The notes under the pieces were generated by a model. The model worked only from the letters and a program-made list of their open reading frames with translations, did no database searches and was not told the origin of the DNA. Positions 1 through 64,000 of a stretch of DNA of 64,000 nt are shown here, piece by piece. Within the stretch, counting starts at the first letter, position 1. Each line of letters starts with the position of its first letter. The stretch is from contig CANQUJ010000004.1 in NCBI GenBank assembly GCA_947627005.1, positions 60,217 through 124,216 of the forward strand, read 5' to 3'. Position numbers and translations under genes: made by a program. This DNA comes from an uncultured Clostridia bacterium (GTDB taxonomy: Bacteria > Bacillota > Clostridia > Oscillospirales > Ruminococcaceae).

Positions 1-212
1 TTAGATGCGAGCCCCGAGCGCGGAAATACCAGCAGCGCTACGTCCTCCTTTTCCGGGCAGACGGCGAGGCCGATGGGAAAGCTTTTGATCTCTCCGGGGT
101 CTATTGTCATCGGCTCGGGTATGCAGGCCTTAAGGTCGAGCCCGGCGCTTTGTTTGGTCGCGGCGGCGGGGATTTGCGCGCCCTCTCTTAATATTTTAAA
201 TGTCAGCTTCAT
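1..212 (-). CDS. dut: dUTP diphosphatase, truncated by window edge
   Basis: Reverse translation MKLTFKILREGAQIPAAATKQSAGLDLKACIPEPMTIDPGEIKSFPIGLAV...VFPRSGLAS; AGLDL and PRSGLA are dUTPase motifs; runs off the left edge. Confidence 0.85.
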   Translation of the reverse strand, partial: MKLTFKILREGAQIPAAATKQSAGLDLKACIPEPMTIDPGEIKSFPIGLAVCPEKEDVALLVFPRSGLAS

Positions 213-215
213 TTT

Positions 216-2273
216 TTATTCCACTCCTCTGAAGTACAGTCCGCGGGTAAAGGGCAAAGCCCCGGCCTTTTCGGCCTCGCGGTATGATTTTAAAACCTCG
301 GCGGCCTCTTCGGGGGTCTCGTCGGTAAAATAAAGGTCGCCGAAATCAAGGTTTATCCCGCCGAGCTTGTCGGCGAGCCAGATTTTCTTTGAATTTAAAA
401 GCTCGAAGACTCCCGCCTCTTTCCGGCAGATTATCGGAAATTCCGCGCCGGTGCGGTCGGTCAGCTTTTTGCGGCAGTTTTTACACCCGACCTGCGCCGA
501 GATCGGGCAGTTGCGCATGGTCATAAGCGGCAGCCTGCCGTATAAAACCGCGCCGAGCCGCCCGGGGGAGGCGATCCTTGAAGCCTGCGAAGCCCGAAGC
601 TCGGGCGATAGGAGCATAGTCTCGACCCCTTGAGAGAAATAATGCCGCGCCGCAAGCGAGTTGGTTATATTAAGCCCTATCCCGCCGACCGGCGCAAGCC
701 CGGCCTCTTTCGCGGCGGCAATCTGCCCTATTTCGGAACATTCTACCGCCTTAAAGCCGAGAGTTTTGGCGAATTTGAGGGATTCGAGCGCCTTTTTTTC
801 GTCGACCGTAAAGCAGGGCGGCGAAATAACGCAGTTTTCGGGGGAATACCCCGCCTCGAGGTATTCTTTTTCTTTCCCGAGGGGGATTATGACCGTTTCA
901 CCTTTAAGCCCCAAGAGGGAGAGCTGCGAAATATCTTCGACCCAAACCCTGAATTCGGGGTATTTTCTTATCAAAAGCATCGGGAAGTTGAAATTTAAAA
1001 CGCTTTCGTCGAAGCTTTTGGGCTTTGAAAGCTTTTCGATTCGCTTTTCGTCGAGGGCTTCTATCGCGCTCCGCCGAACGGCGTTTATCTTCGCGGCGGA
1101 GATATAAAGCCCGCTTTCGGTCTCGACTTCCACCTTTCCGGCTTCGTAGATCGTTCCGCCGAGCTTTTTAAGCCGCTCTGCGATTTCCTCCGCCGTAGTC
1201 TCGCGGGTCTGCGCCCTTTCGGGCGGATCGCCGAAAACTTCGGCCGAAATGTCGCCGTCGGTGATATAAACCGATATCGGCCCGCCGAGAGCGGCTTTGA
1301 ATTTTATGTCCGCCGAAAAGCGCTTTTCGTCTTCTTCGTAAAGCTTTCTAAGCTTCGGCAGGGCTTCGGCCGCGGCCTCGACGTCTTCCTTTCGCCTTGC
1401 GCCGAACATATCCCCTCCGAGCTTTTCGGTAAGATAGCCGTCGGTAAAGCCGCTTCGCGAAAAAGCCGCCCTAAGGGCTTCGCGGTCGAAATCGAGGCCG
1501 TCAACAGAGCATTTTACCGCGTTCGTCGCCGCGGCGACATATTCCGGCCGCTTCATTCGCCCCTCGATTTTAAGGGAATCCACCCCGGCGTCTATAAGCG
1601 CCCTTATATGCTCGCAGTAGGACATATCTTTAAGCGAGAGGGCGTAGTCGTCCTTCGGAAGGCCCTTTGCCGAAAAGGGCAGCCTGCACGCCCCGGCGCA
1701 AAGGCCGCGATTGGCGCTGCGGGTGCCTATCATCGCGCTTAGGCGGCACTGCCCCGAGACCGACATACACAGCGCGCCGTGAACGAAAACCTCAATCTCT
1801 ATCCCAAGGCCGCAAAGCTCGCCGATTTTTTTAAGCGAAAGCTCTCTCGCCAAAACCGCCCTTTTAAATCCCAGCCTTTTCGCCTCGATAACCCCGAAGG
1901 CGGTGTGTATAGTCATTTGAGTCGAGGCGTGAAGCGGCATTTCTGGGCAGGCGGCCTTCGCGGTCTCGTATACCGCCATATCCTGAATGATGATCCCGTC
2001 GACCCCGACCTCGCAGAAAAGCTTAATAAGTTCGGCGGCGGCGGGAAGTTCTTCGTCCCGCAAAAGGGTGTTTAGCGCCGAATAAACCAAAACGCCGCGC
2101 CGATGACATTCACGGACTGCGGCTTTAAGCTCGTCGTCCGAAAAATTGACGGCGTTGCGTCTTGCGGAAAAATTCCGCGCCCCAAGGTATATCGCGTCGG
2201 CCCCGCAGCGAAGCGCCGCCTCGACCGATTCCGCGCCGCCGCAGGGCGACAGTATCTCTGCTTTTTTAGTCAT
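216..2273 (-). CDS. U32 family peptidase / collagenase-like protein
   Basis: MTKKAEILSPCGGAESVEAALRCGADAIYLGA...; GALCMSVSGQCRLSAMIGTRSANRGLCAGACRLPF is the U32 signature. Start placed at MTKKAEIL. Confidence 0.9.
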   Translation of the reverse strand: MTKKAEILSPCGGAESVEAALRCGADAIYLGARNFSARRNAVNFSDDELKAAVRECHRRGVLVYSALNTLLRDEELPAAAELIKLFCEVGVDGIIIQDMAVYETAKAACPEMPLHASTQMTIHTAFGVIEAKRLGFKRAVLARELSLKKIGELCGLGIEIEVFVHGALCMSVSGQCRLSAMIGTRSANRGLCAGACRLPFSAKGLPKDDYALSLKDMSYCEHIRALIDAGVDSLKIEGRMKRPEYVAAATNAVKCSVDGLDFDREALRAAFSRSGFTDGYLTEKLGGDMFGARRKEDVEAAAEALPKLRKLYEEDEKRFSADIKFKAALGGPISVYITDGDISAEVFGDPPERAQTRETTAEEIAERLKKLGGTIYEAGKVEVETESGLYISAAKINAVRRSAIEALDEKRIEKLSKPKSFDESVLNFNFPMLLIRKYPEFRVWVEDISQLSLLGLKGETVIIPLGKEKEYLEAGYSPENCVISPPCFTVDEKKALESLKFAKTLGFKAVECSEIGQIAAAKEAGLAPVGGIGLNITNSLAARHYFSQGVETMLLSPELRASQASRIASPGRLGAVLYGRLPLMTMRNCPISAQVGCKNCRKKLTDRTGAEFPIICRKEAGVFELLNSKKIWLADKLGGINLDFGDLYFTDETPEEAAEVLKSYREAEKAGALPFTRGLYFRGVE

Positions 2274-2274
2274 T

Positions 2275-2631
2275 TTAAAATACGCTCTTTTGGTTAAGGC
2301 GGTCTTCAAGCTCTTCTATCCGCTTTTTAAGGGCGGAAATCTCTTTTCTGTGGCTTTCGGCGCCGGATTGAGCGCGGTTGGCGGCCGAAACGTATTCGCC
2401 GAGCTGAAGGCGGATATTGTCGGCGTCGGCGGCAGAGCGCCTTGCTTCGTCCATAGCGTCGAGCGCGCAAAGAATGGCAACGTCGAGCCCGCTTAAGGTC
2501 TGCGATTCGGAGAGCATGCCGTTCATCTTTTCGTCAAGCTCCTCCGCAAGATTAAGGGTATATTCGGGGCTGTTGTCGGTCCCCAGGGTGTATTCCCTTC
2601 CGATAATTTTAACCTTGACCTTGTTTTCCAT
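2275..2631 (-). CDS. zapA: Cell division protein ZapA
   Basis: MENKVKVKIIGREYTLGTDNSPEYTLNLAEELDEKMN... ZapA N-terminal domain plus C-terminal coiled coil. Confidence 0.85.
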   Translation of the reverse strand: MENKVKVKIIGREYTLGTDNSPEYTLNLAEELDEKMNGMLSESQTLSGLDVAILCALDAMDEARRSAADADNIRLQLGEYVSAANRAQSGAESHRKEISALKKRIEELEDRLNQKSVF

Positions 2632-2723
2632 GCTAAAGACCTTCCTTTCGGGCTGCCGCCGAATTTTAGTTTATATTGTCAGTATATCACGCTTTTGATA
2701 TAAGTGCAACCGTTTTTTAAGGG

Positions 2724-3677
2724 CTATTCCAAAACCGAAGCCTCTTCGACCAGCATAAAATAGGTCTGAAGCTCGTCTTTAAAGCCTTGGCTTACGGTGA
2801 AATACCCCCTTTGGTCCCATTCGCCGCCGGCGATTCGATAAGTAGCGGGGGAGGTGGAATCGTTTATAAGGTGTTCGTATGCCGAGCGGACAGAATCGAA
2901 GCTTTTTGAGGTTATATCGGTATCCGAGTTGTTGTATATAACGTTGAAAATGCTCTTGATGTTCCCCGAAACGCTGCCCGAGTTATATGTCAGCGCGGAA
3001 TTTATCAGCGCGACCGAAAGCTCGCCCAAAACCTGAACCCGCGTTTCGTTTCCGCCGTCGTAAAGGGGATAGGTTATAATCCTTCTTATGTCGTCGCCGT
3101 AAAGAGTTCTCGTCGCGGGGCCCTTTGAAAAGCTCGTGATCTCGCCGGTGTCTTCGTTTTTATAGTATAGATCCTGCGGGAAGCTGTACGCCGCAGTACC
3201 GCCGAGATAGTCCACAAGCTCGGCCCAGCCGTCGTTAGAGATCATGATGTATTTGTCGCAGACTACTCCCAAAGCGTTTTCCGCGGCGGTCTTAAGATAT
3301 GTCAGCCCGCCGGTTTCGTATAGAGAGACTATCGTCCCTTCGACGTCCCCGACCTTTGAAAGGGTATACTGCGAAAGGGGGACTATTCTTACGGTGAGCT
3401 CGTCGGGGATAACCCTTATCACCGCGAGGCCGTTTATCTTTCCGCCATCAAGCCCCGCGAAGAGAATAGTCTCTCTCGCCGAGGAAAAGTCGTCTTCGAA
3501 TATCTCGGCGGAATCCTCCGGCCGCTCGGTCTCGGCCGCCTCTCTTCTAAGCTTGGGCTGGGTCACGAAAACGTTTAAAAGAATTATCGCCGCGCCGCCG
3601 AATATGACAAGGCTGACGAGCATCGCCGCGACGTATACGATCAGAACCGGCGTTTGGTTCGGCCTTTTAACCGCCAT
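2724..3677 (-). CDS. LytR-CpsA-Psr (LCP)-like membrane protein
   Basis: N-terminal TM helix; VIRVIPDELTVRIVPLSQYT and YIMISNDGWAELVDYLGG resemble LCP domains. Confidence 0.6.
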   Translation of the reverse strand: MAVKRPNQTPVLIVYVAAMLVSLVIFGGAAIILLNVFVTQPKLRREAAETERPEDSAEIFEDDFSSARETILFAGLDGGKINGLAVIRVIPDELTVRIVPLSQYTLSKVGDVEGTIVSLYETGGLTYLKTAAENALGVVCDKYIMISNDGWAELVDYLGGTAAYSFPQDLYYKNEDTGEITSFSKGPATRTLYGDDIRRIITYPLYDGGNETRVQVLGELSVALINSALTYNSGSVSGNIKSIFNVIYNNSDTDITSKSFDSVRSAYEHLINDSTSPATYRIAGGEWDQRGYFTVSQGFKDELQTYFMLVEEASVLE

Positions 3678-3766
3678 AACAAAATTCTCCTTTCAGATAA
3701 AAGGGGTGTGTTTTAAAATAAAGTTGCGAAATACCGTTGCAATTTTTATCCGCGGGGTGTAAAATA

Positions 3767-4336
3767 TCAGTCGTAAAGGCGATATTCCTCCGCCAATCGC
3801 GAAAGGTCTATCTCTTCCACCTTTATTCCCTTTTTTCTCGCATATGCCAAGGTCTGGCCGGTGCCGCTCCGCCTGTCGCATATCGCGCCGATTATAAGGG
3901 AGGAATTGTCAACCATAAACCGGTTGCGCTCGATAAAACACTGCGGCGAATAGGCTTCTTTTAAAGCGATAAAACCGTCGCTTTTGTCTTTAAGATCGAG
4001 ATAATCGAACTCGTCGGCCCCCTTGCGGGAAAGGATCTCTTCTCGAAAGGGCGAAACGCAGATAAGCCGAAGGTTTTCGATGTCGTTCTTCGCCCTCAAA
4101 ATCTCCTGTCCCGCCCAAATGTCGGTCCCGCGCTGCATACCGCACAAAAAGGTGTCTATCCCCGCGTCCGCCGCCTCGCGGATCCTTCTTCCGAGCTCTA
4201 TCTTAAATACCTCGAGAAAAATCGCGACTTTAGTATCGAACGGGAATTTTTCGGGCCGGTGCCCGGTAAAACAGGCCGTTTTTGAAGGGTCTATATAAAT
4301 ATCCGGGGCGAAACCGCTTCGCATCGGGGGCACCAC
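3767..4336 (-). CDS. SLOG/DUF1273-like nucleotide-binding protein
   Basis: ACFTGHRPEKFPF...FLCGMQRGTDIWAGQEIL typical of YpsA/DUF1273-like SLOG proteins. Confidence 0.7.
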   Translation of the reverse strand: MVPPMRSGFAPDIYIDPSKTACFTGHRPEKFPFDTKVAIFLEVFKIELGRRIREAADAGIDTFLCGMQRGTDIWAGQEILRAKNDIENLRLICVSPFREEILSRKGADEFDYLDLKDKSDGFIALKEAYSPQCFIERNRFMVDNSSLIIGAICDRRSGTGQTLAYARKKGIKVEEIDLSRLAEEYRLYD

Positions 4337-4441
4337 GTCTTTCTTTTTTGTATATACGATATAATTATAACACGCGCCGGCGCTTTTTTCAAGAGCTGCG
4401 CGCCGCTGCGGAAAAATTTAATCTGAATTTCGGAGGTTTTC

Positions 4442-5614
4442 ATGCGAAAATTTCAAAAAGAAGCCCTTAAGCGCGCATGGGCCGAGATAAATCTTCCCCG
4501 CCTGCGCTCTAATTTTGAAAAGTGCCGCTCGCTTTTGCCGAAGGGGGTAGAGATGATGACGGTAGTCAAGGCCAACGCCTACGGCCACGGAATCGAGACC
4601 GTCATTCCCTGCCTTGAAAACGACTGCGGGGTGAACTTTTTCGCGGTCTCTAATCTCGTCGAGGCGATAGAGCTTCGCGAACTCGGCGTATCGGGGGAGA
4701 TACTCATTTTGGGCTATACCCCGCCGAAAAACGCCCCCGAGCTTATCGAATACGACATTATCCAGGCGATAACCGAGCGCCGCTATGCCGAAGAGCTTTC
4801 GCGCTGCTGCCCGGCCGGCGAAAAGGTAAGATGCCACATCGCCGTCGACACCGGAATGACGCGGATCGGCATAAGAGGCGAGCTTTCGCCCCTTTGCGAC
4901 GAAGCCGAGGCGATATATAGGCTTCCCTCGCTTTCGGTCGAGGGGCTGTTTACCCACCTTTCGGTCGCAGACAGCGACAGCGAGAGCGACAAAGCCTATA
5001 CCGCCGCGCAGATCGAAAAGCTTGTCGCCCTAAAGACGGAGCTTAACCGCAGGTTTATCATAGTCGAGCATTTACACTTCTTAAATTCCGCCGGGGCGGC
5101 CTATCACCCCGACCCGAGGGGCGACCTTGCGCGGTTCGGGATCATGCTCTTCGGGCTTAAGCCGAATTCTGCGCTTAAACTGCCGGTCGAGCTCGAGCCG
5201 GTCATGGAGCTTAAGGCGATAGTCTCGCAGGTCAAGACGGTCGAGCCCGGGGTAGACGTGAGCTACGGCAGGACCTATACCACCGACAAAAAGACCAGGA
5301 TCGCCGTGGTGACGATAGGCTACGCCGACGGATACCCGAGGCTTCTTTCAAACAAGGCAGAGGTTTTGGTCCGCGGAAAAAGGGCCCCGATAGTCGGCCG
5401 GGTCTGTATGGACCAGCTTATGATAGACGTCACCGAAGTCGGCGAAGTCTGCGAGGGCGACGTCGTCACTCTCTTCGGAAAGGACGGCGGCGAAAGCGTT
5501 TCGGCCGACGAACTTGCGGATATGATCGGAACGATCGGATACGAAATAATCTGCGGGATAAGCCCGAGAGTTCCGAGAATCGCTGTCGACTGCGATACAA
5601 GCGGTAAAATATAA
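4442..5614 (+). CDS. alr: Alanine racemase
   Basis: AWAEINLPRLRSNFEKCRSLL...MTVVKANAYGHG (PLP Lys), VSYGRTYTT, TIGYADGYPR. Confidence 0.95.
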   Translation: MRKFQKEALKRAWAEINLPRLRSNFEKCRSLLPKGVEMMTVVKANAYGHGIETVIPCLENDCGVNFFAVSNLVEAIELRELGVSGEILILGYTPPKNAPELIEYDIIQAITERRYAEELSRCCPAGEKVRCHIAVDTGMTRIGIRGELSPLCDEAEAIYRLPSLSVEGLFTHLSVADSDSESDKAYTAAQIEKLVALKTELNRRFIIVEHLHFLNSAGAAYHPDPRGDLARFGIMLFGLKPNSALKLPVELEPVMELKAIVSQVKTVEPGVDVSYGRTYTTDKKTRIAVVTIGYADGYPRLLSNKAEVLVRGKRAPIVGRVCMDQLMIDVTEVGEVCEGDVVTLFGKDGGESVSADELADMIGTIGYEIICGISPRVPRIAVDCDTSGKI

Positions 5615-5640
5615 TATAGATATTACTATAAGTATAAGAA

Positions 5641-6394
5641 ATGGGGCGAAAATACGAGACCGAGGAGAGATTTTTTCGTCGGAAGCTTCCACGTCCGCGA
5701 ATTTGACGAGCTCGACTCGACCAACGATTTTTTAAAGCGCGAGGGAGGGCGAAACCGCGAAGTCGCGGTCGCGATCAAGCAGACGGGCGGTCGGGGGCGG
5801 CTCGGCCGAAGGTTTTTCAGCCCCGAAAGCGGGCTTTATATGTCGATATACCTTAGCGAAAGCCTCGGGCCGGAGGGGATGGGGCTTATAACCCCGATGA
5901 GCGCGGTCGCGGTCGCCGAGGCGCTTGAAGACTGCGGCTCTTCCCCCGCGGGGATAAAGTGGGTCAACGACGTTTATATCGGCGAAAAAAAGGTCTGCGG
6001 GATCCTTGCGGAGAGCTCTTTCGGCGGCAGCGGCCCGGAGCGGACGATAGTCGGGATAGGGATAAACATAAAAGAGCCGGAGGGCGGCTTTCCGGAGGAG
6101 ATATCCGGGCGAGCGGGCGCGGCGTTTTTATCCCCGACCGACGAGACCCGCGACAGGCTTTTAGAGGCGGTATTAAAAAGGTTCGCGGCGCGGCTTTCGG
6201 GGCTTAAAAGCCGGGATTTCATAAAAGAATACCGCCGCCGTTCGATTCTTGACGGCAGAACGGTAACGGTTGTAGGCCCGGGGGGCGAAAGCGAAGCGAA
6301 GGTTATCGGCATAGACGGCGACTGCCGCCTTATAGTCGAGACCGCCGAGGGCGCAAAGGCGCTATATTGCGGCGAGGTTACGATAAAGATGTAA
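5641..6394 (+). CDS. birA: Biotin--[acetyl-CoA-carboxylase] ligase with an apparent frameshift in a T6 run
   Basis: BPL domain FHVREFDELDSTNDFLKREGG...KQTGGRGRLGRRFFSP...WVNDVYIGEKKVCGIL. The supplied ORF starts only at 5840, but homology begins about 5680 without a start codon in that frame; ATG at 5641 opens MGRKYETEERFF in the adjacent frame and meets it at TTTTTT (5671-5676). Confidence 0.75.
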
Positions 6395-6417
6395 AAAGCA
6401 GCCGAAAGGCTGCTTTT
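6394..6417 (+). terminator. Rho-independent terminator after birA
   Basis: AAAAGCAGCC-gaaa-GGCTGCTTTT perfect hairpin. Confidence 0.8.
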
Positions 6418-6493
6418 CAGATATCAGAAATCAGATTGTCAGAGAACAGAATTTGTTTTTGGGGCTTTCTGCGATTTCGGCCTTTCTGTCCTT

Positions 6494-7783
6494 TTAACTT
6501 CCGATTTCTGTCTTCTGTTTTCTATTTTCCGTCTTCAGTTCTTCCTCTTTTTTGCTCATTTCAAGCTTATGAAGCTCTTCGGTCGCGAAGTGAAGCTTGG
6601 TCAAAACGTTTCTCGCGGTGAGCGGGAAGACGAAATAGGTGTCTTCAAGGGTGCAAAGGTCTATCGCGTCGCCGCGGCCCTTAAAGTCGTATTCGATGTG
6701 AACCGAGCGCATCGAGGCGACCGAGCGGTTGAACTCGAAGCGGCCGTCCAAAATGTCGCCGCTCATCGTAAAGCCGTTTTCGTCGTGGACAAGCTTTACC
6801 TCTCCGAGCGTGCTGAACCCGACTTTGCCGTTTACGAGCCGCTCGAGCCTTGCGACGTCTTCAAAGCGATATCGCCCCTCTTCGACCTCTTTTCTGACGT
6901 TTTCGCGCTCCCATCTGTACCAATCCGGGACGTGGGTGAAGATATCCGGGCCGTTTTCGCGGTGAAGCCGGCAATATTCGTCCATCTCCCAAATCGCGCC
7001 GCACTCGGAGCACCAAAGCTTGGTGCCCTTTGAGTCGGTAGAAAATTCTTTCCCGCAGGCCGGGCACTGATACAGAATTTTGTGGATATTCTGGGCCCGC
7101 TGCTCGCAGGTTATGCGGATCTTATTGTCGCGGATATAGGCGAAGTCGTCGTATTCAAACGCCGACTGGATTCGGCTTTGTATCTCGTCGGCAGAGAGCT
7201 TTTCAACCTCCTGCCGGGTGACTATCTGTTTAAAAACGCCCTCGATCGGGACTTTGCGGTAGGGGTGTTTACACCACTGGGGCGAGCGGATAAAGTTCCC
7301 CTTTGTGATGAACACGCAGACCGGCACCTTGGCCTTTTTCGCAAGCTTGCCGAGGGCGCCGTCTATCTGCTCGTTTATCCCCGCGAGGGAATACCTCGCC
7401 TCGGGATAGATGGTGCAGCAGACCTTCTGGCGGGTCAGCGCGTTTAAAATGTGGCGGACTACCGTCAAGTCGGCGGTGAATTTGCGCTTATATATCCCGC
7501 CGACGCCCCTCATCAGCCATTCCTTGCCGATAAATTCTTCTATCGAGATAACCCAGCTCGTTCGATAGGGGAATATCGCCTTTATAACGAGCGGGAAATC
7601 GACGAAAGAGGCGTGGTTGCAAAGGATAAGAAACGGGGGCTTAAGCCCCTCGCAGCCGAGCTTTTCTATCTTCGCGCCGCCGGCGACTTTTGAATAAAAG
7701 CTCGTTCCGCCCCACTCGAGGGGCATCAAAAACGGCAGCGGCTTTTTGGGCTTTTTCTTGGTATCGAATTTTTCCGAAGACAT
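6494..7783 (-). CDS. PlsC-like 1-acylglycerol-3-phosphate acyltransferase with zinc-ribbon insertion
   Basis: LCNHASFVDFPLV (HX4D), IYPEARYS; YQCPACGKEF...LWCSECGAIWEMDE zinc ribbon in the C-terminal part. Confidence 0.75.
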   Translation of the reverse strand: MSSEKFDTKKKPKKPLPFLMPLEWGGTSFYSKVAGGAKIEKLGCEGLKPPFLILCNHASFVDFPLVIKAIFPYRTSWVISIEEFIGKEWLMRGVGGIYKRKFTADLTVVRHILNALTRQKVCCTIYPEARYSLAGINEQIDGALGKLAKKAKVPVCVFITKGNFIRSPQWCKHPYRKVPIEGVFKQIVTRQEVEKLSADEIQSRIQSAFEYDDFAYIRDNKIRITCEQRAQNIHKILYQCPACGKEFSTDSKGTKLWCSECGAIWEMDEYCRLHRENGPDIFTHVPDWYRWERENVRKEVEEGRYRFEDVARLERLVNGKVGFSTLGEVKLVHDENGFTMSGDILDGRFEFNRSVASMRSVHIEYDFKGRGDAIDLCTLEDTYFVFPLTARNVLTKLHFATEELHKLEMSKKEEELKTENRKQKTEIGS

Positions 7784-7820
7784 AAAGATCGACCTTCTTT
7801 CTTAAAATTTATCGCGAAAA

Positions 7821-8666
7821 TTATTTTTTATAGAACATTATCCCGAGGGTCCCGGCCCCGCAGTGGCTCGAGATGGTGCTTCCGGCGTCGGTCTCGTAAA
7901 TCTTCTCGAATCCGTAGTCTTTTACCATCTGTTTGACTTCTTCGACCGCGGCCGGCTCGGCGTAGGTGTTGACCACGAAGACGAGCGACTTGTCTATGTC
8001 GTCGCGGCCCTCAAGCCTTCCGCGAACATAGTCGGTTATCGACTTTTCGGCGCTGCCGCGATATTTCTTTCCGACTTCCATCGAACCGTCAGGCTGCAAA
8101 ACTATCTCCGGCCTAAGCTTTAAAAGGTTCGCCCCGAATGCGAGAACGCTTGAGCAGCGGCCGCCCTTTTGAAGGTATTCGAGGGTTTGCAAAACGAAGC
8201 TTACGTCGAGCTTTGAGCGCCAGATTTCGACCTCTTTGACTATTTCTTCGGCAGAAAGCCCGCTCTCTCTAAGCTCTGCCGCCTTAAGAACCAACATTCC
8301 CGAGCCGCTCGAAAGGCTTAAAGAATCTATCGGATAGACGTTTTTAAGCTCGGAAGCCGCGAGCTTTGCGTTTTGGTGGCAGGCCGAAATCGCGCTGCCG
8401 ATGTTTATATGTATAACGCTGTAACCCTGCTCTACATAAGGGCGCCATTTTTCAAGATATTCAAACTCCGAAATCGCCGAGGTCTTCGGCAAAACGCCGG
8501 TCTTTGCGACGTAGTCGTAAAGCTCTTGAACCGTAACGTCGACTCCGTCGCGGCGAAGCTCTTCTCCGAGCAAAACCCCGAGGGGAATGACGTCTACGTT
8601 ATATTTTTCGTAGAGCTCTGCGGTAAGGTCGCAGGTAGAGTCGCAGGTGATTTTGATTTTAGACAT
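7821..8666 (-). CDS. DegV family fatty-acid binding protein
   Basis: MSKIKITCDSTCDLTAELYEKYNVDVIPLGV...; VLQTLEYLQKGGRCSS. Confidence 0.92.
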   Translation of the reverse strand: MSKIKITCDSTCDLTAELYEKYNVDVIPLGVLLGEELRRDGVDVTVQELYDYVAKTGVLPKTSAISEFEYLEKWRPYVEQGYSVIHINIGSAISACHQNAKLAASELKNVYPIDSLSLSSGSGMLVLKAAELRESGLSAEEIVKEVEIWRSKLDVSFVLQTLEYLQKGGRCSSVLAFGANLLKLRPEIVLQPDGSMEVGKKYRGSAEKSITDYVRGRLEGRDDIDKSLVFVVNTYAEPAAVEEVKQMVKDYGFEKIYETDAGSTISSHCGAGTLGIMFYKK

Positions 8667-8705
8667 AATATAAGATACCTCCGTGGTAAATTGTAGCGAA
8701 AAATT

Positions 8706-11198
8706 TTACCAACCCCAGTTTCCCCATTGCGGAAGCTCCGCCTCGAGGATACGGTCTTTATAGCTGCAGGGGGATTCGTTATAAAGGCCGGTATAAGGGT
8801 CGAGCGAAAGCGAAGTCCTTCGGTGGGCAGGGCGCAAAAATACCGAGGAAAGCTCTTTTCCGCTTTGAGAGATAAGCGAGACGGTCTCGCCCTCTTTAAG
8901 GTTAAAGTCGCATTCCACCGCGCCGAGAGCGTCGAACTTTGTATAGTTCTTGCCGATTATTTTAATCGACTGCCCTGCGGCGAGGTTTAAGGTCGGCAAA
9001 ATAAAGCTGTTGTCGCCGTCCGAAAGGGTCATGCCCGAGGTCGTTTGGGCGGTGGAGGAATAGTTTTTCAAGACCACGAAATCCCCGCCGGCCGAGGCTT
9101 TATATGCCGCCTCTTCGATTTTTATCCCGGCGTTTTGCTCGATATAAAGCTCGATTTTAATAAATTCGCCGTATTTTTCAAACGAAACCGTCGTCTCCGG
9201 CTCGGTCACGGTCTCGCCGTTGATCTCCCATCTTAAAAACTTCGCGCCCTGCTCAAGCTCGCAGGAAAGCTTTACTTCGGTGCCGTTAAAGAACCAGCCG
9301 TCATACCCCGCGCCGCCCGGAACGACCTTCGCCGCGCCGATGCTGACTTTTGCGCCGTCGACAGGCTCGTATTTAACGGTGAAGTAGCTGCTCTTTTCGT
9401 AATTGTCCGGGAATATGCTCGCAAGCTGAAGCCTTGCGGAGTAGGGCCGCTTGTCTATCCAGTCTTTGCATCTTTCAAGCTCTCCCGCAACGCTCCAGAC
9501 GTTGGCCTTGCCGTTTTCGGACGCCGCGACAAGCTCGTGAAGCCGCATTTCGTGGTATTCGTCGAGATAGGCGGCGGTGCGCTCGGCGTTGAAATAATAG
9601 CCCGAGATCGCGCAGAGAATATCGACGAACCGCTCTCTTATGTCGTCCCGCTTGCAGAGGGAGATCAAAAGGTCCGAGCGCTTGTAATACATATCGCCCT
9701 TGTCGTGAACGTCGTCCCGCCAGTCTTGCGGCATAATCCCGAAGTTTTCCTCTTTGAAAAGCTGTTTTATATGGGAAGACAGAAAGTCGGTATTGTAAAG
9801 CCCGAAGGCAAAGTCGGTGTCGTACAGCATAAAGCGCCACCTGCCGTCAAAGACCGGGTTGTCGTCGTCTTTAATTCCGCCGGTATAGCGGAAGACCTTG
9901 TAGTTGTTGTTCGGCCAGTCGCCGTTGCCGATATATGAATTAAGGGCGTAATAGGTCAAAAAATTGTCAATGTCGATAAGCTGCGAAAGCTCTTCAAAAT
10001 TTTTGTCGTCGGTAAGGTCTTTATAGGCATAGTCGTACATCTCGCGCCAGGCGGCGTTCTTTTCCGCCCAGTCGGGGTCGTCTTCATCCTCTATCATCAT
10101 ATACTCGCAGCCCTTGATTATATCCCAACAGCCCTCTTCGCCGGGGTTTTTCTCTTCGACGTTATACTTGTGGTCCAAAAGGTCTTCCGAGAATACCTGC
10201 TGAAGCCATGCGAAGCCGTAGTATTCGCCGTTTAAAAACACGGCGGCGGGGCGGGATTTTTTGACCTCTATCCCGGTTGCCTCGGCAAGGGCCGAGATCG
10301 CGTCGTCGCGGGCATAGAGATATCCGGCGTCGTTGGCGCAAGCGCGCAGCGCGAGCTTTTTATATGATACTATCTTGTTCCCCTGCGAATCCGAAGCGTT
10401 TGGGAAAAATTCGTAGCGGAAGCGGTTGTTTGTTTCGTCGTATTCGCTTCGGGCGTATAACTTAAGGTTCTTTTGGTCGTTCGATCTGCTCCACCCGCCG
10501 AAAATCCTTAAGCCGCAGTCCCGCGATATAACGCAGCTTCCGTCGTATTCAAAGACCTCGACATGGGCGGGGCGCTCTCCGGCCATGCCGCGCTGATTCC
10601 AGTTGGCCGGGTCGGTCGGCTGAATCTCCCTCGTCGGGTTGGTGGCAAGATAGTCGTCCCTCATCTTCCCCGCGATGAAAATACCGTCTTCATAGTTATA
10701 AAGGTTGTCCGGGTCGGTGGTGATCGAAAAAACAAGGCAGTCGAAGCGGTTGGAAATATCTCCTCCGCAGATATACGAGCGGGTTACCGGCTCGGAAAAG
10801 CTGCCGTCGGGGTATACCGCGCAGGCGGAGATGGTATACGACTCTGTCTCCGAGGCAGGCGAGCGCAAAGTTATCTCTTTTTTATACTGCCTGCCGCCGG
10901 TTCGCGGGTCGGTTCCGTCGCGGGTATATAGAATCTTCTCGGCGCCCTCGGCGTATAGGCCGAGATATTGGGTAGAGGAATAAAACCCCGAGTCGACCGA
11001 AAACCTTACCGGCAGGCCGTCGGTCGAGCCGACTTCCGGCTCGGTTTCTTCATATCCGTTTTGGGCCGAGGCCGGCAAAACCGGCAGGGGGTTGGCGTTT
11101 ATATATCTTTCGCCGAAAAACACGGCCAAAGAGCCCGCGGCAAGCAGGGCCGCCATCGAAGCGGCGAGCGCGGCTTTTTTGATTTTTCCGGCGTTCAT
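8706..11198 (-). CDS. CotH kinase family protein with N-terminal chitobiase-like and C-terminal lamin-tail-like domains
   Basis: N-terminal TM; ILYTRDGTDPRTGG (CHB_HEX-like); YKKLALRACANDAGYLYARDDAISALAEATGIEV and RFMLYDTDFAFGL typical of CotH; C-terminal VVLKNYSSTAQTTSGMTLSDGDNSFILP. Confidence 0.85.
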   Translation of the reverse strand: MNAGKIKKAALAASMAALLAAGSLAVFFGERYINANPLPVLPASAQNGYEETEPEVGSTDGLPVRFSVDSGFYSSTQYLGLYAEGAEKILYTRDGTDPRTGGRQYKKEITLRSPASETESYTISACAVYPDGSFSEPVTRSYICGGDISNRFDCLVFSITTDPDNLYNYEDGIFIAGKMRDDYLATNPTREIQPTDPANWNQRGMAGERPAHVEVFEYDGSCVISRDCGLRIFGGWSRSNDQKNLKLYARSEYDETNNRFRYEFFPNASDSQGNKIVSYKKLALRACANDAGYLYARDDAISALAEATGIEVKKSRPAAVFLNGEYYGFAWLQQVFSEDLLDHKYNVEEKNPGEEGCWDIIKGCEYMMIEDEDDPDWAEKNAAWREMYDYAYKDLTDDKNFEELSQLIDIDNFLTYYALNSYIGNGDWPNNNYKVFRYTGGIKDDDNPVFDGRWRFMLYDTDFAFGLYNTDFLSSHIKQLFKEENFGIMPQDWRDDVHDKGDMYYKRSDLLISLCKRDDIRERFVDILCAISGYYFNAERTAAYLDEYHEMRLHELVAASENGKANVWSVAGELERCKDWIDKRPYSARLQLASIFPDNYEKSSYFTVKYEPVDGAKVSIGAAKVVPGGAGYDGWFFNGTEVKLSCELEQGAKFLRWEINGETVTEPETTVSFEKYGEFIKIELYIEQNAGIKIEEAAYKASAGGDFVVLKNYSSTAQTTSGMTLSDGDNSFILPTLNLAAGQSIKIIGKNYTKFDALGAVECDFNLKEGETVSLISQSGKELSSVFLRPAHRRTSLSLDPYTGLYNESPCSYKDRILEAELPQWGNWGW

Positions 11199-11395
11199 AT
11201 AAATCCCCCTAAAAAGCAAGATATAGTTATTATAGCATATTTTTTTGATGTTGTAAAGGATTCAAGCGAAAATTGCCGTATTTTACGCATATTTTGACGA
11301 ATAAACGATTTTTCGGTTAAATTTTAAAAAGCCCTTGAAACGCGCGGATATTTATTATATACTGGATTATATAGATCGTCGCGGGGGGTTATGAT

Positions 11396-12097
11396 TTGAA
11401 CGGGTTCAGACATGAGATAAAGCTTCTTATCTCTAACGCGGAATATCTTGCCATTCGGCCCAAGCTTTCGGCCCTTTTGTCGGCCGACCCTAACGCCCCC
11501 GAGAGCGGCGAATATTTTATCCGAAGCCTTTATTTCGACGACGTAAACAAAACCTCATACCGCGAAAAGCTCGCAGGGGTGGCGGACAGAAAAAAATACC
11601 GCCTTCGGATATACAACAACTCCGACTCGGCCATAAAGCTCGAATGTAAAGAAAAGCGGGGGGACAGGATCAGAAAGCGCTCGGCAGAAGTATCGAGGGA
11701 TTGCGCCGATGGGCTTGTTCGCGGCGATTTCTCTTCGCTTGAAGATAAATCCGACCCGCTTATAAAAGAGGTCTTCGCGCTTTCAAAATCAAAGGGGCTT
11801 GCGCCGTCTGTCGTGGTCGACTACGACCGAGAAGCGTATCTATACCCTATCTCAAACGTAAGGCTTACCTTTGACAAAGCGCTTCACGCCGGCGTCGAGG
11901 GGGCGGATATCTTTGACCAAAGCCTCGCGAGCGTTCCGGTCTTTGCGGACGAAAGCGTTATATTCGAGATAAAATACGACGATTTCCTCCCGGCTTTTAT
12001 AAGAGATATCCTCGCAGGGGCGCGGGGCTCGCGGCTCGCGCTTTCAAAGTTCACCCTCTGCCGCGACGAGCTTTTAAAATTCAAGCCGAAATATTAA
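11396..12097 (+). CDS. VTC-domain polyphosphate polymerase-like protein
   Basis: TTG start MNGFRHEIKLLISNAEYLAIRPKL...YFIRSLYFDDVNKTSYREKLAGVADRKKYRLRIYN...IKLECKEKRGDRIRKRS typical of VTC domains. Confidence 0.85.
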   Translation: MNGFRHEIKLLISNAEYLAIRPKLSALLSADPNAPESGEYFIRSLYFDDVNKTSYREKLAGVADRKKYRLRIYNNSDSAIKLECKEKRGDRIRKRSAEVSRDCADGLVRGDFSSLEDKSDPLIKEVFALSKSKGLAPSVVVDYDREAYLYPISNVRLTFDKALHAGVEGADIFDQSLASVPVFADESVIFEIKYDDFLPAFIRDILAGARGSRLALSKFTLCRDELLKFKPKY

Positions 12098-12152
12098 GAT
12101 TTAACCGGCGCAACGCCGAAAGATAAATTTAACCCCCGAAAGGAAGATCGCA

Positions 12153-12815
12153 ATGCAATCAATTCGTTCGGTTCTTCGCGAATCAATCGAACAGCTCGGC
12201 CTCGTCGAGCATTTAACCGTCGCCTATATTTTGGTGTCGCTTCTTTGCGCCGCAATCTGCGGGCTTATCATCTATTTCGTGTATAAGCTCTTTTATCGCG
12301 GCGCGGTATACAGCGAGAATTTCGCCGTTCTGATCGTTATGACGACCGTCATCACCGCGTTTATCGTTATAACCATCGGCTCGAATCTCGTTCTGTCGCT
12401 CGGAATGGTCGGCGCGCTTTCGATAGTCCGCTTCCGCTCCGCAGTCAAAGACCCTTTGGATGTGGGCTTTTTGTTCTGGGGGATAGCGGTCGGAATAACC
12501 TCCGGCGCGGGGCTCTATCCCTTCGCGCTTATCGCCACCGCCGCGATCGCGCTTGTATACATACTCTTCTCGGTTCTCGGAAAGGGCAGAAGAACCTTCG
12601 TCGTGGTGGTTAAATATCAGGATTCCGCCGAGGAGGAAGTCTCTAAACTCTTGAAAGAGACCAAGGCCAAGCTTCGCGGAAAGGCGAAATATAAGGGCGA
12701 AAACGAAGTCACCGCGGATATTAAGTTCAAGAAAAAATCCGCCGATATTTTAGACCGCTTTTTGAAGTTAGAGGGCGTGAGCAGCGCCGTTATGGTCGAA
12801 TATACCGGCGATTAA
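12153..12815 (+). CDS. DUF4956 membrane protein
   Basis: Several TM segments; LVLSLGMVGALSIVRFRSAVKDPLDVGFLFWGIAVGITSGAGLY is the DUF4956 core. Confidence 0.85.
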   Translation: MQSIRSVLRESIEQLGLVEHLTVAYILVSLLCAAICGLIIYFVYKLFYRGAVYSENFAVLIVMTTVITAFIVITIGSNLVLSLGMVGALSIVRFRSAVKDPLDVGFLFWGIAVGITSGAGLYPFALIATAAIALVYILFSVLGKGRRTFVVVVKYQDSAEEEVSKLLKETKAKLRGKAKYKGENEVTADIKFKKKSADILDRFLKLEGVSSAVMVEYTGD

Positions 12816-12829
12816 GGGGGGATTGAAAA

Positions 12830-13045
12830 ATGACGGTATCTCCCACAAGAAAAAGGCTCGACCGCCGGCGCGGAAGGCTTCTTTTGGCGCTCGGGATAAC
12901 CGAGATAATCTCGGCGCTTTTGTGGCGGAATATCACCGACCTCGACTTTGCCGAGGGAAGAAAGGCGACCGGGATTTTAAGCGCGATTTTAACCGCCGCG
13001 TTTTTGTTCGTCGGCGTCTCGCATATCCGCGACTCTAAAGACTGA
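12830..13045 (+). CDS. Small two-TM membrane protein
   Basis: 71 aa with two hydrophobic segments; follows DUF4956 closely in the same orientation. Confidence 0.45.
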   Translation: MTVSPTRKRLDRRRGRLLLALGITEIISALLWRNITDLDFAEGRKATGILSAILTAAFLFVGVSHIRDSKD

Positions 13046-13076
13046 CGGTAATAATCTTATAATAATTTACGAAAAG

Positions 13077-13112
13077 TAAAGTCCCCCGACCAGATCGAGG
13101 GACTTATTTTTA
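13077..13112. terminator. Bidirectional terminator between the VTC operon and gyrA
   Basis: AAGTCCCCCGACcagaTCGAGGGACTTATTTTT hairpin at a convergent gene boundary. Confidence 0.7.
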
Positions 13113-13120
13113 TGTCCGAT

Positions 13121-15676
13121 TTATTCTTCCTCGTCGGGCTCGGCCGGTTCCTCCGGCTCCTGCGCCTCGGCGGCCTCTTCGGCGGCCTCGGCCTCGGCTA
13201 TCGCCCTAAGCTCTTCCTCCGAAAGCTGCTCGACCTCTTCTATCTCGGCGTCTTCGTCGTGCGCCGCAGATGTGAACGCGACAACCCTGCGGTCGGGCGT
13301 TCCCTTGGTCCGCATAATTGTAACTCCGCCCGAATAGCGCCCCATAACGCTTATATCCGCCGCGCGAACGCGGATTATGATTCCGTCGTTCGAGATGAGA
13401 ATTATGTCTTCGTCGTCGTCGACAACTTTTATCCCGCAGACTGTCCCTTTTGCGCCGACCTTATAGTTGAGTATTCCGTAGCCGCCGCGTTTTTGGCGCC
13501 TATAAAGCTCGGGCTCGACCCTTCTTCCGAAGCCCATATCCGTAACGGTGAGTATCTTCGCGCCCTCTCTGATAGTTTCGAGCGAGACGACCTCGTCGTC
13601 GCCGCGAAGTTTTATCGCCCTAACGCCGTGGGCCGAGCGGCTCATCGCCCTAAGCTCTTCCTCGGCAAAGCGGATAATTCTTCCGTTTTTGGTCGCGACC
13701 AAAATTTCGTCGCCGCCCGAAGTAAGCAAAGCGCCCTTGATTTCGTCCCCTTCGTCGAGGCCGATCGCGATAAGCCCGTTCTTTCTTACGTTCTGATAGG
13801 AAGAAAGCGGCGTGCGCTTGATCTTTCCGGCGCGGGTGACCATAGTCACGAAGCTGTCGTCGTCAAATTCGCGGCAATAGAGCATAGCCGCGACCTTTTC
13901 GCCGTTTTGAAGCGGAAGGAGATTTATAACGTTTGTCCCGCGCGAAGCCTTCGAGCCCTCGGGTATCTCGAAGCATTTGAGTTTATACATAATTCCGCGG
14001 TCGGTGACGAACAGAACGTTGTCGTGGGTCGAGCAGACGTGCATCGAGGCGACAAAGTCTTCTTCCCGCTGCTTCATTCCCGAAACGCCCTTGCCGCCGC
14101 GCTTCTGAACGCTGTATTCCGAAGAGCTGGTGCGCTTGATGTATCCGTTGTCGGTAAGCGCGATTACGTTCATGTCCTCGGGGATAAGGTCTTCGATGTC
14201 GACCTCGCCGGAGATCGCCTGAATTTCGGTCCTGCGGTCGTCCGAGAATTTCGCGGCGATCTCTTCGCTCTCGGTGATAACGATGTCTATAACCCTCTGC
14301 CGGTTCGCGAGAATGTCTTCAAAGTCCTTGATCTTCTCCTCGAGTGCTGCCAGCTCGTCGTATATCTTCTGCCTTTCAAGGCCGGAGAGTTGGATAAGCC
14401 TCATATTCGCGATATATTCGGCCTGAATCTCGGTGATCCCGAACCGCTCGATAAGCGCGGCCTTTGCCTCTGCCGGCCCGGCCGATGCGCGGATAATCTT
14501 TATAACCTCGTCGATGTAGTCGAGCGCGATGACGAGGCCCTGCAAGATGTGTTCGCGCTCTTTCGCCTTTTTAAGGTCGTATTGCGTCCGCCTCGTGATG
14601 ACCTCGATCTGGAACTTAAGGTATTCTTCGAGTATCTCCTTAAGGCTCATGACCTTCGGCACGCCGTTTACCAGCGCAAGCATGATGACCCCGACGGTGT
14701 CCTGAAGCTGGGTAAAGCTGAACAGGCGGTTTAAGACTATCTGCGGGTTGGCCTCTTTTTTAAGCTCGATGACTATCCTCATTCCCGAGCGGTCGGATTC
14801 GTCGCGAAGGTTATGTATTCCGTCTATCCTCTTGTCTTTGACGAGCTGGGCGATAGACTCTATAAGCCTCGCCTTGTTGACCATATAGGGTATCTCGGTC
14901 ACGATGATGCAGTTTCTGCCGTGAATTTCCTCGATGTTGGTCTTTGAGCGCAGGGTGATCTTTGCCCTGCCGGTCGCATAGGCCGCGCGGATACCCGCCT
15001 TGCCCATAATAATTCCGCCCGTCGGGAAATCCGGGCCCTTGATCTTTTCCATAAGCTCTTCAAGGGTGCAGTCGGGGTTGTGGGCGACAAGCTTAAGCCC
15101 CTCGATGACCTCGCCGAGATTGTGCGGCGGAATGTTGGTCGCCATACCTACCGCGATACCGACCGAGCCGTTTACCAGAATGTTCGGATAGCGCGAGGGC
15201 AGAACCACCGGCTCCTGAAGTCTGTCGTCATAGTTCGGCATCCAGTCTACGGTATCCTTGTCGATGTCGGTGAGCATATTCATCGCCATCTTGGCCATCT
15301 TGGATTCGGTATAACGATAGGCCGCGGGCGGGTCGCCGTCGACCGAGCCGAAGTTTCCGTGGCCGTCGACCAAAGGATATCTCATCGAGAATTTTTGCGC
15401 AAGTCTTACCATCGCGTCGTAAACCGAAGCGTCGCCGTGGGGGTGATATCGGCCGAGAGTGTCGCCGACGGTGGTCGCGCACTTTAAATATTTTTTATCG
15501 GGGGTAAGCCCGTCTTCATACATCGTATATAGAATCCTGCGGTGGACCGGCTTTAATCCGTCCCTGACGTCGGGCAGGGCGCGCTGGATTATTACCGACA
15601 TCGAATATGCCAAAAAGCTCGACCGCATTTCGTCGTTAAGCTCTTGCAAAACTATCTTTTTATCTTCGGCGAACAA
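13121..15676 (-). CDS. gyrA: DNA gyrase subunit A
   Basis: [51 protein letters not shown]; acidic C-terminal tail. Confidence 0.98.
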
Positions 15677-15705
15677 AAAATCAACTTCTTTCTTCTGTTT
15701 TTATA

Positions 15706-16257
15706 TTAAATCTTAAGCGCGGTTTTTAATACGTCAAGGTCGTTATCGTTAAGCCCCGACTTCGGTATAACGCAGCTTATCGCCTTTGTGAACACCCCGA
15801 TGATCGAGTCGGTCTCGGTCGCTCTAAGGCTTTTGTCCGAAAGGGGAATGACGGTCGGCTCTATCTTCGGAAGGGGTATCGGCTCGCCGTTTTCGTCCTT
15901 GTCGAGGTATTTTTCCTCCCCCTCGGGGATTATCGTCTCGATCTTAAGCCGGTCTTCGTAAAGGGTAAGGCAGTAGATATCCCCGCTCAACGAGTCGAGC
16001 GCGCGCTCGGCGGTTCGTCTTTCCATCTTCGGCGTCGCGAAAATACAAACTATCGCGCCGATGCAAACCGCCACGCAGACGTAGCCCATTTTAAAATGAG
16101 GGTCGCGGAAGAGCTGTTCGATAAAAAGCAGCAGCGGAATCAGAAAAACGGCCGCTTTTATATAGGTGAATTTCTTCCTAAAGAGCGAATAGCTAAGGTC
16201 GTAGCCCTCAAGCCATTCCTCTTTTTTGATCGAATATGTCAGTTTTAACTTCTCCAT
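15706..16257 (-). CDS. YcxB-like membrane protein
   Basis: 183 aa, two TM segments, then a soluble YcxB-like C-terminus; sits between gyrB and gyrA. Confidence 0.5.
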   Translation of the reverse strand: MEKLKLTYSIKKEEWLEGYDLSYSLFRKKFTYIKAAVFLIPLLLFIEQLFRDPHFKMGYVCVAVCIGAIVCIFATPKMERRTAERALDSLSGDIYCLTLYEDRLKIETIIPEGEEKYLDKDENGEPIPLPKIEPTVIPLSDKSLRATETDSIIGVFTKAISCVIPKSGLNDNDLDVLKTALKI

Positions 16258-16303
16258 TTACTATCCTCACAGTATATTGATATATAAAATATACAAATTG
16301 TAG

Positions 16304-18466
<2,163 letters not shown>

Positions 18467-18467
18467 T

Positions 18468-19226
18468 TAAAAGGTACTCGGCTGCGACGAGAGCGATTTT
18501 GCCGCTCTTAAATTATATCAGAGCCTATAATTTTCCCGCCCTCAGCCGCCCTTGTTAAAAGGAACTCGCTGCGCGAGTGCTATTTTAAGCTCCGATTTTC
18601 AAACAGAAGAACTTAAAAGTGGTGATTCCCAACCCAAACCGCCTGCGCCCGCTGTGAAAAGGTATTCGCTTCGCTCATACTATTTAAGACGCCCTTCCCC
18701 TGACCCCCTCCCGCGGGGAGGGGGATTTCTATCAAACGTGGCTTTAAACCAAAAGCAAAGGGTGTTCCCGCCCGCCGGCCCGCGGGTAAAAGGTATACCC
18801 GCGACCTCGCTCCCGCTCGCTCGTGGGTATGCTATTTTTAGTCACCCCACCCCTTCCCCCCGCCCCTCGAGGGGCGGGGGCTGCGCTATTTTATACTTTC
18901 GCTCAAAGCTTTGCGGGGGTGGGGTGACTTAAATAGTATGAGCGAAGCGAATACCTTTTAGCAAAGGGACGGCGGGTGGGTATTTACTTGTCATATTTTC
19001 GTCCTGCCGCCTAAAGCAACATTCGCGCACGAGCACCTTTCCGCACGTTTGCCGCTGTTCCCCCTCCCTGCGGGAGGGGGTCAGGGGGTGGGCGTTTAAA
19101 ATAATATGAGCGCAGCGAATACCTTTTCACGAAGGGCGGCTGCGGGTGGGAATATGCTTTGCTTTTAAGTATGAACCCAGTGGGCTTGCAATAGAAATAG
19201 CACTCGGCGAAGCCGAGTTCCTTTTA
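18468..19226. repeat. Noncoding island of hairpins with AAAAGG...CTATTTT borders and GC-rich modules
   Basis: Seven related hairpins and a perfect 30-bp inverted repeat (18657-18686 / 18930-18959) enclosing GC-rich palindromic modules; no credible CDS. Confidence 0.8.
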
Positions 19227-19310
19227 TCAAGTGGCTCCGGCAGTCGGAAAATATATCTCCTTTTTCGCTAACTCTGTAAGTTAAACCGCTCCGGCCCTTT
19301 TCCCCGCTCT

Positions 19311-19568
19311 CTAAACCCTCTCTTTAACCCTCTTCCTCAAAGTCTCCGCCGAGACCCCGCAGATATAAACTCGCTCGGTAAGGTCTTCGTCAAGGCTTAC
19401 AACAAAGCTCTTCGGCAGGTCGAGCGTGCAGCTGACAACTCTGCCGGCCTTTCCGGCCTTTGCAAGATATTCGCGGGTATACCGCTGGGTCGAGGCCTTT
19501 TCTATGTCCATTATCGCGACGATGTTTTTTTTAAAGACAGTCATACCGCTGCCGAGGTGAAGTATCAT
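19311..19568 (-). CDS. remB: DUF370 / RemB-like extracellular matrix regulator
   Basis: MILHLGSGMTVFKKNIVAIMDIE... in the classic position between gyrB and recF. Confidence 0.8.
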   Translation of the reverse strand: MILHLGSGMTVFKKNIVAIMDIEKASTQRYTREYLAKAGKAGRVVSCTLDLPKSFVVSLDEDLTERVYICGVSAETLRKRVKERV

Positions 19569-19581
19569 TTTTTTCTCCGAT

Positions 19582-20739
19582 TTATTCGATTTGTTCTTCG
19601 ATTTTTTCGTTTTTTGACTTTTTTACTCTTGTTTTGTTGAAAGTTTCGCCGTTTTTCATCTCAAACCTGCGGCCTTTAAGCTTTCCCGCCGGTTCGCAGC
19701 AGGTTATAAAAATCTGCATTCCGCCGAGCTTGTTTATAATAAACTCTCTGCGCGATTTGTCCAGCTCGGACAAAACGTCGTCCAAGAGTATAACCGGCAT
19801 CTCGCCGGTCTCCTCCGAGAGGATATACGCCTGCGCAAGCTTCATTGAAAGGGCCGCCGAGCGGTTTTGCCCCTGCGAGCCGAAGTCTTTGGCGGCGGAG
19901 CCGTTAATATAGACCCCGACGTCGTCTCGGTGAACGCCGATAAGCGTAAACCCGAGCCTTATATCCTCGACGCGGTTTTTCTTTAAAAGAGAAAGATATT
20001 CGCCCGCCATCTCGCCGGACCAATCCTCCCGCCCTTCTAAATTTTCATAGACCGTCGAGCAATATTTTAGGCCGAAGCTTTCGGCCCCGCCGGAGATCTC
20101 TTCATACAGCTTTTTCGCAAAAATATTGAGCTTTTTGGTGTATTGATATTTTAGGACCGAAATATACGCCCCGAGTCGCGCCATCTGCTCGTCCCAAACG
20201 TCTAAATCCGAGGCGGGCGATACCCCCTGCGAAATGTTTTTTAAAAGGGTGTTGCGCTGCAAAAGAACGTTTTCGTATTTTAAGACCGTCCGCGAATATG
20301 CGGGCTTTATCTGCGAAACGCAGAGGTCGATAAAATCTCTTCGATTATCCGGCGACCCCTTTGAAAGTTCGAGGTCTTCGGGGGTGAATACAACGCATTT
20401 AAGCGCCCCGAACAGTCCGGAAAGATATCTTTGTTTAACTCCGTTTAGGGTGATTTTTCGCTCCCGCGGGTTTTTTGAGATAACCGCCTCGATCTTCTGT
20501 TCTCTCTCGCTGTCGATCAAAGTAAGCCCGAGGCGGGCAAATTCTCCCCCAAAAGCGACCATATCCCTTTCTTTCGTCCCGCGAAAGCTTTTCGCGCCCG
20601 AAAGTATCCATATCGCCTCGATAAGGTTGGTTTTGCCCTGCGCGTTCCGGCCGTGGATAACGTTTACGCCCTCCGCCGGCGAGATATTTATATTTTTAAG
20701 ATTTTTAAAGCCGTCGACGGTAAAGTTGGTTATTGTCAT
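19582..20739 (-). CDS. recF: DNA replication/repair protein RecF
   Basis: HGRNAQGKTNLIEAIWILSGAKSFRG; SQGQNRSAALSMKLA; LLDDVLSELDKSRR. Confidence 0.97.
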   Translation of the reverse strand: MTITNFTVDGFKNLKNINISPAEGVNVIHGRNAQGKTNLIEAIWILSGAKSFRGTKERDMVAFGGEFARLGLTLIDSEREQKIEAVISKNPRERKITLNGVKQRYLSGLFGALKCVVFTPEDLELSKGSPDNRRDFIDLCVSQIKPAYSRTVLKYENVLLQRNTLLKNISQGVSPASDLDVWDEQMARLGAYISVLKYQYTKKLNIFAKKLYEEISGGAESFGLKYCSTVYENLEGREDWSGEMAGEYLSLLKKNRVEDIRLGFTLIGVHRDDVGVYINGSAAKDFGSQGQNRSAALSMKLAQAYILSEETGEMPVILLDDVLSELDKSRREFIINKLGGMQIFITCCEPAGKLKGRRFEMKNGETFNKTRVKKSKNEKIEEQIE

Positions 20740-20807
20740 AGTTTTCTTTCAAAAATCATATTTAAAAAACTTTCAGCCGCCGAAAACACAGCGGCGTGAA
20801 AAAAATA

Positions 20808-21029
20808 TTACCCTACCTCAATCTCCGTCCCGATTTCCTCTATCGAAACTATATCCCCTTGCCGAAGCTTTTTTCCGCGCTGCGCGCAGACCTCGCCGTT
20901 CACCTTGACCTTCCCGCTTTGGATTATCTCCTTCGCGATGCCGCCGGTCTCGGTTATCCCGGAAAATTTCAAAAGCGAATCCAGCTTGATGTATTCCCCG
21001 GAAATTTCTGTCTTTATCCTCTCCATCAT
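20808..21029 (-). CDS. yaaA: S4-domain RNA-binding protein YaaA
   Basis: KLDSLLKFSGITETGGIAKEIIQSGKVKVNGEVCAQRGKKLRQGD. Confidence 0.92.
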   Translation of the reverse strand: MMERIKTEISGEYIKLDSLLKFSGITETGGIAKEIIQSGKVKVNGEVCAQRGKKLRQGDIVSIEEIGTEIEVG

Positions 21030-22135
21030 TCGCTCCTAAGCCTTACCGGCAGGACGAGATAGGTGTAATCCTCGCCTTTAAGGGGAACTATCTTCATCGG
21101 CAGGTTTCCGCCGTTCATCAAAAGCTTGATCTTGTCGTCGTTGATGACCTTAAGCGGGTCGAGCAAAAACTTGCAGTTAAAGCCTATCTCGATTTTCGGG
21201 CCGGAGATATCCGCCTCAATCTCGTCGTTTATCTTTCCCAAAGAGGTCTGGCAGTTAAGTTTAAGGCTTCCGCTGTCAAAAAGGCATTTGACCGGGCTTT
21301 TAATCCTCTCGTTGATGAAAAGCGAAGCCCTTTCAAGACATTCGATAAGCTCTTTTTTGTCGATGATAACTTCGGTGACGCTGTTTTGCGGGATCGACCC
21401 GCGATAGTTGTGGAACTCGCCCTCCAAAAGTCTCGAAAATACGGTATACCCAGAAAAGTCGAATACTACCTGTTTTTTCGTGACTCTCACGGCGCACTCC
21501 GACTCGTCCTCGTCCTTCAAAAGTCTCGACACCTCGAGCAGCGTCTTCGCCGGAACGATGAATTTAAAGTCGCCGTCCTGCTTGACCGTCTCGGTCCTCA
21601 CCGCAAGCCTAAAGCCGTCTATCGCGACAACGTTAAGTCTGTGGTCGGATATTTCAAAGAGCTCGCCCTTTAAAATCGGCTTGGTGTCGTTTGTCGATAC
21701 CGCGAAAACAGTCTCGGAAATGAGGCTTTTTAATACCCCCTGCGAAAGCTTTATCTCGTCGCCCTCGCCGAGCTCCGGTATAGCGGGGTATTCGTCGGCT
21801 TTGATGGCGTTTATCGTATACTGCGCCTTTCCGCCGATGATGTTGACGGTCATATTTTCAAGCGCTTCCATCTCGATTTCTTCGGACGGCAGCCTTCTTA
21901 TCATATCCGAAAATCTTTTCGCGTCGTTGACTATGATCTCGCCGCTGTCGGAGGATACCACCGGGATAGAGGTGTTTATCCCTATTTCAAGGTCGTAGCC
22001 GGTCATAGTCAGAACCGAGTCGCAAAGCCTAAGCTTAACTCCCTCTAAAGCCGGAATCGCGGATTTATCCGCTACCACCTTCGAGACGTTCACCAAAGCT
22101 TCGTAAAAAGCCTGTTTGCTGCAAATAAATTTCAT
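21026..22135 (-). CDS. dnaN: DNA polymerase III beta subunit
   Basis: MKFICSKQAFYEALVNVSKVVADKSAIPALEGVKL...; C-terminal YTYLVLPVRLRSE. Confidence 0.97.
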   Translation of the reverse strand: MKFICSKQAFYEALVNVSKVVADKSAIPALEGVKLRLCDSVLTMTGYDLEIGINTSIPVVSSDSGEIIVNDAKRFSDMIRRLPSEEIEMEALENMTVNIIGGKAQYTINAIKADEYPAIPELGEGDEIKLSQGVLKSLISETVFAVSTNDTKPILKGELFEISDHRLNVVAIDGFRLAVRTETVKQDGDFKFIVPAKTLLEVSRLLKDEDESECAVRVTKKQVVFDFSGYTVFSRLLEGEFHNYRGSIPQNSVTEVIIDKKELIECLERASLFINERIKSPVKCLFDSGSLKLNCQTSLGKINDEIEADISGPKIEIGFNCKFLLDPLKVINDDKIKLLMNGGNLPMKIVPLKGEDYTYLVLPVRLRSE

Positions 22136-22545
22136 TGGTTGTCCTCCTTGTCAAGGCCGAGAGAATAAAGGTTGAAAACAAAATCACCGTCGGCCGGTTT
22201 TTCGGGAAAATAAAAGAATATAGAATATATATTTTACAGTATTAGTATTAGAGGCGGCGAAAAAGTTGAAAACTCATGGGGCGGCGGCTTTTATTCGCGG
22301 TTTGCGCTTCAACTTATTTTCAACCCGAATTTTTGAAATCTTTGAAAAGTAAAATCGGCTTTGAAAATTTGAAAGACGGTCGGTTAAATGTTAAAAACCG
22401 ATTTGAAAATTCGCCGCAGTTTAAAAGATTTTTTGTTGAAAGCTTTGAAAAAACCGGCCGAACGCCCGATTTCGACGTTTTTATTGTTGAAAACTTTGTT
22501 GAATCGTTGATAAATCCGCGATTTTACACGGTTTTATCACAATTT
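22136..22545. other. Putative oriC (dnaA-dnaN intergenic region) with GTTGAAAAC repeats and an AT-rich stretch
   Basis: GTTGAAAAC at 22171-22179, 22265-22273, 22486-22494; GTTGAAAGC at 22435-22443; inverted copy ATTTTCAAC at 22316-22324; AT-rich 22207-22250. No TTATCCACA seen. Confidence 0.65.
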
Positions 22546-23922
22546 TCACACCGTTTTAAGGTTGTTCATCAAATCCTCGACGGTTTCTCTAAGGTCGCCG
22601 TTCTTTTTCATCATTTCCTTGACGTCGGCATAGCTTATCGTCATAGTCGAGTGGTTTCTTCTGAATTCTTCTCCGATCGCGGTAAAGGACATTCCTTTTA
22701 CCTCGCGGACTATGTATATCGCGACCTTTCTCGCCAAAGAGATCTGCGCGTTGCGGTTTGCGGATCTCAAATCCTCGGCCTGAACGCCGAACGCCGCGCC
22801 GACGTCGTTTAAAATCCTTTCGACGGTGATCTCCGCGGGCTGAGAGTCGATCAAAGTCTCTTTTATAACCCTTTGCGCCATAGAGATAGAGGGCGATTCG
22901 TTAGAGAACATAGTAAGCCCTTTTATTTTGTTGACGGCACCCTCGAGCTGGCGGATATTGTTCTTTATTTTCTCGGAAATAATCCTCGCGACCGGGTCGG
23001 GAAGGTTAAGGTCCAAAAGCTCGGCCTTGCGCTTTACTATCGCCATTCTGGTCTCAAAATCCGGGGGCTGAACGTCTGCCTGAACTCCGAGGGCGAATCT
23101 CGTCTTGATCCTCTCTTCAAGCTTTTTTATTCTGTTCGGAGAAATGTCCGAGGTTATGACTATCTGCTTTCCGGCGTTGTAAAGCTCGTTGAAGGTGTGG
23201 AAAAATTCCTCCTGCGTCATTTCCTTTCCGGCGATAAACTGAATGTCGTCGACCAGCAAAAAGTCGGCCTTTCGGTATTTTTCGTGGAAGGAATAGGTGT
23301 CTTCGTCGGTGATGGCCTTTACAAGCTCGTTTGTAAAGCTTTCGCCGGTGGTGTATATAACCGTAAGATCCGGGAAATTTTTCTTGACTTCGTGCTCGAT
23401 CGCTCTTAAAAGGTGGGTCTTCCCGAGGCCGGAGTCGCCGTAGATGAACAGGGGGTTAAAGACGGTCCTCGAAGTCTGGTTTGAAAGGTTGTTCTTGCCC
23501 GAGACCGCGATGCAGTAGGCGTAGGCCAATTCGTTCGACTTGCCTTTTATGAAGTTTTCAAAGGTAAGCTCGTAGTCGCTGCGCTGGTGGTTAGAAAAAA
23601 GGGCCTCCATTCGCTTTTCGATTTCGGTAAAACCGTCTGTCGGCTGGTCGGCGGCCGGGGCGGGGGCGTTTTGGTTGACTACGAACTCGACTTCTACCGG
23701 AAATCCGAGAACCTGTTCAAAGGCGCGCTTAATGGTGTCTGCGTAAGCTTCTTCGGTGGTGCGGCGCATAAAGTCGTTAGAGGCGGCCAAAACCGCCACG
23801 CCGTTCTCGAATTTTTTGGCTTCAAGGCTTTTTATCCATTTATTGTATCCGACTTCGCTTACCTTCGGATCTGCCTGACATACGCGCTTTACGTTTTCAA
23901 AGAGTTCGTAGAACGAATCCAT
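22546..23922 (-). CDS. dnaA: Chromosomal replication initiator DnaA
   Basis: NPLFIYGDSGLGKTHLLRAIEHEV Walker A, FLLVDDIQFIAGKE Walker B, C-terminal SFTAIGEEFRRNHSTMTISYADV. Confidence 0.97.
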   Translation of the reverse strand: MDSFYELFENVKRVCQADPKVSEVGYNKWIKSLEAKKFENGVAVLAASNDFMRRTTEEAYADTIKRAFEQVLGFPVEVEFVVNQNAPAPAADQPTDGFTEIEKRMEALFSNHQRSDYELTFENFIKGKSNELAYAYCIAVSGKNNLSNQTSRTVFNPLFIYGDSGLGKTHLLRAIEHEVKKNFPDLTVIYTTGESFTNELVKAITDEDTYSFHEKYRKADFLLVDDIQFIAGKEMTQEEFFHTFNELYNAGKQIVITSDISPNRIKKLEERIKTRFALGVQADVQPPDFETRMAIVKRKAELLDLNLPDPVARIISEKIKNNIRQLEGAVNKIKGLTMFSNESPSISMAQRVIKETLIDSQPAEITVERILNDVGAAFGVQAEDLRSANRNAQISLARKVAIYIVREVKGMSFTAIGEEFRRNHSTMTISYADVKEMMKKNGDLRETVEDLMNNLKTV

Positions 23923-24156
23923 TTAAAAATCCTCTCTTTCAAAGGTGTGATATATTTATAAACGCCGAGATATTTTTTAAAAAAAGCGATTCTCCCCATA
24001 ATCGGGTTTACATAAACTATGATACCATATTCGCCCGGATTTTTCAAGCCCTATATATTATAAATAGTATAGTTTTTAAGACCGAAATTCTTGTGTAAAT
24101 CCACGAATCCCGAAACCGCGGGAAAATTATTTTAAGAAAAATTCCGCCTTTTCCTA

Positions 24157-24186
24157 TTGACAAGAGCGATTCGATTGTTATATAAT
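24157..24186 (+). promoter_or_regulatory. Sigma-A-type promoter for rpmH operon
   Basis: TTGACA (24157-24162), 18-nt spacer, TATAAT (24181-24186). Confidence 0.75.
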
Positions 24187-24259
24187 ACTACTTTGTAAGG
24201 GTATCTACTGAATTTCAGTAAACGATTGCCCATATTTTATGGACAAGGAGGCAAGAAAA

Positions 24260-24403
24260 ATGGCTCAGATCAAAAGAACCTATCAGCCTAAGAAGATACA
24301 CAGAAAGAAGGAGCACGGCTTCTTCAAAAGAATGGCTACCAAGAACGGTCGTAAGGTTTTGGCGCGCAGGCGCGCTAAGGGCAGAGCAAGGCTCACCTAC
24401 TGA
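24260..24403 (+). CDS. rpmH: 50S ribosomal protein L34
   Basis: [56 protein letters not shown]; missed by the ORF track (short). Confidence 0.97.
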
Positions 24404-24569
24404 TCGGAATAGCGGAGGATCGAAACAAAAGGCGGCGTTTTGCCCCATACTATCCTTTTCGGCGGCGCCGTTACAACTTAATATCCTTTCGGGTTCCGTC
24501 CTCTGATATTCAAACTTCTGATGACCACATCAAAGTATGTGGTCTTTAATTTTAGAAGCGGTGATCACA

Positions 24570-24905
24570 ATGCTTTATACCGAGATTCTTAAAGACCCTT
24601 CCGTATTTTCAAAGATATATAAAAAGGGCGCCCGGGCCTCGGGTTCGGGCTTATGCGCATACTTCGTCCAAAATCGCCGCCCATATAACCGCTTCGGAAT
24701 TACCGCCGGAAAGAAGGTCGGCGGGGCGGTAGAGCGAAACCGCGCCAAAAGAATAATTCGCGCGGCATACCGAAAAAACGAGCTTTTGCTCCCCCTCGGG
24801 TATGATATAGTCGTAGTCGCGAGGGCGGATATTATCGCTAAAAAATCCACCGAGCTTGACGGCTTTATGCTTAAGCTCTCGAAAGAAATGAACAACCGCC
24901 GGTGA
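24570..24905 (+). CDS. rnpA: Ribonuclease P protein component
   Basis: RFGITAGKKVGGAVERNRAKRIIRAAYR. Confidence 0.95.
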   Translation: MLYTEILKDPSVFSKIYKKGARASGSGLCAYFVQNRRPYNRFGITAGKKVGGAVERNRAKRIIRAAYRKNELLLPLGYDIVVVARADIIAKKSTELDGFMLKLSKEMNNRR

Positions 24906-25174
24906 AAAAGCTTTTAATCGGTCTTATCAACGTCTACCGAAAACGCGTCTCTCCGTTAAAAAGGCCATGCTGCAAATATTATCCCTCCTGCTCCGAATAC
25001 GCGGTCACGGCGATCGAGCGCTTCGGGGCGATAAAGGGCCTTGTTCTCTCAATATGGAGAATACTGCGCTGCAACCCTTTCAGCGGCGGCGGGATAGACT
25101 ACGTTCCCGAAAAGTTTTATATTTACACCTTAAAATCGCGCCGGCGCCGCGAAGAAAAACCCACTGAAAGGTAG
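24902..25174 (+). CDS. yidD: Membrane protein insertion efficiency factor YidD
   Basis: YRKRVSPLKRPCCKYYPSCSEYAVTAIERFGAIKGLVLSIWRILRCNPFSGGGIDYVP. Confidence 0.95.
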   Translation: MKKLLIGLINVYRKRVSPLKRPCCKYYPSCSEYAVTAIERFGAIKGLVLSIWRILRCNPFSGGGIDYVPEKFYIYTLKSRRRREEKPTER

Positions 25175-25181
25175 AAATTTT

Positions 25182-26504
25182 ATGTTCAGAATAATCGCCA
25201 TTCCGTTCGGCTGGATAATGAAGGGCTGTTATATACTCGTAAAAAACTACGGCGTCGCCCTGTTTTTGTTCACCCTTATCATCAAGCTTATAATGCTTCC
25301 CTCGGCCTTAAAACAACAAAAATCCACCGCCAAGACCGCAAGGCTTCAGCCCAAGCTTGAACAGATCAAGAAAAAATACGCCAACAACCGCGACAAATTG
25401 AACGAAGCCACGATGGAGCTTTATAACCAAGAGGGAATAAGCCCCACGAGCGGCTGTCTTTCGCTTGTTTTAACCTATATCATCCTCTTCGCGGTCATCG
25501 AGGTAGTCTACGCGCCGATGACCTTTATCTCCGGCCTTCCGACCGACAAGATCGAGCAGGCTTCGCAGACGGTCGTGGACCTCTACAAGGTCTCGCAAAA
25601 GATCGCCGGCGACGTCGCCGAGGGAGAGACTTCGGCTTTGACCCTTTCGGAGAGGCTTGAAAACGGCACCAACCTTCGCGAGCTTCTTGAGGGCTATAAC
25701 GCCGACCTTAAGTTTACCGACGAGCGCCTTGAAGAGATTGCGACGATATTTGAAAGCGACCCTTCGCTCGACGAATACTTCAACGATGGAAAAAAGGTCT
25801 CTACCCGCCTTCTTGCCGGGGGGACAACCGCCCGCGCGCAGCTTATCGTTCTATCGGTCGGCGACGACCACCCCGAGCTGTTCGACCCGGAGGTAGCCGA
25901 CTTCTGCCGCGACTTTGACTACTCGTTTTTGGGCTTCTACCTCGGCGAATACCCGAGCTGGAAGACCGTATACATTTTAATCCCGATTATTTCGCTCGTC
26001 TCACAGCTTATGCTGACTATTCTCTCGCAGTTCTTTATGAAGCGCAACGGCCAGAATATGTCTGCCGGCAAGGGAATGATGGGCATGCTCTACGCGATGC
26101 CGATAATCTCGTTCTTGATCGCGTTCAGCTTCCCCGCGGGCATCGGTATCTACTGGATATTCAGCTCGGTCCTCTCGCTGGTACAGACCGTCGCGGTGAA
26201 TCTGTACTTCACCCCCGCGCGGCTGGATAAAATTTTGGCGAAGGAATCAAAGAAGAAATCCCGCAGGCCGTCTCTGTATCAGATGGCGCTTGAGCAGCAA
26301 AAGGCCCAACAGGCCGCCGCGAACGGCCAAAGCCTTCTTGACGACCTCGATTCGCCGGAAGTCAAACTTTCAAAGAGCGAGCGAAAAGAAGTCGAGCGGC
26401 AAAAGATCAACGAGGCGAGAAAGAAGCTCGTCGAAGACGACGAAGACGAAGACCCGCGAGTTCTTGAAGCGAGAAAGCGCATGGCCGAAAAATACGGGGA
26501 CTGA
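25182..26504 (+). CDS. yidC: Membrane protein insertase YidC/OxaI
   Basis: YGVALFLFTLIIKLIMLPSALKQQKSTAK...; charged C-terminal tail. Confidence 0.95.
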   Translation: MFRIIAIPFGWIMKGCYILVKNYGVALFLFTLIIKLIMLPSALKQQKSTAKTARLQPKLEQIKKKYANNRDKLNEATMELYNQEGISPTSGCLSLVLTYIILFAVIEVVYAPMTFISGLPTDKIEQASQTVVDLYKVSQKIAGDVAEGETSALTLSERLENGTNLRELLEGYNADLKFTDERLEEIATIFESDPSLDEYFNDGKKVSTRLLAGGTTARAQLIVLSVGDDHPELFDPEVADFCRDFDYSFLGFYLGEYPSWKTVYILIPIISLVSQLMLTILSQFFMKRNGQNMSAGKGMMGMLYAMPIISFLIAFSFPAGIGIYWIFSSVLSLVQTVAVNLYFTPARLDKILAKESKKKSRRPSLYQMALEQQKAQQAAANGQSLLDDLDSPEVKLSKSERKEVERQKINEARKKLVEDDEDEDPRVLEARKRMAEKYGD

Positions 26505-26579
26505 CCTTAATATTTAAACACGTCAAACTCTCCGCGCAGGAGTAGAATAGAAGTCGTTCAAACAGGAGGTTTAAAGAGA

Positions 26580-27395
26580 ATGAAACAGATTTTTACGGCA
26601 AAAACAGTCGACGAAGCCAAAGAGCTTGCCGCCAAGGAATTTAACGCGAGCATAGAAAAGATCGCGTTCACTATTCTCGAAGAGCCCAAAAAGGGCCTTT
26701 TCGGCGGGGTCAAGGGCGAAGCGAAAGTAGAGGCGGAATATGAAAAGTCTAAGCCGGAGCTTGCGGCCGACTATATCGTTACGGTTATGGAATCTATGGG
26801 ATTTGAGACCCCGACGATAGAGATCTCGGATATCGAGGGCGGCTCGCTTCTTGAGATCAAGGGCGAAGGGGTCGAAGGCATCATCGGCCGCAGAGGGGAG
26901 ACTCTCGACGCGCTTCAATATCTTGCGTCCCTCGTCGCGAACCGCAGCGACAAGAACTACTACCGCATCGCGACCGACTGCTGCGGCTTTAGGGCTAAAA
27001 GAAAGGTCCAGCTCGAAGAGCTTGCCGCAAAGATGGTCGCCAAGGCGAAAAGGACCGGAAGAACCGTCGCGCTCGAGCCTATGAACCCCTATGAAAGAAG
27101 AATCATCCACGCCGCAGTCTCCGAGATCGAAAACGCCACAAGCCGCTCGGTCGGCGAAGAGCCTTACAGAAAGGTTCTGATCTCTTCGACAGAGCACACC
27201 GGCGGATATCGCGGAAGAAGAAACGACGGCAAGGGCGGGGACCGCAGAAACGGCGGAAACCGCAGAAACGGCCGCCGCCGCGAGGAATTTAAGGCGCGCA
27301 GCCTTGACATCTCCTCGAGCTTTGAAAAAGACTATAAAAAGCCGAAGCCCGAAGACGAAATGGGCAGCGGGCTATATTCCAAGATCGAATTTTAA
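26580..27395 (+). CDS. jag: Jag/KhpB RNA-binding protein (Jag-N, KH, R3H) with Arg/Asn/Gly-rich tail
   Basis: Jag-N MKQIFTAKTVDEAKELAAKEF; KH GIIGRRGETLDALQYL; R3H YERRIIHAAVSEIENATSRSVGEEPYR; tail RGRRNDGKGGDRRNGGNRRNGRRR. Confidence 0.92.
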   Translation: MKQIFTAKTVDEAKELAAKEFNASIEKIAFTILEEPKKGLFGGVKGEAKVEAEYEKSKPELAADYIVTVMESMGFETPTIEISDIEGGSLLEIKGEGVEGIIGRRGETLDALQYLASLVANRSDKNYYRIATDCCGFRAKRKVQLEELAAKMVAKAKRTGRTVALEPMNPYERRIIHAAVSEIENATSRSVGEEPYRKVLISSTEHTGGYRGRRNDGKGGDRRNGGNRRNGRRREEFKARSLDISSSFEKDYKKPKPEDEMGSGLYSKIEF

Positions 27396-27453
27396 ATTTA
27401 TAAAGAGGCGGTTTCATCGAGGAGCCGCCTTTTTAAAACCGGAGGTGTAAAGA

Positions 27454-28812
27454 TTGTCTACCGCAGCCGCGATATCTACCCCGCCGGCGGCAGGGGGAAT
27501 ATCGGTTATAAGAATAAGCGGCGAAAGGGCGATAGATATCGCCTCGGCGCTTTTTAAGCCGTTCGGGAGAATCCCGGTATCGGATATGCCGGGGCACACC
27601 TGCGCCTATGGGCGGATAGTCGCCAAAGACGGCGAGATTTTGGACGACGTTTTGCTGACTGTTTTCCGCGCGCCAAAAAGCTATACCGGCGAGGACACCG
27701 CCGAAATCTCCTGCCACGGCGGCCTTTACGTCACCAAAAGGATTCTCCGCGAGGTCATCTCCGCCGGGGCGGAGCCCGCGGCCGCCGGGGAATTTACAAA
27801 GCGCGCGTTTTTAAACGGCAAACTTTCGCTGACCCAGGCCGAGGCGGTCGCCGATTTGATTTCGGCAGAGGGCGAAAGCGCCCTTAAAAGCGCGAATATG
27901 ATGCGCGAGGGCGCGCTTTTCCGCTCGATAAAATCCGTCTGCGACAAACTTGTTTCGCTCTTGGGCGGCCTCGCCGCCTGGACGGACTACCCCGACGAGG
28001 ACATTCCCGAGACCGAGCCGGAAGCCATCGAAGCCTCGCTAATCGAGGCCGAATCGGCGCTTAAAAAGATAGTTTCGGACTATGACGGCGGCAGAATTTT
28101 CCGCGAGGGGATAGACAGCGTTATCGTCGGGCGGCCGAACGTCGGAAAATCAACCCTTATGAACGCGCTTTTGGGCTACGATCGCTCGATAGTGACCCCG
28201 ACCGCCGGGACGACCCGGGACGTAGTCGAAGAAAGCCTTCGCCTCGGCGACGTTGTTTTGAGAATTTCCGACACCGCCGGGCTTCGCGAGTCACCGGACG
28301 AGATAGAAAGACTCGGGGTTCGACTTGCCGAAAAGGCCCTCGAGCGCGCGCAGCTCGTCTTCGCGGTTCTGGACGGCTCGTCGCCCCTTTGCGACGAGGA
28401 TCGCGAAATTCTTGAAAAAATCAAAAATAAGCGGCACATCGTGGTCATAAACAAGTCCGATCTGCCGCAAAAATTAGACGAAAAGTATATTCATAGCGAA
28501 TATATACTAAAAGTATCGGCAAAAGAAGGCTCAGGGCTTGAAAAGCTCCGCGAGGCGGTATATGAGATGTGGGGGCTTTCGGGATATGCCGAGAACCCGA
28601 CCGTCTTCGCCAACGAGCGCCAAAAGCTCTGCTGCGACAAAGCGCTTAGTCATATCGCCGAGGCGATAGCGGCGCTTAAAAGCGGAGAGACCCTCGACGC
28701 GGTGACCGTCTGTATAGACGGCGCGGCGAACTCGCTTTTGGAGCTTACCGGCGAGAAGGCGACGGAAGCCGTAGTCGACGACGTTTTTTCAAGATTTTGC
28801 GTCGGAAAGTGA
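27454..28812 (+). CDS. mnmE: tRNA modification GTPase MnmE
   Basis: TTG start after GGAGGTG; GRPNVGKSTLMNALLG, DTAGLRES, C-terminal FCVGK. Confidence 0.97.
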   Translation: MSTAAAISTPPAAGGISVIRISGERAIDIASALFKPFGRIPVSDMPGHTCAYGRIVAKDGEILDDVLLTVFRAPKSYTGEDTAEISCHGGLYVTKRILREVISAGAEPAAAGEFTKRAFLNGKLSLTQAEAVADLISAEGESALKSANMMREGALFRSIKSVCDKLVSLLGGLAAWTDYPDEDIPETEPEAIEASLIEAESALKKIVSDYDGGRIFREGIDSVIVGRPNVGKSTLMNALLGYDRSIVTPTAGTTRDVVEESLRLGDVVLRISDTAGLRESPDEIERLGVRLAEKALERAQLVFAVLDGSSPLCDEDREILEKIKNKRHIVVINKSDLPQKLDEKYIHSEYILKVSAKEGSGLEKLREAVYEMWGLSGYAENPTVFANERQKLCCDKALSHIAEAIAALKSGETLDAVTVCIDGAANSLLELTGEKATEAVVDDVFSRFCVGK

Positions 28813-28851
28813 GCAAAAGGCGGCTTTTGCTCTTTAGGAGGAAGATAAACG

Positions 28852-30729
28852 GTGAATATCGGAAGCTATGACGTTGCGGTTATCGGGGCGGGTCACGCCG
28901 GGGTCGAGGCCGCGCTCGCCTGCGCCCGGCTTGGGCTTAAAACCGCGATTTTTACGATAAGCCTCGATTCTATCGCGAATATGCCCTGCAACCCCTCTAT
29001 CGGCGGGACCGCGAAGGGCCACCTTGTTCGCGAAATAGATGCTTTGGGAGGGGAGATGGCCAAGGCCGCCGACGCGACTTTTTTACAGAGCCGTGTTTTA
29101 AACCTCGGCAAGGGCCCGGCGGTCCACAGCCACCGCGTTCAGGCCGACCGCGTGAAATATCACACCTATATGAAAAAGGTCCTCGAATCGGAGCCGAATC
29201 TCGACATCAAACAGGCCGAGGTCGTAAAGGTCGAGGTCGACGGGCGCGGCGCCGTATGTGAGATAGAGACCAAGCTCGGCTCGCGCTACGGCGTTAAAGC
29301 CGTGATAATCTGCACGGGGACTTATTTGAAGGGCGTCGTTCACGTCGGGGAGACTTCTTACGAGTCCGGCCCAGATTCAACTCTTCCGGCAAACGGGCTT
29401 TCTAAAAGTCTTAGAGAGCTCGGGATAACTCTGCGAAGATTCAAGACCGGCACCCCGGCGAGGGTTCACCGCAGAAGCATAGATTTTTCTAAATTAGAGC
29501 GGCAGGACGGCGACGACGACATCTCGCCGATGTCGTTTGAAACTAAAGGCGAGTTAAAAAACACCGTCTCCTGCTATATAAGCTACACCAACGCCGAGAC
29601 CCATAAGGTAATACTCGAAAACTTAGACCGCTCGCCGCTCTATTCCGGCAGGATAGAGGGGATAGGGCCGAGATATTGCCCCTCGATTGAGGACAAGGTG
29701 GTAAGATTTTCGGACAAGCCCCGCCACCAGCTTTTTATCGAGCCGATGGGGCTTGACACCGAGGAATATTATTTGCAGGGGATGTCTTCGTCGCTGCCCG
29801 AAGAGGTTCAGCTTAAGTTTTTGCGGACGATAGAGGGGCTTGAAAACGTAGAGATAATGCGCAACGCCTACGCCATCGAATACGACTGCTGCGATTCGCT
29901 CGAGCTTTTGCCGACTTTGGAATTTAAAGCGGTTTCGGGGCTATACGGCGCGGGGCAGTTTAACGGAACCTCGGGATATGAAGAGGCGGCCGCGCAGGGG
30001 TTAGTCGCCGGAATTAACGCAGCCTTGAAAATTCTGGAAAAAGAGCCGCTTATTTTAGACCGCACGACATCGTATATCGGAACGCTTATCGACGACCTTG
30101 TCACCAAAGGGGTTCAGGACCCCTACCGAATGATGACCTCGCGGAGCGAATATCGGCTTATTCTTAGAGAAGACAACGCCGACGAGCGGCTTACGCCCTT
30201 CGGCTATAAGGTCGGGCTTATATCGAAAGAGCGCTACGACCGGCTTTTGGCCAAGCTTAGCGCCGTAGACTCGGAGATAAAGCGGCTTAGAGAGACGAAT
30301 ATTTCGCCGAGCGACGAGCTTTCAGCGCTTTTTGTTTCACGTGGAACAATGCCGATAACCGAGGCTTGCTCGATCGAAAAGCTTTTAAAGCGCCCGCAGA
30401 TCACATACGCCGACCTTGCGCCCTTCGACCCAACCCGCCCGAAGCTTTTAAAAGAGGTTTATGAGCAGGCGGAGATTAGGATCAAATACGAGGGGTATAT
30501 AAAGCTTCAACAAGAGCAGGTCGAGAAGACGAGAAAGCTTGAAAGCCGCCTTTTGCCGGAGGATATAGACTATTCCGCGATTCGCGGGCTTAGGCTTGAG
30601 GCCGCCGAGAAGCTTTCAAAGGTTAGGCCGAGGAGCGTAGGGCAGGCGTCGAGAATCTCGGGGGTAAACCCTGCGGACATATCGGTTCTGCTTATCTGGC
30701 TCGAGCAAAAGGGCAGGGCGGAAAGATAG
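28852..30729 (+). CDS. mnmG: tRNA uridine-5-carboxymethylaminomethyl modification enzyme MnmG
   Basis: [46 protein letters not shown]. Confidence 0.97.
30333..30348. promoter_or_regulatory. parS site within mnmG
   Basis: TGTTTCACGTGGAACA; reverse complement TGTTCCACGTGAAACA fits the Firmicute parS consensus TGTTNCACGTGAAACA. Confidence 0.85.
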
Positions 30730-30740
30730 AGCGAAAGGTG

Positions 30741-30809
30741 CGGCCCGCCGCCCCCCGCAGGGGGGCGGGCGCGCCGAAGGCGCGCCTCGCGCGAAGCGCG
30801 TGCGGGCCG
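30741..30809. repeat. Cloverleaf (four-way junction) repeat 1, mnmG-rsmG
   Basis: Outer stem CGGCCCGC/GCGGGCCG enclosing CGCCCCCC-gca-GGGGGGCG, GGCGCGCC-gaa-GGCGCGCC and CGCGC-gaa-GCGCG. Confidence 0.85.
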
Positions 30810-30838
30810 CGAAAAAATGCGCGAAAGGGGAGGAACGG

Positions 30839-31552
30839 ATGGAATTTGTTATACGCGAGAAATTCGAGGAGCTTTTTAACGCCGCGGGAATAAAGCTTTT
30901 AAGCGGCGAGTATGATAAGTTCGCGGAATATGCGCGGCTTTTGGCCGAAAAAAACGCGGTCATGAACCTTACGGCGATTCGTGAGCCGGGCGAAGTCGCG
31001 GAAAAGCATTTTTTAGACAGCGTTTTGCCGCTGAAGCTCTGCGAAGTCCCCCTCGGCGCAAGTCTTTGCGACGTCGGCTCGGGGGCGGGTTTTCCGGGGG
31101 TTCCGATAGCGATTCATCGGCCGGACATCAAGCCCGCGCTCATCGACAGCTTAAACAAGCGTGTCGTTTTTTTGCTCGAGCTCTGCGAAAAAATCGGCGT
31201 CGAAGCGGAGTGCTATCATCTTCGGGCGGAAGAAGCCGGCAGGGGAGCGCTTCGCGAAAAATTCGACGTCGCGACCGCGCGCGCGGTCAGCGGAATGAGG
31301 GTTTTGTGCGAATATTGCTTGCCGCTCGTAAAAGTCGGCGGGGTTTTTTTGGCGCTAAAGGGCGGCGACTGCGCCGACGAGCTTAAAGAGGCTTCGGGCG
31401 CGATCAAAACCCTCGGCGGAAAGGTCGAAAAATCGATCGAATACGCCCTGCCGAGCGGCGACCGCAGAACGCTTGTCGTCGTTAAAAAGCTCGCGCCCAC
31501 ACCCGCCGCCTATCCCCGCGCTTCGGGGAAAATCAGCGCAAAACCGCTTTAG
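30839..31552 (+). CDS. rsmG: 16S rRNA (guanine527-N7)-methyltransferase RsmG
   Basis: NLTAIREPGEVAEKHFLDSVLPL, LCDVGSGAGFPGVPIAI. Confidence 0.95.
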   Translation: MEFVIREKFEELFNAAGIKLLSGEYDKFAEYARLLAEKNAVMNLTAIREPGEVAEKHFLDSVLPLKLCEVPLGASLCDVGSGAGFPGVPIAIHRPDIKPALIDSLNKRVVFLLELCEKIGVEAECYHLRAEEAGRGALREKFDVATARAVSGMRVLCEYCLPLVKVGGVFLALKGGDCADELKEASGAIKTLGGKVEKSIEYALPSGDRRTLVVVKKLAPTPAAYPRASGKISAKPL

Positions 31553-31563
31553 TGCGCTTTCGG

Positions 31564-31654
31564 GGCGGAGCCCCCGCCTGCGGCTTCGCCGCAGGCGCCC
31601 CGCGCGCTTCGCGCGCGGGGGCCGCGCCCGTAGGCGGGCGCGGCGGGCTTCGCC
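31564..31654. repeat. Cloverleaf (four-way junction) repeat 2, rsmG-noc
   Basis: Outer stem GGCGGAGCCC/GGGCTTCGCC (one G-U) enclosing three 10-bp hairpins: CGCCTGCGGC-ttc, CCCCGCGCGC-ttc, GCCGCGCCCG-tagg. Confidence 0.85.
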
Positions 31655-31825
31655 GTCGCTATGCCAAAAACTTTCGCGCGTTTTCCCCTTCGGTCGACTC
31701 AAAATTCTGCCGGTTTATCGCGGCTGCGGTCTTAAAGGCCGCTTTTTTGGCGCTTTTTCGCGGTTTTGCGCGATATTTTCCTCTGGAAATTTCCGAAAAA
31801 CGGTGCTATCCTTTAACCGAAGGAA

Positions 31826-32647
31826 GTGACAAAAATGGCGGTAATTTTTCAGCAAAAAAAGGAAAAAACCCTCGCGCGGGTGGTCGAGATCCCATGCGAA
31901 CAGATCGCCCCGAACCCCTATCAGCCGCGGCAGGATTTCGGGCAAAACGAGCTTTTGTCCCTCGCGGCGAGCATCAAAACCGACGGCATTTTGCAGCCGC
32001 TTTCGGTAAGAAAAATCGGCGACGGCTACGAGCTCATCGCCGGGGAAAGGCGGCTTCGGGCGGCCATTATCGCGGGTTTAGAGGCAGTGCCATGCATAGT
32101 TTCCGAGGTCTCGGACCGCAACTCGGCGCTGCTCGCCCTCGTCGAAAATATCCAGCGGCGCGACCTCGGATTTTTTGAAGAGGCAGACGCCATCTCGCGG
32201 CTCATCGACTTTTACGGCATGACCCAGGAAGACGCTGCGCTTAGGCTCGGCTACGCACAGTCTACCCTCGCGAATAAGCTTCGGCTTCGCAAGCTCGGCG
32301 CCGAAGAGAGGCGGCTGATCGTCGAAAACGGCCTTACCGAGCGCCACGCCAGAGCGCTCTTGCGGCTCGACGACCCCGACAAGCGCGTCTCGGCGATAAA
32401 TACCATCGCCCGCCGAAAGCTCAACGTCGAAAATTCCGAAAAGCTTATCGACTCGATGATCGAATACGACAAATACAAAGAGCGCATCCGCAAGGGCGGC
32501 GCGATTTTTCGCGATCTCCGCCTTTTTATGAACACAGTAAACAAGGCGGTCGAAACTATGCAAATCGCCGGGGTCGACGTAAACGTCGACAAAAAACAGT
32601 CCGACGACTACCTCGACTACCACATTCGCATTCCCCTGAATAAATAG
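31826..32647 (+). CDS. noc: ParB/Noc family DNA-binding protein (Noc-like)
   Basis: ARVVEIPCEQIAPNPYQPRQDFGQNELLSLAASIKTDGILQPLSVR...GERRLRAA...ALVENIQRRDLGFFEEA; first of two ParB paralogues flanking soj. Confidence 0.85.
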   Translation: MTKMAVIFQQKKEKTLARVVEIPCEQIAPNPYQPRQDFGQNELLSLAASIKTDGILQPLSVRKIGDGYELIAGERRLRAAIIAGLEAVPCIVSEVSDRNSALLALVENIQRRDLGFFEEADAISRLIDFYGMTQEDAALRLGYAQSTLANKLRLRKLGAEERRLIVENGLTERHARALLRLDDPDKRVSAINTIARRKLNVENSEKLIDSMIEYDKYKERIRKGGAIFRDLRLFMNTVNKAVETMQIAGVDVNVDKKQSDDYLDYHIRIPLNK

Positions 32648-32696
32648 TGTTTTCGGTCGCCGATTTTCGGCGGCCTGTTTTTTCGCGCCTTGACCC

Positions 32697-32784
32697 GGGC
32701 TTTGCGCGCGCGTTGCCGCAGGCAACGCGCCGGCAGCGCGGCTTTGCCGCGCGGCCCCGCCCGCTTCGCGGGCGGGCGAAGCCC
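32697..32784. repeat. Cloverleaf (four-way junction) repeat 3, noc-soj
   Basis: Outer stem GGGCTTTGC/GCGAAGCCC (one G-U) enclosing GCGCGTTGCC-gca-GGCAACGCGC, GCGCGGC-ttt-GCCGCGC, CCCGCCCGC-ttc-GCGGGCGGG. Confidence 0.85.
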
Positions 32785-32796
32785 CCCTTCCCGCAA

Positions 32797-32812
32797 TGTT
32801 TCACATGAAACA
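32797..32812. promoter_or_regulatory. parS-like site upstream of soj
   Basis: TGTTTCACATGAAACA, one central change from TGTTTCACGTGAAACA. Confidence 0.7.
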
Positions 32813-32897
32813 TTCAAAAAAATTGCCGAAACCCGTTGCAATCTATAAATTTTGTGCTATACTGAAAGGTAGCAACATTTTTTATAGGAGGCGGAGC

Positions 32898-33677
32898 ATG
32901 GGCAGGATCATCGCCGTATCGAATCAAAAGGGCGGGGTCGGAAAGTCTACCACCGTGGTGAATTTGGCCGCGGCTTTAGGCGGAAAGAACAAAAAAGTTC
33001 TGGTAGTAGACGTCGACGCCCAAGGAAACACAACAACCGGCCTCGGGGTCCGCAAAAGGGCGATAACCCAGACCGTCTACGAGGTTATAATCGGCGCATG
33101 CCGCGCGCAAGACGCCATAGTTCAGACCGCGTTTAAAGGCGTTTCGCTGATAACCTCGGCGCAAAAGCTTGCCGGGGCGGAAATCGAGCTCGCCGGGCTC
33201 GAAAATCGTCTCGTAAGGCTTAAAATGCAGCTTCTTGCGGTAAAAGACCGCTACGACTTCATTCTTATCGACTGTCCGCCGTCGCTAAGCTTGATAACCC
33301 TTAACGCGCTGACCGCCTGCGATTCGGTCTTGATCCCGATCCAGTGCGAGTTCTATTCGCTCGAGGGGCTCGTCCAGCTTATGGACACCATCAAGCGGAT
33401 AAAGGACGGCTACAACTCAAAGATGTATATCGAGGGGATTTTGTTCACGATGTACGTCGGGCGATATAACCTCACCGCGCAGGTAGTTAGCGAGGTTAAA
33501 AAATATTTCCCGAAGGACGTCTACGAAACCGTCATTCCCCGAAACGTCTCACTTTCCGAAGCGCCGAGCCACGGCAAGCCGATAATGTATTACGACCGCG
33601 CTTCACGCGGGGCCGAGGCTTACGAGAGCTTTTGCGTTGAATTTTTACAGAGGATCCGCGAGCGCGGAAAAAAATAA
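32898..33677 (+). CDS. soj: ParA/Soj chromosome partitioning ATPase
   Basis: MGRIIAVSNQKGGVGKSTTVVNLAAALG; IDCPPSLSLITLNAL. Confidence 0.96.
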   Translation: MGRIIAVSNQKGGVGKSTTVVNLAAALGGKNKKVLVVDVDAQGNTTTGLGVRKRAITQTVYEVIIGACRAQDAIVQTAFKGVSLITSAQKLAGAEIELAGLENRLVRLKMQLLAVKDRYDFILIDCPPSLSLITLNALTACDSVLIPIQCEFYSLEGLVQLMDTIKRIKDGYNSKMYIEGILFTMYVGRYNLTAQVVSEVKKYFPKDVYETVIPRNVSLSEAPSHGKPIMYYDRASRGAEAYESFCVEFLQRIRERGKK

Positions 33678-33707
33678 TCGGGCAAACCCCCGAAAAGGAG
33701 TGAATTT

Positions 33708-34574
33708 ATGGCACGGACAAAGGCGCTCGGAATGGGCATGGACGCCCTGTTTTCCGAAAACGGCACCGAAAATTCGCAGCCGCAGAACCTTAAGTTGACC
33801 GAAATTTTTCCCAATAAATCCCAGCCGAGGCGCGATTTCGACGACAAGGCGCTCGAGGCCCTCGCCGATTCGATCAAGCAGCACGGCGTTTTGCAGCCGA
33901 TTCTGGTTCGCCCGCTTTCAAGCGGCGGATATCGCATAGTCGCAGGAGAGAGGCGCTGGCGGGCTTCTCGTCTCGCGGGGCTTGAAGAGATCCCCGTCTA
34001 TATCCGCGAGCTTTCGGATATTCAGGCGGCGCAGGTCGCGCTCGTAGAAAATCTTCAGCGCGAGGATTTGAACCCGATCGAAGAGGCCCTCGGATATAAA
34101 GCCCTTATGGAGCAGACCGGCTGCACGCAGGACGACGTCGCGAAGGCGGTGGGCAAATCCCGCCCCGCGATAGCAAATTCATTGAGGCTTCTCGGGCTTG
34201 ACAGGAAGATTCTGGAATTTATCAAGAACGGCGAGCTCTCCTCCGGCCACGCGCGCGCCCTTTTGGCGACAGAGGACCCGAAGTTGCGCGAAGAGATCGC
34301 GAAAAAGGCGATACGCGAGGGGCTGACGGTCAGGCAGGTTGAAGAGCTTGTTAAAAAAGAGAGCGCCGAGCCGAAAAAGAAGCCGGAGAAGAAGCGCCGC
34401 GAGTCGATATATCACGAAGTCGAGCTTTCGATAAAAGAGACCGCCGGAAGGGTATGTTCCGTCAAAGAAAAGCGCGGCGGCGGCGGAACTCTTTCGGTAG
34501 AGTTTTACGACAAAGACGACCTTATGGCGATTGCGCGGCTTTTCGAGCAGCTTCGCGGCGCCGAAGAAAAATAA
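33708..34574 (+). CDS. parB: Chromosome partitioning protein ParB/Spo0J
   Basis: MARTKALGMGMDALFSE...SQPRRDFDDKALEALADSIKQHGVLQPILVRPL...AGERRWRAS. Confidence 0.96.
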   Translation: MARTKALGMGMDALFSENGTENSQPQNLKLTEIFPNKSQPRRDFDDKALEALADSIKQHGVLQPILVRPLSSGGYRIVAGERRWRASRLAGLEEIPVYIRELSDIQAAQVALVENLQREDLNPIEEALGYKALMEQTGCTQDDVAKAVGKSRPAIANSLRLLGLDRKILEFIKNGELSSGHARALLATEDPKLREEIAKKAIREGLTVRQVEELVKKESAEPKKKPEKKRRESIYHEVELSIKETAGRVCSVKEKRGGGGTLSVEFYDKDDLMAIARLFEQLRGAEEK

Positions 34575-34596
34575 ACACACGGGAAGGTATTAAAAA

Positions 34597-35877
34597 ATGA
34601 TCGACATCAAATTTTTAAGGGAGAACCCCGAAATAGTCAAAGAAAACATCAAGAAGAAGTTTCAGGACCAAAAGCTTCCGCTCGTAGACGAAGTCATCGA
34701 GCTCGACAAGCGCTATCGCGCCGCGATAACCGAGGCGGACGGCCTTAGAGCCGACAGAAACCGCCTTTCAAAGCAGATAGGCGGACTTATGGCAAAGGGC
34801 GAGAAAGAGGAAGCCGAGAAGGTCAAAAAACAGGTCGCGGACAGTGCGAAGCGCCTTGAAGAGCTTGAAAAGCTTGAAGAAGAGCTCCAGCAAAAGGTCA
34901 ACGACATAATGATGATTATCCCGAACATCATCGACCCGGACGTTCCGATCGGAAAGGACGACACCGAAAACGTCGAGTTAGAACGCTTCGGCGAACCCAA
35001 GGTTCCGGATTTCGAGATACCCTATCACACCGAAATTATGGAGAGCCTTTCGGGCATCGACCTTGACAGCGCAAGAAAAGTCGCCGGAAACGGCTTCTAC
35101 TACCTTATGGGCGACATTGCGCGTCTCCATTCGGCGGTTTTAAGCTATGCGAGAGATTTTATGATCGACCGCGGCTTCACCTACGTCGTCCCGCCGTTTA
35201 TGATCCGCTCCGACGTCGCCAAGGGCGTTATGAGCTTCGCCGAGATGGACGCGATGATGTATAAGATCGAAGGGGAAGACCTCTACCTTATCGGCACGAG
35301 CGAACACTCGATGATAGGCCGGTTTATAGACAGAATCGTCCCCGAAGAGAGCCTGCCGATCACATTGACGAGCTATTCTCCCTGCTTCAGAAAAGAAAAG
35401 GGCGCCCACGGCCTTGAAGAGCGCGGAGTTTACAGGATCCACCAGTTTGAAAAGCAGGAGATGATCGTAGTCTGCAAGCCGGAGGAGAGCCGCGAATGGT
35501 TTAAAAAGCTTTGGCAGAATACCGTCGACCTCTTCCGCTCGCTCGATATCCCGGTAAGAACCCTCGAGTGCTGCTCGGGCGACCTCGCCGACCTTAAAGT
35601 CAAGTCGGTAGACGTCGAGGCCTGGAGCCCGAGGCAGAAAAAATACTTCGAGGTCGGCTCCTGCTCTAACCTCTCCGACGCCCAGGCAAGGCGCTTAAGA
35701 ATCAGAGTCAGCGGCGAAAACGGCAAATATCTCGCGCATACCCTTAACAACACCGTCGTCGCACCGCCGAGAATGTTGATAGCCTTCCTCGAAAACAACC
35801 TCAACGCCGACGGCAGCGTAAGGATCCCCGAGGTCCTGCGGCCGTATATGGGCGGAAAAGAGGTCATCGGAAAGTAA
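34597..35877 (+). CDS. serS: Seryl-tRNA synthetase
   Basis: MIDIKFLRENPEIVKENIKKKF; TSYSPCFRKEKGAHG; SCSNLSDAQARRLRIR; HTLNNTVVAPPRMLIAFLEN. Confidence 0.97.
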   Translation: MIDIKFLRENPEIVKENIKKKFQDQKLPLVDEVIELDKRYRAAITEADGLRADRNRLSKQIGGLMAKGEKEEAEKVKKQVADSAKRLEELEKLEEELQQKVNDIMMIIPNIIDPDVPIGKDDTENVELERFGEPKVPDFEIPYHTEIMESLSGIDLDSARKVAGNGFYYLMGDIARLHSAVLSYARDFMIDRGFTYVVPPFMIRSDVAKGVMSFAEMDAMMYKIEGEDLYLIGTSEHSMIGRFIDRIVPEESLPITLTSYSPCFRKEKGAHGLEERGVYRIHQFEKQEMIVVCKPEESREWFKKLWQNTVDLFRSLDIPVRTLECCSGDLADLKVKSVDVEAWSPRQKKYFEVGSCSNLSDAQARRLRIRVSGENGKYLAHTLNNTVVAPPRMLIAFLENNLNADGSVRIPEVLRPYMGGKEVIGK

Positions 35878-35896
35878 TTCCGGAAAGGACGCCACC

Positions 35897-36949
35897 ATGA
35901 AAACCCTCAAAGAAGCTTATAAAAACTACTTCACCGTCGGCGCGGCGGTTTCGGCCCACTGGCTTGACGAGGCGGCCGAGACGGTCGCCGCTCATTTCGA
36001 CACCGTAACCTGCGAGAACGAGATGAAGTATAACAGTATCCACCCGCACGACTACCCCCGCCCCGATTTTTGGGCGATGCGCCATGGCGAAAAGCCCGCC
36101 CCGCCCGAAATAACCCGACGCGAGAGGTTTGTTCACCCCGCGCTCGAGACCGATTTTTCTGCGGCGGATAAAATCTATGACTTCGCGAAATCTCGCGGAC
36201 TGAAAATTCGCGGCCATAACCTGATGTGGCACGCGAGTTACCCATGGGGAATCTTCGAGCAGCTTACCGCCGACGAGCTTATGACCAACACGCTTGAACA
36301 CTTCGGCCTCGTCGCCGAGCATTTCCCGGGCTGCTACTGCTGGGACGTAGTCAACGAAGCCATCGACGACAAACACGGCGGATACCTCCGCGAGACCGTC
36401 TTCAAAGAAAAATTCGGCGAGGACTACCTCTTCGAAATCTACGCCCTCGCGAGGAAATTTTTCCCGAAGGCGGAGCTTTGCTGCAACGACTATAACGAGT
36501 TCGACCCGGTCAAGAGCGAGAATATATTAAAGCTGGTCAATTCTTTGAAAGTGCGCGGCCTCGTCGACGTCGTCGGCTGCCAGTGCCACCTTAACGCGAT
36601 GATGACCGACAAGCAGTTCGACGATGTTCGCCGCGGACTTGAAAGATACGCCGAGACCGGCCTTAAGCTTCATATAACCGAGCTCGACGTAAACGCGATC
36701 GACTGGAAGAACCCCGAGATCGCCCCGCCCGAGGACCTTAACCGCAAGGTGGCAGAGACTTATGCGAAGCTCTTCGCCATCTTCCGCGAGTTTAAGGGCG
36801 CGATCGAAAACGTCACCGTTTGGGGCGTTTCGGATAAATACAGCTGGCTCAACCACTTTAAGAACGCCGAAAGGCGCCCGAACTTCCCGCTTTTGTTTGA
36901 CTCCGAGTATAAACCTAAAGAGGCTTTACAAGCGGTAATTGATTTTTAA
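35897..36949 (+). CDS. GH10 endo-1,4-beta-xylanase, no signal peptide
   Basis: FDTVTCENEMKYNSIHP, IRGHNLMWHASYP, CWDVVNEAIDD, LHITELDVN. Confidence 0.92.
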   Translation: MKTLKEAYKNYFTVGAAVSAHWLDEAAETVAAHFDTVTCENEMKYNSIHPHDYPRPDFWAMRHGEKPAPPEITRRERFVHPALETDFSAADKIYDFAKSRGLKIRGHNLMWHASYPWGIFEQLTADELMTNTLEHFGLVAEHFPGCYCWDVVNEAIDDKHGGYLRETVFKEKFGEDYLFEIYALARKFFPKAELCCNDYNEFDPVKSENILKLVNSLKVRGLVDVVGCQCHLNAMMTDKQFDDVRRGLERYAETGLKLHITELDVNAIDWKNPEIAPPEDLNRKVAETYAKLFAIFREFKGAIENVTVWGVSDKYSWLNHFKNAERRPNFPLLFDSEYKPKEALQAVIDF

Positions 36950-37156
36950 GACATTTCCACGCAAGGTTTTCTTCCGCGGCCCGACGAGCAAAACGCTTTT
37001 CGGGCTGCATTTTTTGTGAAAATTCCGCCGCAAAACACCACATATTGTGCTATTTAAATTTAGATACCGCTATATTTCGACTTTTTGCCTCTAACCCTCA
37101 ACGAAAAAACCTACCGCCTTTTGTATAATCCTCCGAAATTTCGTTTTTCACTTGAT

Positions 37157-37181
37157 TATTTTACCATATTCTGGTAAAATA
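37157..37181. promoter_or_regulatory. Operator-like palindrome overlapping a putative spo0A promoter
   Basis: TATTTTACCA-tattc-TGGTAAAATA overlapping TTGATT (37152-37157)-17-TAAAAT (37175-37180). Confidence 0.6.
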
Positions 37182-37237
37182 TGGAGCAGATAAGGAAAAT
37201 ATTGTAAATTTCCTTAAAAAGAACGGAGGACATAAAT

Positions 37238-38017
37238 ATGACAAAGAAAATCAAAGTTTTGATCGGCGACGATTCGCGGGAATTCGGGGTCTCGGCCGCC
37301 GACGTTTTAAGGGGGATGGGCTTTTTCTGCATAACCCGCCCGAAGGACGGCGCGATCTTGTTCGAGGCGATAAAAGACGAGTCGCCGGACGTTGCGATCT
37401 TAGACCTTTCTATGCCGAATTTGGACGCGATAGAGCTTATGAAGAAGGTCGGCCGCTCGGGAATAAAGAAGCCGCTGTTTATAGTCACCACCCCCTGCGA
37501 CAACTCTTTCGCCCAAAAACAGGCCGCCCAGGCCGGCGCGGCGTATTATCTTATACGCCCCTTCGACTCGAAAATGCTCGGCGACAGGATAAACGGCCTT
37601 TTGGGCTATGATTTTATCGAGGATCCTTCCCCGGCAATACCCTCGGCCCGAGAGCTCAGTATAGAGGTCATCGTCACCGAGATGATACACCAGCTCGGGG
37701 TCCCGGCGCATATAAAAGGGTATCACTATCTTCGCAGCGCGATACTTCATTGCGTTGAAGACAGCGAGATGCTGGAATGTGTCACCAAGCTTTTATATCC
37801 GACAGTCGCGGAAGAATTTCAGACCACGCCTTCGCGGGTAGAGCGAGCGATCCGCCACGCGATAGAGATCGCCTGGGACAGGGGAGACATCGAAACGCTT
37901 AATTCGTATTTCGGGTTTACCGTAAACACCGGCAAGGGCAAGCCCACCAACAGCGAGTTTATCGCGCTGATCGCCGACAGGATCAAGCTTAGATATAAAG
38001 AGGCGATAAAGCTTTAA
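37238..38017 (+). CDS. spo0A: Sporulation transcription factor Spo0A, divergent receiver
   Basis: Receiver KVLIGDDSREF...VAILDLSMPNLDA; Spo0A_C VTEMIHQLGVPAHIKGYHYLRSAI...TPSRVERAIRHAIEIAWDRGD...KPTNSEFIALIADRIKL. Confidence 0.92.
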   Translation: MTKKIKVLIGDDSREFGVSAADVLRGMGFFCITRPKDGAILFEAIKDESPDVAILDLSMPNLDAIELMKKVGRSGIKKPLFIVTTPCDNSFAQKQAAQAGAAYYLIRPFDSKMLGDRINGLLGYDFIEDPSPAIPSARELSIEVIVTEMIHQLGVPAHIKGYHYLRSAILHCVEDSEMLECVTKLLYPTVAEEFQTTPSRVERAIRHAIEIAWDRGDIETLNSYFGFTVNTGKGKPTNSEFIALIADRIKLRYKEAIKL

Positions 38018-38077
38018 GCTTGACAAATCGCCGAGAAAGGCATATAATAAGCCCGAGGAGAGATCCTCGGGGAATTT

Positions 38078-38153
38078 CGGGGTGTAGCGCAGCTGGCAGC
38101 GCGCCTGCTTTGGGAGCAGGATGTCGGGGGTTCAAATCCCTTCACTCCGACCA
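38078..38153 (+). tRNA. tRNA-Pro(TGG), CCA encoded
   Basis: CGGGGTG...CACTCCG acceptor pairing; anticodon arm CCTGC-TTTGGGA-GCAGG; GTTCAAATCCC T-arm; ends ACCA. Confidence 0.93.
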
Positions 38154-38183
38154 TGAAAAAAGCGCCTTTAGGCGCTTTTTTCA
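38154..38183 (+). terminator. Terminator after tRNA-Pro
   Basis: TGAAAAAAGCGCC-ttta-GGCGCTTTTTTCA. Confidence 0.8.
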
Positions 38184-38387
38184 TGGCTGACGTCGTTGGG
38201 TGCGGGGACCCCGTCAAAGCGCAGGCTCATTTTGAAAAACGCAGAGAGAACGAAAATTGCAAAAGCTTCAAATTAAGCAATCGTACGAGCGCTTTGGATC
38301 GGATGGAAGCATTATTTCTCCGCGAGCACGAGCAGGGCAAAAATATACGCCCGCGAAGTGCGAGCGGCAAGAAATAACGCTTCCATT

Positions 38388-38415
38388 GGGGTTACAAATC
38401 CCTTCACTCCGACCA
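38388..38415 (+). pseudogene. tRNA-Pro 3-prime-end remnant
   Basis: GGGGTTACAAATCCCTTCACTCCGACCA matches the 3-prime end of the upstream tRNA apart from changes at the T-loop start; followed by its own terminator-like hairpin. Confidence 0.75.
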
Positions 38416-38460
38416 AAAGAAAAAGCACCGCAAGGGTGCTTTTTCTTTTGGTCTAAGTAG

Positions 38461-38540
38461 TTGGGTACGGAAGCCCACCGCAATCAGAAACAAAGTTTGG
38501 CGAAGCCGAAGGCTTCGCAGAGGCATCGTGCCGGCAGTAA
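38461..38540 (+). repeat. 80-bp direct repeat, copy 1
   Basis: About 76/80 identical by eye to 38625-38704. Confidence 0.85.
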
Positions 38541-38624
38541 CACATCGAACTTTGTTTTGGCGACGCCTTTTCGGCTTTGGCTGTGCGTTAGCGCCTTTAG
38601 GCGCTTTTGTCATGGCTGACGTCG

Positions 38625-38704
38625 TTGGGTGAGGAAGCCCACCGCAATCAGAAACAAAGTTTGGCGAAGCCGAAGGCTTCGCAGAGGCGTCGTGACGGCA
38701 GTAA
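38625..38704 (+). repeat. 80-bp direct repeat, copy 2
   Basis: See copy 1; spacing 164 bp. Confidence 0.85.
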
Positions 38705-39044
38705 TCTTGTCGCTATGTATCGTCGACGCCTTATCCCTATCACTCCGACCACGCCGTCGCGGACTACGTATCGTTCGCGGCGGATTATCACGCTTACGCG
38801 CTCAATGTCGCCTCTCACTCGCTCCGTGCAAAGATGCGATTGCTTTTCCGCAAGACGACCGAGCCAAGCCTCTATGGCGAGGGAAGTCGGCAAAAAGCAA
38901 CGCTTTTTGCCGACTTCTCCCCACAAACGCAGAAAGCAAGGCCAAGTCACAAATTTCAAAGAGCGCAAAAGTTAGGGCTTTGGATTGCCATTTAACGTTC
39001 CGGAAATTGAACAATAGATAGTCCCCGCCCGCCGTCCCATTGCT

Positions 39045-39619
39045 AAGAGGAATTCGCTGCGCTCATGCTATTTGAATCGCTCCTCCCGGAGTAGGGAGAC
39101 CGCCGAAGGCGGGCTCGCAGCGACGCTGACAAAAGAAATCTTTATCACAAAGTTTTGGGCGTCGCTTGCGCCCACCCCTGCCCCCTCCCGCGGGGAGGGG
39201 GAATAAAAGGAAATAAAGAGATTCAAGAAAGCAAAGCGCTTGCGGCAACAGTTAAAAGGTATCGCGCTCCGCACGATGACATTCTAAAGCCACCCCACCC
39301 CTCTCGCTTCGCTCGCGCCCCCGCCCCTCGAGGGGCGGGGGCTTTGCTATTTTATACTTTCGTTCAAAGCTTTATGGGGGTGGGTGACTAAAAATAGTAT
39401 ACCCCCGAACGAGCGGTTAGCGAGTTCGTGGGTATACCTTTTTGCAATGGGCTGACGCCGGCGTGCCTGATTTTCCATTTTTCTCTGTACCGTCCAAACG
39501 CTTTAAAGCATCGCTCTCGCCCTGCTTTCTTTCAGCACTCTTTTCCTTTGCCCCCTCCCTGCGGGAGGGGGCAGGGGGTGGGCGTCTTAAAATAGTATGA
39601 GCGAAGCGAATACCTTTTA
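39045..39619. repeat. Second island of AAAAGG...CTATTTT hairpins and shared GC-rich modules
   Basis: Contains near-identical copies of modules seen at 18688-18724 and 18841-18928. Confidence 0.8.
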
Positions 39620-40046
39620 GCAGCGGGCAGCGGCGGGCGGGGACTCGTCATATTTCTAAGTGTGCACAGTGGGTATGCAATAAAAATCGCCCTCGTCTCC
39701 GCCGAGCACCATTTAACCGTGGCGCAGTCAGACGAAAGCCCCCTCCCCCCCGGCCGGGTGCCTCCCTCCCTTAAAGCCCCTTACCCATTCTCACGCTTAC
39801 AATCAAAGTAAAACAGTCCAATCAATCCGGCACATTCTTTCGGAAATGTGCAGGTGTCAACCCTATATAGCCAAAAATCCATAATCCGAGCCTCCGCTTT
39901 GTGCCGTCCGCTGATCGTTTATCTCTACCGCAAATTCGCTGCCCCTGTACGCGCTTCAAAACGCTCTTGCACCTTGGCGCCCTTTGTGGTATAATACATC
40001 ATACATCAACGTATTATGTAACTACAACGCCCTTAGGAGATTAGCC

Positions 40047-40604
40047 ATGTCAAACTTCACGAAGAAAGCAATTCAAGAGTCCTTTCTGAAACTGCTGACG
40101 GAACGGCCGCTGTCCAAAATCACGGTGAAAGATATTGTGGCGGACTGCGGTGTCAATCGCAACACCTTTTACTACTATTTTGAGGATATGCCGAAGCTTA
40201 TTGAAAGTATTGTCGAGGAGGACGCCGCCGAGATCATTCAGTCCTATCCCACAATTGAAAAATTCGAGGACTGTCTGGAGGCTGCAATTACGCTTGCGCT
40301 TGCGAAAAAGCGCGCGGTGCTGCATATTTATCACTCGGCAAATCGGGAAATCTATGAGATGTACTTATGGAAAGTCTGCGATCACACGGTCAACGCCTAT
40401 GTTACATCTGTCCTGCAAGGAAAAAGCGTTCGGGAAAGCGACCTTTTCATCGTAAAAGAGTATCTGTCAGGTCTTGCTTTCGGGCTCTTCTCAAGATGGC
40501 TGAAAAACGATATGAACGATGATATTCGGAGTATGCTTTCACGTTTGACGGAGATCAAAAAAGGAATGATCGAGGAGATGATACTGCGCTGCGTGGAAGA
40601 ATAA
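40047..40604 (+). CDS. TetR/AcrR family regulator
   Basis: MSNFTKKAIQESFLKLLTERPLSKITVKDIVADCGVNRNTFYYYFEDM. Confidence 0.92.
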   Translation: MSNFTKKAIQESFLKLLTERPLSKITVKDIVADCGVNRNTFYYYFEDMPKLIESIVEEDAAEIIQSYPTIEKFEDCLEAAITLALAKKRAVLHIYHSANREIYEMYLWKVCDHTVNAYVTSVLQGKSVRESDLFIVKEYLSGLAFGLFSRWLKNDMNDDIRSMLSRLTEIKKGMIEEMILRCVEE

Positions 40605-40746
40605 ACAGACAAATGCAGCCGTTTGCCTGAAAATCGGTCATTTTTATATCCTGTGTCTGATTATCGGACACGGGACTTTTTTTGTCCGTATGCAAATCAA
40701 AACGCGAAGGATATAATATAAACAAACGAGCAAAGGAGGCTTTTGT

Positions 40747-41361
40747 ATGAAGATGCGCTCGGTAACGCCGATGAGAATTGCTAAGATCGGATACATCGTT
40801 ATGTCCGTCCTGTTTTGCTTGGCAGGCGTTTTGTTTATCGCTATGCCCGAAATTTCGGCGAAAATTATCGGAATTTGTATCGGTATCTCGATGATCCTCT
40901 TCGGCACTGTCAGACTGATCGGATATTTTTCAAAGGACCTGTACCGATTGGCGTTTCAGTTTGATCTGGAATTCGGAATACTGATGATGATTCTTGGGGT
41001 GACAGTCCTGTTTAATCCCGAGAACCTGATGGCGTTTATCTGCGTAGCCATCGGCATTTCCATTCTGCTTGACGGACTGTTCAAAATTCGGATAGCTCTC
41101 GATTCAAAACAGTTCGGCATCAAAAGCTGGTGGCTGATTTTAGCTCTTGCGATTGTGACAGGGGTGATCGGAGTATTCCTGATTTTTGATTCGGCGACAG
41201 GCTCCGAGCTGATGACCGTTATACTCGGGCTCACCCTTCTTTCGGAGGGCATTCTGAACCTGTCTACGGTTATCAGCACCGTTTTAATTGTCAAAAATCA
41301 GGCGCCCGACATCATCGAAACGGACATCATTGACATTGACTTTGACGGAAAGGAAAGGTGA
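40747..41361 (+). CDS. DUF308 (HdeD-like) membrane protein
   Basis: 204 aa, multiple TM helices in HdeD/DUF308 pattern. Confidence 0.7.
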   Translation: MKMRSVTPMRIAKIGYIVMSVLFCLAGVLFIAMPEISAKIIGICIGISMILFGTVRLIGYFSKDLYRLAFQFDLEFGILMMILGVTVLFNPENLMAFICVAIGISILLDGLFKIRIALDSKQFGIKSWWLILALAIVTGVIGVFLIFDSATGSELMTVILGLTLLSEGILNLSTVISTVLIVKNQAPDIIETDIIDIDFDGKER

Positions 41362-41365
41362 AAGC

Positions 41366-43462
41366 ATGAAATTTTCAAAAGCGGTCGTAAAATTCAGAAT
41401 ACCGATTCTGATCTTGGCACTTTTACTCATGATCCCCTCGGTTTTGGGGATTATGGGAACGCGAATCAACTATGATATGCTTACATATCTGCCCGAGGAT
41501 ATGGAAACCGTCATCGGGCAAAACGAACTCTTAGAGGACTTCGACAAGGGCGCTTTTGCGTTTTTAATTGTGGAAGATATGCCGGAAAAGGACGTCGCGG
41601 CTCTGAAAGAGCAGATCTCTGAGGTCGATCATGTGGATACCGTCCTGTGGTACGACTCTTTTGCAGATATTTCCGTCCCGATGGAGCTGCTGCCCGACAA
41701 AATCTATAAAGAATTCAATACGGAAAATGCCACCATGATGGCGCTGTTCTTTGACGGCTCCACATCCTCCGACGTCACCATGGACGCGGTGCGTCAGATT
41801 CGCAAAATCGCGGGAAAACAGTGTTTCCTGTCGGGGCTTACCGCCATGGTGGTGGATTTAAAAGACCTTTGTGAGCGGGAAGAACCTATCTATGTGGGAA
41901 TTGCAGTTGCGCTCGCGCTTTTAGTCATGCTGCTTCTTTTGGACAACTGGCTTACGCCGTTTGTATTTCTTATGAGCATCGGCATGATGATCCTGATAAA
42001 TCTCGGCAGCAATTATTTCCTTGGAGAGATTTCATATATCACAAAGGCGCTCTCCGCCGTTTTACAGCTTGCCGTGACCATGGATTATTCCATCTTTTTA
42101 TGGCACAGCTACAATGAACAGCTTACCAAACAAACCGACCATAGGGAAGCTATGGCAAGCGCGATTCAAAAAACGCTGACTTCCATCGTCGGAAGCTCGA
42201 TAACTACCGTCGCGGGATTTATCGCCCTTTGCTTTATGTCCTTCACACTCGGCCGCGACCTCGGAATCGTGATGGCGAAAGGCGTTATTTTGGGAGTACT
42301 TGGCTGCGTGACCGTTCTGCCCGCCATGATACTTATACTGGATAAACCGCTTCAGAAGGCAAAGCACCGCTCGCTCATTCCGAATATGCGCCGTTTTGCA
42401 GGCGGCACGGTAAAGGTTTTCCCGATTTTTCTCTGCCTGTTTGTTATGCTGATTCCGCCGGCGCTTTACGGATATAACAAAACCAACGACGAAACATATT
42501 ACAATCTGGCAAAGTCCCTGCCCGACGATATGGAATATGTGATTGCAAACAGCAAGCTGTCGGAGGATTTTGACATCGCCTCGACGCACATGCTCCTTAT
42601 CGACAAAAATCTTTCGCCCAAATCCGTTCGGGAAATGACGGACGAAATGGAGCAGGTGGACGGCGTAAAATATGTGCTGGGACTTGAATCGGTTATCGGC
42701 CCGCGCGTGCCGGAGGAGATCCTGCCCGAATCGGTTACGGGTCTTTTGGAGAGCGACAAATGGGAGCTTTGGCTTCTTAACTCCGAATATCCCGTGGCAA
42801 GCGATGAAGTCGGCGCGCAAATTGAATCTTTAAATGCCATTCTGAAAAAATACGACCCGACAGGAATGCTCATCGGAGAAGCGCCCTGCATGAAGGATAT
42901 GATCGACGTCACCTCCCACGATTTTGAGGTCGTCAACGCTATTTCAATCGTCGCGATTTTCCTCATCATCGCCTTGGTGGAACGCAGCGTTTCTCTGCCG
43001 TTTATTCTGATTTCCGTCATTGAACTTGCGATTTTCATTAACCTCGGACTGCCGCATTACCTAGGGCAAAGCCTGCCGTTTATCGCACCGATCTGCATCA
43101 GCACTATCCAGCTTGGCGCGACCGTTGACTACGCCATTTTGATGACTACGAGGTACAAGTCGGAACGCTCACGCGGGGCGGATAAGAAAGAAGCGGTAAC
43201 GACCGCGCTCGCATCGTCGATCCCCTCCATAATCGTTTCGGGCATGGGGCTGTTCGCCGCCACATTCGGCGTTGCGCTCTACTCAAAAATCGACATGATA
43301 AGCTCGATTTGTATGCTTCTTGCCCGCGGCGCGCTGATCAGTATGCTCTGCGTGATTTTGATCCTTCCCGCGCTTCTTATGCTGCTTGACAGGGTCATTT
43401 GCGCGACCACGCTCGGAATGAAAAAGAAAAACAATACCGAACAGGAGGTAGTTTTGAAATGA
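41366..43462 (+). CDS. MMPL/RND family transporter
   Basis: About 699 aa with two RND-like repeats; QLAVTMDYSIFLWH and QLGATVDYAILMTTRYK motifs. Confidence 0.9.
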   Translation: MKFSKAVVKFRIPILILALLLMIPSVLGIMGTRINYDMLTYLPEDMETVIGQNELLEDFDKGAFAFLIVEDMPEKDVAALKEQISEVDHVDTVLWYDSFADISVPMELLPDKIYKEFNTENATMMALFFDGSTSSDVTMDAVRQIRKIAGKQCFLSGLTAMVVDLKDLCEREEPIYVGIAVALALLVMLLLLDNWLTPFVFLMSIGMMILINLGSNYFLGEISYITKALSAVLQLAVTMDYSIFLWHSYNEQLTKQTDHREAMASAIQKTLTSIVGSSITTVAGFIALCFMSFTLGRDLGIVMAKGVILGVLGCVTVLPAMILILDKPLQKAKHRSLIPNMRRFAGGTVKVFPIFLCLFVMLIPPALYGYNKTNDETYYNLAKSLPDDMEYVIANSKLSEDFDIASTHMLLIDKNLSPKSVREMTDEMEQVDGVKYVLGLESVIGPRVPEEILPESVTGLLESDKWELWLLNSEYPVASDEVGAQIESLNAILKKYDPTGMLIGEAPCMKDMIDVTSHDFEVVNAISIVAIFLIIALVERSVSLPFILISVIELAIFINLGLPHYLGQSLPFIAPICISTIQLGATVDYAILMTTRYKSERSRGADKKEAVTTALASSIPSIIVSGMGLFAATFGVALYSKIDMISSICMLLARGALISMLCVILILPALLMLLDRVICATTLGMKKKNNTEQEVVLK

Positions 43463-45174
43463 AAAAAATCTCAATGAAAATCATCGCGCTCTGCCTTTGT
43501 GCGATTTTGGCGGCGAGCGGCATAACGGCGACTGCTTTCGCCGTGAATTCCGACGGAGATGAAGCCGAAAATCAAGAAGAAACCGCAGCCGAAACTGTCG
43601 TCGCCGAAGATGAAGCGAGCGCCGACATATCCAAAGACGAAACCGTTTATGTTCTTGCTGGCGCCGACGGCTCGGCTAAAAAAATCATTGTCAGCGATTG
43701 GCTCAGAAACTCCCTCGGCAGCGATACGCTGAGCGATAAATCGGAGCTTACGGATATAGAAAATGTCAAGGGCGATGAGTCGTATTCCGTAAGCGGCGAT
43801 GGTGAGATGATTTGGAACGCCGATGGCGGCGATATTTACTATCAAGGCAGCACCGAAAAAGCTCTTCCCGTTGACCTGAGCGTTACATATACGCTCGACG
43901 GAAAGCCAATCTCGGCAAACGATCTGGCCGGAAAGAGCGGCAGGGTGACGATTCGCTTTGACTATCAAAACAAGCAGTACGAAACCGTGGAGATCGACGG
44001 CAAGCAGGAAAAAATCTATGTTCCGTTTGCGACGCTGAACTGCGTTATCTTAGACGACGACGTGTTCACAAATGTAACTGTTACTAACGGCAAACTTATA
44101 AACGACGGCGGCCGCACCGTTGTTATCGGAACGGCTTTCCCGGGACTTCGTGAAAATCTTGCAATATCCGAAGATAAGCTGAAAATTCCCGATTATGTCG
44201 AAATATCCGCAGACGCAAAAGACTTTAAGCTCGGCAATACCGTGACCGTTGCCACAAACGAGCTTTTCAACAGTCTTGATACGGACAAATTCGGTTCAAT
44301 AACCAAGTTGAGCGATTCAATGAAACAGCTGCCGAGCGCTATGGCTCAACTTTTGGACGGCTCTTCGCAGCTTTATGACGGGCTCAACGAATTGCTTGAA
44401 AAATCAGGCGATCTGGCGGCGGGTATAGATCAGCTTGCTGCCGGATCGGAGAATCTTAAAAGCGGCGCCGAGAGCCTTGATTCCGGCGCCGAAGAGCTTC
44501 AGGCAGGCACTGCGCAGCTGAGCGAGGGACTGAATACCTTGACCGCAAGTAACGACGTATTAAACGGCGGCGCGAAACAGGTATTTGACACGCTTTTAGA
44601 GTCGGCGAACACCCAACTTGCCGCCGCAGGACTTGAAGTCCCGACCTTGACGGCTGAAAACTATGGGCAGATTCTTGACGGCGTCATCGCAAAATCAGGC
44701 GGGAGTACCTCGGAAGCAGCAAAGCCGATTGTCGCGCTTAAATCCTCTCTTGACAGCTACAACACTTTTTATCTCGGCCTGCAAAGCTATACGGCAGGCG
44801 TTGCCGACGCGGCGGCAGGTGCAACTGCTTTAAAAGCGGGAACGGATAACCTGAAATCCGGCGCTTCCCGGCTTTCCGCCGGGGCTTCGGAGCTTAGCAG
44901 CGGTATCCTCGACCTTAAAAATGCAACGCCGGCTCTGGCGGACGGCATCAGCCAACTTCGCGACGGCTCGATGCAGCTTTCCGACGGATTGAATGAATTC
45001 AATGAGCAGGGAATCCAAAAGCTGGCGGACGCTATGGGCGGCAACCTCGATGGGCTTATGAGCAGATTCCGCGCGACCAAAGACGTTTCGCTGCGCTATA
45101 AGAATTTTGCAGGCGCGGGCGAAGATGCGGACGGTCAGGTGAAATTTATTTATAGGACGGAGGCTGTTGAGTAA
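43459..45174 (+). CDS. Exported coiled-coil protein, YhgE/Pip-like
   Basis: Signal peptide; repeated LxxGxxxLxxG segments (LAAGSENLKSGAESLDSGAEELQAGTAQLSEGL). Overlaps the MMPL stop by 4 nt. Confidence 0.75.
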   Translation: MKKISMKIIALCLCAILAASGITATAFAVNSDGDEAENQEETAAETVVAEDEASADISKDETVYVLAGADGSAKKIIVSDWLRNSLGSDTLSDKSELTDIENVKGDESYSVSGDGEMIWNADGGDIYYQGSTEKALPVDLSVTYTLDGKPISANDLAGKSGRVTIRFDYQNKQYETVEIDGKQEKIYVPFATLNCVILDDDVFTNVTVTNGKLINDGGRTVVIGTAFPGLRENLAISEDKLKIPDYVEISADAKDFKLGNTVTVATNELFNSLDTDKFGSITKLSDSMKQLPSAMAQLLDGSSQLYDGLNELLEKSGDLAAGIDQLAAGSENLKSGAESLDSGAEELQAGTAQLSEGLNTLTASNDVLNGGAKQVFDTLLESANTQLAAAGLEVPTLTAENYGQILDGVIAKSGGSTSEAAKPIVALKSSLDSYNTFYLGLQSYTAGVADAAAGATALKAGTDNLKSGASRLSAGASELSSGILDLKNATPALADGISQLRDGSMQLSDGLNEFNEQGIQKLADAMGGNLDGLMSRFRATKDVSLRYKNFAGAGEDADGQVKFIYRTEAVE

Positions 45175-45587
45175 ATCGGCAGTTGAGAATTGATCGGCAA
45201 CAAAATTAGGCGGTTTGAAGCAGCAAGTCTAAAAAAGATTTGCTGCTTTTTGATTGCGATGCGACCATGTTAAGAGGGAAAAACGCGAGATCCCGAAAAT
45301 TTTGAATCTTTCGGCGGTATTGGGAGTAAGGGGAAATGAGGCCGGGGGAAAAGCAGATTTTATAGAGCAAGATTCTACCGCGGGAGCAAATTTGGCTGCG
45401 CGGAATCTTGTTGGAGTTTACTTTCAAAAAAGAAACTAAAATCTGCGCCCATGTTAATTGCAGAAATAAGCCTTTCGGAAAACGCTGAAAGGCACAATCG
45501 GTTATAACCCTCGGTTCTAACTGCTGAACCAATCAAGACTTCCTTTGCCGGTCTGCGGCGTGATATAATCGTATTAAAGGAGGCACT

Positions 45588-45749
45588 ATGAAAAAATTTG
45601 CGATTTTAGCCGCTTTTGCGGTTGTTTTGAGTTCGTGCGGGGCAGAACCTGCCATGGAAATCTCGCGGGTCGAGCCTGCCGAGGCGGAAATTGTCGCGGG
45701 GGATTCTCCTGCCGAAACCGAAAATATTGTCGAGGAGGACCCGAAATGA
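45588..45749 (+). CDS. 53-aa lipoprotein signal peptide plus linker, probably the detached N-terminus of the downstream esterase
   Basis: MKKFAILAAFAVVLSSCGAEPAMEISRVEPAEAEIVAGDSPAETENIVEEDPK, lipobox LSSC; stop overlaps next ATG (ATGA). Confidence 0.7.
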   Translation: MKKFAILAAFAVVLSSCGAEPAMEISRVEPAEAEIVAGDSPAETENIVEEDPK

Positions 45750-47500
45750 ACATTCCGCAGACCGGTTGGACGGAGGCCGTTCCCGCCGAATACACCTCGC
45801 CCGCCGACGAGCAAGGAAGCGTCGAGCGGCTCGACTACGCCTCGAAAGACTATGTTCGCGACGAGTCGGACATCACAAAAACCGCATACGTCTATACCCC
45901 ATATGGGTATGACGAATCGGGCGATGAACAGTACAATATTTTGTACTTAATGCACGGCTGGGGCGGGCGCGCGGGCGAATATTTCGACTTCACCGCGACG
46001 AAAAATATGTTTGACAACTTAATCGAAAAGGGCGATATTCCCCCGATAATCATCGTTTCCGCGACGTTTTACAACGAGAACAGCCGCACCGATTTTTCAA
46101 GCTCGATCGCCGAATTTCGGAAGTTTCACCGCGATTTTGAGGAGAATCTGATGCCCGCGGTCGAGGGGAAATACCGCACCTACGCCGCCTCGACGTCTTC
46201 GGAGGACTTGAAAGCCTCCCGCGACCACCGCGCCTTCGGCGGCTTCTCGCTCGGTTCAGTGACCACATGGTTACAGTTCTGCTACGACTACGATTATATC
46301 CGCTGGTTCCTGCCGATGAGCGGCTCCTGCTGGTACTACGGCACCTACGGCGATTTCCGCTTCGAGGAAAACGTGGACTTCATCGAGCAGCTCGTGCGGG
46401 ACGAAAACCTCGACGAGCGCGGGTATTTTATCTATCATGCCGTCGGCACCGAGGACGCGGTCAAGAGTCAGTCGATCAATATGGCCGAGGAAATGCTTTC
46501 GCGCAAGATTTTCACGCCCGAACACTATGTTTTCTATCAGAAAGACGGCGGCTACCACGACTTCAACGCCGTGCAGGAGTACCTTTATAACGCGCTGCCG
46601 CTGTTTTTTAGGAGTGATGATTCCGCGCAAGAAAACACCTCGTCATACACCGCCGACACCCCCATTTCAGACGTCATAAACGACCCCGCTTTCGGAGATT
46701 GGGGCAGGCTTATTTTCCCCGTCGACGAGGGGTATATGAGCGGCGAGACCTTGGGCGATCTGCGCCTGACTTGGTATTCAAACATCGACCCGAACAAGAC
46801 CGTCGAAATCTGCAACTACCTCAAAAACCACGCAGATACGGCGTTTTACGACATCTACACCGACGAGGAAAAGGCCGCCGACCCCGATAAAGCCGACACC
46901 GGGCTGTTCTTTTTCAAGGGCGATGAGGGCGCGAAATTCGCCGTGTGCAACGCGGGAGGCGGGTTCGCCTATGTCGGCGCGATGCATGACAGCTTCCCGC
47001 ACGCGCTGGAGCTCTCGAAGATGGGCTACAACGCCTTCGCGCTGATTTACCGCCCGGGCTGGGACACCGCGAACGAGGACCTTGCGCGGGCGATAAGCTT
47101 TATTTTTGAGAACGCCGACGAGCTTGGGGTCGACACCTCCGGCTACTCGCTCTGGGGCGGTTCTGCGGGCGCGAGAATGGCTGCCGACGTCGGCTCATAC
47201 GGCACTGCCTACTTCGGCGGCGACGACCTGCCGAAGCCCGCTGCGGTGATTATGCAGTACACCGGTCACAGCGACTTTTCCGCCTCCGACCCGCCGACCT
47301 ACGCCTGCGTCGGGACGCGGGACGGCATCGCAAACTGGCGGACGATGAAATCGCGGCTCGATAATATGTCCGCGCTCGGTATCCCGACCGAATTTCACGC
47401 CTACGAGGGGCTTTCCCACGGCTTCGGACTCGGCACGGGAACGGTCGCCGAGGGGTGGATAAACGACGCGGTGGAGTTCTGGGAAGAGCAAATGAAGTAA
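45746..47500 (+). CDS. Tandem alpha/beta-hydrolase: esterase D-like plus second hydrolase domain
   Basis: YNILYLMHGWGG...HRAFGGFSLGSVTTW in the first half; SLWGGSAGARMA and EFHAYEGLSHGFG in the second. Start set at MNIPQTGW. Confidence 0.8.
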   Translation: MNIPQTGWTEAVPAEYTSPADEQGSVERLDYASKDYVRDESDITKTAYVYTPYGYDESGDEQYNILYLMHGWGGRAGEYFDFTATKNMFDNLIEKGDIPPIIIVSATFYNENSRTDFSSSIAEFRKFHRDFEENLMPAVEGKYRTYAASTSSEDLKASRDHRAFGGFSLGSVTTWLQFCYDYDYIRWFLPMSGSCWYYGTYGDFRFEENVDFIEQLVRDENLDERGYFIYHAVGTEDAVKSQSINMAEEMLSRKIFTPEHYVFYQKDGGYHDFNAVQEYLYNALPLFFRSDDSAQENTSSYTADTPISDVINDPAFGDWGRLIFPVDEGYMSGETLGDLRLTWYSNIDPNKTVEICNYLKNHADTAFYDIYTDEEKAADPDKADTGLFFFKGDEGAKFAVCNAGGGFAYVGAMHDSFPHALELSKMGYNAFALIYRPGWDTANEDLARAISFIFENADELGVDTSGYSLWGGSAGARMAADVGSYGTAYFGGDDLPKPAAVIMQYTGHSDFSASDPPTYACVGTRDGIANWRTMKSRLDNMSALGIPTEFHAYEGLSHGFGLGTGTVAEGWINDAVEFWEEQMK

Positions 47501-47527
47501 ACATTTTCAAATACACGGAGGTATCTT

Positions 47528-48787
47528 ATGAAAAAACTTTTGTCTTTAATTCTCTGCGCTTGCCTTTTGCTGACGGCGTGCGCGTCGGGCGCGAACGAGC
47601 CTGTTTCGGGCGATCACGAATCCCACAAGGTCGGCGAGTATACGCTTTCTTCGGGCGACGGTGAGCAAGCCCCGCCCGAGACATCTGCCGAAACCGAGGC
47701 GACCACCGAATCAACCACCGAACCGACCACGGAATCGACCACAGAATCAACCACCGAACCCGCTGCCGAGCCGGCGACTGAACCCACTACCGAGCCCGCG
47801 ACCGAGGCGACAACGGAATCGACGACAGCCGCGACCACTACCGAGGCGACGACCACCCCCGTCCCCGAAACCGAACCCGAGGAGACCGAGCAGGTCGCCG
47901 ACGACATCGAAATCCCCGAGGGCAGCTCGGCAGTCTACATGACCACAGACATCTCGCCGGAGGGTCTGATGAAGGTCTACGAGGCGCTCGGAGTTGAGCT
48001 TTCGGGCGACAACATCGCGGTCAAGCTTTCGACAGGCGAGCCGCCCGCCTCGAACTACCTCGACCCCGACCTTATCCGCGATTTGGTCGAGCTTGTCGAC
48101 GGCACGATAGTCGAGTGCAACACGGCATACGGCGGGTCGCGCAGTGAAACGGCGATGCACTATCAGGTCGCCGAGGACCACGGCTTTACCACGCTCGGCA
48201 AGGGCTTTGTCATTATGGACGAGGACGGCTCGATGATACTTCCCGTCGAGGGCGGCAATCAGCTTAAAGAAAACTACGTCGGCGCGCATTTCGGCGACTT
48301 TGACGGCTTTTTGGTGCTGTCGCACTTCAAGGGGCATATGATCGCGGGCTTCGGCGGGGCGATAAAGAACATCTCCATCGGAATCGGCTCGCAGGAGGGC
48401 AAAAACCTCATTCACACCGCAGGGCGCAGCCATACGAGCTGGTTCGGCGGCGAGCAGGACGCTTTCCTCGAATCAATGGCGGACGCGGGAAAATCGGTCG
48501 TTGACGCTCTCGACGGCAACATTCTCTTCATCAACGTGATGAACCGCCTCTCTATCGACTGCGACTGCAACGGCAACCCCGCCGAGCCGGACATTCACGA
48601 CATCGGAATACTTGCCTCGACCGACCCGGTCGCGCTCGACCAAGCCTGCGTCGACTTGATCTACGAGGCCGAGGGCAACGAGAGCTTTGTCCGCAGAATG
48701 GAGGGGCAGCACGCCGTTCACGTCCTCGAAGCGGACGAGGAGATAGGGCTCGGCAATCGCGACTATGTTATCATCAATGTTGATTGA
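47528..48787 (+). CDS. DUF362 lipoprotein with Thr/Glu/Pro-rich linker
   Basis: Lipobox LTAC; TTESTTEPTTE linker; HFKGHMIAGFGGAIKNISIGIGSQEGK and DCDCNG...DIGILASTDPVALDQACVDLI of DUF362. Confidence 0.85.
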   Translation: MKKLLSLILCACLLLTACASGANEPVSGDHESHKVGEYTLSSGDGEQAPPETSAETEATTESTTEPTTESTTESTTEPAAEPATEPTTEPATEATTESTTAATTTEATTTPVPETEPEETEQVADDIEIPEGSSAVYMTTDISPEGLMKVYEALGVELSGDNIAVKLSTGEPPASNYLDPDLIRDLVELVDGTIVECNTAYGGSRSETAMHYQVAEDHGFTTLGKGFVIMDEDGSMILPVEGGNQLKENYVGAHFGDFDGFLVLSHFKGHMIAGFGGAIKNISIGIGSQEGKNLIHTAGRSHTSWFGGEQDAFLESMADAGKSVVDALDGNILFINVMNRLSIDCDCNGNPAEPDIHDIGILASTDPVALDQACVDLIYEAEGNESFVRRMEGQHAVHVLEADEEIGLGNRDYVIINVD

Positions 48788-48894
48788 CATTTTCTCTCTC
48801 ATTTCCCACCCGAATAAGGGCTCTTGCGCACTGCGCGGGGCTCTTGTTCTTTTAGAGGTTAGATATTCTTTTCCCGAGTTTTGTGGATTTTAAG

Positions 48895-48943
48895 CATAAT
48901 ACGCATAATTGGTGCAATAATGCTTAAAATGCGTATTATTCAT
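48895..48943. repeat. 49-bp palindromic repeat, copy 1
   Basis: ATAATACGCAT...ATGCGTATTAT stem; 47/49 identical to 49024-49072. Confidence 0.85.
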
Positions 48944-49023
48944 GAAACAGGAGAAAATAATATGATTCTACGATTTAAATTATTAAAGTAAATTTCGGTA
49001 TTTATATCTTCATGAATAATAAA

Positions 49024-49072
49024 CATAATACGCATAATTGGGGCAATAATGTTTAAAATGCGTATTATTCAT
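49024..49072. repeat. 49-bp palindromic repeat, copy 2
   Basis: See copy 1. Confidence 0.85.
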
Positions 49073-49277
49073 AAAAGTACAGCTCCGATTTCTGTTAGTA
49101 CCAAAAGTAATAACTGATGAACTATCCGAGACTTCCGCAAGGGTCTCGGTTTTGTTATAATAGAGGCAAGAAGATAGAGGATAGAAGATAGAAATGCTCG
49201 TCCGAGTTTTGTGGATTTTCCGCATTTTGCACACTTTCTAACTTCTAATCATCTAACATCTATCCTCTAAAAGGGGG

Positions 49278-49626
49278 GCTGCTTGGAGTTCTGCTGTCCG
49301 CGCTGTTTCAGAGATACGTCCCCGCGGACGGCTTTGTGAGGCTGTTTGGCGAGGCTAACGAGGGCTTCGGTGTCTTGATGGCTGCGACGATCGGGGTACC
49401 GCTCTACGCCTGCGGCGGCGGAACGATACCGCTGATTCGCGAGTGGCTCTATTCGGGAATGAGCATGGGCAGCGCGGCGGCCTTTATGCTGACGGGGCCG
49501 TCGACGAAGATAACAAACTTAGGCGCGCTGAAAATCGTCCTCGGACTTAAACATTTCGTTCTCTACCTCGCGTTCGTGATGATTTTCTCGTTCGCGACGG
49601 GAATGATAGTAAACCTTGTTATCTGA
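49278..49626 (+). pseudogene. C-terminal fragment of a DUF318/ArsP-like permease
   Basis: LLGVLLSALFQRYVPADGFVRLFG...VPLYACGGGTIPLIREWLYSGMSMGSAAAFMLTGPSTKITNLGALK; N-terminal part absent. Confidence 0.75.
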
Positions 49627-49640
49627 AAGGAGCAACTAAA

Positions 49641-50330
49641 ATGAAGAAATTTTTTGCGATTTTTGTCTGTTTTGTCATGACTTTGACCTTGGCCGCCTGC
49701 GGGGATACGCCGACCGAAAACATCGAACCCGCCGACAATCTCGAAACGGAAAATACCGCCGAGCCTGCGGAAAATGTTCCCGAAGCCCCCGAAGAATCGC
49801 CCGAAGGAGCTCCAGAGGAGTCGACCGAAGAAGCCCCCGCAGAGGGCGGCAAAACGCTTGTCGTCTACTTCTCCGCGACTAACAACACCGAGGCGGTTGC
49901 GGGCTACATCGCCGAGGCGACCGGCGCTGACATCTTTGAGCTTATCCCGACCGAGCCGTACACCTCGGCCGACCTCGACTGGACCGACCGCGACAGCCGC
50001 GTCTCCCGCGAGCACGACGACGAATCCCTGCGCGCGGTCGAGCTTGAAAACGCCGTACCCGACAACTGGGGCGACTACGACACCGTTTTTGTGGGCTACC
50101 CGATTTGGTGGGGCATTGCTGCGTGGCCGGTAAACGGCTTCATCGCGGCAAACGATTTCACCGGCAAGACCGTGATACCCTTCTGCACGTCCTCTTCATC
50201 GGGCCTCGGCGAGAGCGGCGAACTTCTTGAAGAAGCCGCAGGAACCGGCAACTGGCTCGAGGGTCAGCGGTTCCGCTCGGGCGCTTCGGAAGACGACGTG
50301 AAGGACTGGGTAGCCGGCTTGGAACTATAA
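49641..50330 (+). CDS. Flavodoxin lipoprotein
   Basis: Lipobox LAAC; Glu/Pro-rich linker; KTLVVYFSATNNTEAVAGYIAEATGADIFEL and FVGYPIWWGIAAWPV. Confidence 0.88.
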   Translation: MKKFFAIFVCFVMTLTLAACGDTPTENIEPADNLETENTAEPAENVPEAPEESPEGAPEESTEEAPAEGGKTLVVYFSATNNTEAVAGYIAEATGADIFELIPTEPYTSADLDWTDRDSRVSREHDDESLRAVELENAVPDNWGDYDTVFVGYPIWWGIAAWPVNGFIAANDFTGKTVIPFCTSSSSGLGESGELLEEAAGTGNWLEGQRFRSGASEDDVKDWVAGLEL

Positions 50331-50380
50331 ACGGTTCCGACGCGCGAGTTGACGTCGGGACCGAAACCTACCGCGGGTTT

Positions 50381-51070
50381 GTGATTGACAATATCTACCA
50401 CTCGCCGAGCGACGGCGACATTCATTTTAATGTATACGTCCCCGAAAGCTATGACGGAAGCCGTCCCTACGCGCTGTTTTTCACGCTTCCGGGGTATGAG
50501 GGGCTGTATTTTCAAGGCGTGGCGGAGAATCTTCACGCCGAGGCGTTCGGCTTCGAGGCGCAGAAGTACAATCCCGAGATGATAATCGTCGCCCCGCAGC
50601 TTTCGGATTGGCGGGAAACCTCGGCGAATCAAACGATCGCCCTGCTCGAGTATTTTCTTGAAGCGTACAACATTGACCGCGCGAAAATCTACGCGAACGG
50701 CTATTCGGGCGGCGGGGAGACGATGTCGCTCGTCATGGGCATGCGCCCCGAGCTTTTCACCGCGTATCTGCACTGCTCTTCCCAGTGGGACGGCGACCTT
50801 GAAGTCTTGGCGCAGAGCCGCACGCCGGTATATCTTGTCATCGGCGAGGACGACGAATATTACGGCTCGGAGCCGACGAAGCGCGCCTATAACGAGCTTT
50901 ATGAGCTTTATTCCGCGCAGGGTCTTTCGGAGGACGAAATTGCGGAGCTGCTTGTTTTGGACGTCAAACCCGGCGAATATTTTGAAGAAAGGGGCATGAA
51001 CAACCGGCACGGCGGGGGCGGCCTGTTCGCCTACGATGAGAACATCATGGGCTGGCTGTTCGGAAAATAA
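50381..51070 (+). CDS. Esterase/PHB depolymerase-like alpha/beta-hydrolase
   Basis: ALFFTLPGYEGLYFQG, IYANGYSGGGETMSLVMGM, NNRHGGGGLF; GTG start, no signal peptide in this frame. Confidence 0.75.
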   Translation: MIDNIYHSPSDGDIHFNVYVPESYDGSRPYALFFTLPGYEGLYFQGVAENLHAEAFGFEAQKYNPEMIIVAPQLSDWRETSANQTIALLEYFLEAYNIDRAKIYANGYSGGGETMSLVMGMRPELFTAYLHCSSQWDGDLEVLAQSRTPVYLVIGEDDEYYGSEPTKRAYNELYELYSAQGLSEDEIAELLVLDVKPGEYFEERGMNNRHGGGGLFAYDENIMGWLFGK

Positions 51071-51071
51071 A

Positions 51072-51779
51072 ATGGACAGACCTTATGTTATTTGCCATAT
51101 TTTAACAGCACTCGACGGGAAAATCGACGGCGAATTTTTCGCGATGCCCGAGACGCTTCCCGCGCTGAAAAAGTACGGCGAAATCAGGCAGATTTACGCC
51201 TGCAAAGCGACGATTTACGGCACGACGACTATCGCCGAGGGCTACTCCGACGGATATCTCACCGAGCCGCCGACATGCGAAAAAGTTTACCCGCATGAGG
51301 ATCATATCGCGGATAAGAGCGCGGAAAATTACATTATCTCGCTCGACCCGAGGGGCGTTTTGAGGTGGAGCGGCGCCTATCTCGAAAAGAAAAACCGCCC
51401 AAAGGCGCATGTTGTCGAGGTGCTGACCGACGGCGCCGCGGACGGCTATATCGGCTATCTTCGCGGGCTCGGGGTGTCGTATATTTTCGCGGGAAATGAT
51501 ACCGTCGACTGCGGACTGCTTCTCAAAAAGCTGAAAGCGCTGCTCGGTCTCGAGCGCGTTATGCTCGCGGGCGGCGGGGTCACAAACCAGTCCTTCGCGG
51601 CGGCGGGATTGATCGACGAGCTTAGCATTGTCATAGCCCCGACAGCCGACGGCGACAGCGGCAGCGCCTCGCTCTTTGAAACGGGAGGATTTTCAACACC
51701 GTCGCCGAAAGCATATAAGCTGAAAGCGGCGGAGCAGATTGAAAATGATACGCTTTGGATAAGATATATTAAAAAATAG
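51072..51779 (+). CDS. RibD C-terminal domain / dihydrofolate reductase-like protein
   Basis: MDRPYVICHILTALDGKIDGEFFAMPE...VMLAGGGVTNQSFAAAGLIDELSIVIAP. Confidence 0.85.
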   Translation: MDRPYVICHILTALDGKIDGEFFAMPETLPALKKYGEIRQIYACKATIYGTTTIAEGYSDGYLTEPPTCEKVYPHEDHIADKSAENYIISLDPRGVLRWSGAYLEKKNRPKAHVVEVLTDGAADGYIGYLRGLGVSYIFAGNDTVDCGLLLKKLKALLGLERVMLAGGGVTNQSFAAAGLIDELSIVIAPTADGDSGSASLFETGGFSTPSPKAYKLKAAEQIENDTLWIRYIKK

Positions 51780-51791
51780 GAGGAATAATCA

Positions 51792-51990
51792 ATGAGAAAG
51801 AATTTCGGAGCAAAACCGTGGGTCTACCCGCAGCCGGTGCTGATGATCGGCACATACGACGAGAGCGGCAAGCCCAACCTTATGAACGCGGCTTGGGGCG
51901 GTCAGTACGGCGCGAACACCGTCATGCTCTGCCTTAGCCGTCACAAGACCACCGACAACATCAAGGCGACAGGCGCGTTTACCCTTCTGT
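51792..51990 (+). pseudogene. Flavin reductase N-terminal fragment truncated by element insertion
   Basis: MRKNFGAKPWVYPQPVLMIGTYDESGKPNLMNAAWGGQYGANTVMLCLSRHKTTDNIKATGAFT, then unrelated sequence. Confidence 0.85.
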
Positions 51991-52016
51991 TGTTCTTCAT
52001 TGATTATCCCTCCTGT

Positions 52017-53375
52017 TTAGATAATGCCGTGGAGGTAGTGCTCCTCCTCGGCCTCTTTCTCGATTGAGCCGTTAAGGTTGTTCGGGACGCCTCTGCTCTT
52101 GAGGAGAGGGGCAATAGCCTTTTCGACTGCCTTGCCTATCTTCTCGTCAAGGTCCTCGGCGGTGATTGGAGCCTCGGGCTCTTCGTCTTCGTCCTCGTCA
52201 CCCATAGCCTTCTTGATGGCTGCGTCTATCATATTCTGAATACGTTCGACGGTGATGGGCTCGGTGGTCTTCTTTTCGACCGCGGCGGTCTTGGGCTCCG
52301 CCGGTTCGGTGGTCTTGGGGTCGGCGCCTGCCGTTGCCTTAGCTATTGCCGCAGCTACGACCTGCTCTAACTCTTCTTTTGTCATGTCGATATCCTCCTT
52401 TTGGACGTTGTTGTTTCCGGCTTTGCCGTCGTCGTTTCCGCCGTCGGGTTCCGGTTCATCAAATTCTTTCAAAAAAGCGCCAAAGGCGTCGTAAATGCCT
52501 TTGAGCGTTTCTTTGTTCTTTGTGCTGAGAGCCTTGCCGCTCTTCTCGACCGGCCTGCTCTCTTCCAGCGCTTTGATAACGCTGTCTTTGGCAAGGACGT
52601 CGGTTATCGTCTGGCTGAACTCTCCGAGTACCTCCCTGATGGTGGCCTCGTCGGTTTCCAGACAATAAATGCCCCTGCGCTCGTCGTAGTGGTATAAGAT
52701 GTCAGTGAGTGAGTTGATCGCCGTCCAAAAATTGTTGCGTTTGGCTGCGTCCTCGTACACCTCTGCGAAATCTCCCTTTTCCACTACTTCGAGGCCGAGG
52801 AGTTTTCCCAGCTGCTTAAGCAGCCCTCTCTTTTCCTTGCCTCCGCTTTCCTTTTCGATTGTAGACAAGTCCACATCCTCCTCGCTGTAATGGCCGACAC
52901 CGCCCATGCTGAATCCGGTAATTTCGCCTTTCTGAATCTTGTCCCATACGTTGGGGTCCGTGACTTCTACCGTCATTAGCCATGTGCCTTTTTTGATTGT
53001 TTCGCCGTTGAGCTCGAAATCGGCTTTGGCTATCCAGTTTTCCACGACCTCGACCGCTGATTTTGCAAGTGGCTCAAAGCTGTGCTGAATATCCACCTTG
53101 TCCCCGTTCTTGGTGTACCAAAGAAACGCCTTGACGATTTCCTCCTCGGTCATGTAGTTGCCTTGGCTGTCTTCTACCATCGGCTCGTACACAATTCCGG
53201 TGACGAAATGGCTCGCGGTGTCCGCCTTGATAATCCTTCCGTAGGTCACGAATGACGCCTCGCCGTTCTCTGCTTTGGTGATTAGAAATTTGCGCTTGTT
53301 TGCGGCCTTGTCGACCAAGCTCACGAATGAAATTTTCGCGTCTGTTATTGCGTATGCTTTCTGTACTGTCCGCAT
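52017..53375 (-). CDS. Phage prohead protease (XkdF-like) with scaffold-like C-terminus
   Basis: VTGIVYEPMVEDSQGNYMTEEEIVKAFLWYTKNGDKVDIQHSFEPL...ENWIAKADFELNGETIKKGTWLMTVEVTDPNVWDKIQKGEITGFSMGG. Confidence 0.8.
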   Translation of the reverse strand: MRTVQKAYAITDAKISFVSLVDKAANKRKFLITKAENGEASFVTYGRIIKADTASHFVTGIVYEPMVEDSQGNYMTEEEIVKAFLWYTKNGDKVDIQHSFEPLAKSAVEVVENWIAKADFELNGETIKKGTWLMTVEVTDPNVWDKIQKGEITGFSMGGVGHYSEEDVDLSTIEKESGGKEKRGLLKQLGKLLGLEVVEKGDFAEVYEDAAKRNNFWTAINSLTDILYHYDERRGIYCLETDEATIREVLGEFSQTITDVLAKDSVIKALEESRPVEKSGKALSTKNKETLKGIYDAFGAFLKEFDEPEPDGGNDDGKAGNNNVQKEDIDMTKEELEQVVAAAIAKATAGADPKTTEPAEPKTAAVEKKTTEPITVERIQNMIDAAIKKAMGDEDEDEEPEAPITAEDLDEKIGKAVEKAIAPLLKSRGVPNNLNGSIEKEAEEEHYLHGII

Positions 53376-53413
53376 AATTACACCTCCCTTCGGTAATTGA
53401 CTAAAATATAAAA

Positions 53414-53433
53414 AGCGGTACCGAAATACCGCT
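53414..53433 (-). terminator. Terminator between muF and protease genes
   Basis: Minus strand AGCGGTA-tttcgg-TACCGCT followed by TTTTATATTTTAG. Confidence 0.6.
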
Positions 53434-53555
53434 CTCTACCGTGTATGAATTTTAAGGGGTCTGCGCGACGCTCTGGCGAGCTTTGGAAATAGGCGTAACT
53501 TTTCCTGTCGGAACGCCTAAAACGCTTTGACGGCTCCGTCGCTGCGTTCTCGCGC

Positions 53556-54524
53556 TTATTCCTCAGTTATGCCCGCTCGGGCTTTGTTTTTAGCGTCGAG
53601 TTCCTTCTCCCAACCGTCGTCCGCCTCGTCGATGGCCTCCTGCTGCAACCTCTTCCGCTCTTCGAGCGAGAGGCCGAGAATCTCCTCGCTTACTATCGGC
53701 TGGGAAATACAATGGCAATTCGCCGTTTCTCCGACCGGGAGTATCGGGTCTCTCGGGTACATCGGGTAATATGTTTCCCCGTCGGCTCCGATGAGGGTGT
53801 AAACCGAGTTTTTGGGGACGGTCTGGCCGTCCATATCGACGTGGTTCTCTCTCGGCTCGTTTTTGTGGGCTCCGGTGTGTTTCCAACTCTTACTCTCCAC
53901 CGCGGGGCTCTGCATATACGCCTCCTGTTGAGCGACGCTGTGAGCCCTCAATACCTCGGTGACGGCGACGGTTCGGGCTCGGTAATACTCGTCGCGTATT
54001 CCGCTCTCGCGTATCTGCCGGGTAAATTCCGCTATGCCCTGTCCCTCTTTCAAGCCGTCTGTCAAAATCTTCTCTATCTGGTTCCCGCTGTTGAGCTGCA
54101 TAATTTCGGCAAGCTGCTCGCTCCAAGATACTACCCACGCCGTCGTCCTTTTCGACACCTGCTCCAAGAACAGGTCCCGATCGGTCTGCTGAATATAGTA
54201 GCCGATAAAGTCCGGCATAAAAGCCGAAAAACGCTCTTTGAAAATCTTGACGAGCTTTGCCCGCAGCGGGTCGTTGATTTTTACTCCGGGCCAAACTTTT
54301 TTTGCGTAGGTCTTAAGGTCTACCGCCTTCTCCGCTGACTTGATGAAATAATCGGTTTCGTCTACGAGGGCTTCTGCGACCTCGTCCTCGATTTCCTGCG
54401 CGTGTTTCAATGTTTCTTTCGGCTTGATGTAGCCCTCTTTCCCGAGCTGGTCTTTGAGTTTGTCGTCCGCCTTGCTGATGTATGCGTCTATCGCCTTAAT
54501 CAGGGGCTCGCAGTATGAGCACAT
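53556..54524 (-). CDS. Phage head morphogenesis protein (Mu gpF-like)
   Basis: ARTVAVTEVLRAHSVAQQEAY...WKHTGAHKNEPRENHVDMDGQTVPKNSVYTL...GETANCHC. Confidence 0.9.
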   Translation of the reverse strand: MCSYCEPLIKAIDAYISKADDKLKDQLGKEGYIKPKETLKHAQEIEDEVAEALVDETDYFIKSAEKAVDLKTYAKKVWPGVKINDPLRAKLVKIFKERFSAFMPDFIGYYIQQTDRDLFLEQVSKRTTAWVVSWSEQLAEIMQLNSGNQIEKILTDGLKEGQGIAEFTRQIRESGIRDEYYRARTVAVTEVLRAHSVAQQEAYMQSPAVESKSWKHTGAHKNEPRENHVDMDGQTVPKNSVYTLIGADGETYYPMYPRDPILPVGETANCHCISQPIVSEEILGLSLEERKRLQQEAIDEADDGWEKELDAKNKARAGITEE

Positions 54525-54547
54525 AAAATATCCCGCCTCCTAACGAA

Positions 54548-54578
54548 AAACGGCCTGCGCGTTCACGCAAGCCGTTTG
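54548..54578 (-). terminator. Terminator-like hairpin upstream of muF
   Basis: Minus strand AAACGGC...GCCGTTTTTCG. Confidence 0.55.
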
Positions 54579-54583
54579 TTTCT

Positions 54584-54814
54584 TTATTCTGGAATAATGT
54601 CGCCGCGGGCTTTTCTCTCTTTGGCAAATGTTGTGAGCGCTCCGCAGTAGCAGCAAAATGTGTCGTCGTCCTCGAATACGGCGTCCTTGCACAGCGGCGT
54701 GCGCTGCTCCGAGCAACGGTTTTTGTCGTTTACAAGCTCTACCCCGCATTTCGAGCAGTATCTCGCAAGCCCTTTGTACCTCTTGCCGCAGTTGGGGCAA
54801 ATTCTGTCGGGCAT
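54584..54814 (-). CDS. Small zinc-ribbon protein
   Basis: CPNCGKRYKGLARYCSKCG and a second Cys pair FCCYCG. Confidence 0.6.
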   Translation of the reverse strand: MPDRICPNCGKRYKGLARYCSKCGVELVNDKNRCSEQRTPLCKDAVFEDDDTFCCYCGALTTFAKERKARGDIIPE

Positions 54815-54840
54815 TTTTATACCTCCTATGTTTTGTCTGC

Positions 54841-55098
54841 TTAGAAAGACATCTCGAGGTCGTATGCGATTGCCGAGGGGCGACCGATTTTGAAAACGCC
54901 TATCGGGATTTTCCCGGCCTCGTAATCCTTTTTCGCCTCTTCGTACATATTCTCAATATATCCGTCCTCAAACAGGTATTTTCGTACCTCTTCGTCGGTA
55001 ACCCCGTTAGCCTTTATGCAGGCTCCGCGTCCCTTTACGAAATGGTCGTAGATATACTTTTTCCAATCTTCTAACGTGGGTATCTTCTCTTTGCTCAT
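54841..55098 (-). CDS. Phage hypothetical protein
   Basis: 85 aa, in operon with portal. Confidence 0.5.
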   Translation of the reverse strand: MSKEKIPTLEDWKKYIYDHFVKGRGACIKANGVTDEEVRKYLFEDGYIENMYEEAKKDYEAGKIPIGVFKIGRPSAIAYDLEMSF

Positions 55099-55110
55099 CT
55101 GCTTGCCTCC

Positions 55111-57330
55111 TTACATGGCGCTGTTTCTGGCGTTCATTGCGTTCTCGTATCCGTCATCGCCGCTGAATCCGGTTGTCGATGAAAGAAATCCGTTCATTTC
55201 GGCTTTTAGCTCATTTGTGGAAAGAGTGGATTTGTCCCCGGTGTACTTCCAAAAGATGATAGGCTCCTCTTCGTCCCGGCCTTCTTTCCAACCGGGAGGG
55301 GCAAAGTCCTTGCTAAATTCGCACCAGCTTACCGGCTCGAACCCGCATTTTCTGTAAAATCCGTACAAGCCCGAAAAGGCGTCGAGCTTTGTGCCGCCGT
55401 TGTCTACTGCCATTTGCAGTAAATCTCTGCCCTTCGTGCTGTCGCTTGCGTTTCCACAAACGCTGATTATGTCGCCGTCTTCCGTGACTGCGACGACGCT
55501 GCCGCCCTCGGTCGAATAGAGCTTATCGCTCCCGTACTCTTCGGCGGTGTGCGAATAGTCGTCTACGCGCCATGCTATATCGGCAGGCTGCGACTGTTTG
55601 GCGTCCTTCAAGAGGGACATAAACCTTTCCGGGGTCGGGCATTGAAACTCGACGCCGGTGCTGCTTATGGCCGAGCCTCCGCCGCTTGTAAATCTCCCGT
55701 GCTCGTCGCGGGGGTGGGCGTCTTCGTTCCAGTCCCCTTTAATTATGCTCCCTTTTTTCAGAAAAGTAAAGTCTTTTTCAAAATTTTTCAAAAAATTTTT
55801 TACTTCCTTAAGTATCGCCACGATTTCGGTGTCGTTCTTTTCGAGGGCCTTCGCTATCTGGCTGTCTACCTGCTGGGCTATCTGTTGGTTCTGCTGGGGC
55901 TGCTGCTGCGCTGCGTTAGCCTGCTTTGAGATGGCGAGCGGTATATCTCCCCACGGTTCCGTGTAGTCCTCTGAAACTTCTCCGAGGGCCTTGTAGAGTA
56001 TCTCTTTCGCCTTATTCGGCGTAAGCCCTCCGGCGGCGTTCGTTATGGTGAGCATTCTTGCAAGGTCGTCCGGGTTGTTGATGTCTGGCGCCTTGAAGTA
56101 CACCTCGACTTCCTTGAACTGATAGTCGTTGAGAAGAAGGTGGTTTATCCTCCACGCGAGGCGTCCGCGCTCCGGCTGGAATACCTGTTGTTCGGTAACT
56201 TCCTGCGCTGTCTGGGCCGTGGCTCTGTTGAAGTCGGTCGTGTAGCCGACGTAAAGGTCTGGGAGGAGGAAAGAGGACTGAACTTTTTTCCGGTGGTTGT
56301 CGATGTAGTCTTGGAATAGCTCGTCTTTCTGCAAAATCCCGGCGAGGTCCTTTATCTCGATTTCCGGTTTTGGCTCCTGCTCGAAATCGAGCGAGCCGTT
56401 GGTGCCTTCTGCCTCGAGGATTAAGAATGCGTGTTGTCCGCTCTCGCCCTTTATCTCGTCAACGTAGGTTTGGAGCTTTGTAAACGATTCCTCGGTGAGC
56501 GTTCCGCCTCGAACGACTATCAGCAGAGGGGTGTGCCTGCCGTTGATGAAGTAGTTGTTGTTGAGCTCTTCGGCCCGTCTGGCTCCGTCTACGCCGAGAA
56601 TCTGGCCTATCCATCGAACTTGCCCGTATGGCGCGGTCCCGATTTTAAATTCGAGGATTTCGTTCGCCTGTTTGTCGATTTCAAGCGTTTCGCCGTCGGC
56701 GAGGTATTTGCCGGTGGTCGCGTCCATTATGCGCGGGTCGCCGAACTCTTTGAAGTACACGGTGCTCCCGCTTATAGTCTGCTTATACTTACGGAATCGC
56801 TTCTTGCGCTCGGTCGCTTGCCCGTGGTGGTAAAAGGTCGTTTCTATGTAGGGGTCGAGAGGTATGGATTTTCTTATCGACGGTGTTTCCTCGATGAAGT
56901 CCGCCTGTACGACTTCTCCGGCCGGGTCCCTGATAATTTCGAGGTACGCTATGCCGTAGGTTTCTCTGGCCTCTATGACGTTCTCTATCAGCTCTTTGGT
57001 GTCCTGCTCCAAGGTGAGGAGCTCGACGATCTCGGTCATTCGCTCGAACTCCGCTGCCATCTCCGGCGTTTCGTCTTTGTCTTCGATGTATTTCACGCCT
57101 ATGCCGAATCCGGCGATATTGTTTCGGTAGGCGTTTATGCACTGGGGCAGGATTGAGCTATGCTCTACAAACTGTTTGAGCCCTTTGAGGTCGAGGGGCG
57201 GCGTAATCCATATATCCGCGTCGTTTCCCTTTTCCGCGGTGAGCTGTACCGGCGCCTCTGCCTTTGCTATCCCTCCGGTGCTCGACTTTATGAGCCTGAC
57301 CTCCATTGACGCTGGCTTTTTAGCGTTCAC
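55111..57330 (-). CDS. Phage portal protein with C-terminal acetyltransferase-like domain
   Basis: Portal: FVEHSSILPQCINAYRNNIAGFGIGVKY...NNYFINGRHTPLLIVVRGG. Linker DAHPRDEHGRFTSGGG, then VVAVTEDGDIISVCGN...GRDLLQMAVDNGGTKLDAFSGLYGFYRKCGFEPVSW. Confidence 0.85.
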   Translation of the reverse strand: MNAKKPASMEVRLIKSSTGGIAKAEAPVQLTAEKGNDADIWITPPLDLKGLKQFVEHSSILPQCINAYRNNIAGFGIGVKYIEDKDETPEMAAEFERMTEIVELLTLEQDTKELIENVIEARETYGIAYLEIIRDPAGEVVQADFIEETPSIRKSIPLDPYIETTFYHHGQATERKKRFRKYKQTISGSTVYFKEFGDPRIMDATTGKYLADGETLEIDKQANEILEFKIGTAPYGQVRWIGQILGVDGARRAEELNNNYFINGRHTPLLIVVRGGTLTEESFTKLQTYVDEIKGESGQHAFLILEAEGTNGSLDFEQEPKPEIEIKDLAGILQKDELFQDYIDNHRKKVQSSFLLPDLYVGYTTDFNRATAQTAQEVTEQQVFQPERGRLAWRINHLLLNDYQFKEVEVYFKAPDINNPDDLARMLTITNAAGGLTPNKAKEILYKALGEVSEDYTEPWGDIPLAISKQANAAQQQPQQNQQIAQQVDSQIAKALEKNDTEIVAILKEVKNFLKNFEKDFTFLKKGSIIKGDWNEDAHPRDEHGRFTSGGGSAISSTGVEFQCPTPERFMSLLKDAKQSQPADIAWRVDDYSHTAEEYGSDKLYSTEGGSVVAVTEDGDIISVCGNASDSTKGRDLLQMAVDNGGTKLDAFSGLYGFYRKCGFEPVSWCEFSKDFAPPGWKEGRDEEEPIIFWKYTGDKSTLSTNELKAEMNGFLSSTTGFSGDDGYENAMNARNSAM

Positions 57331-58291
57331 TGTTATCTCCTCCGTTCTTCCTTATGGTACCGCCCTTTGCCCTTGCCGGTTTGAGCGGTAGGCATAAAAG
57401 CATAACGCAGTCCGCCTCGTCCGGGCTCGGTATGGTGAGAAATTCCCTTGTTGGGAGCTCCTCAAAATCGGAGTTTACCGTTCCGTCGTCGCTTACCGTG
57501 TGAATCCAAAATCCGCGTTTCTGTCCCTCATCGTTAAAATTGAATTGGGAAATCGCTCCGCAGTAGAATGCGTTTTTGCAGCCTTCAAGCTGTTGGGGGC
57601 GGTGTATGTGGCCGAAACAGGTGAGGTCGAAATCCGCCGCCGCAAGCGTGTCGGGATAAACAATCGGCTCGAACTGGCTGAAAAATGCCGTTTGACCGCT
57701 CTCCATGTTGCAACCGGCTACCGTGAAATGCGAAACGAGTATCGACGGCTCGTAGGGGTTGCACTGCGCTTTGAGACCTAAAATCATCTCGGTAATCGCT
57801 TTGGTGAATACCTCGTTTTCTTCTTCTTTGGAAAGCCCGGGGTGTTTCGCTCTGTAATATCCGCGGTCGAATCCGGGGAGGCAGGCGACCTGTACGGTGG
57901 CTCCCGTGTATGTGTGAATGGTCTGTACGCCGGGCTCGGTGACGATTGTAATGCTGCTGTCGCCCTCTAAGGCGGTTCTGAGCATATTGAACTGCTCGTC
58001 ACTATCGTGGTTCGGGGTGCCTCTCATCACGACTACCGGGCAAATCTTTGCGAGCTTGCGGATAAAGTTTACCGCAGCCCGGTTTTCTTTGAGGCCTCTG
58101 TCGCTCCAAACTCTCGCTTGATGGAAAACGTCCCCGGCGATAATTGCTATGTCGGCACCGGTGGTCAATGCCGTGCAAACGAGTGAATCGAGCGCGTGGA
58201 GCGTGTCGAGGTATCTGGCGTTCTCGCCGTTCTTCTCCGGTCCCGGGTAGCTCCCTATGTGAAGGTCGCCGGTGTGTAGAACTCTAATCAT
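57320..58291 (-). CDS. Mre11/SbcD-like metallophosphoesterase
   Basis: MIRVLHTGDLHIGS, IIAGDVFHQA, GTPNHDSD, CFGHIHRPQ phosphoesterase motifs. Confidence 0.85.
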   Translation of the reverse strand: MIRVLHTGDLHIGSYPGPEKNGENARYLDTLHALDSLVCTALTTGADIAIIAGDVFHQARVWSDRGLKENRAAVNFIRKLAKICPVVVMRGTPNHDSDEQFNMLRTALEGDSSITIVTEPGVQTIHTYTGATVQVACLPGFDRGYYRAKHPGLSKEEENEVFTKAITEMILGLKAQCNPYEPSILVSHFTVAGCNMESGQTAFFSQFEPIVYPDTLAAADFDLTCFGHIHRPQQLEGCKNAFYCGAISQFNFNDEGQKRGFWIHTVSDDGTVNSDFEELPTREFLTIPSPDEADCVMLLCLPLKPARAKGGTIRKNGGDNSER

Positions 58292-58303
58292 CTGCTTACC
58301 CCC

Positions 58304-59281
58304 TTATCCGCGTTTGCGCTGGCATTCCATGCACAGCGTTTCGCCGTATTGGCTCTGGCTGAACCTGACAACCCCGCTGCTGCACTTCTTTCCGCAGTCG
58401 ACGCAAATGGTCGGGTCGTAGTCCGGGGCCGCCTCTGCCTCTTCTCTCTGCCTCTGCTGTAACTGCCTCGGGGGCTCCGGCTGGGGCTCGGCGTATGCTC
58501 TGCTGTCCGGCTCTGCTATGGGGGTGGGCTGCGCCTCGTAGGCTGCGTCTTCGGTGTCCTGCTCCACGAATATGGCTTTTCGGGTGTCGGAGAGGTTCCC
58601 GCTGCCGTATAGCTCCTGCGAGGTCGAGAAGAAGTGACGGACGGCCTCTGCCTTAACCGCCTCGTTGTCGAGGTTCGGGACAAGGTATGCGACCACGAAC
58701 GGCTTTCTAAGCTCTTGCAGGCTGTATGTCCCTTTGATGTGCATTGCTGCTCTTAAGGCTCGGTTTATCGCCTTTGTTTCGCACATCTCGTTTCGGAATT
58801 TCATAAATTCCTTTGCCTGCCGCTCGGTCATTCCCACGATGGCGTCCTTGACGGTGATCTCCTTATGGGCGACTATCTCGATGTTCTCTCCGGTGAGCTG
58901 GGGGACTGAAATTCTCGCCTCGAATTTCACGTCTTGGTTTCCGCACTGACCGCAGTTGACCGGTCTGCCGATATTCTTGTTGATTTCGCAGCATTTCTGG
59001 CAAGTCGTCGGGATTATCGGTCTGGTGCCGAGTATCTTGATTCCGGCGGCTCTCATCAACTTGTTGAGGCCCTTTTTGGTGAGAGCCCAGCCGTCGCTCT
59101 GCTCCTTGCTTTTATCCTGCAAGTATATTTCTTTGTCTGCCGGGTTGGTTGAAATCTGAACGCAGTTCATAACCGGCTTGTGTATTTCCGCAATCTCCGC
59201 TACCGTCTGCATTGGGACGAGAAGATTGTATTTTTCTGCGGGGTATTGTGCTGTTATCTGTAAAGAATTTTTATTTTCCAT
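58304..59281 (-). CDS. Putative phage recombination/ssDNA-annealing protein with zinc-ribbon segments
   Basis: FMKFRNEMCETKAINRALRAAMHIKGTY resembles annealase-type helices; two Cys4-like motifs; adjacent to Mre11-like nuclease. Family uncertain. Confidence 0.4.
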   Translation of the reverse strand: MENKNSLQITAQYPAEKYNLLVPMQTVAEIAEIHKPVMNCVQISTNPADKEIYLQDKSKEQSDGWALTKKGLNKLMRAAGIKILGTRPIIPTTCQKCCEINKNIGRPVNCGQCGNQDVKFEARISVPQLTGENIEIVAHKEITVKDAIVGMTERQAKEFMKFRNEMCETKAINRALRAAMHIKGTYSLQELRKPFVVAYLVPNLDNEAVKAEAVRHFFSTSQELYGSGNLSDTRKAIFVEQDTEDAAYEAQPTPIAEPDSRAYAEPQPEPPRQLQQRQREEAEAAPDYDPTICVDCGKKCSSGVVRFSQSQYGETLCMECQRKRG

Positions 59282-59309
59282 AAAAAATTTTCACGCTCCT
59301 ATTGCAATT

Positions 59310-59639
59310 TCAAAAACTTTGTGCTACAATAGGGTCATAGGCTTTTGAGCGATTCGCGTCTTTGGGCGCGGGTCGTTCTTTTTTTGTGACCCATTCTGTA
59401 AAATTCCGTTTTGCCTCTTCCACGGTCGCCATGTATTCGGCGAGCCTCCGCTCCCGAAGGTCTTCGGCTATAAGCTGCGCCAAATACCACGGTTCCCGTC
59501 TTTCTCCTCCGGCGTCGCCCTCACGCTTGATAATCCGTTCGAGCTTAAGCTTTGACCGCGTAAGTGCGGGACGCCATAGTCGCTCTGGTATCTTCGCACC
59601 GAGGTATCTTTCGGCCTCCTCTTTCAGCACGTCTGCCAT
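59310..59639 (-). CDS. Phage hypothetical protein
   Basis: MADVLKEEAERYLGAKIPERLWRPAL..., in operon. Confidence 0.5.
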   Translation of the reverse strand: MADVLKEEAERYLGAKIPERLWRPALTRSKLKLERIIKREGDAGGERREPWYLAQLIAEDLRERRLAEYMATVEEAKRNFTEWVTKKERPAPKDANRSKAYDPIVAQSF

Positions 59640-59760
59640 AGTGTTCTGCGCCTCCTTCCTTTTCGGCAGTGGGGTGCTGCTCGGGCTCCCGCTTGCAGTC
59701 GCAGGATTCTCCGGGGTCTAAGTTGCTGCCGCAAATCGGGCAAGTGTGATATATCGCCAT
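59545..59760 (-). CDS. Small zinc-finger phage peptide, overlapping neighbour
   Basis: MAIYHTCPICGSNLDPGESCDCKRE; 3-prime half overlaps the next gene, boundaries uncertain. Confidence 0.35.
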   Translation of the reverse strand: MAIYHTCPICGSNLDPGESCDCKREPEQHPTAEKEGGAEHYGRRAERGGRKIPRCEDTRATMASRTYAVKA

Positions 59761-59773
59761 TCGTTCCACCTCC

Positions 59774-60421
59774 TCACTTGTAGAATTTGTGTCCGCCGTA
59801 TTGGAAAAGAAAATCAAGGTTGCGGGAGTGCCATGTGTCGCCCTCTCCGCTCTCGAAGTATAGGGCTCCCTGACTTTCGTCCCAACCGTGCTTTACCATG
59901 TCGAGCGCCTCGTAGCACTCTTGGTCCGGTGTTTCGGTGTAGTACCGTCCGCCCTCCCGAACGGGGGAAAACTGATTTTTTTCAAATACAACGTCCTTGA
60001 TGTTGTCGGGGAACTTCTCGTAATTTACCCGGTTCATCACGACGCACATCACGAGCGCCTTGCCTTCGGTCCCTTCGCCCTCGGCCTCCGCCATAGCGAT
60101 TCGTAAGAGTATCTCGTCGTCCTCGCTTAACTCCGGCTCCGTGCAGACTTCCATGTCGTTCTCCTGCGCTCTCGGCTCGCCCATAGCCATGTCTACCTCG
60201 ACCGCCTCGTATTTTTCCTCCGGCTCTTTCGGGGGCACCGTGTACGTCGGTATGTTCGGGTCTGCCGGTTCCGTAACCGCTGCCGCGACCGGTATCGTTC
60301 TCATGCGCTCGTATCTCTTGCTTTCGCACCGGAGTGCGTAGGCGAAGATTCCCATAAGCGCCAAAATCGCCGCGAATGCTAAAACGATTTCAATAATTGC
60401 TTGCTTGTCCTGATTTTTCAT
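59774..60421 (-). CDS. SleB/CwlJ-like cell wall hydrolase with N-terminal TM
   Basis: LLRIAMAEAEGEGTEGKALVMCVVMNRVNYEKFPDNIKDVVFEKNQFSPV...ALDMVKHGWDESQGALYFE. Confidence 0.8.
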   Translation of the reverse strand: MKNQDKQAIIEIVLAFAAILALMGIFAYALRCESKRYERMRTIPVAAAVTEPADPNIPTYTVPPKEPEEKYEAVEVDMAMGEPRAQENDMEVCTEPELSEDDEILLRIAMAEAEGEGTEGKALVMCVVMNRVNYEKFPDNIKDVVFEKNQFSPVREGGRYYTETPDQECYEALDMVKHGWDESQGALYFESGEGDTWHSRNLDFLFQYGGHKFYK

Positions 60422-60590
60422 TTCTTTCTCTGGCCGAGGCCGCTGCTGTAAAACTTCTTTGCAGCTGCCGGGACAGTCGTTCAAGAATTGCGTTCACGTC
60501 CTCCGGGGTCTTGTCGCGGCAGTAGTCGTCCGCGATTTTTATCCGGGTGTTGCCTATGTAAAAATCCTTTACGATGTGTCCCTCGGCCAT
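60390..60590 (-). CDS. Small phage hypothetical protein
   Basis: MAEGHIVKDFYIGNTRIKIADDYCRDKTPEDVNAILERL. Confidence 0.5.
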   Translation of the reverse strand: MAEGHIVKDFYIGNTRIKIADDYCRDKTPEDVNAILERLSRQLQRSFTAAASARERNEKSGQASNY

Positions 60591-60602
60591 TGTTTCGCCT
60601 CC

Positions 60603-61097
60603 TTACTCAAATTTTCCTTTCGCCTCTGCGCTCTTGAGCGCGGCGAGAATTTCTTCCGAGCGGTTCCTGATACCGGTTATCTTGCTTTTTAGCTCCGGTA
60701 TGAGCGGCCGCTCTTCGTCTGTAATTTTGCCGTCGTCCATAATCCGCGAAATCTGCTTGAAAATTCCGTCGAGCCCATCGACAGCGTTTTGGAGCCTTAA
60801 CAGGGCTCGCTCCGGCGGCATTTCCGGTATCTCCTCGAAATCCCTTCCGAGCGGACACTCGTGTACGCAATACCACGGTCTGAGCGTCGGGTCGTTGTAG
60901 GCGTCCGCCATGAGCGCTACCACGTCGTTCGGCGGTCTGGTGATGTCGAGCTCGTATTTTTTGAGGCTGTCCTCTGTAACTCCGGGTAAGCACTCCGCGG
61001 CTCCAGCTCTTGTCAAGAGCTTTTCGCTGTACTCTGCCGCCTTCATTCGTGCTTTGTAGTACCTATTCCCGGTGGCTTTTGTAGCCTGTCTTGGCAT
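60603..61097 (-). CDS. Phage regulatory-like HTH protein
   Basis: RAGAAECLPGVTEDSLKKYELDITRPPNDVVALMADAYNDP suggests an XRE-like fold. Confidence 0.45.
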   Translation of the reverse strand: MPRQATKATGNRYYKARMKAAEYSEKLLTRAGAAECLPGVTEDSLKKYELDITRPPNDVVALMADAYNDPTLRPWYCVHECPLGRDFEEIPEMPPERALLRLQNAVDGLDGIFKQISRIMDDGKITDEERPLIPELKSKITGIRNRSEEILAALKSAEAKGKFE

Positions 61098-61220
61098 TTA
61101 TTTTCACCCCCAAATCGGCTATAATGAAGTTACTGAAACGGGCGTGACACAAATAGCGGCGAAAATCTTAAAATTTTGGATTTTGTCGCTTTTCGCGTCC
61201 CAAAAGGGTAAAAAAATATC

Positions 61221-61457
61221 TTACCCCGGGTGTTTGGCGAACGGCCTACCGCGGTGCGGCTTGATGTCTGCATTGTCGAAAAGGTCGTCCCCGTCGTATC
61301 TCAAAAGTCGCTTGATTCGGAGGACCACTTTGTAGCTCGGCTGCTTTGTCCCGAGTTCTATCTGCGAATAGGTGGTTCGGGCTATATCCAGCGCGGCCGC
61401 TATGGTGTACTGCGTGTAGCCGCAGGCCTTTCTGAGGTTCTTCAACTTTTCCCGCAT
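61221..61457 (-). CDS. XRE-family HTH protein
   Basis: MREKLKNLRKACGYTQYTIAAALDIARTTYSQIELGTKQPSYKVVLRIKRLL. Confidence 0.8.
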   Translation of the reverse strand: MREKLKNLRKACGYTQYTIAAALDIARTTYSQIELGTKQPSYKVVLRIKRLLRYDGDDLFDNADIKPHRGRPFAKHPG

Positions 61458-61504
61458 TGACTTGTCCCTCCCTTCTGGTGACGCTCCACGGGGTCTACAA
61501 GTCA

Positions 61505-61596
61505 ATTATAGTCCCTTTTTGCGTCGTTGTCAAGTCTTTTTCAAAAAATTTTTTGATTCAGCCGTTTTTTGGGTCATTATATTCCCTTTTTGGGTC
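61505..61596. promoter_or_regulatory. Repeated operator-like sites in the divergent regulatory region
   Basis: ATTATAGTCCCTTTTTGCGTC (61505-61525) and ATTATATTCCCTTTTTGGGTC (61576-61596), 2 mismatches in 21. Confidence 0.65.
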
Positions 61597-61629
61597 TTTA
61601 GTGATATAATATCCTTTGGAGGTGTTCTT

Positions 61630-62232
61630 ATGGAAAAATTCTCTAAGCGTCTTGTCGCTCTTCGGCGCGAACGCGGTCTAACTCAAAGCGAGATGGCCGA
61701 GGTCCTCTCGCGTAAACGGTCTACCTACTCCGGGTACGAGGTCGAGGGAAAGGAGCCTGACTTTGAAACGGTCTGCCTGCTGGCTGATTACTTCGGCGTG
61801 ACGACCGACTATCTGCTTGGCTACTCAAACAACCGCACGAGCGTCGATACGGTCTTTTGTAACGACCATGTGAATTTCAAGGAGCATTTCGAGGCTTTGC
61901 ACGAGGACCTTCGTCCTATCGTGGAGCAGTCGTTCGACGCTTTCTATTTGCTCCTCTGCCGCGATATGCAGTCGGAGCGTCCCGAGCGGCTTCTGCTTTA
62001 CCGCAAGCTGTTCCAAACTCTGCAAACTCTTCGTTCCGAAATCCGGAAAAGGATTGAACGCTCCGGCGGTCAGGTTTCGGACGCCGTGGAGCTGTCTAAT
62101 CTTATCACTATGCAAAATCAGCTTAAGAGCGAAATGTCTGTCGTTCTCGATGAGCTTATGCAGGCGGATATGGCTATTGCGTTCGACATCAAGAAGGGCG
62201 AAGACGTGTCGTCCGAGAAGACGGCAATGTAA
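61630..62232 (+). CDS. XRE-family (CI-like) repressor
   Basis: MEKFSKRLVALRRERGLTQSEMAEVLSRKRSTYSGYEVEGKEPDFETVCLLADYFGVTTDYLLG. Confidence 0.88.
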   Translation: MEKFSKRLVALRRERGLTQSEMAEVLSRKRSTYSGYEVEGKEPDFETVCLLADYFGVTTDYLLGYSNNRTSVDTVFCNDHVNFKEHFEALHEDLRPIVEQSFDAFYLLLCRDMQSERPERLLLYRKLFQTLQTLRSEIRKRIERSGGQVSDAVELSNLITMQNQLKSEMSVVLDELMQADMAIAFDIKKGEDVSSEKTAM

Positions 62233-62286
62233 TCTACTTTTCCTTCGGCCCCTCTGTGTGAGGGGTCGAGCCTTTTGAGGTGTGCT

Positions 62287-63870
62287 ATGGCTTACTGTAT
62301 GTATCTAAGAAAGTCCCGCGCCGACCTTGAGGCCGAGGCTCACGGTGAGGGCGAAACGCTCGCCCGCCATGAGCGGCTCCTGCTTGAAGTTGCTAAGCGG
62401 GGTCACTACGATGTAACCGAAATCTATCGCGAGGTCGTTTCCGGTGAAACGATCGCCGCCCGCCCTATGGTTCAGCGTCTTCTCCAAGAGGTCGAAGACG
62501 GTCTGTGGGAGGGCGTCCTCGTCGTTGAGGTCGAACGTCTTGCCCGCGGCGATACCATCGACCAGGGGATAATGGCGCAGGCGTTCAAATACTCAAATAC
62601 CCGGATTATTACTCCGCTAAAGGTCTACGACCCGGCGAATGAAATCGACGAGGAGTATTTTGAGTTCGGGTTGTTTATGTCCCGCCGTGAATACAAAACT
62701 ATCAACCGTCGTCTGGTCCGCGGCCGGTTCGCCTCCTCCAAAGAGGGAAAGTGGGTTGCAAGCTATGCTCCCTATGGCTATGAGCGTGTCCGGGTTTCCG
62801 GCGGTAAGGGGTGGACACTCCGTCCGGTCGATGGGGAGGTCGAGGTCGTTCGGCTTATCTACCGGCTTTATACCTCCGGCGAAGAAACCGGCTCCGGTGA
62901 AGTAAAGCGGCTCGGAGCATATGCTATTACCAAGCGGCTCGATGAGCTTAAGATTCGCTCTCCCCACTCTTCGCCTTGCTGGAGCGTAAGTACCGTGCAG
63001 GGGATTCTCTCAAATCCCGTCTACATCGGAAAGGTTCGGTACGGCGTCAATAGGACGAAAAAGAAAATCGTCGATAAATCCGTCGTAGTCGAACACTATA
63101 AATCTCCTCCCGAAGATGTCGTTTTGGTGAACGGTCTTCACCCTGCTATCGTTGATGAGGCCGTCTTCAACATGGCGCAGGAGCTTACCCAGTCGCGTGG
63201 TCTGCCTGCCGTCCCTCTCAGCTCCGGAACGGTGAATCCTCTTGCCGGGCTGATCGTCTGCGCTAAGTGCGGCCGCCGCCTTACGCTCCGGCCTAACTTG
63301 TACGACGGAACGCTCATGTGTCCGAATCGCGCTTGCGATACCATCGGTGCTAAATTCTCTCTGGTGGAAAAACGTGTGCTCAAAGGTCTTGCCGAATGGG
63401 TTGGGAAATACCGGCTCTCTTGGTCTGAAACTCCCGAGGAAGATGGTACTGCTCTCGACATCAAGTCGAAGGCTTTGAAATCTGCCTCCTCCGAGCTGGC
63501 TACCCTCCACAAGCAGCTCGACCGGACACACGACCTCTTGGAGCAAGGCGTCTATGATACCGATACGTTCCTCGCCCGGTCGCGGCTCCTCTCTGCTAAA
63601 ATCGCCGACGCCGAAAAGTCGGTTGAATCTCTTCGGGGAGAGGTTGAGGAAGAACGCCTCCGGGCCGAAAGTCGGAAAAACTTTGTCCCTAAGGTCGAAC
63701 ACCTGCTCGAAGTCTATGACGCGGCTCCGTCTGCCCAAGCGAAGAATGATTTGCTGAAAGAGGTCCTCGAAAAGGCTGTTTACTCTCGCGACGTTCGGGG
63801 CAGCCGGTGGGGCGCTCTTGATAATTTCGAGCTCGTTCTCTTCCCTAAACTCCCGCCGAAAGAAAAATAA
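62287..63870 (+). CDS. Large serine recombinase/integrase
   Basis: MAYCMYLRKSRADLEAEAHGEGETLARHERLL (catalytic Ser), YGYERVRV, CAKCGRRLTLRPNLYDGTLMCPNRAC zinc ribbon, coiled coil. Confidence 0.93.
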   Translation: MAYCMYLRKSRADLEAEAHGEGETLARHERLLLEVAKRGHYDVTEIYREVVSGETIAARPMVQRLLQEVEDGLWEGVLVVEVERLARGDTIDQGIMAQAFKYSNTRIITPLKVYDPANEIDEEYFEFGLFMSRREYKTINRRLVRGRFASSKEGKWVASYAPYGYERVRVSGGKGWTLRPVDGEVEVVRLIYRLYTSGEETGSGEVKRLGAYAITKRLDELKIRSPHSSPCWSVSTVQGILSNPVYIGKVRYGVNRTKKKIVDKSVVVEHYKSPPEDVVLVNGLHPAIVDEAVFNMAQELTQSRGLPAVPLSSGTVNPLAGLIVCAKCGRRLTLRPNLYDGTLMCPNRACDTIGAKFSLVEKRVLKGLAEWVGKYRLSWSETPEEDGTALDIKSKALKSASSELATLHKQLDRTHDLLEQGVYDTDTFLARSRLLSAKIADAEKSVESLRGEVEEERLRAESRKNFVPKVEHLLEVYDAAPSAQAKNDLLKEVLEKAVYSRDVRGSRWGALDNFELVLFPKLPPKEK

Positions 63871-63873
63871 ATT

Positions 63874-63900
63874 GAGCCGTCCTTCCGGGCGGCTCTTCTT
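63874..63900 (+). terminator. Terminator after integrase
   Basis: GAGCCGtccttcCGGGCGGCTCTTCTTT. Confidence 0.6.
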
Positions 63901-64000
63901 TGTGATAACCTTACCTGTTCGATAGAACATCGAAAAGGTCAACACCTTTTGAGCGAAGAAAGACACGAAATTGAAGTTCGATTGAAAGATGGCTGGTCGC

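Follow-up and report, generated by a model that had tools for sequence, protein, structure and literature searches.

Among bacterial palindromic repeats, the REPs, BIMEs and REPINs are short, GC-rich, intergenic, lineage-specific and high in copy number, and they are thought to be non-autonomous mobile elements (PMC3733652, PMC2817692, PMC3116915). REPs are single hairpins of 20–40 bp with a conserved sequence, defined by a GTAG/CGTC tag at one end of the palindrome (PMC3733652), and those carrying GTAG are tied to a RAYT gene. MITEs are dispersed, non-coding units bounded by terminal inverted repeats. Further parallels are found in organelles. The repetitive hairpin-forming elements of sponge mtDNA and the double-hairpin elements of Allomyces mtDNA are multi-hairpin spacer units with conserved stems and changes mainly in the loops, and the Allomyces elements have no target duplications (PMC2800124). 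The palindromic repeats of Volvox carteri organelles are selfish, sometimes nested and closed by short loops of 3–5 nt of constant sequence (PMC2670323). Nematomorph mitochondrial palindromes have perfect arms and almost no imperfect intermediates, which is credited to repeat conversion or template switching (PMC6649704).

In the way it works, the cloverleaf family described here resembles REPs, MITEs and the hairpin elements of organelles; it belongs in full to none of these groups, however, and is best called a variant among the bacterial palindromic repeats. Its units are approximately 70–110 bp long and commonly end in GGGCGAAGCCC...GGGCTTCGCCC around three contiguous hairpins. In contrast to REPs, they form a four-way cloverleaf of free hairpin sequences, carry no GTAG/CGTC tag at these ends or in the printed flanks, and have no matching transposase; the TnpA of the window's own genome (G000) is of the ordinary IS200 type and has no cloverleaf recognised next to it. 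They share terminal inverted repeats with DDE MITEs, but show no target-site duplication and maintain an internal triple-hairpin structure rather than a terminal sequence only. The sponge and Allomyces elements differ in being mitochondrial, with no fixed outer stem around three hairpins and no C(GNA)G rule described (PMC2800124), the Volvox repeats in being organellar, AT-rich or sequence-conserved single hairpins with a TAAA/TTTA loop (PMC2670323), and the nematomorph palindromes in being single long inverted repeats within genes, not dispersed (PMC6649704).

Three cloverleafs lie in the window, the whole stretch of 64,000 nt that was analysed. An initial annotation had placed an outer stem around three near-perfect GC hairpins in each of three spacers, mnmG-rsmG, rsmG-noc and noc-soj, and reading and folding the sequence confirms both the structures and their positions:

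30740–30810, no strand assigned: cloverleaf 1, between mnmG and rsmG, 10 nt past the mnmG stop; outer stem GCGGCCCGC/GCGGGCCGC of 9 bp; hairpins CCGCCCCCC-GCA, GGCGCGCC-GAA and CGCGC-GAA
31564–31654, no strand assigned: cloverleaf 2, between rsmG and noc, 11 nt past the rsmG stop; outer stem GGCGGAGCCC/GGGCTTCGCC of 10 bp with one G.T; hairpins CGCCTGCGGC-TTC, CCCCGCGCGC-TTC and GCCGCGCCC-GTAG
31564–31573, + strand: left outer arm of cloverleaf 2, a variant of the family terminal inverted repeat (GGGCGAAGCCC/GGGCTTCGCCC)
31645–31654, + strand: right outer arm of cloverleaf 2, GGGCTTCGCC, the canonical terminal inverted repeat
32697–32784, no strand assigned: cloverleaf 3, between noc and soj, 49 nt past the noc stop; outer stem GGGCTTTGC/GCGAAGCCC of 9 bp with one T.G; hairpins GCGCGTTGCC-GCA, GGC(A)GCGCGGC-TTT and CCCGCCCGC-TTC

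The annotated coordinates were correct within 1 nt; cloverleaf 1 is one base longer at each end, and its outer stem has 9 bp, not 8. The loops are mostly of 3 nt (GCA, GAA, TTC or TTT), as had been described, the third hairpin of cloverleaf 2 having the 4-nt loop GTAG, and the hairpins are indeed perfect or near-perfect, with an interior mismatch in one hairpin of cloverleaf 3. The energies predicted with RNA parameters are −64, −90 and −73 kcal/mol for cloverleafs 1, 2 and 3, respectively. Two parS-like sites bracket the three structures, one inside mnmG (30333–30348, a perfect TGTTCCACGTGAAACA) and one in the noc-soj spacer (32797–32812, one mismatch).

A detector built for the cloverleaf plan, which requires an outer stem and chained hairpins and is scored from base pairs (working threshold at least 28), gives these three structures scores of 31, 38.5 and 34.5. 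Scanning 1.60 of the 2.07 Mb of the window's genome with it yields 24 cloverleafs at or above this threshold, compared with one in 8.0 Mb of locally shuffled sequence (60-nt blocks) and none when the bases of the elements themselves were shuffled 1800 times, so the density is not that of shuffled sequence and the proposal that the structures are more than simple GC-rich filler is borne out. The hairpin sequences of the other copies in this genome all differ, while their plan is common and their outer stem is often GGCGAAGCCC...GGGCTTCGCC. A clustering near the origin, hinted at by the first 0.46 Mb, was gone once more sequence had been scanned.

The family extends to related genomes and is restricted to one genus. 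Relatives, chosen by Noc identity, are uncultured Clostridia from the rabbit gut; all genomes compared are MAGs, largely from one sampling effort, with 0.4 Mb read of each of G027 and G021 and genes called by a simple in-house scorer. The terminal inverted repeat (TIR) GCGAAGCCC...GGGCTTCGC, searched as the exact pattern GCGAAGCCCN{45,75}GGGCTTCGC, has 9 copies in the window's genome and far more in some congeners (205 in G027, 165 in G021, 73 in G028 and 28 in G022), but none in about half of the genus; the same pattern reversed is absent from every genome. Among 299 genomes of the bacterial family (126 genera), credible copies are found in this genus only, a single match in another genus (G301) having an interior printed without the hairpin series. 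The covariance model that had been suggested as a check was built from 36 normalised copies and matches 16 of 31 genomes of the genus, so further copies do exist; in a wider set of 149 genomes, which represent 124 genera of the family, it finds one match, in the same genus, under strict filters that also miss copies in the window's genome. No match was obtained in a plasmid search. Phages provided no copies either: 41 IMG/VR matches to the TIR pattern are chance sequences without the three-hairpin element at the working threshold. No Rfam 15 family matches the cloverleafs (the best hit has 15.9 bits and E 0.37, where the cut-off is 48 bits), a scan of the whole window with Rfam returns one tRNA and nothing else, and the literature searched contains no named bacterial cloverleaf repeat, in line with the initial annotation, which did not recognise a named repeat family.

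Other repeats were noticed alongside. The window's genome harbours a second family of approximately 75–80 bp with two long hairpins (CAGTCC.../...AGAGGG) and the ends gtgaattgaa and tttaattcgc, at L013:11151, L106:15516, L113:17451, L127:5590 and L128:9935. A GC-rich dispersed repeat containing hairpins of CCCCCGCCCCTCGAGGGGCGGGGG and of CCCCCTCCC occurs twice in the window, 20.5 kb apart (18857–19176 and 39318–39667), and similar hairpins are present in relatives. Directly 3′ of the tRNA at 38078–38150 lie two repeats of 100 nt each, which contain GCGAAGCCGAAGGCTTCGC hairpins as well as long AT-rich ones (38151–38704). Four IMG/VR viral contigs (L278, L284, L285 and L286) carry a different palindromic repeat, GGGCGAAGCCCTGAGTGT...ACACTCAGGGCTTCGCC.

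The cloverleafs disperse as a discrete unit with lineage-specific amplification. In G027, 77-bp copies with 0–3 differences among them stand in unrelated flanks, as is expected of a mobile repeat. Complementarity between the left and right flanks of a copy does not exceed that between flanks taken from different copies, which places the limits of the palindrome at the outer stem; a longer palindrome extending past it is ruled out on the same grounds, the flanks in G027 being merely G-rich toward the element. Candidate pairs of outer mini-hairpins have complementary loops in 75 of 88 cases, which indicates that the long-range outer stem is real and that the unit is more than a series of five hairpins. 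Matches between the two flanks at k=4–8 are no commoner than in a cross-pair control using flanks of different copies, that is, no target-site duplication was detected. Nearly all copies are intergenic, with a few enclosed in predicted ORFs; 11 of 24 in the window's genome begin 9–31 nt past a stop codon, and some copies sit between divergent genes. Since the copies in the window's genome are all different from one another, no recent transposition is visible there.

The loops follow a rule of their own. Triloops are of the GNA/TNC type in 190 of 217 cases, and 182 of these 190 are closed by a C-G pair, compared with 36% GNA/TNC among other GC-rich hairpins of the same genomes. GNA loops closed in this way form an extraordinarily stable DNA mini-hairpin (PMC4686876). 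In the cloverleafs, C(GNA)G triloops occur on either strand regardless of gene direction, and individual loops flip: the sole difference between the copies at L143:434 and L190:13726 is a loop change from TTC to GAA, and among hairpin pairs with a common arm the loop is flipped in 121 and in the same orientation in 150. Whole interiors can also be inverted. An orthologous mnmG-rsmG cloverleaf is common to three species and has its interior inverted in one of them, the identity between L025 and L027 being 0.89 inverted versus 0.64 direct (shuffled maximum 0.67); in L028 and L030 there is no spacer at all between these two genes, the flanking spacer sequence being absent as well. The rsmG-noc orthologues of three species share 72–75% interior identity, and their outer stems are altered yet still pair. 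Cloverleafs 1 and 2 of the window are too diverged from these orthologues to prove common descent. In several congeners (L024, L026, L029, L031, L032 and L033), the noc gene itself (31850–32644 in the window) has its orientation reversed with respect to mnmG and soj. In L033, it is flanked by inverted cloverleaf copies (5113–5207 and 7383–7477), and recombination between them may have flipped it.

The fold is kept at the DNA level, not at the RNA level, and it is strand-symmetric. More than 98% of stem pairs are Watson-Crick, and across three genomes the mismatches G.T (23) and A.C (20) are equally rare; intermediates between paired changes are almost absent, and the transcribed strand has no excess of the G.U pairs through which a structural RNA would change. 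GNA loops are divided about equally between the sense and antisense strands of co-directional genes (about 50 vs 52). In the 36-sequence alignment, 307 cells have both partners of a pair changed and 4 have a single partner changed, figures that describe the pattern of change and not selection because the copies were chosen for folding. The view that the fold is retained while the sequence diverges is thus supported; of the three roles offered for it, the mobile palindromic unit or DNA hairpin fits and the RNA processing element is not supported, given the lack of strand preference and wobble excess. Selection on the fold, which had also been proposed, is shown only in part: one copy, between phoU and phoB, looks selected, but hairpin-templated copying of one arm from the other might be enough to maintain perfect stems.

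In the phoU-phoB cloverleaf, all stem bases of the main arms are invariant in six species whose phoU third codon positions differ by 20%, and differences are confined to the loops, one of them being a full TTC/GAA flip. If arm copying acted alone, the pairs would be expected to change at a rate close to neutral; selection therefore probably acts on this copy, which has perhaps been co-opted. Horizontal transfer of the element alone was rejected as the source of these near-identical copies, the whole pst-pho cluster being orthologous and highly similar.

Several other explanations have to be weighed. That chance GC-rich filler makes the cloverleafs could appeal to the other GC-rich hairpins of the window's genome, but the shuffled controls already refute it, as do the 41 chance terminal-repeat matches among 2.9 million viral contigs, which include no three-hairpin cloverleaf at the working threshold, and it retains virtually no probability. 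An RNA element, acting in the mRNA as a 3′-end stabiliser, processing site or terminator with its fold under RNA selection, would suit the copies that begin shortly past a stop codon and the strongly conserved phoU-phoB copy, which is preceded by the end of an operon and followed by a promoter-like sequence. We nevertheless consider it improbable: besides the missing G.U excess and the indifference of the loops to transcription direction, copies are also found between divergent genes, loops and entire interiors flip, the printed sequences have no T-run downstream of the structures and Rfam offers no match.

Three further proposals concern how such units arise or move. Perfect arms, loop flips and in-place inversion are what replication template switching in GC-rich spacers would produce if it created and perfected hairpins without any movement, and template switching is known to perfect quasi-palindromes (PMC3820800) and has been discussed for nematomorph mtDNA (PMC6649704); identical 77-bp units at many sites with unrelated flanks, conserved terminal repeats, a fixed three-hairpin plan and the confinement of 9 to 205 copies of one TIR pattern to a single genus leave this purely mutational origin with a small likelihood. 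Equally doubtful is a REP/BIME-type or IS200/IS605-derived miniature element moved by a Y1 (RAYT-like) transposase. It would account for hairpin-based, intergenic units without target duplication, and intact IS200-type TnpA genes do exist (one in the window's genome, two in G027), but the ends carry no GTAG/CGTC tag, the length is far above that of REPs and the IS200 gene in the window's genome has no recognised cloverleaf as a neighbour. Moreover, Y1 survives merely as decayed fragments in G021, which has 165 copies, and is absent from G028, which has 73, so this transposase, the only one tested, does not explain copy number and was rejected as the driver. A MITE that shares its 11-bp terminal repeats with a DDE transposase element would explain the precise ends, but is made slightly more doubtful still by flank matches that do not exceed the cross-pair control at k=4–8 and by three internal perfect hairpins, which are not a MITE feature. 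An autonomous partner with the same ends was not recognised in passing in the DNA examined, and MAG assemblies often miss IS copies.

We favour, with a probability of roughly 60%, the reading that each cloverleaf is a copy of a palindromic DNA element that is dispersed, specific to the genus, selfish and non-autonomous, that lands in intergenic DNA and that has its stems re-perfected by hairpin-templated copying. Such an element would fold as single-stranded DNA or as a cruciform during replication or transfer, and the folded form may be what is recognised or copied. Hairpin-templated synthesis, with template switching between arms, would re-perfect the stems and flip the loops, so that through arm copying the stems could drift in sequence yet stay complementary; mobilisation would take place in trans. 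Arm-templated resynthesis has been proposed for quasi-palindromes (PMC3820800) and nematomorph palindromes (PMC6649704). Against the favoured reading stand the failure to find a mobilising enzyme, Y1 transposase being missing or decayed in two of the three genomes richest in copies (although MAGs often miss IS copies), the lack of target-site duplication and of recent transposition visible in the window's genome, and the invariant phoU-phoB stems, which depart from the prediction of neutral drift with arm copying.

A bolder version, which we regard as conceivable although rather unlikely, is that the mobile element is defined by its shape: a four-way-junction cloverleaf of C(GNA)G-capped hairpins, read as single-stranded or cruciform DNA by a structure-specific replication, repair or transfer enzyme, with its arms rewritten from each other. 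To our knowledge, most bacterial mobile palindromes are recognised by sequence. What stays constant here is the overall plan, the kind of triloop and a short repeat at the termini, and the stems change freely yet remain perfect; if the shape-defined version is true, this would be a bacterial replicating unit whose fold is its heritable identity. For the genus, copies on either side of noc may account for the inversion of this gene in several related species. The family would provide a natural system for asking whether DNA hairpins or cruciforms are frequent enough in vivo to shape genomes, what keeps the arms of a palindrome identical and by what means short repeats can spread when no transposase is evident.
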